A stretch of DNA of 64,000 nucleotides from Rhodoferax ferrireducens (GTDB taxonomy: Bacteria; Pseudomonadota; Gammaproteobacteria; Burkholderiales; Burkholderiaceae_C). Shown here in pieces: positions 1 through 64,000 of this stretch. The DNA is taken from positions 607,662 to 671,661 of the forward strand of contig MTEI01000002.1 in the NCBI GenBank assembly GCA_002083775.1, given 5' to 3'. The notes beneath the pieces were generated by a model. The model did no database searches and was not told where the DNA came from. It saw only the letters and a list, made by a program, of their open reading frames with translations. The stretch's first letter is position 1; every line of letters starts with the position of its first letter. The translations under genes and the position numbers were made by a program.

Positions 1-80
1 GTTCGGCGTCTGGCCGGGTTCAGAAATTTGTAATAGCGCCATGGTATGTAAAAGGGTGCAAGGCCCGTTGGGCCGGTGGC

Positions 81-599
81 TCAGGTTTCGATCTGGTCAA
101 GCCGCTTGTTCACGTCGTCTTCAAAGCGTTCAACAAACATCAGCGCCCGAACTTGGCCAACAGCCTCGGCAAACGCCTGACTGTCGTCCATCAAACGCTC
201 TATTTTTTGAAGCATCTCACGCTTGGCCTGCTGGACCTGCAGGCTGATTTGCTCCAGAGCCTGGGTGCTGGTGGCATCGTCGAGCTCTTCGCGCCACTGC
301 ATTTGCTGCATGAGGAACGTGGCGGGCATGGCGGTGTTGTTTTCAGCGTTGACCGGCGCGCCGTGCAGTTCACACAGGTAGGCGGCACGCTTGAGCGGGT
401 CTTTCAGGCGCTGGTAGGCCTCGTTGATGCGCACCGACCATTGCATGGCCACACGCTGGGCAGCAGCACCCTGGTCGGCAAACTTGTCAGGGTGCGCCTG
501 GCGCTGCAGGTCTTTCCAGCGCGCATCAATTGCCGCGCGATCCTGACCAAAGCGCTGTTCAAGCCCGAACAGCGTGAAGTCGTCAGATTGGAGATTCAC
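81..599 (-). CDS. hscB: Fe-S protein assembly co-chaperone HscB (J-domain)
   Basis: J-domain HPDKF motif; position in isc operon order iscR-S-U-A-hscB. Confidence 0.93.
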
Positions 600-919
600 A
601 CCCGAAAAGACTCGCCACAGCCGCAGCGGTCTCGTTCCTTGGGGTTGTTGAACTTGAACCCTTCATTGAGCCCTTCGCGCGCAAAGTCCAGCTCGGTACC
701 GTCCAGGTAAACAAAGCTTTTGGGGTCCACAATGATCTTGACGCCCGGGGCTTCGAGCACCATGTCATCTTCGCCAACGCTGTCCACGTATTCAAGCGTG
801 TAAGCCATGCCGGAGCAGCCCGTGGTCTTGACGCCCAGGCGCACACCCACGCCCTGCCCACGTTTGGTCAGGTAGCGGGCAAGCTGCGAAATGGCCTTGT
901 CTGTCAGCGTAATAGCCAT
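596..919 (-). CDS. iscA: Iron-sulfur cluster assembly protein IscA
   Basis: A-type carrier motifs GCSGMAY...CGCGESF; isc operon context. Confidence 0.95.
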
Positions 920-991
920 GATGTCTTGAGGTTTCTGATTCAGTGCCTCGCCGCCACCAGGTCGGGCCCGGCGCGGCGATGAAGAGGGGGG

Positions 992-1390
992 TTAAGCCGT
1001 TTGTGCGTCAGTGTGTTTTTGGCGGTAGTCGCTGACTGCTGCCTTGATGGCGTCTTCCGCCAAAATCGAACAGTGGATTTTGACAGGTGGCAAGGCCAAT
1101 TCTTCGGCAATCTCGCTATTTTTCAGCGCAGCGGCCTGGTCCAGCGTCTTGCCCTTGACCCATTCGGTCACCAAGGAGCTGGACGCAATCGCCGAGCCAC
1201 AGCCGTAGGTCTTGAAGCGTGCGTCTTCAATCACGCCAGTCTCGGCGTTGACCTTGATCTGCAACTTCATCACGTCACCGCAAGCGGGCGCGCCCACCAT
1301 GCCGGTGCCAACCGAGTCGTCGCCCTTGTCAAACGAGCCAACGTTGCGGGGGTTTTCGTAGTGGTCCACCACTTTTTCAGAATATGCCAT
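992..1390 (-). CDS. iscU: Fe-S cluster scaffold IscU
   Basis: MAYSEKVVDHYENPRNVGSFDK, GAPACGDVMKLQI, LPPVKIHCSILAEDAIKAA. Confidence 0.97.
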   Translation of the reverse strand: MAYSEKVVDHYENPRNVGSFDKGDDSVGTGMVGAPACGDVMKLQIKVNAETGVIEDARFKTYGCGSAIASSSLVTEWVKGKTLDQAAALKNSEIAEELALPPVKIHCSILAEDAIKAAVSDYRQKHTDAQTA

Positions 1391-1424
1391 TTTGATTCTC
1401 CTGTTAGGTCAATGTTTCCAACTC

Positions 1425-1490
1425 TGGATGTCATCCCGGACTCGATCCGGGATCCATGGATTGCGGGTCAAGCCCGCAATGACATCACCT
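1425..1490. repeat. Palindromic intergenic repeat (GTCATCCCGGACTCGATCCGGGATCCATGG...GCGGGTCAAGCCCGCAATGACA)
   Basis: Two nested palindromes; related copies at 11607 and 58384. Confidence 0.8.
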
Positions 1491-2711
1491 CTAATGCGCT
1501 GCCCACTGGATGGTGGATATATCAATGCCTTCTTTGTACATGTCCCACAGCGGGCTGAGTTCTCGCAGTTTGGCCACGTTGAGCTTGATGGTGTCCACCG
1601 CGTAGTCAATCTCGGCCTCGGTGGTCCAGCGGCCAATGGTCATGCGCAGGCTGCTGTGGGCCAATTCGTCACTGCGGCCCAGGGCGCGCAGCACGTAACT
1701 GGGCTCCAGGCTGGCCGAGGTACAGGCCGAGCCACTGGAAACCGCCAGGCCCTTGATGCCCATGATCAGCGATTCGCCTTCCACATAATTGAAGCTCATG
1801 TTCAGGTTATGCGGCACGCGTTGCGTCAGGTGGCCGTTGATGAACACTTGCTCCACATCTTTCAAGCCAGCCAGCATGCGATCATGCAGCGCCTGGATGC
1901 GCACGTTTTCTGCTCCCATCTCTTCTTTGGCAATGCGGTAAGCCTCACCCATGCCGACACACTGGTGCGTGGGCAGGGTACCGCTGCGCATGCCGCGCTC
2001 ATGACCGCCACCGTGCATTTGCGCCTCGATGCGGATGCGTGGTTTGCGGCGCACAAACAGCGCGCCAATGCCTTTGGGGCCGTAGGTCTTGTGCGAGGTC
2101 AGGCTCATCAGGTCGATGGGCATCTGGCTGATGTCAAACGCCACGCGGCCGGTCGCCTGTGCCGCGTCCACATGAAAAATCACGCCCTGACTGCGACAAA
2201 TGGCACCGATAGCCGCCACGTCCTGAATCACGCCAATCTCGTTGTTCACATACATGACGCTGGCCAGGATGGTGTCCGGGCGAATGGCGGCTTTGAACAC
2301 CTCCAGGTCCAGCAGGCCATCGCTCTGCACATCGAGGTAGGTCACCTCAAAGCCTTGGCGCTCCAGTTCGCGGCAGGTGTCGAGCACGGCTTTGTGCTCG
2401 GTTTTCACCGTGATGATGTGTTTGCCCTTGGATTGGTAAAAGTACGCTGCGCCTTTGAGCGCCAAGTTGTTGGACTCTGTCGCGCCACTGGTCCAGACAA
2501 TTTCGCGCGGATCGGCGCCAATCAGCGCGGCCACTTGGCCACGCGCAGTTTCTACGGCGGCTTCAGCCTCCCAGCCCCAGGCATGACTGCGCGAGGCGGG
2601 GTTGCCAAAATGCTCGCGAAGCCAGGGAATCATGGCGTCCACCACGCGCTGGTCGCACGGGTTGGTGGCGCTGTAGTCCATGTAAATCGGGAAGTGCGGT
2701 GTGCTGTCCAT
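1491..2711 (-). CDS. iscS: Cysteine desulfurase IscS
   Basis: PLP Lys motif [16 protein letters not shown]; catalytic loop [21 protein letters not shown]. Confidence 0.97.
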
Positions 2712-2740
2712 GGGTAAATCTCTGGCAGGTTGACGTTAAC

Positions 2741-3274
2741 TTACATTTTGGAGAAGGCATTGCCCAGCGCGAACACCGAGTTGGGCGCATTCACCCGCAT
2801 CGGCTGGATCGGCATGCTGGAAATGGCGCGTTTGAGGGTGGGTTTTTCTTCCAGCTCAAAACCCTTGGCCAATTGCTCGTCCACCAGCTTTTGCAGGCTG
2901 ACCGAGTCTAAAAACTCGACCATCTTGACGTTGAGTGAGTCCCACAGATCGTGTGTCATGCAGCGGTGGCCTTCGCCCAGGCAGTTGCCTTTGCCGCCGC
3001 ATTGGGTGGCGTCCAGCGGCTCGTCCACCGAGGTGATAATTTCAGCCACGGTGATGTTGTCGGCGGACTTGGCCAGCGTGTAGCCGCCGCCGGGGCCGCG
3101 GGTGGACTCCACCAGCGCATGGCGGCGCAGCTTGCCAAACAGCTGCTCCAGGTACGACAGAGAAATTTGTTGGCGCTGGCTGATCGCTGCCAGGGTAACG
3201 GGGCCAGCAGATTGGCGCAGCCCCAGATCAATCATCGCAGTGACCGCAAAACGGCCTTTGGTGGTGAGACGCAT
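2741..3274 (-). CDS. iscR: Rrf2-family Fe-S regulator IscR
   Basis: MRLTTKGRFAVTAMIDL; three-Cys cluster CGGKGNCLGEGHRCMTHDLW; first gene of isc operon. Confidence 0.96.
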   Translation of the reverse strand: MRLTTKGRFAVTAMIDLGLRQSAGPVTLAAISQRQQISLSYLEQLFGKLRRHALVESTRGPGGGYTLAKSADNITVAEIITSVDEPLDATQCGGKGNCLGEGHRCMTHDLWDSLNVKMVEFLDSVSLQKLVDEQLAKGFELEEKPTLKRAISSMPIQPMRVNAPNSVFALGNAFSKM

Positions 3275-3313
3275 GGCAAGCTCCTGACTTTCGGTTGATG
3301 ACTAGCCAGCTGT

Positions 3314-3338
3314 TTTGCCGACTAATTGAGTCAAGTAT
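3314..3338 (-). promoter_or_regulatory. Candidate IscR type 1 site upstream of iscR
   Basis: Minus strand ATACTTGACTCAATTAGTCGGCAAA fits the type 1 motif ATASYYGACTRwwwYAGTCRRSTAT at most positions. Confidence 0.75.
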
Positions 3339-3416
3339 ATCAAAAACCTAGCGCTGTAGTCGGATAAATAGACTGATTGGTATTTTTTTAAGGTTATTGC
3401 GGAAATTTACTAAATT

Positions 3417-3465
3417 TCATAGCTAACTGCCCTTTACCTATAGGGGCTAGAGGCCAATTTGATAC
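3417..3465 (+). repeat. Dispersed palindromic repeat family A, abutting uvrB stop
   Basis: CATAGCTAACTGCCCTTTACCTATAGGGGCTAGAGGCCAATTT. Confidence 0.85.
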
Positions 3466-5595
3466 TTAAGCCTTCAGGGGAATGACGCCCGCAATGTTGT
3501 CGGTGCCTGCCGCGCCAAAGGCCTGCTCTTTCAAAATAGCCAGCTGATCACGCACCCGCGCAGCTTTTTCAAACTCCAGATTGCGGGCGTGTTCGAGCAT
3601 GAGTTTTTCCAGGCGCTTGATCTCGCGCGAGATGTCTTTTTCGCTCATCTCTTCCACCTGCGCACGCTGCAAAGCGTCGCGCTCCAGCTTCTCAGCCTCT
3701 TTGCCGGCCTTTTCGCTGTAGACGCCGTCGATCAAGTCGCGCACTTCCTTGATGATGCTGCGCGGCGTGATGCCGTTTTTCAGGTTGTGCGCCACCTGCT
3801 TGGCGCGGCGGCGCTGGGTTTCGCCCATGGCGCGCTCCATGGAGTTGGTGATCTTGTCGGCATACAAAATCGCCCTGCCCTCCACATTGCGCGCGGCACG
3901 GCCAATGGTCTGGATCAGCGAGCGCTCGGAGCGCAAAAAACCTTCCTTGTCGGCGTCCAGAATGGCGACCAGTGAGACTTCGGGAATGTCCAGCCCTTCA
4001 CGCAGCAGGTTGATGCCCACGAGCACGTCAAAGGTGCCCAGGCGCAGGTCGCGGATGATCTCGACCCGCTCCACCGTGTCAATGTCACTGTGCAGGTAGC
4101 GTACTTTGACGCCGTTGTCACTCAAATAGTCGGTGAGCTGCTCGGCCATGCGTTTGGTGAGGGTGGTGATCAGCACCCGCTCGTGTTTGTCGACGCGGAT
4201 GCGGATTTCTTGCAACACGTCGTCCACCTGGCTGGTGGCTGGGCGCACTTCCACCTCGGGGTCAACCAGACCGGTCGGGCGCACCAGTTGCTCCACCACT
4301 TGACCGGCGTGGTCTTTTTCCCATTGCGCGGGCGTGGCGGAGACAAAAATCGCCTGGCGCATACGCGTCTCAAATTCTTCAAAGCGCAGCGGCCGGTTGT
4401 CCAGCGCGCTGGGTAACCTGAAGCCGTATTCCACCAGCGTGGTCTTGCGCGAGCGGTCGCCGTTGTACATGCCGCCAAACTGGCCAATCAACACGTGCGA
4501 CTCGTCCAGAAACATCACCGCGTCTTTGGGCAGGTAGTCGGTCAGCGTGGCGGGTGGCTCACCAGGGGCGGCACCACTCAGATGCCGGGAATAGTTTTCG
4601 ATGCCCTTGCAGTGGCCAACCTCGCTGAGCATTTCCAGGTCAAACCGGGTGCGCTGCTCGATACGCTGCGCTTCCACCAGCTTGCCTTGGCCCACGAACT
4701 CCTTGATGCGGGCCGCCAGTTCAAGCTTGATCGCTTCGACCGCAGACAACACCTGCTCGCGCGGCGTCACGTAATGACTGCTGGGATAGACGGTGAAGCG
4801 AGGAATCTTTTGGCGGATGCGCCCGGTCAGCGGGTCAAACAGTTGCAGGCTCTCGATCTCGTCGTCAAACAGCTCGACCCGGATCGCCATCTCGGAGTGT
4901 TCGGCCGGAAAAATGTCGATGGTGTCGCCGCGCACCCGAAACGCACCGCGTGAAAAATCAATGTCGTTGCGTTGGTACTGCATACGCACCAGCTGCGCAA
5001 TCATGTCGCGCTGGCCCATCTTGTCACCGGCGCGCAGCGTCATCACCATCTTGTGGTACGCCTCAGGCTGGCCAATGCCGTAGATGGCCGACACGGTGGC
5101 GACGATCACCACGTCACGCCGCTCCAGCACACTTTTGGTGCAGCTCAGGCGCATCTGCTCGATGTGTTCGTTGATGGCCGAGTCTTTTTCAATGAACAAG
5201 TCGCGCTGCGGTACATAGGCCTCGGGCTGGTAATAGTCGTAGTAGCTGACGAAATACTCCACCGCGTTCTTCGGGAAAAACTCGCGGAACTCGCTGTACA
5301 ACTGCGCCGCCAGCGTTTTGTTGGGTGCAAAAACAATAGCAGGCCGCCCAAGCCGGGCAATCACATTGGCCATGGTGAAGGTTTTGCCGGAGCCGGTGAC
5401 ACCCAGCAACGTCTGGAACACCTCGCCGTCTTCCACACCTTCTACCAGCTGGTTGATGGCCTCGGGCTGGTCACCGGCAGGTGGGTACGGCTGGTACAGC
5501 TCAAAGGGCGAGCCCGGAAAGCTGACAAACTGGCCGGTGCGGATGTGCTCGGCATCGTCAGAAGGAACAAGCGTGATCGGTGTGGGCGCGGACAT
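3466..5595 (-). CDS. uvrB: Excinuclease ABC subunit UvrB
   Basis: Walker [15 protein letters not shown]; UvrB helicase motifs; C-terminal UVR domain. Confidence 0.97.
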
Positions 5596-5994
5596 GGGGT
5601 GGGTGCAATCGGTTGGAGGCAACCGAGCATGTTATCCAACTCCGTTCAGGCAAGCAGGCAGTGGATGCGATCCAAACTGTTGTGGTCTCTCCCGCTGTCA
5701 AAGTCAACGTTTCATGTCAAACCCGGCTGATTGGGCAAACACCAGCGTGTCAACTTGTGCCCAACATCTCTATTTCAAAAAGCGCGTTGGACGAATCCGC
5801 ATGATGACCATCGTTTCTTTCAGACCCGCAGCGCCCTGAAAGGCCAGCGGGCCGTTCGTCGAGCAATACCCCTGATAGCAACGTGTGATTACGATATCTG
5901 GAAAATTGAACTCGTTGGTAACTTTTTGACTTTTAGCGTCAACCAACGCAACCAACCAGTTCAATTCCTTTTCAATCCCTTCTTCGAGGTGACC

Positions 5995-6168
5995 ATGCGC
6001 TCTGATCTGAATGAATTCGTGACCAAGTACCTCACCCTCGTTGGTGCCACCGTGATGGCCGTGGGTTTTGTGGCCTTTGTGGCCACGTCTTACGATGAAA
6101 CCCGTGCCGAGGGCCAGACCAGCGCCGTGCAGGGCAGCATCGCACCCAGCCAGACCACCGGCTCTTGA
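5995..6168 (+). CDS. Small single-TM hypothetical protein (57 aa)
   Basis: ATG with upstream GAGGT; one hydrophobic segment YLTLVGATVMAVGFVAFVAT. Confidence 0.55.
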   Translation: MRSDLNEFVTKYLTLVGATVMAVGFVAFVATSYDETRAEGQTSAVQGSIAPSQTTGS

Positions 6169-6297
6169 GCGTGTGTTGACCCCCGGCCAGGCAGCGCCGG
6201 GATAGGGTCTGGGCAGGGTCCAAGTTGTCAGTAAAATGCCGGGTTGTCCGGCCACAGGCTGGTCTTGCGCCCTCACCCCACTCCACAGGACCCTCTC

Positions 6298-7494
6298 ATG
6301 TCACTCTTTTCTGCTGTCGAAATGGCCCCCCGCGACCCGATTCTGGGTCTCAACGAGCAATTCAACGCCGACACCAACCCTGCCAAGGTCAACCTGGGTG
6401 TAGGCGTTTACTTTGACGACAACGGCAAGCTGCCCCTGCTGCAGTGCGTGCAGGCCTTTGAGAAAACCATGATGGACAAGCCCACCGCCCGTGGCTACCT
6501 GCCCATCGACGGTATTGCCGCCTACGACGCTGCCGTCAAAGGCCTGGTGTTTGGTGCCGACAGCGAGCCCGTCCGCAATGGCCGCGTAGCCACCATTCAG
6601 GCTTTGGGTGGCACCGGTGGCCTCAAAATTGGCGCCGATTTTCTCAAGCGCCTCAACCCCGATGCCAAGGTGCTGATTTCTGACCCCAGCTGGGAAAATC
6701 ACCGCGCGCTGTTCACCAACGCCGGTTTCACCGTGGAAAGCTACCGCTACTACGATCCCGCAACCCGTGGCCTGGACTTTCCCGGCATGCTGGCCGACCT
6801 GAACGCCGCCGCACCCGGCACCGTGGTGGTGTTGCACGCCTGCTGCCACAACCCCACCGGCTACGACATCACCCCGGCGCAGTGGGACGACGTCATTGCC
6901 GTGGTCAAGGCGAAAAACCTGACCGCTTTCCTGGACATGGCTTACCAAGGCTTTGGTTACGGCATTGCGGAAGACGGGGCGGTGATCGGCAAGTTTGTCG
7001 ACGCCGGACTGGACTTTTTTGTCTCCACCTCTTTTTCCAAGAGCTTCAGCCTGTACGGCGAACGCGTCGGCGCCCTGAGCGTGTTGTGCGCCAACAAGGA
7101 AGAAGCCGCCCGCGTGCTGAGCCAGCTCAAGATCGTCATTCGCACCAACTACAGCAACCCGCCCACCCACGGCGGCGCCATCGTGGCCGGTGTGCTTAAC
7201 AACCCCGAGCTGCGCGCCCTGTGGGAAGGCGAGCTGGGCGAGATGCGCGTGCGCATCAAGGCCATGCGCCAGAAGCTGGTCGACGGCCTGAAGGCCGCTG
7301 GCGTGCAGCAGGACATGAGTTTCATCACCCAGCAGATCGGCATGTTCAGCTACTCGGGCCTCTCCAAAGACCAGATGGTGCGCCTGCGCAACGAGTTTGG
7401 TGTGTACGGCACCGACACCGGCCGCATGTGTGTGGCGGCACTCAACAGCAAGAACATTGACTACGTCTGCGCCTGCATCGCCAAAGTGGTCTGA
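6298..7494 (+). CDS. Aromatic amino acid / aspartate aminotransferase (class I)
   Basis: MSLFSAVEMAPRDPILGLNEQFNAD; PLP Lys motif STSFSKSFSLYGERVGAL. Confidence 0.93.
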   Translation: MSLFSAVEMAPRDPILGLNEQFNADTNPAKVNLGVGVYFDDNGKLPLLQCVQAFEKTMMDKPTARGYLPIDGIAAYDAAVKGLVFGADSEPVRNGRVATIQALGGTGGLKIGADFLKRLNPDAKVLISDPSWENHRALFTNAGFTVESYRYYDPATRGLDFPGMLADLNAAAPGTVVVLHACCHNPTGYDITPAQWDDVIAVVKAKNLTAFLDMAYQGFGYGIAEDGAVIGKFVDAGLDFFVSTSFSKSFSLYGERVGALSVLCANKEEAARVLSQLKIVIRTNYSNPPTHGGAIVAGVLNNPELRALWEGELGEMRVRIKAMRQKLVDGLKAAGVQQDMSFITQQIGMFSYSGLSKDQMVRLRNEFGVYGTDTGRMCVAALNSKNIDYVCACIAKVV

Positions 7495-7511
7495 TCTTCA
7501 AGCTTATATAA

Positions 7512-7560
7512 GAAATAGCTGCCTAGCCCTTATGCTGTAAGGGCTGGTAGCTATTTTTTT
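7512..7560 (+). terminator. Hairpin plus T-run downstream of the aminotransferase, built from a family A repeat
   Basis: AATAGCTGCCTAGCCCTTATGCTGTAAGGGCTGGTAGCTATTTTTTT. Confidence 0.8.
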
Positions 7561-7577
7561 ATGAGTCAATACCTGAC

Positions 7578-8396
7578 ATGACCAGCCTCAACATCATCGG
7601 TGCTGGCCGCGTTGGCCAGACGCTGGGGCGGCTGTTTCATGACACTGGGGTGTTCAGCATCCAGGCGGTGCTGGCCCGCACGCCCGCCAGCGCGCAGGTG
7701 GCGCAACATGTCATCGGCGCAGGTTGGGCGGCCACAGACCTGGGCGCTTTGCCACAGGCTGATGTCTGGATGCTGTCGGTGCCCGACACCCAGATCGCCC
7801 CGATGGCTGAAGCGCTGGCGGCTTTGACGTGCACCGCAGGCCTGCGCCCGGCCCTGGCTTTCCACTGCAGCGGCGCGCTGGGCTCGGACGAACTGGCACC
7901 CCTGCGCCAAGCGGGCTGGCAGGTGGCCAGCGCGCACCCGTTGTTGAGTTTTGCCCGGCCAGAACTGGCGCTGACGCAATTCGCGGGCACACCCTGCGCG
8001 CTGGAAGGGGACGCCCAGGCGCTGCCAAGCCTGCAAACGGCTTTCCAGCGCATTGGCGGCCAGTGCTTCATGCTGCAGGCGCAGCACAAACTGCTCTACC
8101 ACGCTGGTGCCGTTTTTGCCACCAACTTTTTACCGGTGCTGCAGGATCTGGCCGAGCAGTTGTGGCAGCACAGCGGCATGCCCGCTGAACTGGCACCACA
8201 CCTGCGTGCCACCCTGCTGCACAACGCCGTCAACAACATCGTGGCGCTTGGGCCCCAGGCCGCCCTGACCGGCCCGGCAGCCCGTGGCGATGCGGCGCTG
8301 GTGGCGCGCCAAAGCCAGGCGGTGAGCCAGTGGAACGCCGATGCCGGTGCCGCATACGACGCACTCAGCACGCTGGCAAAACGGCTGGCCAGATAA
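7578..8396 (+). CDS. Rossmann-like / DUF2520 domain protein
   Basis: N-terminal LNIIGAGRVGQTLGRLF; DUF2520-like C-terminal half. Confidence 0.8.
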   Translation: MTSLNIIGAGRVGQTLGRLFHDTGVFSIQAVLARTPASAQVAQHVIGAGWAATDLGALPQADVWMLSVPDTQIAPMAEALAALTCTAGLRPALAFHCSGALGSDELAPLRQAGWQVASAHPLLSFARPELALTQFAGTPCALEGDAQALPSLQTAFQRIGGQCFMLQAQHKLLYHAGAVFATNFLPVLQDLAEQLWQHSGMPAELAPHLRATLLHNAVNNIVALGPQAALTGPAARGDAALVARQSQAVSQWNADAGAAYDALSTLAKRLAR

Positions 8397-8439
8397 AACG
8401 CAGCAGGCCCTTGCTCCGGGGACGCCATGACGGCCCTCT

Positions 8440-9288
8440 TTAACGATCACCCCAGACCACCGAGCGCATCGAGATGGAGGCCGCCTGAAAGTCAGCATTG
8501 AAGAACTTTGGCTTTTCACCCAGGCTGGCGGCCGCGGCCGCATACAGCAGTGGCAAAAAGTGCTCGTGGCTGGGGTGTGACAGGCGGGCGATCGTTCCCA
8601 GTTTCTGAAAATCCTGCAGCGCCTGCAGATCGCCCACCTGCAGAACCCCGGTGATGGTGTCATCAAATTCACGGGCCCAGTCAAAAGTTTGATCCGGCCG
8701 GGCATCACCTTGCATGGTGCCCAGGTTGTGCACGATGTTGCCGCTGGCCACTATCAACAAGCCAAGCTCTCGCAACGGGGCAAGCTGCCGGCCCAGAGCC
8801 AGATGTTCAGAAGGCGGGCGGCGGACATCCATGCTGAGCTGGATCACCGGAATGTCAGCCGCCGGGAACATCGGCTTCAAAACACCCCAGGCCCCATGAT
8901 CCAGGCCCCAGGTGTGCTCATCAAGTTGCAGCGGCTGCTGGTTGTGCGGCTGGCGCAGAAACTCCGACAACGCCAGCGCGGCTTCGGGGAACCCGGGTGC
9001 CGGATACTGCTGCTCAAACAGCACTTTGGGAAAGCCACCAAAGTCATGGACGGTTTTGGGCTGCGCCATGGCAGTCAGCCACCAACCGTCGGTCAGCCAG
9101 TGCGCTGATACACACACAATGAGTCGCGGGCGCGGCCATGTCAGACCAAATTGCGAACCCAGTGCCTGCCAGCTTTGGAAATAGCTGTTGCCGGGCAACG
9201 CGTTCATGGGGCTCCCGTGACCCAGAAAAAGCACGGGCAAAGGCTCAGTTTTGGAAAGAAGGCGCGTGATGGGTGGGTTTGCGGTCAT
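8440..9288 (-). CDS. LigB-type extradiol dioxygenase (4,5-DOPA dioxygenase family)
   Basis: LFLGHGSPMNAL; VCVSAHW; DHGAWGVL motifs. Confidence 0.88.
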   Translation of the reverse strand: MTANPPITRLLSKTEPLPVLFLGHGSPMNALPGNSYFQSWQALGSQFGLTWPRPRLIVCVSAHWLTDGWWLTAMAQPKTVHDFGGFPKVLFEQQYPAPGFPEAALALSEFLRQPHNQQPLQLDEHTWGLDHGAWGVLKPMFPAADIPVIQLSMDVRRPPSEHLALGRQLAPLRELGLLIVASGNIVHNLGTMQGDARPDQTFDWAREFDDTITGVLQVGDLQALQDFQKLGTIARLSHPSHEHFLPLLYAAAAASLGEKPKFFNADFQAASISMRSVVWGDR

Positions 9289-9377
9289 TTCTTTGTCATC
9301 TTGGTGATTCAACTGATGTATTTTTCGGCCAGTCCTGCTATATTGCACTGCAACATTTTCATTCTAAAGGGGACGCC

Positions 9378-10949
9378 GTGCTCTACAAGTTTTATGAAAC
9401 CCAACGCTCATTGATAGAACCGTTGACCGATTTGGCGGCATCCGCTGCCAAGATCTACGCCAATCCGCTTTCCCTATGGGGCCAACACCCATTGGCGCAG
9501 CGTATCTCGGCCGGCTACGACCTGATGCACCGCCTGGGCAAAGACTACGAAAAGCCCGAATTCGGCCTGCGCACCGCCGATGTGGATGGTGTCGATGTGG
9601 CCATCCATGAGCGCGTGGAGCTGAAAAAGCCATTTTGCGAGCTGCGCCGTTTCAAGCGTTATACCGATGACCTTGCGACCCTGTCCAAGCTGAAAGACCA
9701 GCCGGCGGTGCTGATCGTGGCACCCCTGTCAGGCCACTACGCCACGCTGCTGCGCGATACGGTCAAGACCATGCTCAAAGACCACAAGGTCTACATCACC
9801 GACTGGACCAACGCGCGTCTGGTGCCGCTCAGCGAGGGTGACTTCCACCTGGACGACTACGTCAACTATGTGCAGGAATTTATCCGCCATGTGCAAAAAC
9901 TGTACGGCAACTGCCATGTGATGAGCGTCTGCCAGCCCACCGTGCCGGTGCTGGCTGCCGTGTCGCTGATGGCCAGCCGCGGCGAGCTCACCCCCTTGAG
10001 CATGGTGATGATGGGCGGCCCGATTGACGCCAGCAAGTCACCCACCAAGGTCAACAATTTGGCCATGAACAAGAAGATGAGCTGGTTTGAAAACAACGTG
10101 ATTTACCGCGTGCCCAGCCGCTTCCCCGGTGCCGGGCGCAAGGTGTACCCGGGCTTTTTGCAGCATTCAGGCTTTGTGGCCATGAACCCCAGCAACCACG
10201 CCCGCAGCCACTACGATTATTTTCAGGACCTGATCAAGGGCGACCGCTCCAGTGCCGAAACCCACCGGGCGTTCTATGACGAGTACAACGCCGTGCTGGA
10301 CATGGACGCCAATTACTACCTGCAGACCATCCAGACCGTGTTCCAGGACTTCAAGCTGGTCAACGGCACCTGGGACGTGCGCGGCGTGGACGGCCAGATC
10401 GAGCATGTGAGCCCGCAAGACATCCAAACCACCGCGCTGCTGAGCGTGGAGGGTGAGTTGGACGATATCTCTGGCTCCGGCCAGACCGAAGCGGTGCACA
10501 GCATTTGCAGCGGCGTGCCCAAGGCCATGCAGGAGCACTACGAGGTGGAAGGTGCGGGCCACTACGGTATTTTTGCCGGGCGGCGCTGGCGCGAAATGGT
10601 CTACCCGAAGGTGAAGGCGTTCATCCTGCGTTATCAGCCTCAGCCGGTGGCCAGCACGCCGACCCTGCCCGCCAGCGTAGCGGTTGCTGCCAGTGCTGAA
10701 TCGGCCGCGCCTGTGGCAGCTGCGCCGGTGGCTGCTGCCACCGTTGCCGCACCGAAGAAGCCAATCAAAACCGTTGCCAAAGCGGCGGCCAAGCGGGTCA
10801 AAGCGCCTGCCGCCACCCTAGCTGCCACGAAAGCGGCCGTGGTAACGGTGGCACCTGTGGGACCTGTGGCTGAAGCGGTAGCTGCAGCCGCCCCTGCCAG
10901 GGCCGCCAAGCCTGCCGCCCGCAAAAAGGCCGCCCCCCGCCTGGCATGA
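9378..10949 (+). CDS. phaZ: Intracellular polyhydroxyalkanoate depolymerase with Ala/Lys/Pro-rich tail
   Basis: GTG start; MLYKFYETQRSLIEPLTDLAASAAKIYANP; HVMSVCQPTVPVLAAVSLM; C-terminal PKKPIKTVAKAAAKRVKAPAATLAATKAA. Confidence 0.88.
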   Translation: MLYKFYETQRSLIEPLTDLAASAAKIYANPLSLWGQHPLAQRISAGYDLMHRLGKDYEKPEFGLRTADVDGVDVAIHERVELKKPFCELRRFKRYTDDLATLSKLKDQPAVLIVAPLSGHYATLLRDTVKTMLKDHKVYITDWTNARLVPLSEGDFHLDDYVNYVQEFIRHVQKLYGNCHVMSVCQPTVPVLAAVSLMASRGELTPLSMVMMGGPIDASKSPTKVNNLAMNKKMSWFENNVIYRVPSRFPGAGRKVYPGFLQHSGFVAMNPSNHARSHYDYFQDLIKGDRSSAETHRAFYDEYNAVLDMDANYYLQTIQTVFQDFKLVNGTWDVRGVDGQIEHVSPQDIQTTALLSVEGELDDISGSGQTEAVHSICSGVPKAMQEHYEVEGAGHYGIFAGRRWREMVYPKVKAFILRYQPQPVASTPTLPASVAVAASAESAAPVAAAPVAAATVAAPKKPIKTVAKAAAKRVKAPAATLAATKAAVVTVAPVGPVAEAVAAAAPARAAKPAARKKAAPRLA

Positions 10950-11599
10950 CCGATCTGGCAGCGCGATTGCTGGCGGCGCTGCCGCAAACCCAATGCACCC
11001 GCTGTGGCTACCCGGACTGCGCCGCCTATGCGCAAGCCGTGGCGGCTGGTGTGGCTGACATCAACCAGTGTCCGCCCGGTGGTGCCCAAGGTGTGGCACG
11101 GCTGGCGGCCATCACCGGCCAGCACGTCAAGCCACTCAACCCGGACAACGGTCTGGAGGCCCCGCGCAGCATGATGTTTATCGATGAGGACTGGTGCATT
11201 GGCTGCACGCTGTGCATCAAGGCCTGCCCGGTGGACGCGATTGTGGGCTCTAACAAGCTCATGCACACCGTTCTGGAAGCCTACTGCACGGGCTGCGAAC
11301 TGTGCCTGCCGGTGTGCCCGGTGGACTGCATCCTGGTGGAAAACGCCTCAGGCAGTGCCACCGGCTGGGCGGCGTGGTCACCAGCGGATGCTGATCAGGC
11401 TCGCGACCGCTATGCCTTCCATAGTTACCGGGTCAAGCGGGACGGGGGCGAGAACGACCAAAGGCTTGAAGAGAAAGCACGGATGAAGCTGGCCGACCTG
11501 GAAGACCATTCCCAGCACACCGACGCGGTGGTGCTGGACAAAAAACGCGCCGTGATCGAAGCCGCCTTGGCCCGCGCCCGAGCCAGGCGCAAGACCTGA
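10946..11599 (+). CDS. Rnf/Rsx-type electron transport complex subunit B-like ferredoxin
   Basis: TQCTRCGYPDCAAYAQAV; two 4Fe-4S motifs CIGCTLCIKACPVD and CTGCELCLPVCPVD; start overlaps phaZ stop by 4 nt. Confidence 0.88.
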   Translation: MTDLAARLLAALPQTQCTRCGYPDCAAYAQAVAAGVADINQCPPGGAQGVARLAAITGQHVKPLNPDNGLEAPRSMMFIDEDWCIGCTLCIKACPVDAIVGSNKLMHTVLEAYCTGCELCLPVCPVDCILVENASGSATGWAAWSPADADQARDRYAFHSYRVKRDGGENDQRLEEKARMKLADLEDHSQHTDAVVLDKKRAVIEAALARARARRKT

Positions 11600-11606
11600 C
11601 ATGCTT

Positions 11607-11640
11607 GCTGTCATGGCGGACTTGATCCGCCATCCATGTC
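11607..11640. repeat. Partial copy of GTCAT palindromic repeat
   Basis: CTGTCATGGCGGACTTGATCCGCCATCCATG. Confidence 0.65.
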
Positions 11641-12123
11641 TTACCCCGCCAGTTTGGCGAACGCCTCGATCACCTCTGGCGGTGCCTGCACCATCTCAAT
11701 CAACACACCTTCGCCGCTGATCGGGAACTCTTCGTTGCCCTTGGGGTGCAAAAAGCAGATGTCAAACCCGGCAGCGCCCTTGCGGATGCCGCCCGGCGCA
11801 AAACGCACGCCCTGTGCGGTGAGCCATTCAACGGCTTTGGGCAAGTCGTCAATCCAGATGCCCACATGGTTCAGCGGGGTGGCGTGCACGGCGGGCTTTT
11901 TCTCGATGTCCACCGGCTGCATCAGGTCCACCTCAACCTTGAACGGGCCTTTGCCCATGGCGCAAATGTCTTCGTCCACGTTTTCGCGGTCGCTCTTGAA
12001 GCTGCCCGTGAGTTCCAGCCCCAGCATGTCCACCCACAGCGTTTGCAGGCGCTGCTTGCTGGTAGCGCCAATGGCGATTTGCTGGATACCCAGCGTTTTG
12101 AACGGACGAACGGTTTGGCTCAT
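11641..12123 (-). CDS. VOC-family protein, probable methylmalonyl-CoA epimerase
   Basis: VOC pattern ([11 protein letters not shown]...VEVDLM...[11 protein letters not shown]); adjacent to carboxylase/mutase genes. Confidence 0.65.
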
Positions 12124-12154
12124 GGTGACCTCTTTTTCAAAAAAGTGATATTAA

Positions 12155-12202
12155 AAATAGAGCTACTAGCCCTTATTGCGTAAGGGCTAGAGCCTGTTTT
12201 CT
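12155..12202 (+). repeat. Dispersed palindromic repeat family A, abutting carboxylase stop
   Basis: AATAGAGCTACTAGCCCTTATTGCGTAAGGGCTAGAGCCTGTTTT. Confidence 0.9.
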
Positions 12203-14250
12203 TATGCAAACTCCACAATCGGCTGGTCCACCGCCAGGCTTTCACCCTTGTTGGCCAGCACCTTACCCACCACGCCATCTGCCGTGGCAAACAACACATT
12301 CTCCATCTTCATGGCTTCAATCACTGCCACCCGCTCGCCAGCCACCACTTTCTGACCAGGCTGCACCGCCACTTCTACCAGCAGGCCTGGCATGGGTGAC
12401 AGCACATAGCGGCTCATGTCCGGCGGCGCCTTGTAGGGCATCAGTGCGTGCAGGGCTGCGGCACGCGGCAGCAACACCATCACATCCAGCATGGTGCCGT
12501 TGTGAATGACGCGAATGGCCAGCGGCTTTTTCGGCGTACCACGCTCCACCTGAGCGCAAAAGTGCACCCCGTTGCAGGTGCCCATCATGCGCACCTGGCC
12601 AAACTTTGACTCGCTATGAATCTCATAGCTATTGGTCCCGACAATCATTCGGCCTGAGCGGGTTTTGTCATTGAACTCGGCAAAGTGCACCGGGTAGGAC
12701 GTGCCATTGCCTTGCTGGCCGATGGTCACCACCACAAAGTCGTCACCGATGCGCAGTTCGTGGCCTTCCAACTGGCCAGTGATGGCCTTGGAACGGCTCA
12801 GGTAACGGCGGTTGACAAAGGCGGCCAATGCCACCAGAAACTCCACATCGGCATGCGGCACGTCTTCGGCGCGGAAACCCTTGCCATAGTTTTCGGCGAT
12901 GAACCCGGTGTTGAAATCACCCGCCACAAACTTCGGGTGCGCCAGCAGCGCCGCCTGGAACGGGATGTTGCTCGACACGCCACGAATCACAAAGCCGTTC
13001 AGGGCCTCGCGCATCATGGAAATGGCTTCCAGGCGGTCTTTGCCGTGGACGATGAGCTTGGCAATCATCGAGTCGTAATACATCGGGATCTCGCCGCCGT
13101 CCTGTACGCCGGTGTCCACCCGCACGCCGTGCCATTGCGACACGTCGGAGGCAAACATGCTTTCTTTGGGCGGCTGGAACTTGACCAAGCGCCCGGTGGA
13201 GGGCAAAAAGTTGCGGAACGGGTCTTCGGCGTTGATGCGGCACTCCATGGCCCAGCCGTCGCGCTTGACGTCGGCCTGGGTCAGGGGCAGCGGCTCGCCC
13301 GCCGCCACCCGGATCATCAGTTCCACCAGGTCCAACCCGGTGATGCATTCTGTGACTGGGTGTTCCACCTGCAGGCGGGTGTTCATCTCCAGGAAGTAAA
13401 AACTCTGGTCCTTGCCGACCACAAACTCCACCGTGCCGGCGCTCTGGTACTTGACGGCCTTGGCCAGCGCCACAGCTTGCTCGCCCATGGCTTTGCGGGT
13501 GGCATCAGAAATGAACGGGCTGGGTGCCTCTTCAATCACCTTCTGGTGGCGGCGCTGAATGGAGCATTCGCGCTCATTCAGGTAGACCACGTTGCCCTGG
13601 CTGTCGCCAATCAGCTGGATTTCAATATGGCGCGGCTCTTCAACAAATTTTTCGATGAACACGCGGTCGTCACCAAAGCTGTTGCGGGCTTCGTTCTTGC
13701 AGCTGGTGAAGCCTTCAAAGGCTTCCTTGTCGTTGAACGCCACGCGCAGACCCTTGCCACCGCCGCCTGCGCTGGCCTTGATCATGACCGGGTAGCCAAT
13801 GCTCTTGGCAATCTCGACCGCTTCTTCAGCGGTGTCAATGGCATCGTTCACACCCGGAATGCAGTTCACACCGGCAATACCGGCGAGCTTTTTGGACTCG
13901 ATCTTGTCGCCCATGGCGGCAATGGAGTAGTGCTTGGGGCCAATGAAGACAATGCCCTCTTCTTCCACGCGCTTGGCAAACCCGGCGTTTTCGCTCAAAA
14001 AACCGTAGCCGGGGTGCACTGCCTGCGCACCGGTGGCTTTGCAGGCGGCAATGATCTTGTCCACCACCAGGTAGCTGTCGCGGCTGGGCGCGGGGCCAAT
14101 CAGCACCGACTCGTCGGCCAGCGCCACATGGCGGGCGTCGCGGTCAGCCTCGGAATACACCGCCACCGTCTTGATGCCCATCTTGCGGGCGGTGAGGATG
14201 ACGCGGCAGGCGATTTCGCCGCGGTTGGCAATCAGAATTTTGGTAAACAT
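12202..14250 (-). CDS. pccA: Propionyl-CoA (acyl-CoA) carboxylase biotin-carboxylase/biotin carrier subunit
   Basis: MFTKILIANRGEIACRV; ATP-grasp; biotinyl motif VIEAMKMENVL; start moved inward from ORF call because the N-terminal extension is repeat-derived. Confidence 0.93.
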   Translation of the reverse strand: MFTKILIANRGEIACRVILTARKMGIKTVAVYSEADRDARHVALADESVLIGPAPSRDSYLVVDKIIAACKATGAQAVHPGYGFLSENAGFAKRVEEEGIVFIGPKHYSIAAMGDKIESKKLAGIAGVNCIPGVNDAIDTAEEAVEIAKSIGYPVMIKASAGGGGKGLRVAFNDKEAFEGFTSCKNEARNSFGDDRVFIEKFVEEPRHIEIQLIGDSQGNVVYLNERECSIQRRHQKVIEEAPSPFISDATRKAMGEQAVALAKAVKYQSAGTVEFVVGKDQSFYFLEMNTRLQVEHPVTECITGLDLVELMIRVAAGEPLPLTQADVKRDGWAMECRINAEDPFRNFLPSTGRLVKFQPPKESMFASDVSQWHGVRVDTGVQDGGEIPMYYDSMIAKLIVHGKDRLEAISMMREALNGFVIRGVSSNIPFQAALLAHPKFVAGDFNTGFIAENYGKGFRAEDVPHADVEFLVALAAFVNRRYLSRSKAITGQLEGHELRIGDDFVVVTIGQQGNGTSYPVHFAEFNDKTRSGRMIVGTNSYEIHSESKFGQVRMMGTCNGVHFCAQVERGTPKKPLAIRVIHNGTMLDVMVLLPRAAALHALMPYKAPPDMSRYVLSPMPGLLVEVAVQPGQKVVAGERVAVIEAMKMENVLFATADGVVGKVLANKGESLAVDQPIVEFA

Positions 14251-14326
14251 GGTTTTCTTACTTTCAGAACTCGGCAGGATTGGAATTCGTCTTTCACGCC
14301 GGAATGCCCGTGGACCAGCCGGAGTG

Positions 14327-14403
14327 GGCTGTCCGGGCGTTTTGCGCAGGTCAAGGAGGAGCGCGCAGCGCGGGGGACACGGAGCAAAGCGCCCGGACAG
14401 CCC
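14327..14403. repeat. Family B hairpin element, copy 1
   Basis: Arms GGGCTGTCCGGGCGTTTTGC / GCAAAGCGCCCGGACAGCCC around AAGGAGGAGCGCGCAGCGCGGGGGACACGG. Confidence 0.85.
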
Positions 14404-14437
14404 GCGCCAGCGCGACAAGTACACGTGGTCATGGAAA

Positions 14438-15970
14438 TCACAGCGGAATGTTGCAGTGTTTGCGCCACGGGTTCTCGATCTTCTTCTCGCGCAGCATCAC
14501 CAGCGAGCGGCAGATACGCTTGCGGGTTTCATGCGGCTGGATCACGTCATCAATGAAGCCGCGTGCGCCCGCGACAAACGGGTTGGCAAAACGTGATTTG
14601 TACTCTGCCTCTTTGGCCGCCAGCTTTTCTGGGTTGCCCTTGTCTTCGCGGAAGATGATTTCCACCGCGCCCTTGGCCCCCATCACCGCAATTTCGGCAT
14701 TGGGCCAGGCAAAGTTGACGTCACCTCGCAGGTGTTTGGAGCTCATCACGTCATAAGCGCCGCCATAAGCCTTGCGGGTGATCAGGGTGATCTTGGGCAC
14801 CGTGCATTCGGCGTAGGCAAAGAGCAACTTGGCACCGTGCTTGATGATGCCACCATACTCCTGCGCCGTGCCAGGCATGAAGCCGGGCACGTCGACAAAG
14901 GTGATCACCGGGATGTTGAACGCATCACAAAAACGCACAAAACGCGCCGCCTTGATGCTGCTCTTGATATCCAGGCAACCCGCCAGCACCAGTGGCTGGT
15001 TGGCCACAAAACCAACGGTCTGGCCTTCCATGCGGCCAAAGCCGATGATGATGTTCTTGGCGTATTCGGGTTGCAGTTCAAAGAAATCACCGTCATCCAC
15101 CGTCTTGGTGATCAGCTCTTTCATGTCGTAGGCCTTGTTGGCGTTGTCAGGCACCAGCGTGTCCAGGCTGAAGTCTTGCCGGTCAGCCGGGTCGCCACTC
15201 TTGCGCACCGGGGGTTTTTCGCGGTTGTTGAGCGGCAGGTAGTTGTACAGGCGACGCAGCATCAGCAGCGCCTCGACGTCGTTTTCAAACGCCAGATCGG
15301 CCACGCCGCTCTTGGTGGAGTGGCTCACGGCACCGCCCAGTTCTTCGGCGGTCACGTCCTCGTGCGTCACGGTCTTGACCACTTCAGGACCGGTCACAAA
15401 CATGTAGCTGGAGTCTTTCACCATGAAGATGAAGTCGGTCATGGCGGGTGAATACACCGCACCACCAGCGCACGGGCCCATGATCATGCTGATCTGCGGG
15501 ATCACGCCGCTGGCCATCACATTGCGCTGGAACACGTCGGCATAACCGCCCAAGGAGGCTACGCCTTCCTGGATGCGTGCGCCACCCGAGTCGTTCAAGC
15601 CGATCACCGGTGCGCCGACCTTCATGGCCTGGTCCATGATTTTGCAGATTTTTTCGGCGTGGGCTTCGCTCAAGGCACCGCCAAACACGGTGAAGTCCTG
15701 GCTGAAGACAAACACCAGACGCCCGCTGATCATGCCGTAACCGGTGACCACACCGTCGCCGGGAATCTTGTTGTCTTCCATGCCGAAGTCCACACAGCGG
15801 TGCTCGACGAACATGTCCCATTCTTCAAACGTGTCTTCATCGAGCAGCATCTCGATTCGCTCGCGGGCGGTGAGCTTGCCCTTTTTGTGCTGGGCATCGA
15901 TACGCTTTTGGCCGCCACCCAGGCGGGCGAGTTCGCGCTTTTTGTCAAGGAGTTGAATGATGTCGTGCAT
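14438..15970 (-). CDS. pccB: Propionyl-CoA carboxylase carboxyltransferase (beta) subunit
   Basis: Crotonase-like carboxyltransferase; [37 protein letters not shown]. Confidence 0.95.
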
Positions 15971-16017
15971 GGTTGATATCTCGGAGGTCAGGGAAAATTC
16001 AAGGAGAAAAAGAAAAC

Positions 16018-16064
16018 TTTGATAGCTGTCAGCCCTTATGGTATCTGGGCTGAGAGCATATTTC
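16018..16064 (+). repeat. Dispersed palindromic repeat family A overlapping 3' end of meaB
   Basis: TTGATAGCTGTCAGCCCTTATGGTATCTGGGCTGAGAGCATATTT; supplies the stop codon and last residues of the ORF. Confidence 0.8.
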
Positions 16065-17112
16065 GTGCTGCAGTGGAGGCGGCCAGGCGGCCTTCCAGAA
16101 CCTCTTGGGTGAGCTTGGGCAACAGCGCCTGCACGGCCGGATGTTGCCGGAACGCCTGCTTCAGGCCGGCGTCAATACGCTCCCACATCCAGGCCAGCGC
16201 CTGGGCTTGGCGGCGGCTCGCAAACTTGCCGTTGGTGGCCTGAAGCTGTTTGAATTCCAGCACCTTGGCCCAGAACGCATCGACGCCGGTGCCCTGCAGC
16301 GCGCTGAGTTGCATCACTTGCGGGTGCCAGATCTGTTCGTTGTGGTGCGCGTTGTCCGGGTTGCCATGCAGGCCCAGCAAGCGCAGGCTGGAGGTGATCT
16401 GCGCCTGGGCACGGGTGGCGGCATGGGCGTCCAGGTCCGCCTTGTTGATGACCACCAGGTCAGCCAGCTCCATCACGCCTTTTTTGATGGCCTGCAAATC
16501 GTCTCCGGCGTTGGGCAACTGCATCAGTACAAACATGTCGGTCATGTTGGCCACGGTGGTCTCACTTTGCCCCACGCCCACGGTTTCAACAATGACCACG
16601 TCGTAACCGGCAGCTTCGCAGACCAGCATCGCCTCGCGGGTTTTTTCGGCCACGCCGCCCAGCGTGCCGCTGCTGGGGCTGGGGCGGATGTAGGCTTGCG
16701 GGTTCACCGACAGGTATTCCATGCGGGTTTTGTCGCCCAGAATGCTGCCTCCGCCCACGCTGCTGCTCGGGTCCACTGCCAGCACCGCCACCCGGTGCCC
16801 CAGGCCGATCAAGTGCAGCCCCAAGGCTTCAATAAAGGTGGATTTGCCGACCCCCGGCACGCCGCTGATGCCCAGGCGAAACGATTTGCCGGTGTGCGGC
16901 AACAAGGCGGTCAGCAGCTCATCCGCCTGCAAACGGTGGTCGGCACGGGTGGACTCCAGCAACGTGATGGCTTTGGCCATGGCGCGGCGCTGCAGTTGGG
17001 CCTGCCCCTGCACGATGGCTGGCAGCAGGCCACTCGGTAAAGTGTTTTTTGTGATCGTGTTCACTGCAATTTCAGGAGCTATCAGGCCAGACGGATATTG
17101 GGCTAGAGCCAT
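16036..17112 (-). CDS. meaB: Methylmalonyl-CoA mutase-associated GTPase MeaB/ArgK
   Basis: Walker [36 protein letters not shown] motifs; start uncertain because the N-terminus lies in a family A repeat. Confidence 0.92.
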
Positions 17113-17116
17113 ATTT
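17072..17116 (+). repeat. Dispersed palindromic repeat family A (degenerate) at 5' end of meaB ORF
   Basis: CAGGAGCTATCAGGCCAGACGGATATTGGGCTAGAGCCATATTT. Confidence 0.65.
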
Positions 17117-17529
17117 CACATAATTTCAAAAGCGCGCCCGTCAGGCAACCGATAGCGCGAGAAATCGCGCACGTCCAGCGTCATGATGCGCGTGATACCG
17201 GTTTCCATGGCTACCCAATACAGGCTGGCATCGGCAAAGTCCATCTCGGTGCGCTCGCTGGTGTAGCGCAGCATCCAATCGGTCATGTCCATCACGTCTG
17301 CCACATCGACGGGAAAAATCTGCGCGCCACCCGCGCTCACCCAGCGCAGAAGACCGATGCGCTCACGTGCGCCCAGTAGATGCGTGGCTTCTGTCACGCA
17401 GGGCCAGGTGGTGTGCAATCGCAAGGGAACTTCGGGTTGCGTCAACATCATGCGAAACCGTGCGTGGTGCGGGTCTTGAGTGTCAAACAGTGCGATCAAT
17501 GGCCCCGCATCCAGCAGCGCAACGATCAC
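17116..17529 (-). CDS. PIN-domain toxin (VapC-like)
   Basis: LLDAGPLIALFD; conserved acidic residues (TEATHLL, DFADASLYWVA, TLDVRDFS); 4-nt overlap with upstream antitoxin. Confidence 0.82.
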   Translation of the reverse strand: MIVALLDAGPLIALFDTQDPHHARFRMMLTQPEVPLRLHTTWPCVTEATHLLGARERIGLLRWVSAGGAQIFPVDVADVMDMTDWMLRYTSERTEMDFADASLYWVAMETGITRIMTLDVRDFSRYRLPDGRAFEIM

Positions 17530-17855
17530 GCAGCGCCTCCGGCAGCCGTACCTTTGGCCTTCAGATACTCAGCGTAATCAGCTTGCCCCCGGGCGTGCCG
17601 GGCTCGCAAAGACTGTTGAATGGCCGTTTTGGTTGGCGACAGTGCCTCGGCCGATGCGCCATCCGGCGCAGCCACGGTGTAGCTGGCCATGTCCTGCATC
17701 ACCTTGAGATAGAGCTCACCTGGGTTGTTGCGCCCCAGCGCGCGCTCAACCGCCTCCACGATGAATTGCGACTTGGTGATGCCACGGCGCTTGGCCGCTT
17801 GTGCCAGCTCACTTTCAAGCAATGGATCCATGCGAACGGAAACAGCCATGATCAA
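17526..17855 (-). CDS. Ribbon-helix-helix antitoxin-like protein
   Basis: MAVSVRMDPLLESELAQAAKRRGITKSQFIVEAVERAL is RHH/CopG-like. Confidence 0.75.
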   Translation of the reverse strand: MIMAVSVRMDPLLESELAQAAKRRGITKSQFIVEAVERALGRNNPGELYLKVMQDMASYTVAAPDGASAEALSPTKTAIQQSLRARHARGQADYAEYLKAKGTAAGGAA

Positions 17856-17867
17856 CTCCAGATTGAA

Positions 17868-17884
17868 ATACGGTAATACAGTAT
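17868..17884. promoter_or_regulatory. Candidate operator of the RHH/PIN module
   Basis: Near-palindrome ATACGGTAATACAGTAT directly upstream of the antitoxin. Confidence 0.45.
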
Positions 17885-17897
17885 ATCAATGCCAGAT

Positions 17898-20057
<2,160 letters not shown>

Positions 20058-20086
20058 GTGGGTTGACTCCAGTCGGAAGTGCATAC

Positions 20087-20094
20087 GGTATACC
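20087..20094. promoter_or_regulatory. Candidate GntR/FadR-type operator in mutase-gntR divergent region
   Basis: Perfect palindrome GGTATACC in CATACGGTATACCAGC. Confidence 0.4.
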
Positions 20095-20198
20095 AGCACC
20101 GCTCAACATGCCATGGTGCGGGCGAAAAACAACCGCGAGAGTTTACGTTATTTATAATTATTGATACAAAAAATTCCGCCCACCTTACAATTTCCGGC

Positions 20199-20846
20199 AT
20201 GGCCGCACTCTCTTTAGCACCTCGGGCACTTTACGAAGAAGTGGCTGAATTGCTGCGTCAGCGGATTTTCAGCCATGAGCTTGAACCGGGCAGTTGGATC
20301 GACGAACTGAAGATTGCCGAGGCGTATGGCATCAGCCGCACACCTCTGCGTGAAGCACTCAAAGTACTGGCCGCCGAAGGGCTGGTGACCATGAAGGTAC
20401 GCCGTGGTGCCTATGTGACCGAAGTCTCGGACCGCGACCTGCAAGACGTTTACCACCTGCTGGGGCTACTTGAATCCGACGCCGCCGCTGCAGTGGCGCA
20501 GAAAGCAAGCGATTCTCAGTTGCAGGAGTTGCAGACGCTGCACGACACGCTAGAGCAGTCGGTACAACCAGGGCATTTCAACCGCGAACAGTTTTTCGTC
20601 GTCAACGAGCAGTTTCACATGCTGCTGCTGGACATTGCCAACAACCGCTGGCGCAACCAGATGGTGGCCGACCTGCGTAAGGTCATGAAACTCAACCGGC
20701 ATAACTCGCTGCTGAAGTACGGCCGCGTGGAAGAGTCGCTGAAAGAACACCGGGCTTTAATGGCAGCATTGCGCTTGCGGGATGCAACGCTGTGCCAGCA
20801 ACGCATGTTGGCCCACTTCAAAAACGGCTTGGAAGCCGCAAACTGA
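20199..20846 (+). CDS. GntR-family (FadR/FCD) transcriptional regulator
   Basis: GntR w[30 protein letters not shown]-type C-terminal domain; divergent from mutase. Confidence 0.92.
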
Positions 20847-20877
20847 TTTGTTGGAATGCTAGGGGCAACAGCTTCAA

Positions 20878-20954
20878 TGGTCTGCCCGGAGGGGATCGAA
20901 CCCCCGACCCACAGCTTAGAAGGCTGTTGCTCTATCCAACTGAGCTACGGGCAG
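20878..20954 (-). tRNA. tRNA-Arg (anticodon TCT)
   Basis: CTGCCCGTAGCTCAGTTGGATAGAGCAACAGCCTTCTAAGCTGTGGGTCGGGGGTTCGATCCCCTCCGGGCAGACCA; 7-bp acceptor stem, encoded CCA. Confidence 0.96.
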
Positions 20955-20971
20955 AGATCACGAGAATTGAT

Positions 20972-21048
<77 letters not shown>

Positions 21049-21172
21049 ACCCAGTCATTGTAATGGGTCCCGGCCTGTTTTCCGCCCAAGCGATCACGCC
21101 TTGCGGTGACCATCGCGCTTTTTTTCAGCCCAATCACGGTGGCATGGGCGACGCGTTTGGGCGTTCGATCAG

Positions 21173-21937
21173 ATGAATGCTAACCACCCGCCTTTGTTGT
21201 GGATTGAAATCGGCGATGCTTTTCCTGATGTTGACCAAGCCTGGGGGCACGACTCCGATGTCCCCGGACTTCTTTGCGCTGGGGGAGATTTGTCAGTAAC
21301 AACGCTGGCTCGCGCCTATGGAGCCGGGATTTTTCCTTGGTTCAACCAGGGGCAACCTGTGTTGTGGTGGAGCCCCGCGCCCAGAATGGTGCTGGACGTG
21401 TCTGCATTCCGACTACATGCCTCGCTGAAGAAACGCCTCAAACAATTTGTCAAGTCGCCAACTTCAGAAATTCGGGTGGACTCGGCCTTTGACCGGGTGA
21501 TCCATGCCTGTGCAGGCAATGGCAGGGCGGGTCAGTCTGGTACCTGGATCGTGCCAACCATGGTGCAAGCCTACATTCGCCTGCATCAAGCCGGGTTGGC
21601 ACACAGTGTGGAGACGTGGGTGGACGGCGAATTGGTGGGCGGCTTGTATTTTGTCGCCTTGGGGCGCGCTATTTTTGGAGAATCGATGTTTCACCACGCG
21701 ACAGACGCCTCAAAAATTGCGCTGTCGGCATTGGTTGCCATGTGCCGCGGCTTTGGTGTGCGGCACATAGACTGTCAACAAAACACCCAGCATCTGGCCT
21801 CCATGGGTGCTGCAGAAATCCCAAGAGCGGTGTTCATTGATCAGGTGGCCAAGGCACGCTGTGAGGCATCGCCGGTTTGGTCTTTCTCACCCGTATACTG
21901 GAATGGTCTTCTGGCTTCCACACCTGTCACAACGTGA
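21173..21937 (+). CDS. aat: Leucyl/phenylalanyl-tRNA-protein transferase
   Basis: GLLCAGGDLSVTTLARAYGAGIFPWF; GGLYFVALGRAIFGESMFH. Confidence 0.96.
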   Translation: MNANHPPLLWIEIGDAFPDVDQAWGHDSDVPGLLCAGGDLSVTTLARAYGAGIFPWFNQGQPVLWWSPAPRMVLDVSAFRLHASLKKRLKQFVKSPTSEIRVDSAFDRVIHACAGNGRAGQSGTWIVPTMVQAYIRLHQAGLAHSVETWVDGELVGGLYFVALGRAIFGESMFHHATDASKIALSALVAMCRGFGVRHIDCQQNTQHLASMGAAEIPRAVFIDQVAKARCEASPVWSFSPVYWNGLLASTPVTT

Positions 21938-22677
21938 ACCACTCACAGCGATTTGTCACAGACATTCAGTACTACACGACCGCGGCTTACCCTTGCAGTT
22001 ACCTGGAAGGACAGTTGGCCCGGTCACAAGTTGCTGCGCCCAGTGAGGCCATTGATGCCGCCAACTACGATGTGTTGATCCGGCATGGTTTCAGACGCAG
22101 TGGCTCATTCGTCTATCGCCCCCAGTGCGACCGCTGCAGTGCCTGCCTGTCGATTCGACTGCCAGTCGCAGACTTCAAACCCAATCGAAGCCAGAAGCGC
22201 GCCTGGACACGTCATGAATCGCTGGTTTGCACCGTGATCGAGCCGACCTTTTCTGGCGAGCACTATGCGTTGTACAAGCGGTACCAAAAATCCCGCCATC
22301 CGGGTGGCGGCATGGATATCGATGACGAAACACAGTACACCGACTTTCTGGTGCGATCCAATGTGCGCTCCTGGATGGTGGAGTTTCGTGAGCCGTCTAC
22401 AGATCAAGGGTCTGGCGAACTGAAAATGGTTTCCATCATTGACCAATTGCACAACGGTCTATCTGCGGTTTACACCTTTTACGCGCCTGAATCCGGCCAA
22501 AACCTGGGTACCTTCAATGTTTTGTGGCAGATCAGGCAGGCCCAGGCGCGGGGACTGCGTTATCTCTACCTTGGGTATTGGATTGAATCTTCCAAAAAAA
22601 TGGCTTACAAAGCCCACTTCAAACCGTATGAACTGATGTTGAACGGAACTTGGCAAACCATACCGCGAATTTCATAA
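21934..22677 (+). CDS. bpt: Arginyl/aspartate-glutamate leucyltransferase (Bpt/Ate1-like)
   Basis: YPCSYLEGQLARSQV; GFRRSGSFVYRPQCDRCSACLSIRLPV; GTG start overlapping aat stop. Confidence 0.92.
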   Translation: MNHSQRFVTDIQYYTTAAYPCSYLEGQLARSQVAAPSEAIDAANYDVLIRHGFRRSGSFVYRPQCDRCSACLSIRLPVADFKPNRSQKRAWTRHESLVCTVIEPTFSGEHYALYKRYQKSRHPGGGMDIDDETQYTDFLVRSNVRSWMVEFREPSTDQGSGELKMVSIIDQLHNGLSAVYTFYAPESGQNLGTFNVLWQIRQAQARGLRYLYLGYWIESSKKMAYKAHFKPYELMLNGTWQTIPRIS

Positions 22678-22710
22678 GATAAAATCTCCTCACTTTTTGT
22701 AGGGAGTTGT

Positions 22711-23490
22711 ATGCGCAAGGCAGATCCGGGAGTTGCTTCATTACCCACCGTGCAGGTCATCGAGCGGATGTTCACTTTGATTGACATTCTGGCCTCTCGT
22801 GAAGAGGCCATGTCGCTCAAGGAAATCAGCGAAAAAGCAGGTTTGCACGCGTCTACCGCGCACCGCATCCTGAACGATCTGGCCACCGGGCGTTTTGTGG
22901 ATCGTCCGCAGGCTGGAAATTACCGGCTGGGCATGCGTTTGCTGGAACTGGGCAACCTGGTCAAAAATCGGCTCAATGTACGCGATGCTGCGCTGGAGCC
23001 CATGCGTGAACTGCACCGTATCACGCAGCAGCCCGTGAATTTGAGCATGCGCCAGGGTGATGAAATCGTCTATGTTGAACGCGCTTACAGCGAGCGATCA
23101 GGGATGCAGGTGATTCGGGCGATTGGTGGCAGGGCCCCCTTACATCTGACCTCGGTGGGCAAGCTATTCCTGGCTTCGGACGATCCCCAAAAGATTCGCG
23201 CCTATGCCACACGGACCGGTTTATCCGGTCACACCAAAAATAGTCTGACCCAATTGCCCGCACTGGAAAAAGAATTGAGCAAGGTGCGCCGCGAAACCTA
23301 CGCAACCGATAACGAAGAGCTTGAACTAGGTGTGCGCTGTATGGCCGCAGGCATTTATGACGACCAGAAAAGATTGGTCGCTGGACTGTCCATATCAGCC
23401 CCTGCGAGTCGTCTTGACGAAGCATGGCTATCAAAACTGATGGCAACCGCTGCAGAAATCTCAAAAAACCTGGGTTACCAATCCCTGTAG
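22711..23490 (+). CDS. IclR-family transcriptional regulator
   Basis: IclR wHTH (MSLKEISEKAGLHASTAHRILNDL) and effector domain. Confidence 0.95.
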   Translation: MRKADPGVASLPTVQVIERMFTLIDILASREEAMSLKEISEKAGLHASTAHRILNDLATGRFVDRPQAGNYRLGMRLLELGNLVKNRLNVRDAALEPMRELHRITQQPVNLSMRQGDEIVYVERAYSERSGMQVIRAIGGRAPLHLTSVGKLFLASDDPQKIRAYATRTGLSGHTKNSLTQLPALEKELSKVRRETYATDNEELELGVRCMAAGIYDDQKRLVAGLSISAPASRLDEAWLSKLMATAAEISKNLGYQSL

Positions 23491-23533
23491 ATCTGGAACA
23501 TGGCGCGTGGCCGATTCGTCTGCGCGCGCCAGA

Positions 23534-24622
23534 CTAGCCGCCGTTGATTCCCGGGACCGCTTTGACTGAAACAGCGTTATCGGTGGACTCCAGCCAATGC
23601 CGGACTCGTTCGGCGTCGCCCAAGCGGCTCAACTTGCCGGCAGAATCCAGAAAAACCATGATCAGTTTACGGCCCGCCACACTCGCCTGCATGACCAAGC
23701 AGCGACCAGCCTCGGAGATATAACCCGTCTTCTGCAGGCCGATGTCCCAGGTGGGGTTTTTGACGAGCCGGTTGGTGTTGTTGAACTGCAGCATGCGGCT
23801 GCCCACCGACACCTCATAACCTGGAGAGGTTGTCAAATCGCGCAGCACTGGATGCTGGTGCGCCACATCAACAAGTTTCACCAAGTCGTGGGCACTTGAG
23901 CGGTTACTGCTAGACAAACCTGTGGGCTCGACATACACCGTGTTGATCATGCCAAGCGCGCGCGCTTTGGCATTCATCTGCGCCACAAAAGCGACCATCC
24001 CGCCAGGGGCTGTTCTGGCAAGCGCATGGGCGGCGCGGTTTTCACTGGACATCAACGCCAGATGCATCAACTCGCCGCGTGTGAGGGAACTCCCCACGCG
24101 CAGACGCGACCTGCTGCCTTTTTCGGTGTCCACATCCTCGTTGGTGATGTCGATCATCTCATCCATAGACAAATGCGATTCACTGATCACCAGCCCGGTC
24201 ATCAACTTTGTCAGCGAGGCAATAGGCAAAACCGCCTTGTCATTTTTACTGTAGAGCACCTCGTTGGTCTGTTGGTCAACCACCAGCGCCACACTGGATT
24301 TCAGATTGAGCGCATCCGAGGTGTCATGCAGCCCCGCCATCTGACCAAAAGACGGTTTGGCTGCCACAACCACTCTGGCGCGGGATGCCGCCTTTTTTCG
24401 GGCAGATGCAACCACCACCTTGCGCTTGGCCTGAACCACAACTTTCTTGGATTTACCTGCTTTCGCCTTGACCACATAGGTCTTGGCAACACGCCCCTTG
24501 CTGGTAGCCGCTTGGGAAACAGCCAGGGGAGCCAGCGCCAGAGAGACGAAAAGGCCCAGCAGACACAGCACGCTGCGAGACTTGCTGCCCAGAGTGCCAT
24601 TTAGAAAATTTGTCATGACCAA
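23534..24622 (-). CDS. D-alanyl-D-alanine endopeptidase (PBP7/S11-like)
   Basis: SxxK (ASLTKLMTG), SSEN, KTGY motifs. Confidence 0.92.
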   Translation of the reverse strand: MVMTNFLNGTLGSKSRSVLCLLGLFVSLALAPLAVSQAATSKGRVAKTYVVKAKAGKSKKVVVQAKRKVVVASARKKAASRARVVVAAKPSFGQMAGLHDTSDALNLKSSVALVVDQQTNEVLYSKNDKAVLPIASLTKLMTGLVISESHLSMDEMIDITNEDVDTEKGSRSRLRVGSSLTRGELMHLALMSSENRAAHALARTAPGGMVAFVAQMNAKARALGMINTVYVEPTGLSSSNRSSAHDLVKLVDVAHQHPVLRDLTTSPGYEVSVGSRMLQFNNTNRLVKNPTWDIGLQKTGYISEAGRCLVMQASVAGRKLIMVFLDSAGKLSRLGDAERVRHWLESTDNAVSVKAVPGINGG

Positions 24623-24665
24623 GGCTCCTGACCGCGCTTAACAGATGGTCGAAGTTTAAACTGAA

Positions 24666-24699
24666 AAAGTCTCGCAGTACCAAGTACTTGCGAGACTTT
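24666..24699 (-). terminator. Rho-independent terminator downstream of leuA
   Basis: Minus strand AAGTCTCGCAAGTACTTGGTACTGCGAGACTTTTT hairpin. Confidence 0.7.
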
Positions 24700-24719
24700 C
24701 TTAAACCTTTTCGGTCTGT

Positions 24720-26258
24720 TTAGCCCTGTGCCGCCACCCGATCGGCTTGACTGCTCAATTTGTTGAGTGCACTCAGATAGGCTTTGGCTGAAGCCACCAC
24801 AATATCCGGGTCGGCACCGACGCCGTTGACCACTCTGCCGCTGTTTTGCAGGCGCACCGTCACCTCGCCCTGGCTCTCGGTAGAGCCGCTGATGGCGTTG
24901 ACCGAATACAGCACCATCTCGGCACCACTTTTCACCAGCGACTCAATGGCTTTCAGCGACGCATCGACTGGCCCGTTGCCATCCGACTCGCCTTTGAGTT
25001 CCTTGCCGTCCATGGTCATGACAATTCGGGCGTGTGGGCGTTCACCGGTTTCACTGCTCTGCGCAAGTGACACAAAACCGAAGCGATCGTGGCTTTGTGC
25101 CACGTTTTCTTCACTGACCAGCGCCAGGATGTCTTCGTCAAAAATTTCACTCTTGCGGTCTGCCAAGTCCTTGAACTTGATGAACGCATTGTTGATTTCA
25201 GACTCGCTGTCCATCGTCACGCCCAGTTCTTGCAAGCGCAACTTGAAGGCATTGCGACCGCTGAGCTTGCCCATCACGATCTTGTTGTTGCTCCAGCCCA
25301 CATCTTCCGCGCGCATGATTTCATAGGTGTCACGCGCCTTGAGCACACCGTCCTGGTGGATCCCTGAGGCGTGGGCAAAAGCATTGGCACCCACCACGGC
25401 TTTGTTGGGTTGAACCACAAAACCGGTGGTTTGGCTGACCAGGCGACTGGCTGCCAGAATGTGTTTGGTGTCAATACCCAGTTCCAGACCAAAATAGTCT
25501 TTGCGCGTTTTGACCGCCATGACGATTTCTTCCAGCGAACAGTTGCCGGCACGTTCGCCCAAGCCATTGATGGTGCACTCCACTTGGCGCGCACCACCAA
25601 TCTTCACACCCGCCAGAGAATTGGCCACTGCCATGCCCAGATCGTTGTGGCAATGTACCGACCAGATGGCTTTGTCACTGTTCGGAATGCGTTCGCGCAG
25701 GTCCTTGATGAAGTTGCCATACAGTTCCGGAATGGCGTAACCCACAGTGTCCGGCACATTGATGGTGGTGGCACCTTCGTTGATGACCGCTTCAAACACC
25801 CGGCACAAAAAGTCCGGATCAGACCGGTAAGCGTCTTCGGCACTGAATTCGATGTCACCCATCAGGTTACGGGCGAAACGTACCGCCAGCTTGGACTGCT
25901 CAAACACCTGGTCCGGCGTCATGCGCAATTTCTTTTCCATGTGCAGCGGGCTGGTCGCCAAAAACAAGTGCAAACGGCCGGAATTGGCAGGCTTCAGAGC
26001 CTCAGCAGCCCGCGAGATATCACGGTCACTGGCACGCGCCAGCGAACACACGGTCGAATCCTTGATGACCTCGGCAATGGCCTTGATGCACTCAAAGTCG
26101 CCATTGGAGCTGGCAGCAAAGCCGGCTTCGATCACGTCAACTTTCAGACGTTCGAGCTGACGGGCAATCCGCAGCTTCTCATCGCGGGTCATGGAGGCGC
26201 CGGGAGACTGCTCGCCATCGCGCAAGGTGGTGTCAAAAATCACTAACTTATCGGTCAT
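24720..26258 (-). CDS. leuA: 2-isopropylmalate synthase
   Basis: [20 protein letters not shown]; LeuA regulatory C-terminal domain. Confidence 0.97.
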
Positions 26259-26312
26259 ATCGCTTCTCCTAAGTTCTCAATGAATTCGCAACTGAAATTT
26301 GTTCATGCCAAC

Positions 26313-26347
26313 AAAAAAGCCCGTTGCGAATGGCATACGGGCTTTTT
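26313..26347 (-). terminator. leuA leader attenuator terminator
   Basis: Minus strand AAAAAGCCCGTATGCCATTCGCAACGGGCTTTTTT between leader ORF and leuA. Confidence 0.85.
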
Positions 26348-26367
26348 GGGGTTGAGGCAATCAAGCG

Positions 26368-26421
26368 CTAACAACGCCACCCGTCGGGTGTCGGTAGTAG
26401 GGCTAGAGATAGCTTTTGCAT
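26368..26421 (-). CDS. Putative leucine leader peptide MQKLSLALLPTPDGWRC
   Basis: 17-aa ORF with four Leu, all CTA; followed by alternative hairpin and terminator before leuA. Confidence 0.75.
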   Translation of the reverse strand: MQKLSLALLPTPDGWRC

Positions 26422-26482
26422 GGGTGCAATGTACCATAGGTCAGCCGTTCAAAGGCGTGAACAGGTTCACTTTATAGGCAGG

Positions 26483-27295
26483 TCAATCGTGCAGACCGCG
26501 CTCTTCAGGCTCCTGAGTTGAGGTACTGATGACACTGGTGGGAATACCTTTGGCCTTGCGCCAAAAGTAAACCACGTAACCACTCAGGCCGTAAACCACA
26601 AAAATACCGAACAACACCGTGGGGGGGTCAATGTTGATGAGCGCAATGGCGATGGCTATCAGCACAATCACCACAAACGGCACGCTGCGTTTCATACGCA
26701 CGTCTTTGAAGCTATAAAACGGCACATTGGTCACCATTGTCAGCCCAGCGTACAGCGCCAAAGCGAACATTGGCCAGGCCAGACTGGCACCAGGAATTTC
26801 CAAATCGGTGGCCACCCAGATCAGGCCAGCCACCAGTGCTGCTGCTGCGGGGGACGGCAGACCTTGAAAATACCGCTTGTCCACCACGGTGGTATTGACG
26901 TTGAAGCGGGCCAATCGCAATGCCGCGCAGGCACAATAAACAAAAGCCGCCAGCCAACCCCAACGACCCAGCCCCTTGAGCGCCCAGACGTAACTGATCA
27001 AGGCTGGCGCAGCGCCAAAAGACACCATGTCTGACAAGGAGTCCATCTGCTCACCAAAAGCACTCTGGGTATTGGTCATGCGCGCCACCCGACCGTCAAG
27101 ACTGTCCAGAATCATGGCGCAAAAAACGCCAATGGCGGCCAGATCAAAACGACCATTGATGGCCATCACAATGGCATAAAAACCGCCAAAAAGCGCCGCC
27201 AAGGTAAACAGGTTGGGTAAAACGTAGATGCCCTTGCGTCGCTTTTTGAGCGGCGCTTCGAGTTCAGCAAAATCAGAGTTGTGGGCGTCATCCAT
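26483..27295 (-). CDS. pssA: CDP-diacylglycerol-serine O-phosphatidyltransferase
   Basis: CDP-alcohol phosphotransferase motif DSLDGRVARMTNTQSAFGEQMDSLSD. Confidence 0.94.
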   Translation of the reverse strand: MDDAHNSDFAELEAPLKKRRKGIYVLPNLFTLAALFGGFYAIVMAINGRFDLAAIGVFCAMILDSLDGRVARMTNTQSAFGEQMDSLSDMVSFGAAPALISYVWALKGLGRWGWLAAFVYCACAALRLARFNVNTTVVDKRYFQGLPSPAAAALVAGLIWVATDLEIPGASLAWPMFALALYAGLTMVTNVPFYSFKDVRMKRSVPFVVIVLIAIAIALINIDPPTVLFGIFVVYGLSGYVVYFWRKAKGIPTSVISTSTQEPEERGLHD

Positions 27296-27327
27296 TCCAG
27301 CGGCCTATTGAGTCTTTCCATAATAAC

Positions 27328-27350
27328 AAAAGGCCACCGAGGTGGCCTTT
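27328..27350. terminator. Hairpin between ilvC and pssA
   Basis: AAAGGCCACCGAGGTGGCCTTT. Confidence 0.7.
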
Positions 27351-27369
27351 GTCATGATCTAGCCGCCTA

Positions 27370-28386
<1,017 letters not shown>

Positions 28387-28408
28387 CTATCTCTCCATTG
28401 TAAAAAAT

Positions 28409-28900
28409 TCAAACTCGCAAAATCCGCTCACCCCGACCAATGCCGCTGGCACCAGTGCGCACGGTTTCCAAAATGGCACCACTCTCAATCGCGCTCAAGA
28501 ACGCATCGTTTTTGGACTGGTCACCGGTCAGCTCTATGGTGTAACTCTTCTCGGTCACGTCGATGATGCGGCCACGGAAGATATCCGCCATACGCTTCAT
28601 CTCTTCGCGTTCTTTGCCTACAGCGCGCACTTTGACCATCATCAGTTCACGCTCGGTGTAAGCGCCTTCGGTCAGGTCAACCACCTTGACCACCTCAATC
28701 AGACGATTCAGATGTTTGGTGATCTGCTCAATGACTTCTTCCGAACCAGCGGTCTGGATGGTCATGCGCGACAGGCTGGGGTCTTCCGTGGGGGCCACAG
28801 TCAGCGACTCGATGTTGTAACCACGGGCAGAAAACAAGCCCACCACGCGCGAAAGGGCACCGGCTTCGTTTTCCAGCAAAACAGCAATAATATGTTTCAT
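28409..28900 (-). CDS. ilvH: Acetolactate synthase small subunit
   Basis: MKHIIAVLLENEAGALSRVVGLFSARGYNIESL (ACT domain). Confidence 0.97.
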   Translation of the reverse strand: MKHIIAVLLENEAGALSRVVGLFSARGYNIESLTVAPTEDPSLSRMTIQTAGSEEVIEQITKHLNRLIEVVKVVDLTEGAYTERELMMVKVRAVGKEREEMKRMADIFRGRIIDVTEKSYTIELTGDQSKNDAFLSAIESGAILETVRTGASGIGRGERILRV

Positions 28901-29024
28901 AGTGAATGACGCCTCATTTCGCCAACGCAAAAGCTTGCGCTTTCACCACCCTCCTCCGCACACGGTAATGTGTGGACTTGGCGAGCAATAGATTTGTCTA
29001 GTTAGGTTGAAGTAAAAAAACAGC

Positions 29025-30827
29025 TTAGAGGTCTTCGGCGCTCATCAGCATTTCGGTGATGCCGTTGCCTGCACGCACCATCGGGAACACGTTCTCGGTG
29101 GGGTCGGTGCGGAAGTCCATGAACACGGTGCGATCTTTCAGCTTGCGTGCTTCACGCAGGGCGCCTTCAACATCTGAGGCTTTTTCAATCAGCATGCCGA
29201 CGTGACCATAAGCCTCCGCCAGCTTGACAAAATCGGGCAGCGCGTCCATGTAGCTGTGGCTGTAGCGGCCTGAGTACTCGATTTCTTGCCACTGGCGCAC
29301 CATGCCCAGGTAACGGTTGTTCAGCGACACAATCTTGATGGGCGTGTTGTATTGCAGACAGGTGGACAGTTCCTGAATGCACATTTGCACAGAGCCTTCA
29401 CCGGTGATGCAAAACACCTCGCTCTCGGGTTTGGCCAGTTTGATGCCCATGGCGTAGGGAATGCCCACGCCCATGGTGCCCAAACCGCCTGAATTGATCC
29501 AACGCCGCGGTTCGTCAAAGCGGTAATACTGTGCCGCCCACATCTGATGCTGCCCGACGTCCGAGGTAATGTAGGTATCGGCGTCCTTGGTCATGTTCCA
29601 AAGCGTTTCCACCACATACTGGGGTTTGATCACATCGTTGGTGCCGTGGTCGTATTTCAGGCAATCGCGCTTGCGCCAGCCCTCGATCGTGTCCCACCAG
29701 GCACCCAAGGCGTTGGCGTCGGGCTTGACGCTGCTTTCCTTGATCATGGCAATCAGTTCCGTCAGCACTTCTTTGACGTCCCCGACGATCGGAATATCGA
29801 CCCGCACCCGCTTGGAAATGCTCGACGGATCAATGTCAATGTGGATAATTTTGCGTTCGTTCTGGGCAAAATGCTTGGGGTTGCCGATCACCCGGTCGTC
29901 AAAACGTGCGCCAACGGCCAGCAACACATCGCAGTTTTGCATGGCGCTGTTGGCTTCCAGGGTGCCGTGCATGCCCAGCATGCCCAGGAATTTGCGGTCG
30001 CTGGCCGGATATGCACCCAGGCCCATCAGCGTGTTGGTGACCGGGTAACCGAGCATGTCAACCAGTTGGCGCAACTCGGCCGTGGCATTGCTCAACAGCA
30101 CACCACCACCGGTGTAGATATAGGGCCGCTTGGCCGCCAACAAAAGTTGCAACGCCTTGCGGATTTGACCGCCATGGCCTTTGCGCACCGGGTTGTAAGA
30201 GCGCATTTCCACCTTGTCGGGGTAACCGTGATAAGGCACCTTCTTGAAGGACACGTCCTTGGGGATATCGACCACCACCGGACCCGGGCGACCGCTGCGG
30301 GCGATGTGGAAGGCCTTCTTCATGGTCTCGGCCATGTCGCGCGCATCTTTCACCAGAAAGTTGTGTTTGACAATCGGGCGGGTAATACCGACCGTGTCGC
30401 ACTCCTGAAAAGCGTCCATACCGATGGCTGCAGTGGGCACCTGGCCGCTGATGATCACCATCGGAATGCTGTCCATGTAAGCGGTGGCAATGCCAGTGAC
30501 CGCATTGGTGGCACCGGGGCCCGAGGTAACCAGCGCCACACCCACTTCACCGGTGGCACGGGCGTAGCCGTCAGCCGCGTGCACGGCCGCCTGCTCGTGG
30601 CGCACCAGAATGTGCTGGATGGTGTCCTGCTTGAAAACAGCGTCGTAAATGTGCAGTACGGCACCGCCGGGATAGCCCCAGACGTACTTGACGTTTTCGG
30701 CCTGCAGGGCCTTGATCAGGATTTCTGCACCACGCAACTCTTGCACGCCCGAATCGTGGGCGGTCTTGCTGTGGGCGGCGGAAGATGTATGAGATACCGA
30801 ACTGGTTTCGGCTTTGGATATTTCCAT
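29025..30827 (-). CDS. ilvB: Acetolactate synthase large subunit
   Basis: ThDP enzyme; VWGYPGGAVL; GDG-type motif GEGSVQMCIQELST. Confidence 0.97.
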   Translation of the reverse strand: MEISKAETSSVSHTSSAAHSKTAHDSGVQELRGAEILIKALQAENVKYVWGYPGGAVLHIYDAVFKQDTIQHILVRHEQAAVHAADGYARATGEVGVALVTSGPGATNAVTGIATAYMDSIPMVIISGQVPTAAIGMDAFQECDTVGITRPIVKHNFLVKDARDMAETMKKAFHIARSGRPGPVVVDIPKDVSFKKVPYHGYPDKVEMRSYNPVRKGHGGQIRKALQLLLAAKRPYIYTGGGVLLSNATAELRQLVDMLGYPVTNTLMGLGAYPASDRKFLGMLGMHGTLEANSAMQNCDVLLAVGARFDDRVIGNPKHFAQNERKIIHIDIDPSSISKRVRVDIPIVGDVKEVLTELIAMIKESSVKPDANALGAWWDTIEGWRKRDCLKYDHGTNDVIKPQYVVETLWNMTKDADTYITSDVGQHQMWAAQYYRFDEPRRWINSGGLGTMGVGIPYAMGIKLAKPESEVFCITGEGSVQMCIQELSTCLQYNTPIKIVSLNNRYLGMVRQWQEIEYSGRYSHSYMDALPDFVKLAEAYGHVGMLIEKASDVEGALREARKLKDRTVFMDFRTDPTENVFPMVRAGNGITEMLMSAEDL

Positions 30828-31076
30828 GATGAACCTTTGTGAATTTCTCTGACGAAAAACCTTGGGTGCTTCTTTGCAAACACTTGTGGCGTTGCATTGA
30901 AACTTAAGACCAAAGCCACAAGCGTTAAGAATAATTCGCCAGACTTTGACCCGTTTGCTTTAATTTGCAACGCGCATTATGGCATCAGGCCGGGTGCCGC
31001 AACGACGAGTTCCGAAAATCAGGTACATTTTCGGGCTTATTCGGCACACCCGGGCGCTCCTTCTGGCCCGCTCTCC

Positions 31077-31613
31077 ATGACGACTCCAACCCCCTCCACC
31101 ACGCCTTCAACCGATCTGGAAACACCCGGCCTGTGGCGCCGCATGTCGTGCTGGCTGTATGAGGGCATTCTGTTGTTTGGTGTGGTGTTCATCGCCGGTT
31201 ACCTGTTTAGCGCGCTGAGCCAGACGAAAAATGCCATGGATAACCGCAACGCGCTGCAGGCCTTCATTTTTGTGGTCTTTGGCATCTACTTTGGCTGGTT
31301 ATGGTCCAAAGGGCAGACTCTGGCCATGAAAACCTGGCGCATCAAGGTGGTTGATCTGCAGGGCCAGCCCTTGACGCAGGGCCGCGCCGTTGTGCGCTAC
31401 CTGTGGAGCTGGGTGTGGTTGCTGCCGCCCTTGCTGGTGGCCGGATGGTTTGAACTCTCGGGGGGTGAAACCACGGTGATCACTCTGGGCTGGGTGGCTG
31501 TCTGGGCCATTTTGAGCCGCTTTCATCCCCGCAGGCAGTTCTGGCATGACGCGCTGGCAGGCACCCAGCTGGTGAATGCGCCAGCCGCGCCCAAGCGCAG
31601 TTGGCGGGCCTGA
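31077..31613 (+). CDS. RDD-family membrane protein
   Basis: LWRRMSCWLYEGILLFGVVF; RDD-type TM layout. Confidence 0.85.
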   Translation: MTTPTPSTTPSTDLETPGLWRRMSCWLYEGILLFGVVFIAGYLFSALSQTKNAMDNRNALQAFIFVVFGIYFGWLWSKGQTLAMKTWRIKVVDLQGQPLTQGRAVVRYLWSWVWLLPPLLVAGWFELSGGETTVITLGWVAVWAILSRFHPRRQFWHDALAGTQLVNAPAAPKRSWRA

Positions 31614-31622
31614 AACACTGCC

Positions 31623-32000
<378 letters not shown>

Positions 32001-32053
32001 TCAGCCGCAGTGCGGCGTGCATGCACCTTGATTGTGCATGATGACAAACACGC

Positions 32054-33730
32054 TCAGGCGCGAAAGCGGTTGGTGATCGGGTAACGCCAATCTTTACCAA
32101 AGCTGCGGTGCGTGACCCGGATGCCCACTGGCGACTGGCGGCGCTTGTATTCGTTGATCTTGATCAGGCGCGTGACGCGCTCCACGTCAGCACGCGAAAA
32201 CCCGGCGGCGATGATGGCTTCGATGCTCTGGTCGTTTTCCATATAGCGCTCCAGAATCGCGTCCAGCACCTCGTAGGGCGGTAGGCTGTCCTGGTCGGTC
32301 TGGTCCGGGCGCAGCTCGGCGCTCGGCGGGCGGGTGATGATGCGCTCGGGGATCGGCTCAGTTCCAGTGCCGTACGGGTCATGTTCATTGCGCCAGCGCG
32401 CCAAACGGAACACGGTGGTTTTGGCCAGGTCCTTGATCACGGCAAAACCACCCGCCATGTCGCCATACAGCGTGCAATAACCGGTGGCCATTTCGCTCTT
32501 GTTGCCGGTGGTCAGGACGATGCTGCCAAACTTGTTGGAGAGCGCCATCAGCAGCGTGCCGCGGATGCGGGCCTGGATGTTTTCTTCGGTGGTGTCTTCC
32601 GCCAGCCCCTTGAATTCACCCGCCAGCGTGGCCTTGAAGGCTTCGAATTCGGGCACGATGGACAACTCGTCATAACGCACGCCCAGGCGCGCCGCCATGT
32701 CACGCGCATCAATCCAGCTGATGTCTGCCGTGTACGGCGAGGGCATCATCACCGCACGCACCCGGTCTTTGCCCAGCGCGTCCACCGCAATCGCCAGCAC
32801 CAGCGCCGAATCGATGCCGCCAGAAAGCCCCAGCAGCACCGACGGGAAACCATTTTTGCCAATGTAATCGCGCACGCCCAGCACCAGTGCGTCCCACAGG
32901 TCTTCGTCAGCGGTGCGTTCCGGTGCAATCGTTGACGTAATTTTAATAGCTAATGGCCCTTTATTTATAAGGGCTAGAAGGCTATTTTCTATAAAACTCG
33001 GGGCACGGGCGGCCAACGTGCCATCGGCGTGCAGAGCAAACGAATGGCCTTCAAAAACCACCTCGTCCTGCCCACCCACCAGGTGCGCATAGACCAGCGG
33101 CAGGCCGCAGTCCAACACGCGTTCGCGCATCATCTGCTCGCGCTCCAGCCCCTTGCCGACGTGAAATGGCGAGGCGTTGATCACGACCAGCAGCTCGGCC
33201 CCAGCATCGCGCGTCTGCCGCGCCGGGGCTTCAAACCAGGCGTCTTCACAGATCAGCAGGCCCACCTTGAGCGTGGCGCCCGGCGCGCCAGCCTCAAAAA
33301 CACACACCTCCTGCCCCGGCGTGAAGTAACGGCGCTCATCGAACACCTGGTAGTTAGGCAGCTCACGTTTGGCGTAATTGGCCACCACCTGACCCTCGCG
33401 CAGCACGCTGGCAGCGTTGAATCGCTGCTGCACCGCGACCGATTTGGTGCGGCTGTCGCCGCCCATCGGGTGGCCCACGACCACCGCGAGGTCTTTCAAC
33501 GGGGCCAGCGCGGCGGCCACGGCTTTCACGGCATCATCACAGGCAGCGATGAAAGCGCCGCGCAGGAACAGGTCTTCAGCGGCATAGCCACAGATGGACA
33601 GCTCAGGCGTGAGCACCAGACGTGCGCCTTGTTGGTACGCGTCTTGCGCCGCCTGGATGATTTTTTGCGAATTACCGGCCAGATCACCCACCACCAGGTT
33701 GAGTTGGGCAATGCAGAGTTTGAGCGTCAT
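32054..33730 (-). CDS. nadE: Glutamine-dependent NAD+ synthetase
   Basis: Nitrilase-type glutaminase domain plus synthetase domain (LLGLSGGIDSALVLAIAVDALG). Confidence 0.96.
   Translation of the reverse strand: MTLKLCIAQLNLVVGDLAGNSQKIIQAAQDAYQQGARLVLTPELSICGYAAEDLFLRGAFIAACDDAVKAVAAALAPLKDLAVVVGHPMGGDSRTKSVAVQQRFNAASVLREGQVVANYAKRELPNYQVFDERRYFTPGQEVCVFEAGAPGATLKVGLLICEDAWFEAPARQTRDAGAELLVVINASPFHVGKGLEREQMMRERVLDCGLPLVYAHLVGGQDEVVFEGHSFALHADGTLAARAPSFIENSLLALINKGPLAIKITSTIAPERTADEDLWDALVLGVRDYIGKNGFPSVLLGLSGGIDSALVLAIAVDALGKDRVRAVMMPSPYTADISWIDARDMAARLGVRYDELSIVPEFEAFKATLAGEFKGLAEDTTEENIQARIRGTLLMALSNKFGSIVLTTGNKSEMATGYCTLYGDMAGGFAVIKDLAKTTVFRLARWRNEHDPYGTGTEPIPERIITRPPSAELRPDQTDQDSLPPYEVLDAILERYMENDQSIEAIIAAGFSRADVERVTRLIKINEYKRRQSPVGIRVTHRSFGKDWRYPITNRFRA
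32941..32996 (+). repeat. Dispersed palindromic repeat family A inserted in-frame within nadE
   Basis: AATAGCTAATGGCCCTTTATTTATAAGGGCTAGAAGGCTATTTTCTATAAAA; encodes ...FIENSLLALINKGPLAIKIT... in the interdomain region. Confidence 0.9.
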
Positions 33731-33745
33731 GAAAAGGTCGATGCA

Positions 33746-35032
33746 ATGATGGAAAAAGAACACGGGTCAGTCGCAAATGATTATGTCATTCGGGTGCTGG
33801 ATTCGCCCCTGCAGGTGGACGCTGGCGTGTGGGATGCGCTGCTCCTGACGCAAAGCGCGCCGACACCTTTCATGCGCCACGCATTTTTGAGTGCCCTGCA
33901 CACCACCGGCTGCGCCACCGCCGCCACGGGCTGGACGCCCCGGTTTTTTCTGCTCGAGCGCGGCGGCGAATTGCAGGCCGCCTGTGCGATTTACATCAAG
34001 TCGCACTCCGGGGGTGAATTTGTCTTTGACTGGGGCTGGGCGCGCGCCTACCACCAGCATGGCCTGAGCTACCACCCCAAAGCGGTGTGCGCCGTGCCCT
34101 TCATCCCGGTGCCGGGCAGCCGGCTGTTGGCGCGCACGCCAGAAGACCGCCGGGCGCTGGTGACCAAGCTGCTGGACTGGTGCGCGGCCAACCAGCTGAC
34201 CGGCTTGCACGCGCTGTTTGCCAGCGACGACGATGTCGCGGCGCTGACCCAGGCGGGCATGTTGTTGCGCCACACCATCCAGTTCCACTGGTCCAACAGC
34301 CCGAGCGGTTACGCCAGTTTTGACGACTTTCTGGCCAGCCTGTCGCAGGAGAAGCGCAAAAAGATCCGCCAGGAGCGGCGCAAGGTGGCTGAGGCTGGTG
34401 TGACCTTTCGGGTGCTTGAAGGTAACACCATCACCGAGGCGGACTGGGACTTTTTCTACCGTTGTTATGAGCGCACTTACCTGGAGCACGGCAATCCGCC
34501 TTACTTCAACCGCGCGTTCTACACCCGCATGGCAAGCGACATGCCCGAGGACTGGGTGCTGTTTGTCGCCGAACAGAACGGTGAACCCATTGCATCAAGT
34601 TTGCTAGCTGTCAACGCAAGCTGCATAGGGGCTGGAGGTGAAAAGAACATTAAAACCTCTGACGGTTCAGGCGCGTTGCTTGACACCGGCTTGGCTGGCC
34701 AGGCGGGTGCTGGTCAGAGTGGGCGCGTGGCCTATGGGCGTTATTGGGGTGCGCTCAAGCGGGTGGATTGTTTGCACTTTGAGGCCTGTTATTACCAGCC
34801 TTTGTTATGGTGCATCGAACACGGCTACCAGCGTTTTGAAGGTGGCGCGCAGGGTGAACACAAGCTGGCCCGCGCCCTGCTGCCCGTCACCACCACCAGC
34901 GCCCATTGGCTGGCGCATCCACAATTTTTTGCGGCGGTGGACAACTTCTTGACGCAGGAACGCGAAGGGATTGGGCAGTATGTGGGCGAATTGGAAGGCC
35001 GGAGCCCGTTCAAGGCCGCTGCCACTCGATGA
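33746..35032 (+). CDS. GNAT-like / peptidogalycan biosynthesis-type protein (DUF482-like)
   Basis: SQEKRKKIRQERRKVAEAGVTF; HFEACYYQPLLWCIEHGYQRFEGGAQGEHKLARALLP. Confidence 0.85.
   Translation: MMEKEHGSVANDYVIRVLDSPLQVDAGVWDALLLTQSAPTPFMRHAFLSALHTTGCATAATGWTPRFFLLERGGELQAACAIYIKSHSGGEFVFDWGWARAYHQHGLSYHPKAVCAVPFIPVPGSRLLARTPEDRRALVTKLLDWCAANQLTGLHALFASDDDVAALTQAGMLLRHTIQFHWSNSPSGYASFDDFLASLSQEKRKKIRQERRKVAEAGVTFRVLEGNTITEADWDFFYRCYERTYLEHGNPPYFNRAFYTRMASDMPEDWVLFVAEQNGEPIASSLLAVNASCIGAGGEKNIKTSDGSGALLDTGLAGQAGAGQSGRVAYGRYWGALKRVDCLHFEACYYQPLLWCIEHGYQRFEGGAQGEHKLARALLPVTTTSAHWLAHPQFFAAVDNFLTQEREGIGQYVGELEGRSPFKAAATR
34599..34646 (+). repeat. Degenerate family A repeat inside the GNAT-like gene
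   Basis: TTTGCTAGCTGTCAACGCAAGCTGCATAGGGGCTGGAGGTGAAAA. Confidence 0.6.
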
Positions 35033-35090
35033 GATCTCAGGTCTGTAACTGCCAGCGTCTGGGAACTTTGGCGGTGCAGACTTGTGCACG

Positions 35091-35128
35091 TCGAGGGCAA
35101 GGAGGAGCCCGCAGGGCGGGGGACACGA
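35091..35128. repeat. Family B hairpin element, copy 3 (no clear outer arms)
   Basis: AAGGAGGAGCCCGCAGGGCGGGGGACACG. Confidence 0.7.
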
Positions 35129-35187
35129 ACGGAGCTGAGTGCCACGTCGGCCTGCGGCCCGCAATCACCGAGGCAGACAAGTGCCTG

Positions 35188-36042
35188 CTACCCCTGCACC
35201 ACCTGCTGAGTTTGCACGCCCAGCCCCTCGACACCCAACCGCATGGTTTGCCCAGCGCGCAAAAACACCGGCGGTTTCTGACCCATGCCCACACCCGGCG
35301 GGGTGCCCGTTGAAATCACATCCCCCGGCTGCAGGCTCATGAACCGGCTCAGGTAACTGATCAGGAACGGCACCTTGTAAACCATGGTCGCCGTGCTGCC
35401 GTTCTGATAGCGATGGCCATCCACCTCCAGCCACAGTTTGAGCGTCTGCGGGTCAGGCACCTCGTCCACTGTCACCAGCCATGGCCCCAAAGGGCCGAAG
35501 GTGTCGCAACCCTTGCCTTTGTCCCACGTGCCGCTGCGGTTGAGCTGAAAGTCGCGCTCGGACACGTCATTCATCACGCAGTAACCGGCCACGTGTTTCA
35601 TGGCATCGGCCTCGTCGATGTAGCGTCCGCCCTGCCCGATGACCACCGCCAACTCCACCTCCCAGTCGGTCTTGAGTGAGCCGCGCGGGATTTGTACGAC
35701 GTCATCCGGGCCGACGATGGCGCTGGTCCACTTGTTGAACACCACCGGCTCGGGCGGCACCGGCATTCCGGATTCCAACGCGTGGTCGGCGTAGTTCAGG
35801 CCGATACAGATGCACTTGCCCACCTTCGCCAGGCAGGGCCCCAGGCGCAAATCCTGCTGCGGCATACCGGGCACCAGCGGCAGGCGGGCCAGGTCCACGG
35901 CACGCAGGCGGCCCAGACTGTCTGGCAGCAAGACTGCGCCACCGATGTCCGCCACCAGATCGCTCACATCACGCACCCGCCCCAGCGCGTCCAGCACACC
36001 GGGTTTTTCCTGGCCCACCGGGCCATAACGTACCAACTTCAT
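35188..36042 (-). CDS. Fumarylacetoacetate hydrolase family protein
   Basis: KCICIGLNYADHALESG...FNKWTSAIVGPDD; SERDFQLNRSGTWDKGKGCDTFGPLGPWLVT. Confidence 0.94.
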   Translation of the reverse strand: MKLVRYGPVGQEKPGVLDALGRVRDVSDLVADIGGAVLLPDSLGRLRAVDLARLPLVPGMPQQDLRLGPCLAKVGKCICIGLNYADHALESGMPVPPEPVVFNKWTSAIVGPDDVVQIPRGSLKTDWEVELAVVIGQGGRYIDEADAMKHVAGYCVMNDVSERDFQLNRSGTWDKGKGCDTFGPLGPWLVTVDEVPDPQTLKLWLEVDGHRYQNGSTATMVYKVPFLISYLSRFMSLQPGDVISTGTPPGVGMGQKPPVFLRAGQTMRLGVEGLGVQTQQVVQG

Positions 36043-36207
36043 ATTGCCAGCCTTTCATTCAGCACATGGCGCACTAACCGCGCATGAAGTTTAGGCGGGT
36101 ACGGCATTGCGACAAGCGCTCGCCCAGCCAAACAGCCCCAACCAAAGAAGACACCCAGCAAAAAGCGCCTGCTGTGACACCACATGCAGACGCTTGATAA
36201 CTATACT

Positions 36208-36256
36208 TTCAGTAGCTTACAGCCCTTACCCTGTAAGGGCTGGAGGCCGAAAACAC
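36208..36256 (+). repeat. Dispersed palindromic repeat family A, abutting ppa stop
   Basis: CAGTAGCTTACAGCCCTTACCCTGTAAGGGCTGGAGGCCGAAAA. Confidence 0.88.
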
Positions 36257-36796
36257 TTATTTTTTCAGGGAGTTCTGGTAATTGGCAATGCCTTCCAGAA
36301 TCTCTTGCTTGGCGGCTTCCGGGCCTTCCCAGCCCAGAATCTTGACCCATTTGTTCTCTTCGAGGTCTTTATAGTGCTCAAAGAAGTGGGCGATGGTTTT
36401 CAGACGCACCGGGCTCAGGTCGTCGGGCTTTTGCCAGCGGGTGTAGAGCGACAGGATCTTGTCGATGGGCACGGCCAGCACCTTGCCGTCCATGCCGGCT
36501 TCGTCTTCCATTTTCAGGATACCGATGGCGCGGCAGGTCACCACCACGCCCGGAATCAGCGGCACCGGGGTGATCACCAGCACATCCACCGGGTCGCCGT
36601 CACCGCTGATGGTTTGCGGCACGTACCCGTAGTTGGTGGGGTAATGCATGGCCGTGCTCATGAAACGGTCGACAAAAATCGCGTGGGTTTCGTGGTCGAC
36701 TTCGTACTTGACCGGGTCGGCGTTCATCGGGATTTCAATGATCACGTTGAACTGATCAGGAACATTTTTGCCGGGGGTGACGTTATCTAAGGACAT
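36257..36796 (-). CDS. ppa: Inorganic pyrophosphatase (soluble, family I)
   Basis: [31 protein letters not shown]. Confidence 0.97.
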
Positions 36797-37024
36797 GGTT
36801 TAGGTGCTGTTGAGGTTGAATCAGGGACATTCCCGATTAGCTCTGATTTTACTGACGTGCCACTTGCGAGTCATAAAAATCTCCATTTTTGGCGTTACAG
36901 TCTGCGCGTTGGCCAACCGCCACTACAGCACCTTACCGGTGTTTGGGGGCGAGGAAGCAACGCAGCGGTGGTGCCGCTTGCGTTGCACCACTTCCTCGCG
37001 AAGCAACTTCAGGAGAACTTTGAT

Positions 37025-39502
<2,478 letters not shown>

Positions 39503-39558
39503 CCCCCAGCAAGCAACCATCCTTTCAGCGCGGTTGTCTGCCGCACTATCCCTTCAAG

Positions 39559-39581
39559 AACCCGCCTTGTGCGGGTTTTTT
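39559..39581 (+). terminator. Rho-independent terminator downstream of hppA
   Basis: AACCCGCCTTGTGCGGGTTTTTT. Confidence 0.88.
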
Positions 39582-39944
39582 GTTGCCGAGCGTCTGTTTG
39601 GGCTGGTCTTGCTGGCTGGCTGGCCACTTTGCCAATAGGGCGATTCAAAAGCTGTTGTGGCATCCCTCAAAACCCCAACGCTTCACGTTAAACCCGGTAC
39701 GGCGACTGGGTCATGCGCATGCGGTTTCGGGGTAAAAACACGCGCGAAACGGAAGAATCAGAACGCCTACGACTGTAGACGCGCGCCTTTCACCCCGAAG
39801 CCCGGTCGCATAACCCAATCACCGCGCCTGGCTGCTCTTGGGGGGAACCACTCCTGCAAAGTCACTCGTTTTGAATGGCCGTTGAGTCAGACCGGGCTGA
39901 TCATGAATCCCCCTGCCAGCCCACCCACAACTACGTCGAATCAG

Positions 39945-40024
39945 TCGGGTGATGCGCTATGCGGAGGTAAAGGGGGAGGCCGAAGGCCGGAGGACACGCA
40001 GCAAAGCGCATCACCCGGCTGATT
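39945..40024. repeat. Family B hairpin element, copy 2
   Basis: Arms AATCAGTCGGGTGATGCGCTATGC / GCAAAGCGCATCACCCGGCTGATT around AAGGGGGAGGCCGAAGGCCGGAGGACACGCA. Confidence 0.85.
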
Positions 40025-40198
40025 GGAGACGCACAAGCGATTCACCTTTGCCCCTACATCTCTCGGACACAAACGGCACATCAGTTTGAATCACACCCCT
40101 GCGCCAATCATGGGCCGACTCACGTGACAAAATCCCAACATCACCAAACGCGCAGACAAAAGCCCTCCCCTCTGACTCCGCATTCCAGCCAGCCTCCC

Positions 40199-41359
40199 AT
40201 GTCCGACCCCCAACCGCACCGCGTCATCCCGCTGCAAGACCATCGCCCCCAAGCCCTGGCCTTGCCGGAGGCTGCTCTTCAAGTTAACCAGCGCATCACT
40301 GCCCGTGGCCTGCTGGCCGACCAGCGTGGTCGCGCCCTGCGTGACCTGCGCATCAGCGTTACCGACAAGTGCAATTTCCGCTGCAACTACTGCATGCCCA
40401 AGGAAATATTCAATGCGGACTATGCCTACCTGCCGCATTCGGCCTTGCTGAGCTTTGAAGAAATCACCCGCCTGACACGTCAATTTGTGGCCCATGGCGT
40501 GCAAAAAATCCGCCTCACCGGCGGTGAGCCGCTGCTGCGCAAGCATCTGGAGGTGCTGGTGGCGCAACTGGCCACCCTGCGCACCCCTGAAGGCCAGCCG
40601 CTGGACTTGACCCTGACCACCAACGGCTCGCTGTTGGCGCGCAAGGCGCAGGCGCTGAAAGAGGCCGGTCTGCAACGTGTCACTGTGAGCCTGGACGCGC
40701 TGGACGATGCGGTGTTTCGTGCCATGAATGACGTGGACTTTCCGGTGGCCGATGTGCTGGAAGGCATTGACGCGGCCCGTGCCGCAGGGCTGGGCCCGAT
40801 CAAGATCAACATGGTGGTCAAGCGTGGTACCAACGATCAGCAGATTTTGCCAATGGCCAAATTCTTCCTGGGCAGCGGTATGGTGCTGCGTTTCATTGAG
40901 TACATGGACGTGGGTGCGACCAACGGCTGGCGCATGAACGACGTGCTGCCCTCTGCCGAGGTGATCAAGCTGATCCAGTCCGAGTTGCCGCTGGTGCCGC
41001 TGGCACCAAGCCAGCCCGGCGAAACCGCCCAGCGCTGGGGTTATGCCGGTGCCGATGGCCGATTTGACCCGGCCTTGGGCGAGATCGGTGTGATCAGCAG
41101 CGTGACCCAGGCGTTTTGCGGCGACTGCAACCGGGCCCGCCTGTCCACCGAAGGGCAGCTCTATTTGTGCCTGTTTGCCGACAAAGGGTATGACCTGCGC
41201 AGCCTGCTGCGCGGAGAGGCGACCGACGCCGACCTGGCCAATGCCATCGGCCATATCTGGCAGGGCCGGCGCGACAACTATTCCGAACAGCGCCAGGCGC
41301 TCGGGCCGGACACCGGCCCGCCGGTCAAACGCATCGAGATGAGTTACATCGGCGGCTGA
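40199..41359 (+). CDS. moaA: GTP 3',8-cyclase MoaA (radical SAM)
   Basis: [23 protein letters not shown]-terminal GGxx...YIGG. Confidence 0.97.
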
Positions 41360-41361
41360 AC

Positions 41362-42009
41362 GTGGCCCCCACGCTTGTCGACCCACACAACATCACCGGC
41401 CTGATCCTGGCGGGTGGGCGCGGCTCGCGGATGGGCGGGCTCGACAAGGGGCTGCAGACTTTCAGCGGGACGCCGCTGGCGCTGCACGCGCTGGGCCGGT
41501 TGCGCGCAGGTGGCGGTGTCGGGCCGCTGGCCATCAACGCCAACCGCCATCTGACCGACTTTGCAGCTTTTGGTGTGCCGGTCTGGCCCGATGCCGACGC
41601 GACGTTTGCAGGCCCCCTGGCCGGGTTTTTAGCCGGGTTGACGCGCTGCCAGACACCCTATCTGCTCACGGTGCCCTGCGATGCGCCGCTGTTCCCGCTG
41701 GATCTGCCGCAACGCTTGGCTACCGCCCTGCAGCACCAGAGCGCGAATCTGGCGCTGGCCATGGCACCCGAGCCAGATGCGCAGGGCCAACTGCACCTGC
41801 GCCTACAACCGGTGTTTTGCCTGATGCGCACCAGCCTGCTGCCCAGCCTCACCCACTTTCTTGACCAGGGCGGCCACAAGGTGCAAGACTGGTGTACCGG
41901 GCACAGCCCAGCGCTGGTCCGTTTCGATGAGCCTAACGATCATCCGCAAGCCTTTTTCAACGCCAACACCCTGACCGAACTGCACCAGCTGGAGAACCAC
42001 ACCGCATGA
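41362..42009 (+). CDS. mobA: Molybdenum cofactor guanylyltransferase
   Basis: LILAGGRGSRMGGLDKGLQTFSGTPLALHAL. Confidence 0.95.
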   Translation: MAPTLVDPHNITGLILAGGRGSRMGGLDKGLQTFSGTPLALHALGRLRAGGGVGPLAINANRHLTDFAAFGVPVWPDADATFAGPLAGFLAGLTRCQTPYLLTVPCDAPLFPLDLPQRLATALQHQSANLALAMAPEPDAQGQLHLRLQPVFCLMRTSLLPSLTHFLDQGGHKVQDWCTGHSPALVRFDEPNDHPQAFFNANTLTELHQLENHTA

Positions 42010-43352
42010 AAACCCTGGACCAGATCGCCGCCGAGCTGACAGGCTACGACCCGCAGGCGTTGAGCGCCGACACCGTCAACGCCTTTCTGGCCAAACTGGT
42101 CGAGCCGGTGACCGAGGTGCAACAGGTCACGGTGTTCGAGGCGCTGGGCCGGGTACTGGCAACAGACATCATCTCCCCCATCAGCGTGCCACCGCACAAC
42201 AACTCGGCCATGGATGGCTATGCTTTTGATGGCACTCAACTGAGTCCCGACAAGGGCTTGAGTCTCAAAGTGATTGCAACTGCGCTGGCGGGCAAGGCCT
42301 GGCTGGGCACGGTACAGGTTGGCGAATGCCTCAAGATCATGACCGGTGCGGTGATGCCGCCCGGCCTGGACACGGTGGTGCCACAGGAGTTTGTCACCCT
42401 GGAGACTACTCCGGCGCACTGCATCACCATTCCTGCAGGCGTCGTCCGACCCGGCGATAACCTCCGCCTGTTGGGTGAAGACCTGCTGCAGGGCCAACCA
42501 GCCCTGCGAAAAGGGGAGCTACTCACCCCCGCTGTACTTGGGCTGGTGGCCAGTTTGGGTATCAAAACCGTGCCGGTGCTGCGGCGCCTCAAGGTGGCTT
42601 ACTTTTCCACCGGCAACGAGATCCTGAGCCTGGGCGAGCCGCCGCGCGAAGGCGCGGTGTACGACAGCAACCGCTATACCGTGTTTGGCCTGTTGACCCG
42701 CTTGGGCTGCGAGGTGATCGACATGGGTGTGGTGCGCGACGAACCCGCTGCCTTGCAAGTGGCGTTTGAACAGGCGGCGCGGCAGGCCGACGCCATCATC
42801 ACCAGCGGCGGGGTGAGTGTGGGTGAAGCCGACTACACCAAGGCGATGATGAAACAGCTCGGCGATGTGGCCTTTTGGCGCATCGCCATGCGCCCGGGCA
42901 GGCCAATGGCCGTTGGTCAGATATTCAGAGATAAATTGGCCTCTAGCCCTTATTCCGTTAGGGCCAGTAGCTCTGAACTTGAGAGTAATCCGCCGGGCTC
43001 AGCGATCCTGTTTGGGCTGCCTGGCAACCCGGTGGCGGTGATGGTGACTTTTCTGGCCTTTGTGCGCCCGGCGCTGCGTCAGATGATGGGCTGCAGTGCC
43101 AGCGCCTTGCCGCTGTTGCAGGCCCGAAGCCTGACACCCATCCGCAAGAAGCCGGGTCGCACCGAGTATCAGCGAGGCATCGTCAGCACAGCGGCAGACG
43201 GCGCGCTGCAGGTCAACATCACCGGTAACCAGGGCTCGGGGGTACTCAGTTCCATGGTGCAGTCCAACGGGCTGATTGTGTTGCACCACCACCAGGGCAA
43301 CGTGGCTGCTGGCGACACCGTGAGCGTGATGATGTTTGAAGGCGTGATCTGA
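42006..43352 (+). CDS. moeA: Molybdopterin molybdenumtransferase
   Basis: NNSAMDGYAF; TSGGVSVGEADYTK; FGLPGNPVAVMV. Confidence 0.96.
   Translation: MKTLDQIAAELTGYDPQALSADTVNAFLAKLVEPVTEVQQVTVFEALGRVLATDIISPISVPPHNNSAMDGYAFDGTQLSPDKGLSLKVIATALAGKAWLGTVQVGECLKIMTGAVMPPGLDTVVPQEFVTLETTPAHCITIPAGVVRPGDNLRLLGEDLLQGQPALRKGELLTPAVLGLVASLGIKTVPVLRRLKVAYFSTGNEILSLGEPPREGAVYDSNRYTVFGLLTRLGCEVIDMGVVRDEPAALQVAFEQAARQADAIITSGGVSVGEADYTKAMMKQLGDVAFWRIAMRPGRPMAVGQIFRDKLASSPYSVRASSSELESNPPGSAILFGLPGNPVAVMVTFLAFVRPALRQMMGCSASALPLLQARSLTPIRKKPGRTEYQRGIVSTAADGALQVNITGNQGSGVLSSMVQSNGLIVLHHHQGNVAAGDTVSVMMFEGVI
42926..42975 (-). repeat. Dispersed palindromic repeat family A inserted in-frame within moeA
   Basis: CAGAGATAAATTGGCCTCTAGCCCTTATTCCGTTAGGGCCAGTAGCTCTG; splits AMRPGRPMAVGQI from ILFGLPGNP. 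Confidence 0.88.
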
Positions 43353-43488
43353 GCCTTGAGAATTCTCAAGGCATCCAAGACTGACGCTCCATATACTCCC
43401 GGCGGTATGTTGACAGGCAGACGAAGGGCACACAGCGCCTTCGCGCCTGGCACAACGTGTTCATCGTTTCACCCACGGAGGTTTACTC

Positions 43489-44691
43489 ATGCTGGTCAGT
43501 CAGCTTCAAGACCGCTATACCCCCATGTATTTTTTGGCCGCTTTGGGCGCTGGGGGTTTGTCGGTGTCATTTTTCATCTATCCGCTGTTCATGCTGCCGC
43601 ACCCGGACACGCCTATGGTCACCTTCGACCATTTGTGGCCCCGTCTGACGGCGGGTGACAACCCGCTGCAATCGGCCCTGATTGGCCTGGACCTGCTGCT
43701 GATCGCGCTGTTTGCCATGCTGCACGTCTGGTTGCTGCTGTGGAACCTGCGTGAGTTCAAACTGTTTCGCCAGACCCAGGTTTATCAGAAGATGCTGGTC
43801 TCCAATGCTGAAATCAGCCTGATGGCAGTGCCTTTGACCCTGGCCATGACCATCAATGTGGGCTTTGTGCTGGGCGCTGTGTTTGTGCCCCACCTCTGGA
43901 GCGTGGTGGAGTGGCTCTTTCCCGTGGCGATTGCGGCCTTTCTGGCCGTGGGCGTGTCTGCGCTGAAGATTCTCGGGCGGTACTTCACCCGGCTGTTTGT
44001 CAACGCCCAGTTTGACTTCTCAGACAACAATTCGTTGGCGCCCATGGTGTCGATCTTCGCACTGGCCATGGTTGCGGTGGGCTTGGCCGCACCCGGTGCC
44101 ATGAGTCACCACCATGAGATCAACGCCATTGCCATGGTGCTGTCCATCTTCTTTGCCAGCGCCGCTGTTTTGCTGCTGGTGGTGAAAATCGTGCTCGGCT
44201 TTGATGCCATCTTGCGTCATGGCATCCAGCCACAGGCCTCAAGTAGTTTGTGGATCATGATCCCGATCCTGACGCTGCTGGGCATCACCTGGATCCGCTG
44301 GTCCATGGGGCTGTCACACAGTTTTGGCAATACCGCGCATCCCACCAGCATGATGCTGTTTACCACTATCATCCTGTCGCTGCAGATTCTTTTCGGGATG
44401 ATCGGCTTTGCGGTGATGAAACGGCTCAACTACTTTGCCGACTACGCAGGTGGGTCCAAAAGCGATGCTGGTGCTTTCGCACTGATCTGCCCTGGCGTTG
44501 CCTTGTTCGTTTTTGGCATGTTTTTTATCCAGTTCGGCCTGATCATGCCCAAGATCATGACCGTTGGTTCATGGGTCTATTTTGTGCTGTTGGTGCCGCT
44601 GGTGGGGGTGCAAGGCAAAACAATCCTGGTGTATCTTCGGTTGATCCATAAACTGTTGATCAAGTCCGCACCTTCCAAGGCTGTAGCCTGA
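43489..44691 (+). CDS. Polytopic membrane protein (TsoY-like/TDT-like, family uncertain)
   Basis: Around ten hydrophobic segments; located between moeA and nrdJ. Confidence 0.5.
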   Translation: MLVSQLQDRYTPMYFLAALGAGGLSVSFFIYPLFMLPHPDTPMVTFDHLWPRLTAGDNPLQSALIGLDLLLIALFAMLHVWLLLWNLREFKLFRQTQVYQKMLVSNAEISLMAVPLTLAMTINVGFVLGAVFVPHLWSVVEWLFPVAIAAFLAVGVSALKILGRYFTRLFVNAQFDFSDNNSLAPMVSIFALAMVAVGLAAPGAMSHHHEINAIAMVLSIFFASAAVLLLVVKIVLGFDAILRHGIQPQASSSLWIMIPILTLLGITWIRWSMGLSHSFGNTAHPTSMMLFTTIILSLQILFGMIGFAVMKRLNYFADYAGGSKSDAGAFALICPGVALFVFGMFFIQFGLIMPKIMTVGSWVYFVLLVPLVGVQGKTILVYLRLIHKLLIKSAPSKAVA

Positions 44692-44816
44692 GTTGTCCAT
44701 CACGGGCGGCTCCCAGGCCGACCCGTGCTGCGTCCATTGCGGTGACGCAAGCGCGTTCGACGGGTCGGTTCCTGCAAAAATGCTTTTCCATCCGTACAAA
44801 CGCTTACATAAAATGC

Positions 44817-44863
44817 ACACCATAGGTGGTAACATTTGCCCTCACAAACACTAGATGTAGTGT
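44817..44863 (+). promoter_or_regulatory. Candidate tandem NrdR boxes upstream of nrdJ
   Basis: ACACCATAGGTGGTAA and ACACTAGATGTAGTGT, start-to-start spacing 31 bp. Confidence 0.75.
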
Positions 44864-44957
44864 TTGGTACTGGTTTTGACGGGCAGCGGCATAGACAACC
44901 AGGTCGTTCAACGTCAATCAATCCTTATCTTCAGCGCTCACTTTTTAGGACCAACAC

Positions 44958-47867
44958 ATGGCACTTCACACCCCTGAGCAAGCTCAAACAATTCTGTCAC
45001 TCCCCCCCCAGCCCATCAGCGAAGAAGTGCTGATCGAAAAATACAGCAAGGGTGCCGAGCGCAGCATTGCCGACGTCAACCAGCGTGTCGCACGTGCCCT
45101 GGCCAGCGTCGAGTTGCCAGAGCAGCAGAAGATGTGGGAAGGCAAGTTTCTGGAGGCTTTGCAAGCGGGCTTCCTGCCCGCCGGGCGCATTCAGTCGGCA
45201 GCAGGCACCAACCTGTCGGCCACGCTGATCAATTGTTTTGTACAGCCGGTGGGCGACTCGATTGCCCATGTAGAAGAAGGCCACCCCGGCATTTACACCG
45301 CCCTCACCGAAGCTGCCGAGACCATGCGCCGCGGCGGCGGTGTGGGGTATGACTTCTCGCGCATCCGCCCGCGTGGTGCCTGGGTGGGCAGCACCCAAAG
45401 CAGTGCGTCCGGCCCGGTGAGCTACATGCGCGTGTTTGACCGCTCGTGCGAAACCGTGGAGTCCGCTGGCGCACGCCGCGGGGCGCAAATGGGTGTGCTG
45501 CGTTGTGACCATCCGGACATTGAAGAATTTATCCACGCCAAGGACAAAGGCGACCTGAAAAACTTCAACATCTCGGTCGGTGTTACCGACGAGTTCATGC
45601 TGGCCGTTCAAAACGACGCTGACTTTGCCTTGGTGCACCGGGCAGAACCGGGCGTACCGCAAAAAGACGCCGGCGCTTTTCAAAACAATGACACTGGCAC
45701 CTGGGTGTACCGCAAGCTCAAGGCGCGCACGCTGTGGGACCAGATCATGCGCTCCACTTACGACCACGCCGAGCCGGGCGTGTTGTTCCTGGACCAGATC
45801 AACCGCGACAACAACCTGTCTTACTGCGAAACCATCGCCAGCACCAACCCCTGCGCCGAACAGCCGCTGCCGCCCTACGGCTGCTGCTGCCTGGGCTCCA
45901 TCGACCTGACACGTTTTGTGCGCAACCCGTTCACTGAGGAGGCCAGCTTTGATGAAGCAGCCTTTGCCGATGTGGCACGCGTGGCCGTGCGCATGCTCGA
46001 CAACGTGCTGGACGCCACCGTCTGGCCCCTGCCCCAGCAGCAAGCCGAGGCCAACAGCAAACGCCGCGTCGGCCTGGGCTTTACCGGCCTGGGTGATGCC
46101 TTGGTGATGATGAATCTGCGCTACGACACCAAACCGGCCCGCGACATGGCCCAGCGCATCTCCATCCTGATGCGTGACACGTCTTATGCCGCCTCCAGCG
46201 ATTTGGCGCAAGAACGCGGTGCCTTCCCGCTGTTCAATGCCGACCTGTACCTGAGCGGTCAGACCTTTGCCTCGCGCCTGCCCGCCAGCCTGAAAGACCG
46301 CATTCGCAAGACCGGCCTGCGCAACTCGCACCTGCTGTCGATTGCCCCCACCGGCACCATCAGCCTGGCCTTTGCCGACAACGCCAGCAACGGTATTGAG
46401 CCCGCTTTCAGCTGGACCTACACCCGCAAGAAGCGCATGCCCGACGGCGGCTTCAAGGAATACGCGGTGGAAGACCACGCCTGGCGCCTGTACCGTCACC
46501 TCAAGGGCGAGCACGCGCCTCTGACCCCCGCGTTTGTGACTGCGCTGGAAATGAGCGCCCAGGCACATGAAGAAATGGTGGCCGCAGTCGCGCCGTATGT
46601 TGACACCGCGATCTCCAAAACCGTGAACGTGCCAGCTGACTACCCGTACGAAGACTTTCAGGACCTGTACACCGCGGCCTGGAAATCCGGCCTGAAGGGT
46701 TTAGCCACTTACCGCCCCAACAGCGTGCTGGGCTCGGTGCTGAGCGTCACACCCAGCGCACCGACCATCGCCAAACCGCTGCAGATTGACAGCGCCAACC
46801 ACCGCCTGGCCCTGGATCGCCTGCCCGCACCGGTACTGTCAAGCCTGCGCTGGCCAGGTCGCCCGCAGTTGCCGGGTGGCAACACCGCCTGGACCTTCAT
46901 GGTGCACCACCCGTTTGGCGATTTTGCACTGTTCATCGGGGAACTCGCACCCGACGAAGGCAGCGCACCGCAGCCCTTTGAAGTCTGGGTCAACGGCTCT
47001 GACCAGCCGCGCGGCCTGGGCGCCCTGGCCAAAACCCTGTCGATGGACCTGCGCGCCAACGACCCAGCCTGGTTGCAGCTCAAGCTCGACGCACTGGCAA
47101 CAGTGAGCGAAGAGCACGCCTTTGACATGCCCTTCCCGCCCTACGGTGAAAAACGCAAGTTCCCTGGCGTGGTAGCCGCCACGGCAGCCGTTATCCGCTG
47201 GCGTTGTGAGCAGGTGGCCGCCAACGCCAAGCTGCGCAGCCCTGACGCCAAGCTGCCCGCCTACACGCCGGTGATCGACGCCATGTTCAGCCGTGGTGAG
47301 CCACAAACCGGCACCTCGGGCACCCTGGCCTGGGCGGTGGACGTGGAAAACCCGGCCACCAGCGAAGCCTTCACCGTCACTTTGAAAGAAGTGAATCTGC
47401 CCAGCCCGGACGGTGGTGTGGTCACCCGCCCCTGCGCCGTAGGTTTCAGCGGCAACTACCCCAGAGCCATGGACGGCCTGGCGCGCCTGCTGAGCCTGGA
47501 CATGCGTGTGATCGACCCGGCCTGGATCGGCATGAAGCTGCGCAAGCTGCTGAATTACGCCGAGCCGCTGGGTCATTTCATGGCTTTTGTGCCGGGCCTG
47601 CCCAACAACGAGCGCCGCCAGCAGGTCTGGCCGTCCACCGTGGCCTATATTGCCCGCCTGATCATTCACCGCTACGCCATGCTGGGCATCCTCAATGAAG
47701 AAGGCTACCCGTTGCGCGATATGGGTGTGCTCGACACACCTGAGGCCAAGGAAGCCAGCCACACCATGGCCGGCAAACCCTGCCCCGAGTGCGGTAACCC
47801 CACCGTGATCCACAAGGATGGCTGCGACTTCTGCACCGCATGCGGCTACGTCGGCCAATGCGGTTAA
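44958..47867 (+). CDS. nrdJ: Adenosylcobalamin-dependent (class II) ribonucleotide reductase
   Basis: [52 protein letters not shown]-terminal zinc-type [23 protein letters not shown]. Confidence 0.95.
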
Positions 47868-47915
47868 GCTGAAAAAACTTGAGGGCCTGCAAAGGCCCTC
47901 AATGTTGAAACTCAC

Positions 47916-47939
47916 AGCCCCGCAAGGGGCTATTTTTTT
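47916..47939 (+). terminator. Rho-independent terminator after nrdJ
   Basis: AGCCCCGCAAGGGGCTATTTTTTT. Confidence 0.85.
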
Positions 47940-48375
47940 AGTCGCGCATCACCAGCACGGGCAGCTTGGTGTGTGACAAAACCGCCTGGGCCACGCTGCC
48001 CAGCACCAGTTTCTCCAGGCCGCTACGGCCATGCGAGCCCATCACAATCAGATCAGCTTTCAGCGACTCACCGGCTTCGACAATGCCGCGCCAGGCGGTG
48101 TGCGCCTCCACCACTGAGGTGTCCACCTTCACACCGGCCGCTGCAAAACTGTCTTTAGCCGCATGGACGGCGGCATTGGCCTCGGCGGTGGCAGCACTCA
48201 GGTACTCGGCCTGACCGTAGGCGAAATCGGTCCCAACGCCAGTGAACGGGTAGGGATCAATCACGTAAATGACCGTGACCGTGCTGTCAAATGCCTTGGC
48301 CAGTTCGGTCGCTTTACCCACAGCCACCTGCGATGTGCTTGAACCATCTACCGGAACCAGAATGTGCTTGAACAT
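47938..48375 (-). CDS. Universal stress protein UspA family
   Basis: MFKHILVPVDGSSTSQVAVGKA; VMGSHGRSGLEKLVLGSVAQAVLSHTKLPVLV. Confidence 0.96.
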   Translation of the reverse strand: MFKHILVPVDGSSTSQVAVGKATELAKAFDSTVTVIYVIDPYPFTGVGTDFAYGQAEYLSAATAEANAAVHAAKDSFAAAGVKVDTSVVEAHTAWRGIVEAGESLKADLIVMGSHGRSGLEKLVLGSVAQAVLSHTKLPVLVMRD

Positions 48376-48420
48376 GATGTACTCCTTCTCAAAGCCATAC
48401 CAAGTGCCATTTTGCGCCGA

Positions 48421-50046
48421 TCAGATGTCCTCTGGCACCATTTTGATGGCACCGCAGGGGCATTCCGACACGCAGATACCGCAACCCTTGCAATAGTCGT
48501 AATTGAACTCAAACCCTTTACCCGGGCCGAGCTTGATGACTGCGTTGTCGGGACACACACCGTAGCAGTTGTCGCACTCAAAGCAGTTGCCGCATGACAG
48601 GCAACGCCGCGCTTCAAACAAGGCATTGCTCTCATCCAACCCGCCCTGCACTTCTTCAAAGGTGGATTGCCTGCGGATGATGTCAAGCATCGGGCGCACG
48701 GTTTTGGGGGCGTCGCTGTAGTACCAGGTGTTGAGCTTGTCGTAAGTCGCTACGCTGTGTTTGGGCGCGGGCACGTAGGCCTGGCCATTGAGCCAGGCGT
48801 CGATGTTGCGGGCCGCTTTCTTGCCGTGACCAATAGCCACGGTGACATTGCGGTCGGCCGGCACCATGTCACCACCGGCAAAAATGCCGGCGTGTCCGGT
48901 CATCATCTGCGCGTTGACCTGCACCACACCGTCTTGCACCACCAGGTCCGGCACGTTGTCGATCAGCGACAAATCCACGTCCTGGCCCAGCGCCAGCACC
49001 ACCGAATCGGCTTCCAGGGTTTCAAATTCGCCAGTGGGCTGAGGGAACCCCTTGTCATCCAGCGCCATTTTTTCCACGGTGATGGACGACTCGCCCGCCT
49101 GCTTGATGGTGGACAGCCATTTGATCAGCACACCCTCCTGCAGCGCTTCTTCCACCTCAAAGTCGTGCGCCGGCATTTTTTCGCGGTTGCGCCGGTAGAC
49201 GATGATGGATTCGGTGGCGCCCAGGCGCTTGGCCGTGCGGGCCACGTCAATGGCGGTGTTGCCACCGCCGTAAATCACCACCTTGCGCCCCAGCAGGGGT
49301 TTGTCTTCACCCTCCATGGAACGCAGCACCGACACCGCGTCCAGCACATGTGCCGAATCGCCCGCCGGAATGTAGGCGCGCTTGGCAATGTGGGCTCCCA
49401 CCGCCAGAAACACCGCGTCAAAGCCATAGTCCTGCTTGACCTGCAACACGTCGGTGACCTTGGTGTTGTATTGAATGTCCACACCCATGTCCACAATGCG
49501 CTGAACCTCATCGTCGAGCACCTGGCGCGGCAGGCGGTATTGCGGAATGCCAAAGCGCATCATGCCGCCGGGCAGCGGGCCCGCTTCAAACACCGTCACC
49601 GCATGGCCCATGCGGGCCAACTGGTACGCGGCCGACAAGCCCGAAGGCCCAGCGCCCACCACCAGCACTTTTTTGCCCGTGGCTGCTGCGGGCGGCGCAA
49701 ACTTCCAGCCTTGCGCAATGGCCTGGTCACCCAGAAAATGCTCGACCGAATTGATGCCCACGGCAGCGTCCAACTGGCCGCGGTTGCAGGCACCTTCGCA
49801 GGTGTGGTAACACACCCGGCCCATGATCGCTGGAAACGGGTTGTCTTCCACCAGGGTGCGCCAAGCGGCTTCGTAGTTGCCAGACTCGGCGTGGAACAGC
49901 CAGGCCTGGATGTTCTCGCCAGCAGGGCACTGGTGATTGCAGGGCGGAATACGGCTCAGGTAGACCGGGCGCGAGGTGCGCCAGGAACCGGTGTGATTGG
50001 CCAGCGAACTGCCGACATCAAGCGTGATGGCAAAAGGTTTTTGCAT
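48421..50046 (-). CDS. GltD-like FAD/NAD(P) oxidoreductase with C-terminal ferredoxin domain, POR cluster
   Basis: CNHQCPAGENIQAWL; VVGAGPSGLSAAYQLARMGHAVTVFEA; CKGCGICVSECPCGAIKM. Confidence 0.88.
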   Translation of the reverse strand: MQKPFAITLDVGSSLANHTGSWRTSRPVYLSRIPPCNHQCPAGENIQAWLFHAESGNYEAAWRTLVEDNPFPAIMGRVCYHTCEGACNRGQLDAAVGINSVEHFLGDQAIAQGWKFAPPAAATGKKVLVVGAGPSGLSAAYQLARMGHAVTVFEAGPLPGGMMRFGIPQYRLPRQVLDDEVQRIVDMGVDIQYNTKVTDVLQVKQDYGFDAVFLAVGAHIAKRAYIPAGDSAHVLDAVSVLRSMEGEDKPLLGRKVVIYGGGNTAIDVARTAKRLGATESIIVYRRNREKMPAHDFEVEEALQEGVLIKWLSTIKQAGESSITVEKMALDDKGFPQPTGEFETLEADSVVLALGQDVDLSLIDNVPDLVVQDGVVQVNAQMMTGHAGIFAGGDMVPADRNVTVAIGHGKKAARNIDAWLNGQAYVPAPKHSVATYDKLNTWYYSDAPKTVRPMLDIIRRQSTFEEVQGGLDESNALFEARRCLSCGNCFECDNCYGVCPDNAVIKLGPGKGFEFNYDYCKGCGICVSECPCGAIKMVPEDI

Positions 50047-50060
50047 GGTCTTTTCCCTAA

Positions 50061-51056
50061 CTAATTTGTTTCCAGCAGGCCAAAACGGCGGATGTTGCGG
50101 TCAGCCCGCGCCTGTAGCCGGGTCAATGTGGCCACATCGGGGTGTTTGCCAAACAAGTGGGCAAAACGCTTTTGCGGCCGCAAATAATCTTCCACCGGTA
50201 CTTGGCGGCGGATTTTCAGCACCCCGGTGACTTCGCCACGCTCGGCCTCAAACACCGGGAATACACCACTTTCAACGGCCAGACGCGACAGCTTGATGGT
50301 GTCGTGCGAGGCCGCGCCCCAGCCCAGTGGGCACGGCACAAAAATGTGGATGTAGCGCGCCCCACGCATCGTCATGGCTTTGGTCACCTTGTATTCCAGG
50401 TCACGCAAATCCGCCACGGTGGCAGTGGCCACGTAGGGAATTTCATGCGCCATGGCGATCTGCGGCACATTTTTGCCCTGGCCAAACTCGTTGCCCGGGT
50501 GCGGGCCGACCGTCATGGTGGTGGCGGTGCGCGCGGCTGGCGGCGTGGCGCTGGAGCGCTGCACGCCAGTGTTCATGTAGGCCTCGTTGTCATAGCAGAT
50601 GTACAGCACATCGTCATTGCGCTCAAACATGCCCGAGAGGCAGCCAAAACCGATGTCGGTGGTACCACCGTCACCACCCTGCGCTACCACCCGCACATCG
50701 CTGCGGCCCTTGGCTTTCATGGCGGCCGCGATGCCTGTGGCCACGGCAGCGGCATTGCCAAACAGCGAGTGGATCCAGGGCATTTGCCACGAGGTTTCGG
50801 GGTAAGGGGTAGAAAACACCTCCAGGCAACCGGTGGCATTCGCCGCAATCAGCTGGCCCTTGGTGGCAGCCATGGCGGCGTCAATGGCGTAGCGTGCGCC
50901 CAGCGCCTCGCCGCAGCCCTGACAGGCACGGTGGCCGGAGTTGAGCGAGTTGTAACGCTGGGCACCGGCTTGCACACTGCGCTGCTCGGGTGCCAGCAGG
51001 CGATTGCCTACGGTGAAAGTGCCGGTCTGATAAAACTTGACTGTTGACTGTTCCAT
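50061..51056 (-). CDS. porB: 2-oxoacid (pyruvate):ferredoxin oxidoreductase beta subunit
   Basis: ACQGCGEALGARYAIDAAMAA; GGDGGTTDIGFGCLSGMFERNDDVLYICYDNEAYMNTG. Confidence 0.9.
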   Translation of the reverse strand: MEQSTVKFYQTGTFTVGNRLLAPEQRSVQAGAQRYNSLNSGHRACQGCGEALGARYAIDAAMAATKGQLIAANATGCLEVFSTPYPETSWQMPWIHSLFGNAAAVATGIAAAMKAKGRSDVRVVAQGGDGGTTDIGFGCLSGMFERNDDVLYICYDNEAYMNTGVQRSSATPPAARTATTMTVGPHPGNEFGQGKNVPQIAMAHEIPYVATATVADLRDLEYKVTKAMTMRGARYIHIFVPCPLGWGAASHDTIKLSRLAVESGVFPVFEAERGEVTGVLKIRRQVPVEDYLRPQKRFAHLFGKHPDVATLTRLQARADRNIRRFGLLETN

Positions 51057-51071
51057 CTTGTCTCCTAATCA

Positions 51072-51181
51072 GTTGAGGACAGAGCAAGCTCACTGCGTGT
51101 AGCCTTGGTCTGTCCCGCAAGCTTCTAATATGTTGAGGACAGAGCAAGCTCACTGCGTGTAGCCTTGGTCTGTCCCGCAAG
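51072..51181. repeat. Two ~50-bp identical direct repeats, 60-bp period, between porA and porB
   Basis: GTTGAGGACAGAGCAAGCTCACTGCGTGTAGCCTTGGTCTGTCCCGCAAG at 51072 and 51132. Confidence 0.95.
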
Positions 51182-51184
51182 GCC

Positions 51185-52438
51185 TCAGACTGCGCCTGAG
51201 GCGACGGTGCCCAGGTCGCGCAGCACACCTTCGGCCACCGGGCCAGAGCGACGACTGGCTTTTTCACGCTCCAGCACGCGGTTGACCACTGCCCAGTCCA
51301 GGTCTAAAAAAGTGAGCAGCTCAAGCTTGTCTGCCATGGCCTGGACCAGCAATTTATTCACAGAATCCTTGGTGATCGGGCGACCGCCCAAACCGGCCAC
51401 CACGGTGTACACCGGCTGCGGGCGGTTGCGCACGGCACTGCGCACATCGCGCGAGACAATGCCACCAATGCCAACGGCGAAACATTTTTCAATGACCACA
51501 ATGCGCTCGGCGCGCACCGTGGCGTCGCGAATGGCAGAAATGGGGAATGGTCGGTACGAGGTGATGCCCAGCACACCCACCTTGTGGCCCTGGGCGCGCA
51601 AGTCGTCCACCGTGTCCTTGATGGTGCCCAGCACCGAACCCAGGGCGATGACGATGGTGTCAGCGTCTTCGGTCTGGTAGGTTTTGATCAGCCCACCCGA
51701 ATCACGGCCAAAAATGGCTTTGAATTCTGTAGCAACCTGCGGAATCAGATCCAGGGCCTGCATCTGTTTAGCGTGGGCCAAATAACGCACCTCGGTAAAG
51801 GCTTCGGGGCCGACCATGGCGCCAATCGTCACCGGATCGTTCGGGTCCAGCACTTGGCGCGGCTCATAGGGGGGCAGGAATTGGTCCACCTGCGCCTGGT
51901 CAGGCATGTCAACCCGCTCATAGGCGTGCGTCAAAATAAACCCGTCCATACACACCATCACCGGCAGCGACAACTCTTCGGCAATGCGAAACGCCTGGAT
52001 GTGCAGGTCCAGCGCCTCCTGGTTGGTCTCGGCAAACAGTTGCAGCCAACCCGCATCGCGCATGCTCATGCTGTCGGTGTGGTCGTTCCAGATGTTGATG
52101 GGGGCGCCAATGGCCCGGTTAGCCACCGTCATCACAATCGGCAGGCCCAGGCCCGAGGCGTTGTAAACCGCCTCCGCCATGTACAGCAGCCCCTGGCTCG
52201 CGGTGGCGGTGTAGGAGCGCGCCCCGGCAGCCGATGACCCGATGGCCACGCTCAAGGCAGCAAACTCGGACTCGACGTTGATGAACTCGCAGGGTGTGAG
52301 TGCGCCGGATTTGACCAGCTCACCCAGGCCTTCGACGATGTGCGTCTGCGGCGAAATCGGGTAGGCGCAAATCACTTCAGGACGGCTGAGTGCCACCGCC
52401 TGCGCTACGGCATGCGAGCCTTCGCATTGTTCAAGCAT
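51185..52438 (-). CDS. porA: 2-oxoacid (pyruvate):ferredoxin oxidoreductase alpha subunit
   Basis: CAYPISPQTHIVEGLGELVKSG; TATASQGLLYMAEAVYNASGLGLPIVM. Confidence 0.9.
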   Translation of the reverse strand: MLEQCEGSHAVAQAVALSRPEVICAYPISPQTHIVEGLGELVKSGALTPCEFINVESEFAALSVAIGSSAAGARSYTATASQGLLYMAEAVYNASGLGLPIVMTVANRAIGAPINIWNDHTDSMSMRDAGWLQLFAETNQEALDLHIQAFRIAEELSLPVMVCMDGFILTHAYERVDMPDQAQVDQFLPPYEPRQVLDPNDPVTIGAMVGPEAFTEVRYLAHAKQMQALDLIPQVATEFKAIFGRDSGGLIKTYQTEDADTIVIALGSVLGTIKDTVDDLRAQGHKVGVLGITSYRPFPISAIRDATVRAERIVVIEKCFAVGIGGIVSRDVRSAVRNRPQPVYTVVAGLGGRPITKDSVNKLLVQAMADKLELLTFLDLDWAVVNRVLEREKASRRSGPVAEGVLRDLGTVASGAV

Positions 52439-53021
52439 GGTTGGTCTCCTTGGCTTTTTCTTCCTGCGCCATCACGATATCAAATGCCTCTTTGGCAGCA
52501 GCCTGGTTGCCCTTGGCCACCATACCAGAGAACTTCTGGTCAATCGCCTTCAGCACCGCATCGAGCGAAATCAGCCCGCCCAAAGCGGCAAACGCGCCAA
52601 GCAGGGGCACGTTGGGCACGGGTCGGCCCACGTGTTTCATCGCCAGTTCACTGGCCGGCACGATCAGCAGACGCTCAGGCCTGAATCCCTTGACAAATTC
52701 CTCAAGCCCCATCTCGCTGAAACTGCGGGTGGTGTTGATCAGGATGTAGCCGTCTTTTTTGAGGCCGCTGAACACATCCACCTGGTGTAACAGCGTAGGG
52801 TCCTGAATGATGATGGCGTCGGGTTGCATGATGGGCTCACGCAGGCGGATCTCTTTGTCGTCCATACGGCAGAACGCCACCACGGGTGCGCCGGTGCGCT
52901 CAGAGCCAAAACTGGGAAAGGCCTGCGCGTGCTTGCCACCCAAAAAAGCCGCGATGGACAACATCTCGGCGCCTGTAACCACGCCTTGACCGCCACGGCC
53001 ATGGATTCGTACCTGAAACAT
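52431..53021 (-). CDS. porG: 2-oxoacid (pyruvate):ferredoxin oxidoreductase gamma subunit
   Basis: MFQVRIHGRGGQGVVTGAEMLSIAAF; overlaps porA start. Confidence 0.9.
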   Translation of the reverse strand: MFQVRIHGRGGQGVVTGAEMLSIAAFLGGKHAQAFPSFGSERTGAPVVAFCRMDDKEIRLREPIMQPDAIIIQDPTLLHQVDVFSGLKKDGYILINTTRSFSEMGLEEFVKGFRPERLLIVPASELAMKHVGRPVPNVPLLGAFAALGGLISLDAVLKAIDQKFSGMVAKGNQAAAKEAFDIVMAQEEKAKETNHA

Positions 53022-53113
53022 GAGTTGCTCCTCAATATGCATGTGACCCAGCCCAAAACTGGTTGGATCTTTTTTTGCAAACCGCAATGTAAATTCACAG
53101 GGCAAAAAGAGTG

Positions 53114-53184
53114 TTGATGCAGGTCAATAATAACTGACGGTCGACTGACACAAGCTTGGCTTCGCTCTTTGTGACATGCATCAA
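53114..53184. promoter_or_regulatory. Candidate FNR/ANR-type boxes between porG and hemerythrin gene
   Basis: TTGATGCAGGTCAA (53114-53127) and weaker GTGACATGCATCAA (53171-53184) versus TTGATNNNNATCAA. Confidence 0.6.
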
Positions 53185-53242
53185 AGCACTTGGCCCAAAC
53201 TTGCCTATGCTCGCGGCTTTGCTATTTTTGAAAGGATGTGTC

Positions 53243-53749
53243 ATGGCCGTGTTGCAATGGTCCGAAACCTTCGCGCTGGGAATGCAGGTCATGGATGAGA
53301 CTCACCTCGAATTTGTCAACATTCTGGCCGAAGTGGTCAACGCCCCCGATACTGACCTGATGCCGCTGTGGCAGACGATGGTAGACCATACGGATGCGCA
53401 CTTCGCCCGTGAAGACCGCTGGATGCTAGACACCGGCTTTGCTGCCAACAACTGCCACACCACCCAGCATCAGATTGTGCTGAAGGTCATGCGCGAAGGC
53501 CTGAAGCGTGGCAACGCGGGGCATCTGGCCGTGGTACGGCAGATGGCCGATGAGCTGGGCGTGTGGTTTGCACAGCATGCCAACGCCATGGATGCCGCGC
53601 TAGCCCTGCATTTGCGCAATGTGGGCTACAACGACCAAACCGGTGAGATTCTGCTGCCGCAGCTGCTTCCCACCGAAGACATTGAAGGCTGCCACGGCAC
53701 CAGTTGCACGCCGCAAGACACACCCGACGCTAAACTGCACAGCTTTTGA
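53243..53749 (+). CDS. Bacteriohemerythrin
   Basis: MDETHLEFVNIL; HTDAHFAREDRWM; hemerythrin His/Glu pattern. Confidence 0.9.
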   Translation: MAVLQWSETFALGMQVMDETHLEFVNILAEVVNAPDTDLMPLWQTMVDHTDAHFAREDRWMLDTGFAANNCHTTQHQIVLKVMREGLKRGNAGHLAVVRQMADELGVWFAQHANAMDAALALHLRNVGYNDQTGEILLPQLLPTEDIEGCHGTSCTPQDTPDAKLHSF

Positions 53750-53792
53750 GCTGCACGACTGGGGTTGTTGCCAGCTTGATTTTTAACTTTTT

Positions 53793-53845
53793 TCATAGCT
53801 ATCAGCCCTTATATCTAAAGGGCTAGAGGCCAATTTTTTATATAA
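53793..53845 (+). repeat. Dispersed palindromic repeat family A
   Basis: TCATAGCTATCAGCCCTTATATCTAAAGGGCTAGAGGCCAATTTTTTATATAAA. Confidence 0.92.
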
Positions 53846-53854
53846 AGGACCACC

Positions 53855-54313
53855 ATGAGCATTTACGCCAAACTCACCGAACTGGCCATCACCCTGCCTC
53901 CCATCGCCATTCCGGCAGCGGCTTATGTGCCGTTTGTGCAAACGGGCAACCTGGTGTTTCTGAGCGGCCACATTGCCAAGAAAGACGGCAAGGCCTGGGT
54001 CGGCCAGCTGGGCAACAACATGGCCACCGATGAAGGCAAGCTGGCCGCACGCAGCATCGCCATTGAGTTGCTGGGCACGTTGCATGCCGCTGTAGGCGAC
54101 CTCAACCGCGTGACGCGCATTGTCAAAGTGATGTCGCTGGTCAACAGCACCGGGGATTACACCGAGCAACATCTGGTGACCAACGGTGCCAGCGAACTGA
54201 TTGGCCAAGTGTTTGGCGCCGAGAAAGGCGCGCATGCCCGCAGCGCCTTTGGCGTGGCGCAACTCCCGATGGGGGCTTGCGTCGAGATCGAGATGATTGC
54301 CGAAGTCGCCTGA
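53855..54313 (+). CDS. RidA/YjgF-family protein
   Basis: YVPFVQTGNLVFLSGHIAKKDGK; VMSLVNSTGDYTEQHLVTNGASELIGQVFG. Confidence 0.93.
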   Translation: MSIYAKLTELAITLPPIAIPAAAYVPFVQTGNLVFLSGHIAKKDGKAWVGQLGNNMATDEGKLAARSIAIELLGTLHAAVGDLNRVTRIVKVMSLVNSTGDYTEQHLVTNGASELIGQVFGAEKGAHARSAFGVAQLPMGACVEIEMIAEVA

Positions 54314-54316
54314 GCG

Positions 54317-56143
54317 TTAAAAGGTTTCCCAGTCTGACTCTGCCGCTGCTTTGGCGGGCGCGGGTTTCAGAGCCACACCGGGCTTGACCGACACCGGCTT
54401 GGTCAAAGTGGGTGGGTTGGCCATGGGCCTGCCGCCTGCTGCCTTGATTGGGGCAGCCAACTTCTTCGCAGCCGGTGCACTTGGCAAAGCTGCCTTGGCC
54501 TGCGGCCTGGCCAAAGCCGTGGGGCGCTTGTAAGCCAGAGCTTGCGGGCGCGGTGTGATGTCCCGCGTGGGCCGTTGCGGCATCGTCGCCAAGGCCCGGC
54601 CATCGGTCTTGAACACCGCCACGGCGCGCGCCAGTTGGTCGGCCTGGTCGCGCAGGCTCTCGGCGGCAGCGGCGCTTTGTTCCACCAGCGCCGCGTTTTG
54701 CTGGGTCATCTGATCCAGGCCACCAATGGCCTGGTTGATGCCCGAAATTTCGGCGCTTTGCAGGCCCGAGGCGGAAGTGATCTCGCCAATCACATCAGCC
54801 ACTTTGCGCACCGACGACACGATATCGTTCATGGTGGCACCGGCGTCCGACACCAGTTGCGTGCCTGAGGCCACCTTGTCCACCGAGGTATTGATCAGCA
54901 TCTTGATCTCTTTGGCCGCCTCGGCGCTGCGCTGCGCCAGGCTGCGCACCTCAGACGCCACCACGGCAAAACCGCGGCCCTGCTCACCGGCACGCGCTGC
55001 TTCCACGGCGGCATTGAGCGCCAGAATATTAGTCTGGAAGGCAATGCCATCAATCACACCAATGATGTCGGCAATCTTGCGGCTGCTGGTATTGATGTCT
55101 TCCATGGTGGTCACCACCTGCTGCACCACCTGGCCGCCACGTTGCGCCACATTGGAGGCATTGGCAGCCAAGGTGCTGGCCTGGCGGGCGTTGTCGGCAC
55201 TGATCTGCACGGTTTGCGTCAGGTGGTCCATGCTGGAAGCGGTGGACTGCAGGTTGCCAGAGGTCTGCTCGGTGCGGTGGGCCAGGTCGTTGTTGCCCTG
55301 GGCGATCTCAGCGCTGGCAGTGGCGATGCTATCGGTGCTCTGGCGAACCTGGTTGACCATGGCGCCCAGCGAGGCACTCATGCGGGCCAGCGACTTCATC
55401 AGGTCACCAAACTCGTCGCCGCGGGTGGTGTCGATGGTCATGCTCAGGTCACCCTGGGCGATTTTGGCGGCCAGTTCATTGGCTACCGTCAAAGGATGAC
55501 GGATCGACCGGATCAGCCAGGCCGCACCGGCCACGATCAACAGCAACAGCAGCAGCATCAGGCCGCTGGCCATCAAAATCAGATTCTTGGCGCGTTCGGC
55601 ATAACGCGCACGGGTGCTTTCGAAACTCTGCTCCTGCATAGCCACAAAATCCCGCTGCGACTTCTGATACGCGTCCATGGCAGGCTGAAACACCGTGCCA
55701 ATGGTGGCCACCGACTCCTCTTGCAGCCCCTCGGCACGCTGCTTCATGGCAATGGCACGTGCATCCAGCACAGCCTTGCGGTTGGTGGCAATGGCTTTGA
55801 GCTGGTTGCGGTCTTGCGCTGTCAGGTCTTCGGCCTCAATGGCTTTCTGGATTTTGCTGATTTGCGCCGAGGTCTCGGCAATGACATCTTTCAGTCCCGC
55901 TTCCAGCGCCGGATCAGCGCTCAGCATCAAGGCCTGGGTGCGGGCGGAATTACTTTGTGACAAGGCGGCCCAGCGCATTGCTTCTTTCACGCGGACGTTC
56001 AGCTTGTCCAGTTCGACGGCACTCTGGGCGCGGTCGCTGACCGATTGCAGCGCGGTGTAGCCCACCACCAGGGCAATACCCAGCACTATCAACCCGGTAG
56101 ACAGCCACAGCTTGGACGCCAGGCGAAGGTTTTGTAGATTCAT
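54317..56143 (-). CDS. Methyl-accepting chemotaxis protein with C-terminal DWETF
   Basis: MCP signalling hairpin [54 protein letters not shown] segments. Confidence 0.96.
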
Positions 56144-56239
56144 GAATATCTCCAAACGACGGGGCGACGCACCCAAATTTTTGACATCTGACAATGGTAA
56201 CGCGCGCTCAGCCCGCCTCTGATCGGGCAAACGACGAAT

Positions 56240-56716
56240 TTACAGCCGATGCATGCGCTGTGAAGCCACATCCGCCAGCTGCGCGGCACTCACCTGCCCC
56301 GGGGCAATCTCGGCCAGCGGCACCAGTACAAAAGCGCGCTGCAACATGCGCGGGTGCGGCACCTGCAAAACAGGGCTGTTGATCACTGCATCCCCGTACA
56401 GCAAAATATCCAGATCCAGCGTGCGCGGCGCGTTGACGTAGGGCCGCTGGCGACCCTGGGCATTTTCCAGTTGCTGCAGTTGCGTCAGCAGTTCAGGTGC
56501 GCTTAAAGTGGTTTGCAGCGCTACCACGGCATTGATGAAGTCCGGGCCACTGGCTTCCAGCGGCGCCGTGCGGTACAGACTGGAGGCGCGTACCAGGCGC
56601 GTACCAGGCAGCTTACCCAGCGCGTCGACAGCGGCTAAAACGCTGGCACGTGCATCACCCAGATTGGCGCCCAGCGCCACATAAGCCAGCACCTCGGGGC
56701 TGCCAGCCTCGCTCAT
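56240..56716 (-). CDS. folK: HPPK, folate biosynthesis
   Basis: AYVALGANLGD; RTLDLDILLYGD; VPHPRMLQRAFVL. Confidence 0.96.
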   Translation of the reverse strand: MSEAGSPEVLAYVALGANLGDARASVLAAVDALGKLPGTRLVRASSLYRTAPLEASGPDFINAVVALQTTLSAPELLTQLQQLENAQGRQRPYVNAPRTLDLDILLYGDAVINSPVLQVPHPRMLQRAFVLVPLAEIAPGQVSAAQLADVASQRMHRL

Positions 56717-56734
56717 CTGGTCAAGCCAGACAAC

Positions 56735-58357
56735 TCAGGATGTCGCATCAGGCTTGGGAACTGCAGGCTCGCCACCATCTGCCCCCCCTGGCGCATTCTC
56801 GCCCGCACCGCGGCTGGGGCTGCGGCGCCTGCGGCGGCGTTTTTTAGGCGCATCCATGGCGTCGGTGGCAGGGTGCGCAGCGTCGCTGCCAGCAGGGTCT
56901 TGGGCCGAAGCGGCAGCATCAGCCTGTTCTTCAGCACCACGCGCTGGCACTTTGTGCACGCGCGGCACGCGGGCGGGTTTGGGCCGCTGTTGTTGCTCCA
57001 GCTTGACCTCGTCCACCATGTCCTGGCGCAGGTTGTCGTCGGCCAGGCTGAATTCTTCCCACCAGTCAGACAGCACTTCGTCCAGTTCGCCGTTTTCGGC
57101 ACGCAGGCGCATGAAGTCAAACGCCGCCCTGAAGCGCGGTTGTTCCACCAGGCCAAAAGGGGCGCTGCCAACCCGCTTCTCAAAGCGCGGCTGCATGGTC
57201 CAGATGTCGCGCATGTCACCACCGAGCTTGCCACGCCCGGACACATCGCCAATACGCGCGTTGAAGGCGTCGTCAATCGCGTCCATCAGCGCCGGGTGCG
57301 AGTGCTGGCGCGCCGCCAGACGCTTGGCCCAGCCGTCGCGTACATCGGCCCACAACACGCAGGCCAGCAAAAAGCTCGGCGCCACCGGCTTGCCCTCGCC
57401 CACGCGGCGGTCAGTATCCATAAGCGCCGCCTTGACAAACGGCTGCTCGGCACGCTCCACCACCACATCAAGCAGCGGGTAAATGCCGCGCGCCATGCCC
57501 AACTCCTTGAGCTTGTCGATGGACGCCAGGGCGTGGCCGGTTTGCAGCAACTTGAGCATTTCGTCAAACATGCGGCTTTGCGGTACCTCCAGCAACAGCT
57601 TCTGGCTGTTGACCAGCGGTGCGGCGGTTTTGGCGTCAAGTTTGAAGCCCAGGCCATGCAATTTGGCACCAAAACGCACCGCGCGGATGATGCGCACCGG
57701 GTCTTCGCGGTAACGCGTGGCGGCGTCACCAATCATGCGGATCACGCGCGCCTTGGCGTCTTTCATGCCGTGGTGGTAGTCGACCACGATCTGCGTCTCG
57801 GGGTCGTAATACATGGCGTTGATGGTGAAGTCGCGCCGCGCCGCGTCCTCGTCCTGCGGGCCCCAGACGTTGTCGCGCAGCACCCGCCCGGTGCTGTCCA
57901 CGGCGTGTTTCATGCCGGCCAGGTCACTCTTGCTGGTTTTTTCATTGCCGGCCACCTGCTCAGCGGCCGCATTGTCGAGATAGGCACGGAAGGTGGAGAC
58001 CTCAATCACCTCATGCTCACGCCCGCGCCCGTACACCACGTGCACGATGCGAAAGCGCCGCCCGATGATGAAGGCGCGGCGGAACAGGTTTTTCACCTGC
58101 TCGGGCGTGGCGTTGGTGGCCACGTCAAAGTCTTTGGGGGCCAGGCCGAGCATCAGGTCGCGCACCGCGCCGCCCACGATGTAGGCCTCAAAACCGGCCG
58201 CCTTCAGGGTACGCACCACGTTGTTGGCGCGTTCGTCCACCAAAGCCGGGTTGATGCCGTGGACTTCAGGGCCAATTTCGGCACGTTTACCAAATGGGTT
58301 GTGGGCTGCGACAGGGGCAGATTTGCCCAGAAGTTTGTCGATGAATCTTTTGATCAT
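56735..58357 (-). CDS. pcnB: Poly(A) polymerase I
   Basis: AYIVGGAVRDLMLGLAPKDFDVATNATPEQV; basic C-terminal tail. Confidence 0.95.
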   Translation of the reverse strand: MIKRFIDKLLGKSAPVAAHNPFGKRAEIGPEVHGINPALVDERANNVVRTLKAAGFEAYIVGGAVRDLMLGLAPKDFDVATNATPEQVKNLFRRAFIIGRRFRIVHVVYGRGREHEVIEVSTFRAYLDNAAAEQVAGNEKTSKSDLAGMKHAVDSTGRVLRDNVWGPQDEDAARRDFTINAMYYDPETQIVVDYHHGMKDAKARVIRMIGDAATRYREDPVRIIRAVRFGAKLHGLGFKLDAKTAAPLVNSQKLLLEVPQSRMFDEMLKLLQTGHALASIDKLKELGMARGIYPLLDVVVERAEQPFVKAALMDTDRRVGEGKPVAPSFLLACVLWADVRDGWAKRLAARQHSHPALMDAIDDAFNARIGDVSGRGKLGGDMRDIWTMQPRFEKRVGSAPFGLVEQPRFRAAFDFMRLRAENGELDEVLSDWWEEFSLADDNLRQDMVDEVKLEQQQRPKPARVPRVHKVPARGAEEQADAAASAQDPAGSDAAHPATDAMDAPKKRRRRRRSPSRGAGENAPGGADGGEPAVPKPDATS

Positions 58358-58383
58358 TGTTGTTGGTGGTTTGTCAATTTCTG

Positions 58384-58455
58384 GCTGTCATCCCGGACGT
58401 GATCCAGGATCCACGGTTGCCATTGCATGGATGGCGGATCAAGTCCGCCATGACA
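58384..58455. repeat. Palindromic intergenic repeat (GTCATCCCGGACGTGATCCAGGATCC...GGCGGATCAAGTCCGCCATGACA)
   Basis: Related to copies at 1425 and 11607. Confidence 0.8.
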
Positions 58456-58470
58456 CCTTTTGTATACAGG

Positions 58471-59142
58471 TCAGTCTCTAAAAAGCTCAAGTATGCGCCA
58501 GCCGCGCGCGTTGGCAATGGCTCGCAGGCGGGCGTCGGGGTTGGTGGCCACCGGGTGGGTCACGTGCTCCAGCAGCGGCAGGTCGTTGATGGAGTCTGAA
58601 TAAAACGTGCTCTCCACGTCCTCCCAGCTCAGTTGGCGGCTGGCCAGCCACTCTTGCACACGCGCCACCTTGCCTTCGCGGAAGGACGGCGTGCCCTCAA
58701 TTTCGCCGGTGAACCAGCCGTTGGCCGGGTCGCGCGCCAGGTTGATGGCAATCAGTTCGGGCACACCAAAAGCAGCGGCAATGGGGCGGGTGACAAATTC
58801 ATTGGTGGCTGTGACGATGACCACCGCATCCCCCGCTGCCTGGTGGCTTTGCACCAGCTGCATGGCTTGCGGTTGTATGGCTTTTTGCACCACAGCCCTC
58901 ATGAAATCTGCGTGGGCAGCTACTGATTTTACAGCGCCTTGTTGACAGATGGCACGGGTGGCAAAACGCACGTAGTCATGAATATCGAGCGTGCCGGCCT
59001 TGTACTGCTGGTAGTAGGCGTCGTTTCTGGCGGCAAAGTCTGCCGCGTCGTTCCAGCCCAGCGCGGTGGTGAACACGCCCCATTCGTAGTCCGAGTCGAA
59101 GGGTATCAGGGTGTGGTCCAGGTCAAATAAAGCCAATTTCAT
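58471..59142 (-). CDS. HAD-family hydrolase (SerB/IB-like)
   Basis: LALFDLDHTLIPFDSDYEW; VIVTATNEFVTRPIA; YSDSINDLPLLEHV. Confidence 0.93.
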   Translation of the reverse strand: MKLALFDLDHTLIPFDSDYEWGVFTTALGWNDAADFAARNDAYYQQYKAGTLDIHDYVRFATRAICQQGAVKSVAAHADFMRAVVQKAIQPQAMQLVQSHQAAGDAVVIVTATNEFVTRPIAAAFGVPELIAINLARDPANGWFTGEIEGTPSFREGKVARVQEWLASRQLSWEDVESTFYSDSINDLPLLEHVTHPVATNPDARLRAIANARGWRILELFRD

Positions 59143-59831
59143 GCGTTATCCATCATGGTTTTGATCAGTGGGATGGTGATGGCGCGTTGGGTTTGCAGGG
59201 CGTAACCGTCCATCAGGTCAAGCAGTTCCATCAGGCTACCGAGGTCCCGGCTGAAGCGCGTCAACATGAAATCCATCACCTCGTCGGGGAGCAGCACACC
59301 GCGCGCCTCGGCGCTGGCGCGCAGCACCTCGCGGCGCTGCGGCTCATCCAGGGCTTGCAGCGCAAACACATGGCCCCAGCCCAGGCGGGTGCGCAAGTCG
59401 TCGCGCAATTTCAGGTCGGCCGGGGGCAAGCTGCCGGCGGCCAGCACGGCAATCTGCTGCGTCTGGGCGTTCACAAACCAGTTGAATGCCGCCTGCTGCT
59501 GCCCCGCATCAAATGCATGTACATCGTCCAAAAGCACCGCAGACCAAGTAGAGTCATACTCGTCAGCTATTGATAAAGTAGCATCGAGCCAACCCACGCG
59601 CTGGCCCTGCGCCTGCAAGGCGCTACGCAGGGCGCGCAGCAGGTGCGATTTGCCGCAGCCGCTTGGGCCCCACAAATAGGTAGGCACCGGTGAGCGTGGT
59701 GGGCCCGCCCTGCCTGGCTGACCCAGCCACAGTTGCAGGTGCTCCAGCGCCGCCGCGTTGGGGCCCGCGCAAAAATTGCTCAGGCTCGGGCCCTTGGCCA
59801 GGCCCATGTCCAGCACCAGTTGTTTCATCAT
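59139..59831 (-). CDS. hda: DnaA-related regulatory inactivator Hda
   Basis: TYLWGPSGCGKSHLLRAL; LLDDVHAFDAGQQQAAFNWF. Confidence 0.93.
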   Translation of the reverse strand: MMKQLVLDMGLAKGPSLSNFCAGPNAAALEHLQLWLGQPGRAGPPRSPVPTYLWGPSGCGKSHLLRALRSALQAQGQRVGWLDATLSIADEYDSTWSAVLLDDVHAFDAGQQQAAFNWFVNAQTQQIAVLAAGSLPPADLKLRDDLRTRLGWGHVFALQALDEPQRREVLRASAEARGVLLPDEVMDFMLTRFSRDLGSLMELLDLMDGYALQTQRAITIPLIKTMMDNA

Positions 59832-60913
59832 GAGTCGCGGTACAGGGCGCTGTTCAGATAGGTGTCACGCGCGCGGCGTATGGCCACCAACAGCACCGCA
59901 CTCAATGGCAGCGCAATCAACACGCCAACAAACCCGAACGAATGACCAAACGCCAGCAGCGCAAAAATCACCGCCAGAGGGTGCAGACCAATACGCTCAC
60001 CGACCAGCCGCGGGGTCAGGAAAAAACTCTCGACCAGCTGGCCCAGCCCATATACCACCGCCACCATCACCAGCGCGCTGACGTGGCCGCTTTGCGCCGA
60101 AAACTCCAGAAAACCCGCCAACAGCGCCAGAATCAGCCCCAGCCCAAAGCCCACGTAGGGAATGGCAATGGCCAGCCCGGTAAAGACGCCAATGGGCAGC
60201 GCCAGGTCCAACCCGAACAGCGCCAGGCCCACGCTGTAATACACCGCCAGCACCATCATCACCAAAATCTGCCCGCGAAGGTATTGGCCCAGCACGCCGT
60301 CGGCCTCGGCAGTGAAGCTGTTGACCACGCTGCGTGTGCCCGGTGGCACCAGGTTCAGCAACATGCCTATGAAGCGCCGCCAGTCCATCAAAAAGTAAAA
60401 CAGGGCCACCGGAATCAGCACCCCGTTACCCAAAATAGAGAGCGCCACACTCCCGCCCATCTTGGCCGAGGCCAGCAATTGGCTCACGCCGTCTTCCAGA
60501 TTGGCGCTCAGGTGTTCCATCAAAAATGCACGTATTCCAGCCACATCCAGCGACACATTCAGCCCCAGCGCCGCCAGCTTGGGTGCCAAAAAAACATTGA
60601 GCTGGTCCAGCAACGGCGGCACCTGCTCGCGCAGCTGCGGCAGTTGTTTGACCAGAATGGGCACGATCAGCAGCGCAATGGACAGCAGCATGGCCAAAAA
60701 CACCAGCTCCACCAGCACTACCGCCACCACGCGTGGCAGGCGGCCACGGCCCAGGTTGTCCAACCAGTCCACCACCGGGGTGAGGGCGTAAGCCAGGATG
60801 GCCGCCACCACAAAGGGCGTGAGCACCGGGGCCAGCAACCACAGCAGCAGCATCACGCCGATCAACAGCGCGACCCAGGCCGAAGCCTTTTTCTGAGTGG
60901 AGGTGAATTGCAT
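59828..60913 (-). CDS. AI-2E/PerM family permease
   Basis: Polytopic; VVDWLDNLGRGRLPRVVAVVLVELVFLAMLL; hda-perM-purM synteny. Confidence 0.9.
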   Translation of the reverse strand: MQFTSTQKKASAWVALLIGVMLLLWLLAPVLTPFVVAAILAYALTPVVDWLDNLGRGRLPRVVAVVLVELVFLAMLLSIALLIVPILVKQLPQLREQVPPLLDQLNVFLAPKLAALGLNVSLDVAGIRAFLMEHLSANLEDGVSQLLASAKMGGSVALSILGNGVLIPVALFYFLMDWRRFIGMLLNLVPPGTRSVVNSFTAEADGVLGQYLRGQILVMMVLAVYYSVGLALFGLDLALPIGVFTGLAIAIPYVGFGLGLILALLAGFLEFSAQSGHVSALVMVAVVYGLGQLVESFFLTPRLVGERIGLHPLAVIFALLAFGHSFGFVGVLIALPLSAVLLVAIRRARDTYLNSALYRDS

Positions 60914-61045
60914 CAAATGGTTGAGAAATCGGCGGGGGGCCGTACCCTTAAAATCTGGCCAAATTCTATAGGGCCCGGCTTTGCGGACTGGCCCAACCAC
61001 AAGTTACCCGATCACTCCCGGCTTTTAGCCTGACTGAACCCACCC

Positions 61046-62092
61046 ATGACCACTTCCAACACCCCCACCACCGCCCTCTCTTATAAAGACGCTGGCGTTG
61101 ACATTGACGCTGGCGACGCGCTGGTGGAGCGCATCAAGCCGCTAGCCAAAAAAACCATGCGCGAAGGGGTGCTGGCCGGTATTGGCGGTTTTGGCGCGCT
61201 GTTTGAAGTGCCCAAGCGCTACAAGGAGCCGGTGCTGGTGAGCGGCACCGACGGCGTCGGCACCAAGCTTAAACTGGCGTTTGAGTGGCAAATGCACGAC
61301 ACCGTGGGCATCGACCTGGTGGCCATGAGCGTCAACGACGTGCTGGTGCAAGGCGCAGAACCCCTCTTCTTTCTGGACTACTTTGCCTGCGGCAAGCTGG
61401 ACGTGGACACCGCTGTCGCCGTGGTGGGCGGCATTGCCAGGGGTTGCGAGCTGTCCGGCTGCGCGCTGATTGGCGGCGAAACCGCCGAAATGCCCGGCAT
61501 GTACCCGGCGGGCGAATACGACCTGGCCGGTTTTGCCGTGGGTGCGGTGGAAAAGTCCAAAATCTTGACCGGCGCCGATGTGAAACCCGGCGACGTGGTG
61601 CTGGGCCTTGCCAGCAGCGGCGTGCACTCCAACGGCTTCAGCCTGGTGCGCAAGTGCATCGAGCGCGCTGGGGACAACGCCCCCGCCATGCTGGACGGCA
61701 AACCTTTCAAACAAGCGCTGATGGAACCCACCCGCCTGTATGTGAAAAACGTGCTGGCGGCGCTTGCGGCGCACCCCATCAAAGCGCTGGCGCACATCAC
61801 CGGCGGCGGCCTGCTGGAAAACATTCCGCGTGTGTTGCCCAAAGGCACGGCCGCGCATCTGGTCAAGGGCAGCTGGCCGCAAACCGAGCTGTTTGCCTGG
61901 CTGCAGAAAACCGCCGGTATCGACGACTTCGAGATGAACCGCACCTTCAACAACGGTATTGGCATGGTGGTGGTGATTGATACCGCCAACGCTGCCGCCT
62001 GCGCTGCCACCCTGCGTGCGGCGGGTGAGACGGTGTATGAGATTGGTGCGATTGCGCCGATGGGGGAAGGCGCTGCGGTGGTTGTTGGCTGA
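61046..62092 (+). CDS. purM: Phosphoribosylformylglycinamidine cyclo-ligase
   Basis: [50 protein letters not shown]. Confidence 0.97.
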
Positions 62093-62142
62093 GGTGGCTG
62101 GCCTGCCGATGTTCGGCTTGGTAGGCTCTTGGCGCTATTGAC

Positions 62143-62195
62143 TGGATAGCTATTAGCCCTTTATCTATAAGGGCTAGAGGCCAATAATCTATATA
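62143..62195 (+). repeat. Dispersed palindromic repeat family A
   Basis: GGATAGCTATTAGCCCTTTATCTATAAGGGCTAGAGGCCAATAATCTATATAA. Confidence 0.92.
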
Positions 62196-62811
62196 ACTTT
62201 GATCTGCCGCCAGGCGGGCGGTGGGGTTGCCGTTCTCCGGCTTGCTCGCGGGTGAAGGCTTGGGTTTTCCTATTGGCGTGTTTCGCTGCCAGCCTTGGCG
62301 CGCGAACTGTCACGCCACGCGAATGAGGCCTGCGCCCGACAACCCCACCACCCGCCTTCTACATGTTTGGATGCGTTGTTGGGTGTCAGGTTCAGGCTGA
62401 TTGCGGGTGCACACGACAGTCTGCTTTCTGGCGGTCCAGTCCGGCCTCCGTTCGACGCGGTTCATTAACTTCGCCAGCTTGCCCACTGCCATCCTTTACA
62501 GATGTGCCTAGGGGTCGTAAAGCAGTGGCACGGAAATTTAATAGCCCTCATTTGAATAACAGACGCCATGCTTGTCCGCATAGTTCTTTAGCGAATGCAA
62601 TATGTACATTTGAAAGGTGGCTGTAGTCCACTCTACGCAAATGAGGCGATGGTTAAGGTCTAGCGCGAAAACCTCCTTTCATGTTGAGACCGTGCTCCGC
62701 TTTGAGGTTGGCGACTTGGTTGCAAAGAAGCGCCAATTGAAAGCCTAGAATACTAGGACAGCACCAGAAAAAATGACGATTGACATACGGACGTAAAGGG
62801 AGAATTTTGAA

Positions 62812-63855
62812 ATGGAAAAACTAATTAGTTTAAATGAGTTGTTTAAATCTTTTGAAAAGGAATCGCAAGAATTTCCTCTTCTAGATGTATTTCAAAAATT
62901 TAATGCAACCAACTATTCGGGTTCAATGAAGTACACAATGACTTCGCCTGAATTGATTCGCCGCTGGTCATTTGGTGAAATAAAGCGCTCAGAGTTAATA
63001 AACATTGAAACTGAAGAGCCTTTGCGCGATGGGTTGTTTTGCTCCAGAATATTTGGACCAACAAAAAATTATCAATGTCTTTGTGGAAAATATCAGGGCT
63101 TAAAGAACCGTGGCGTCATTTGTGAAAAATGTGATGTTGAAGTAAATCGTTCTAGTTTACGCGGTGAGCGAATGGCTCATATCGAGCTTGTCGTGCCCTG
63201 TGCCAATATATGGTTTGTCAAAGTTCTTCCAAGCTTTTTAGGTCTCGTACTCGATATGACGTTAAGTGATATTGAGCTTGTATTGTATTTTGAAGCTTAT
63301 ATCGTTACCGACCCTGGTGTTACACCTATAAAGAAATATAGTATCTTGAGCGAAGATGATTTCGATGACTTGATTGCACAATACGGCAATAAATTCAAGG
63401 CAAAAATGGGCGCGGAAGCTGTTAAGGATTTGTTGCAAAATATCGATATTGAATATGAAATTCAGCGCTCCAGCAGAGTTACCGGGTCGGAAAATATAAA
63501 TAGAAAAAATGTCAAGCGCTTATTGGCATTTGAAATGTTTAAAAAGAATAACATTAAACCCGAGTGGATGATGCTTGATGCGTTACCTGTAATTGCACCA
63601 GACTTGCGCCCGCTTGGCCCACTTATTGAAGGCCAATTTGAAGCTTCCGACTTTAATCAGCAGTATCGACAAATTATCACCTTAAATAATCGCCTGAAAA
63701 AAATTATTAAACTACAGGCCCCTTCAATAATTCTTGCCCAGCTAAAACTTCAGCTGCAAGAAGCGGTGGACTGTTTACTAGACAACAAGCGTTCTCGCAA
63801 AGTAATGATTGGAGTCAACAAGAATCCTCTTAGGTCGCTTGCCAGCTTGAATTAG
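62812..63855 (+). CDS. Stand-alone RpoC (RNAP beta') N-terminal clamp/zinc-ribbon paralog, 347 aa
   Basis: RRWSFGEIKRSE; RDGLFCSRIFGPTKNYQCLCGKYQGLKNRGVICEKCDVEV; PEWMMLDALPVIAPDLRPLGPL; LQEAVDCLLDNKR; RBS AAAGGGAG; stops before switch 2 and the catalytic NADFDGD. Confidence 0.92.
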   Translation: MEKLISLNELFKSFEKESQEFPLLDVFQKFNATNYSGSMKYTMTSPELIRRWSFGEIKRSELINIETEEPLRDGLFCSRIFGPTKNYQCLCGKYQGLKNRGVICEKCDVEVNRSSLRGERMAHIELVVPCANIWFVKVLPSFLGLVLDMTLSDIELVLYFEAYIVTDPGVTPIKKYSILSEDDFDDLIAQYGNKFKAKMGAEAVKDLLQNIDIEYEIQRSSRVTGSENINRKNVKRLLAFEMFKKNNIKPEWMMLDALPVIAPDLRPLGPLIEGQFEASDFNQQYRQIITLNNRLKKIIKLQAPSIILAQLKLQLQEAVDCLLDNKRSRKVMIGVNKNPLRSLASLN

Positions 63856-64000
63856 CCGACTTAATGACAAGTTCAAGGTGGGCTATTTGTACTTTCGTGT
63901 GGCCACTTCCGCTGCACAACTGACGTCAGTGTCAGACTGATTGCCGTCATTTGAGCTGGCCATGTATTTTTAGGAGCTCGTCCTTGATGCCTCGGTCAAC

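Follow-up and report, generated by a model that had tools for sequence, protein, structure and literature searches.

A free-standing, strongly diverged gene for the N-terminal quarter of the RNA polymerase β' subunit in Rhodoferax ferrireducens

The genome of Rhodoferax ferrireducens carries, in addition to an ordinary rpoC, a free-standing gene (RpoC-N) that encodes the N-terminal quarter of the RNA polymerase β' subunit and ends ahead of all catalytic elements. It lies close to the end of the 64,000-nucleotide stretch analysed here ("the window") and is known to us from the sequence of this one genome, in which its homology to β', its origin in the rpoC of its own bacterial family and the selection that has acted on it can all be read. 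To our knowledge, core subunits of RNA polymerase almost never occur as free fragments.

The gene, its domains and its limits

The features of the region are listed below; the domain boundaries, as well as the role of the lid, are those we take to apply from general knowledge of RNA polymerase.

62410–62811, no strand assigned: AT-richer upstream stretch, which follows the end of homology to the nearest relative
62795–62802, plus strand: Shine-Dalgarno-like AAAGGGAG, read from the sequence, 9 nt 5' of the ATG
62812–63855, plus strand: free-standing RpoC-N gene, with zipper, zinc ribbon, clamp, lid, clamp helices and the start of the rudder
62812–62874, plus strand: N-terminal extension (codons 1–21, about 20 residues) with no counterpart in RpoC
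63076–63135, plus strand: zinc ribbon, with all four zinc cysteines kept (C70, C72, C85 and C88 in E. coli)
63652–63786, plus strand: clamp-helix coiled coil (E. coli 265–309), assigned from residue comparison and contacts in the literature
63910–64000, no strand assigned: 91-bp repeat that recurs without mismatch at the end of another contig (C16); the assembly breaks in multi-copy sequence

The open reading frame is intact from ATG to TAG (347 codons, 347 aa), and the preliminary description was right in calling it complete, with its own start codon and Shine-Dalgarno sequence. Residues 40–344 match the Pfam domain PF04997 (Rpb1 domain 1; E 6e-49, 167 bits against a cut-off of 39.7), residues 39–345 match positions 2–311 of the 1147 in the rpoC model TIGR02386 (E 2e-110), and residues 29–345 match β' chains of solved structure (E 5e-107). 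The scores for whole proteins are far from being reached, either for TIGR02386 (370 bits against 963.5) or for TIGR02387, the model of the cyanobacterial γ subunit RpoC1 (270.6 bits against 975.9). The alignment with E. coli β' extends to about residue 330, short of switch 2, and no β'-like sequence follows the stop codon, so that the protein has neither NADFDGD nor the bridge helix nor the trigger loop. These matches agree with the earlier claims that homology to β' runs up to a point before switch 2 and that the protein cannot be catalytic; the "N-terminal third" of the earlier account is in size one quarter. Promoter and terminator scans of the RpoC-N strand and an Rfam search gave no match, and a structure prediction made from four sequences reached a pLDDT of 34.

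RpoC-N shares with the N-terminal quarter of bacterial RpoC (TIGR02386) the order of domains, the four zinc cysteines and, within its own family, 58–60% identity, but it is a free-standing protein of 347 aa encoded outside the rpoBC operon, with no active site, with 20 extra N-terminal residues and with alterations in normally invariant contacts to sigma, DNA and the hybrid. A natural split of β' is known in cyanobacteria, whose γ subunit begins with the same domains; γ, however, is a subunit essential to the enzyme, is partnered by RpoC2 and, at about 620 aa, takes in the active-site region. Proteins of Rhizobium phages (genomes of about 150–207 kb) also contain the domain found in RpoC-N, but they are only about 30% identical to it and are annotated as β' of a phage RNA polymerase. 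Since RpoC-N ends just ahead of switch 2, a possible split point, it might be imagined to replace the normal β' N-terminus in the assembled RNA polymerase; this is very improbable, as no separate gene for the remainder of β' is seen, the intact rpoC being the sole other match to the RpoC-N part, and the contacts to hybrid and DNA are altered.

Descent from rpoC and the search for relatives

The ordinary, intact rpoC (1404 aa, NADFDGD present) is located on another contig of the same genome, and its product is 60% identical to RpoC-N across their common part. The family (400 genomes), the order (70) and the class (276) were sampled, and among the matches listed RpoC of the own family comes closest (58–60%), followed by other families of the order (at most 56%) and the class (at most 55%). 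Trees place RpoC-N at or within the RpoC of its own family, a position that can be given no more precisely because its branch far exceeds that of any RpoC (7 to 10 changes per column, where RpoC end branches have a median of 0.05–0.07). At 16 of 31 family-diagnostic sites it carries the family residue. Judged by these comparisons, the source of RpoC-N was evidently an rpoC within its own bacterial family, in keeping with the betaproteobacterial descent proposed earlier. Its composition is strikingly AT-rich (38% GC against 59% for the window; GC3 of 0.37 against 0.75 for the own rpoC), and it has probably been a long-term resident of an AT-rich mobile element.

The independent homologs anticipated in the preliminary description were not found in searches of the genus, family, order and class or of phages, plasmids and viral contigs. 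No further free-standing RpoC-N was detected in 90 genomes of the genus (61 at normal sensitivity, 90 at a strict threshold) or, among the matches listed, in 400 genomes of the family, nearly all of which have one match, while those with two are mostly fragmented assemblies. The same holds, again among the matches listed, for 276 genomes of the class, nearly all with a single match, and for the order, of which 70 genomes were searched at normal sensitivity and 399 under a strict cut-off that leaves copies more distant than RpoC itself undetected. A pattern scan covering 84,980 genomes and three scans of viral contigs brought up no relative, the patterns being able to detect close relatives only, and phages and plasmids searched in translation yielded no second free-standing gene. 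The literature searched contains no mention of one.

Several candidates proved to be of a different nature. Short rpoC pieces in nine genomes are fragments at contig ends, and that in a tenth is a frameshifted full-length rpoC. Phage and plasmid records with RpoC contain an annotated full rpoC, are unannotated, or are probably pieces of chromosomes. Among them, fifteen small records filed as plasmids, from Shewanella, Serratia, Salmonella, Pseudomonas, Legionella, Bacillus and Clostridioides, carry rpoC, some together with rpoB, and are probably chromosomal.

Selection on the reading frame and the genomic surroundings

RpoC-N differs from the own rpoC at 0.31, 0.24 and 0.62 of the first, second and third codon positions, respectively, the third positions being near saturation. 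We simulated neutral drift from the own RpoC, with third bases preset to resemble those of RpoC-N, until the divergence at first and second positions matched that observed; a mean of 10.3 stop codons accumulated and none of 2000 runs remained free of stops. Runs matched by amino-acid identity gave a mean of 7.6 stops, with none of 500 stop-free. RpoC-N has no stop, which means that selection has held its frame open through most of its history, as judged from one sequence, and the earlier claim of selection rather than decay stands. Substitutions are also less severe than single-base changes at random (mean BLOSUM62 of –0.06 against –0.52), a comparison that is rough in the presence of multi-step changes.

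These results bear on the possibility that RpoC-N is a relic now drifting: what a rearrangement or an insertion sequence left of the 5' end when it cut a duplicated rpoC, or a longer and divergent β' gene from a plasmid or phage. Its place at a contig end beside a multi-copy repeat, its status as a singleton in the genomes searched and the alteration of a third of the sites invariant in RpoC all speak for such an origin. Against it stand the lack of any stop codon or frameshift at 40% divergence, the intact zinc site, a distribution of changes unlike that of decay, and a stop codon no more than two codons from where homology ends, for which the chance is about one in ten by our own estimate. 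We therefore consider a relic rather unlikely, although a variant of it, in which a long-selected gene was cut very recently, may apply.

The contig ends exactly at the end of the window, 145 bp past the stop codon, and because it does so within a repeat, the 3' neighbourhood and any partner gene cannot be read. On the 5' side, purM and the repeat that follows it are collinear with the nearest relative up to 62409, where the two genomes diverge; the segment 62405–62820 has no match in 391 genomes of the family, and the upstream stretch likewise has no match in plasmids. The loss of collinearity and the unmatched segment together indicate that the DNA around RpoC-N was inserted or rearranged. 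The far boundary of the insertion was not located, as the genes that follow in the nearest relative have their counterparts (65% identity) elsewhere in the genome. A misjoin of the assembly ahead of the insert is unlikely, because the other copies of the repeat in the genome are at most 84% identical to it and the repeat is native to purM in the relative G005.

This repeat (62206–62400) is a dispersed element of 195 bp with inverted arms of 30 nt (62212–62241 and 62328–62357); copies about 70–84% identical are present on three contigs of the genome (C1, C9 and, in three copies, C3) and in the relatives G005 and G031, and it has no match in Rfam. It is preceded at 62146–62200 by a short repeat of intergenic type (ATAGCTATTAGCCCTTTATCTATAAGGGCTAGAGGCC) with more than 30 copies genome-wide. 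The 91-bp repeat at the contig end has no match in the genus outside this genome (89 genomes searched); its reverse strand reads VDRGIKDELLKIHGQLK followed by a stop codon and may be the tail of a transposase or another repeated gene. Beside its other copy lies a gene (L024:13672–15144) for a protein of 490 aa, in which a part resembling phospholipase D, with weak matches to DrmC and DpdK, is joined to a J-domain-like C-terminus; it adjoins a 378-aa protein built of repeated LPWSIDLIExY-type units.

Altered surfaces and a possible role of RpoC-N

Among 115 positions strictly invariant in about 50 RpoC sequences, 37 differ in RpoC-N, with charged or polar residues affected more often (23 of 53) than hydrophobic ones (14 of 62; p 0.027). 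The usual pattern of conservation is inverted. Identity between RpoC-N and the own RpoC, compared with that between the own RpoC and E. coli β', is as expected or higher in the usually variable clamp base (0.76 against 0.69) and insert (0.58 against 0.54), whereas the zipper (0.56 against 0.85), the lid (0.64 against 0.93), the clamp helices (0.50 against 0.83) and the rudder, usually among the most conserved parts, are the most altered. In the zipper Y46 and R47 are lost (R47E), R47 being a residue that touches the promoter spacer (PMC10216364); the lid carries R259Q, and the clamp helices R275L, E295L and M298Q, together with changes of the neighbouring R293, N294 and R297. By alignment, then, residues that face sigma, promoter DNA and the hybrid are lost, while the zinc site and the clamp base are kept.

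The stretch encoded by RpoC-N is nearly the same as in two engineered fragments, β' 1–314 of E. coli (Young 2004) and RpoC-N 32–347 of Burkholderia pseudomallei (PMC4057154), which are laboratory constructs with a wild-type sigma-binding face and not, like RpoC-N, a natural diverged gene. According to the passage of PMC4057154 that cites Young 2004, β' 1–314 together with sigma suffices to melt an extended –10 promoter, which shows, by analogy, that such a stretch can fold and act alone. As RpoC-N spans exactly this module and retains R278, I291 and A302, it might bind sigma, lowering or redirecting transcription in the host, possibly in the service of a mobile element. R275Q, E295K and A302D have, however, been reported to impair formation of the E. 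coli holoenzyme (PMC8321222), and two of these three residues, R275 and E295, are leucine in RpoC-N; with M298, R293, N294, R297 and the zipper R47 altered as well, a sigma sink seems quite unlikely.

R270, R278 and R281 of β' have been named as contacts of NusG (PMC12364105), and RfaH, which binds the clamp-helix tip in competition with sigma, requires I290 and I291 (PMC2871177). RpoC-N keeps R270, R278, I290 and I291, with the change R281K. The separation of a lost sigma face from a kept NusG face is only partial, because R278, R281 and I291 also contact sigma (PMC10216364), so that the pattern is suggestive but not clean. It argues against simple binding of sigma or promoter, and a titrator of NusG/RfaH-type factors or of phage proteins would fit it better; the roles put forward in the preliminary description are nevertheless conjectures. 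Alternatively, the clamp fold may have been reused apart from transcription factors, e.g. as a scaffold for nucleic acids or proteins. The disappearance of polymerase-specific surfaces and a branch length far above that of any RpoC are consistent with reuse; it is nonetheless doubtful in view of the retained clamp-helix tip and zinc ribbon, and of a protein with no additional domain.

Given that catalysis is absent and the contacts to sigma and promoter are lost, while the zinc site, the clamp base and the clamp-helix tip are kept, we tentatively propose, as the best explanation of RpoC-N, that it titrates a clamp-binding factor or diverts it as a decoy, and that it is probably of mobile origin. 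This stand-alone, non-catalytic β' fragment was copied from an rpoC within the bacterial family and has long diverged away from polymerase work, probably on the AT-rich element. The protein would fold alone, and its partner would be a protein with a grip on the clamp helices or on the N-terminus of β', for instance a member of the NusG class or an RNA polymerase inhibitor from a phage; once bound, this partner would be kept off the real polymerase; the missing sigma face would spare the cell's own initiation from poisoning. As to the N-terminus, the extension contains LNELFKSF, similar to LLDLFKQF at the N-terminus of β' (permutation p 0.012 for a motif picked post hoc). The β' residues 1–10 are the target of the P7 protein of phage Xp10 (PMC3985653), and the extension as a P7-type target site may be taken as a lead only. 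What speaks against a titrant is that RpoC-N is a single orphan in one genome. It also has no match among the known anti-phage defence models of PADLOC, a library that may not hold such a kind.

More specific roles, in which RpoC-N would be a decoy that diverts attacks on RNA polymerase by proteins of phages or mobile elements, or an element's mimic that captures NusG-class factors of the host, are to be regarded as unlikely on present evidence. If true, such a decoy or mimic would be a transcription regulator or an immunity protein of a new kind, and we know of none described before. A clamp module that has diverged under selection would amount to a separation-of-function mutant made by nature, in the very surface contested by sigma, NusG, RfaH and phage regulators, and RpoC-N may represent a new means to guard or hijack transcription.
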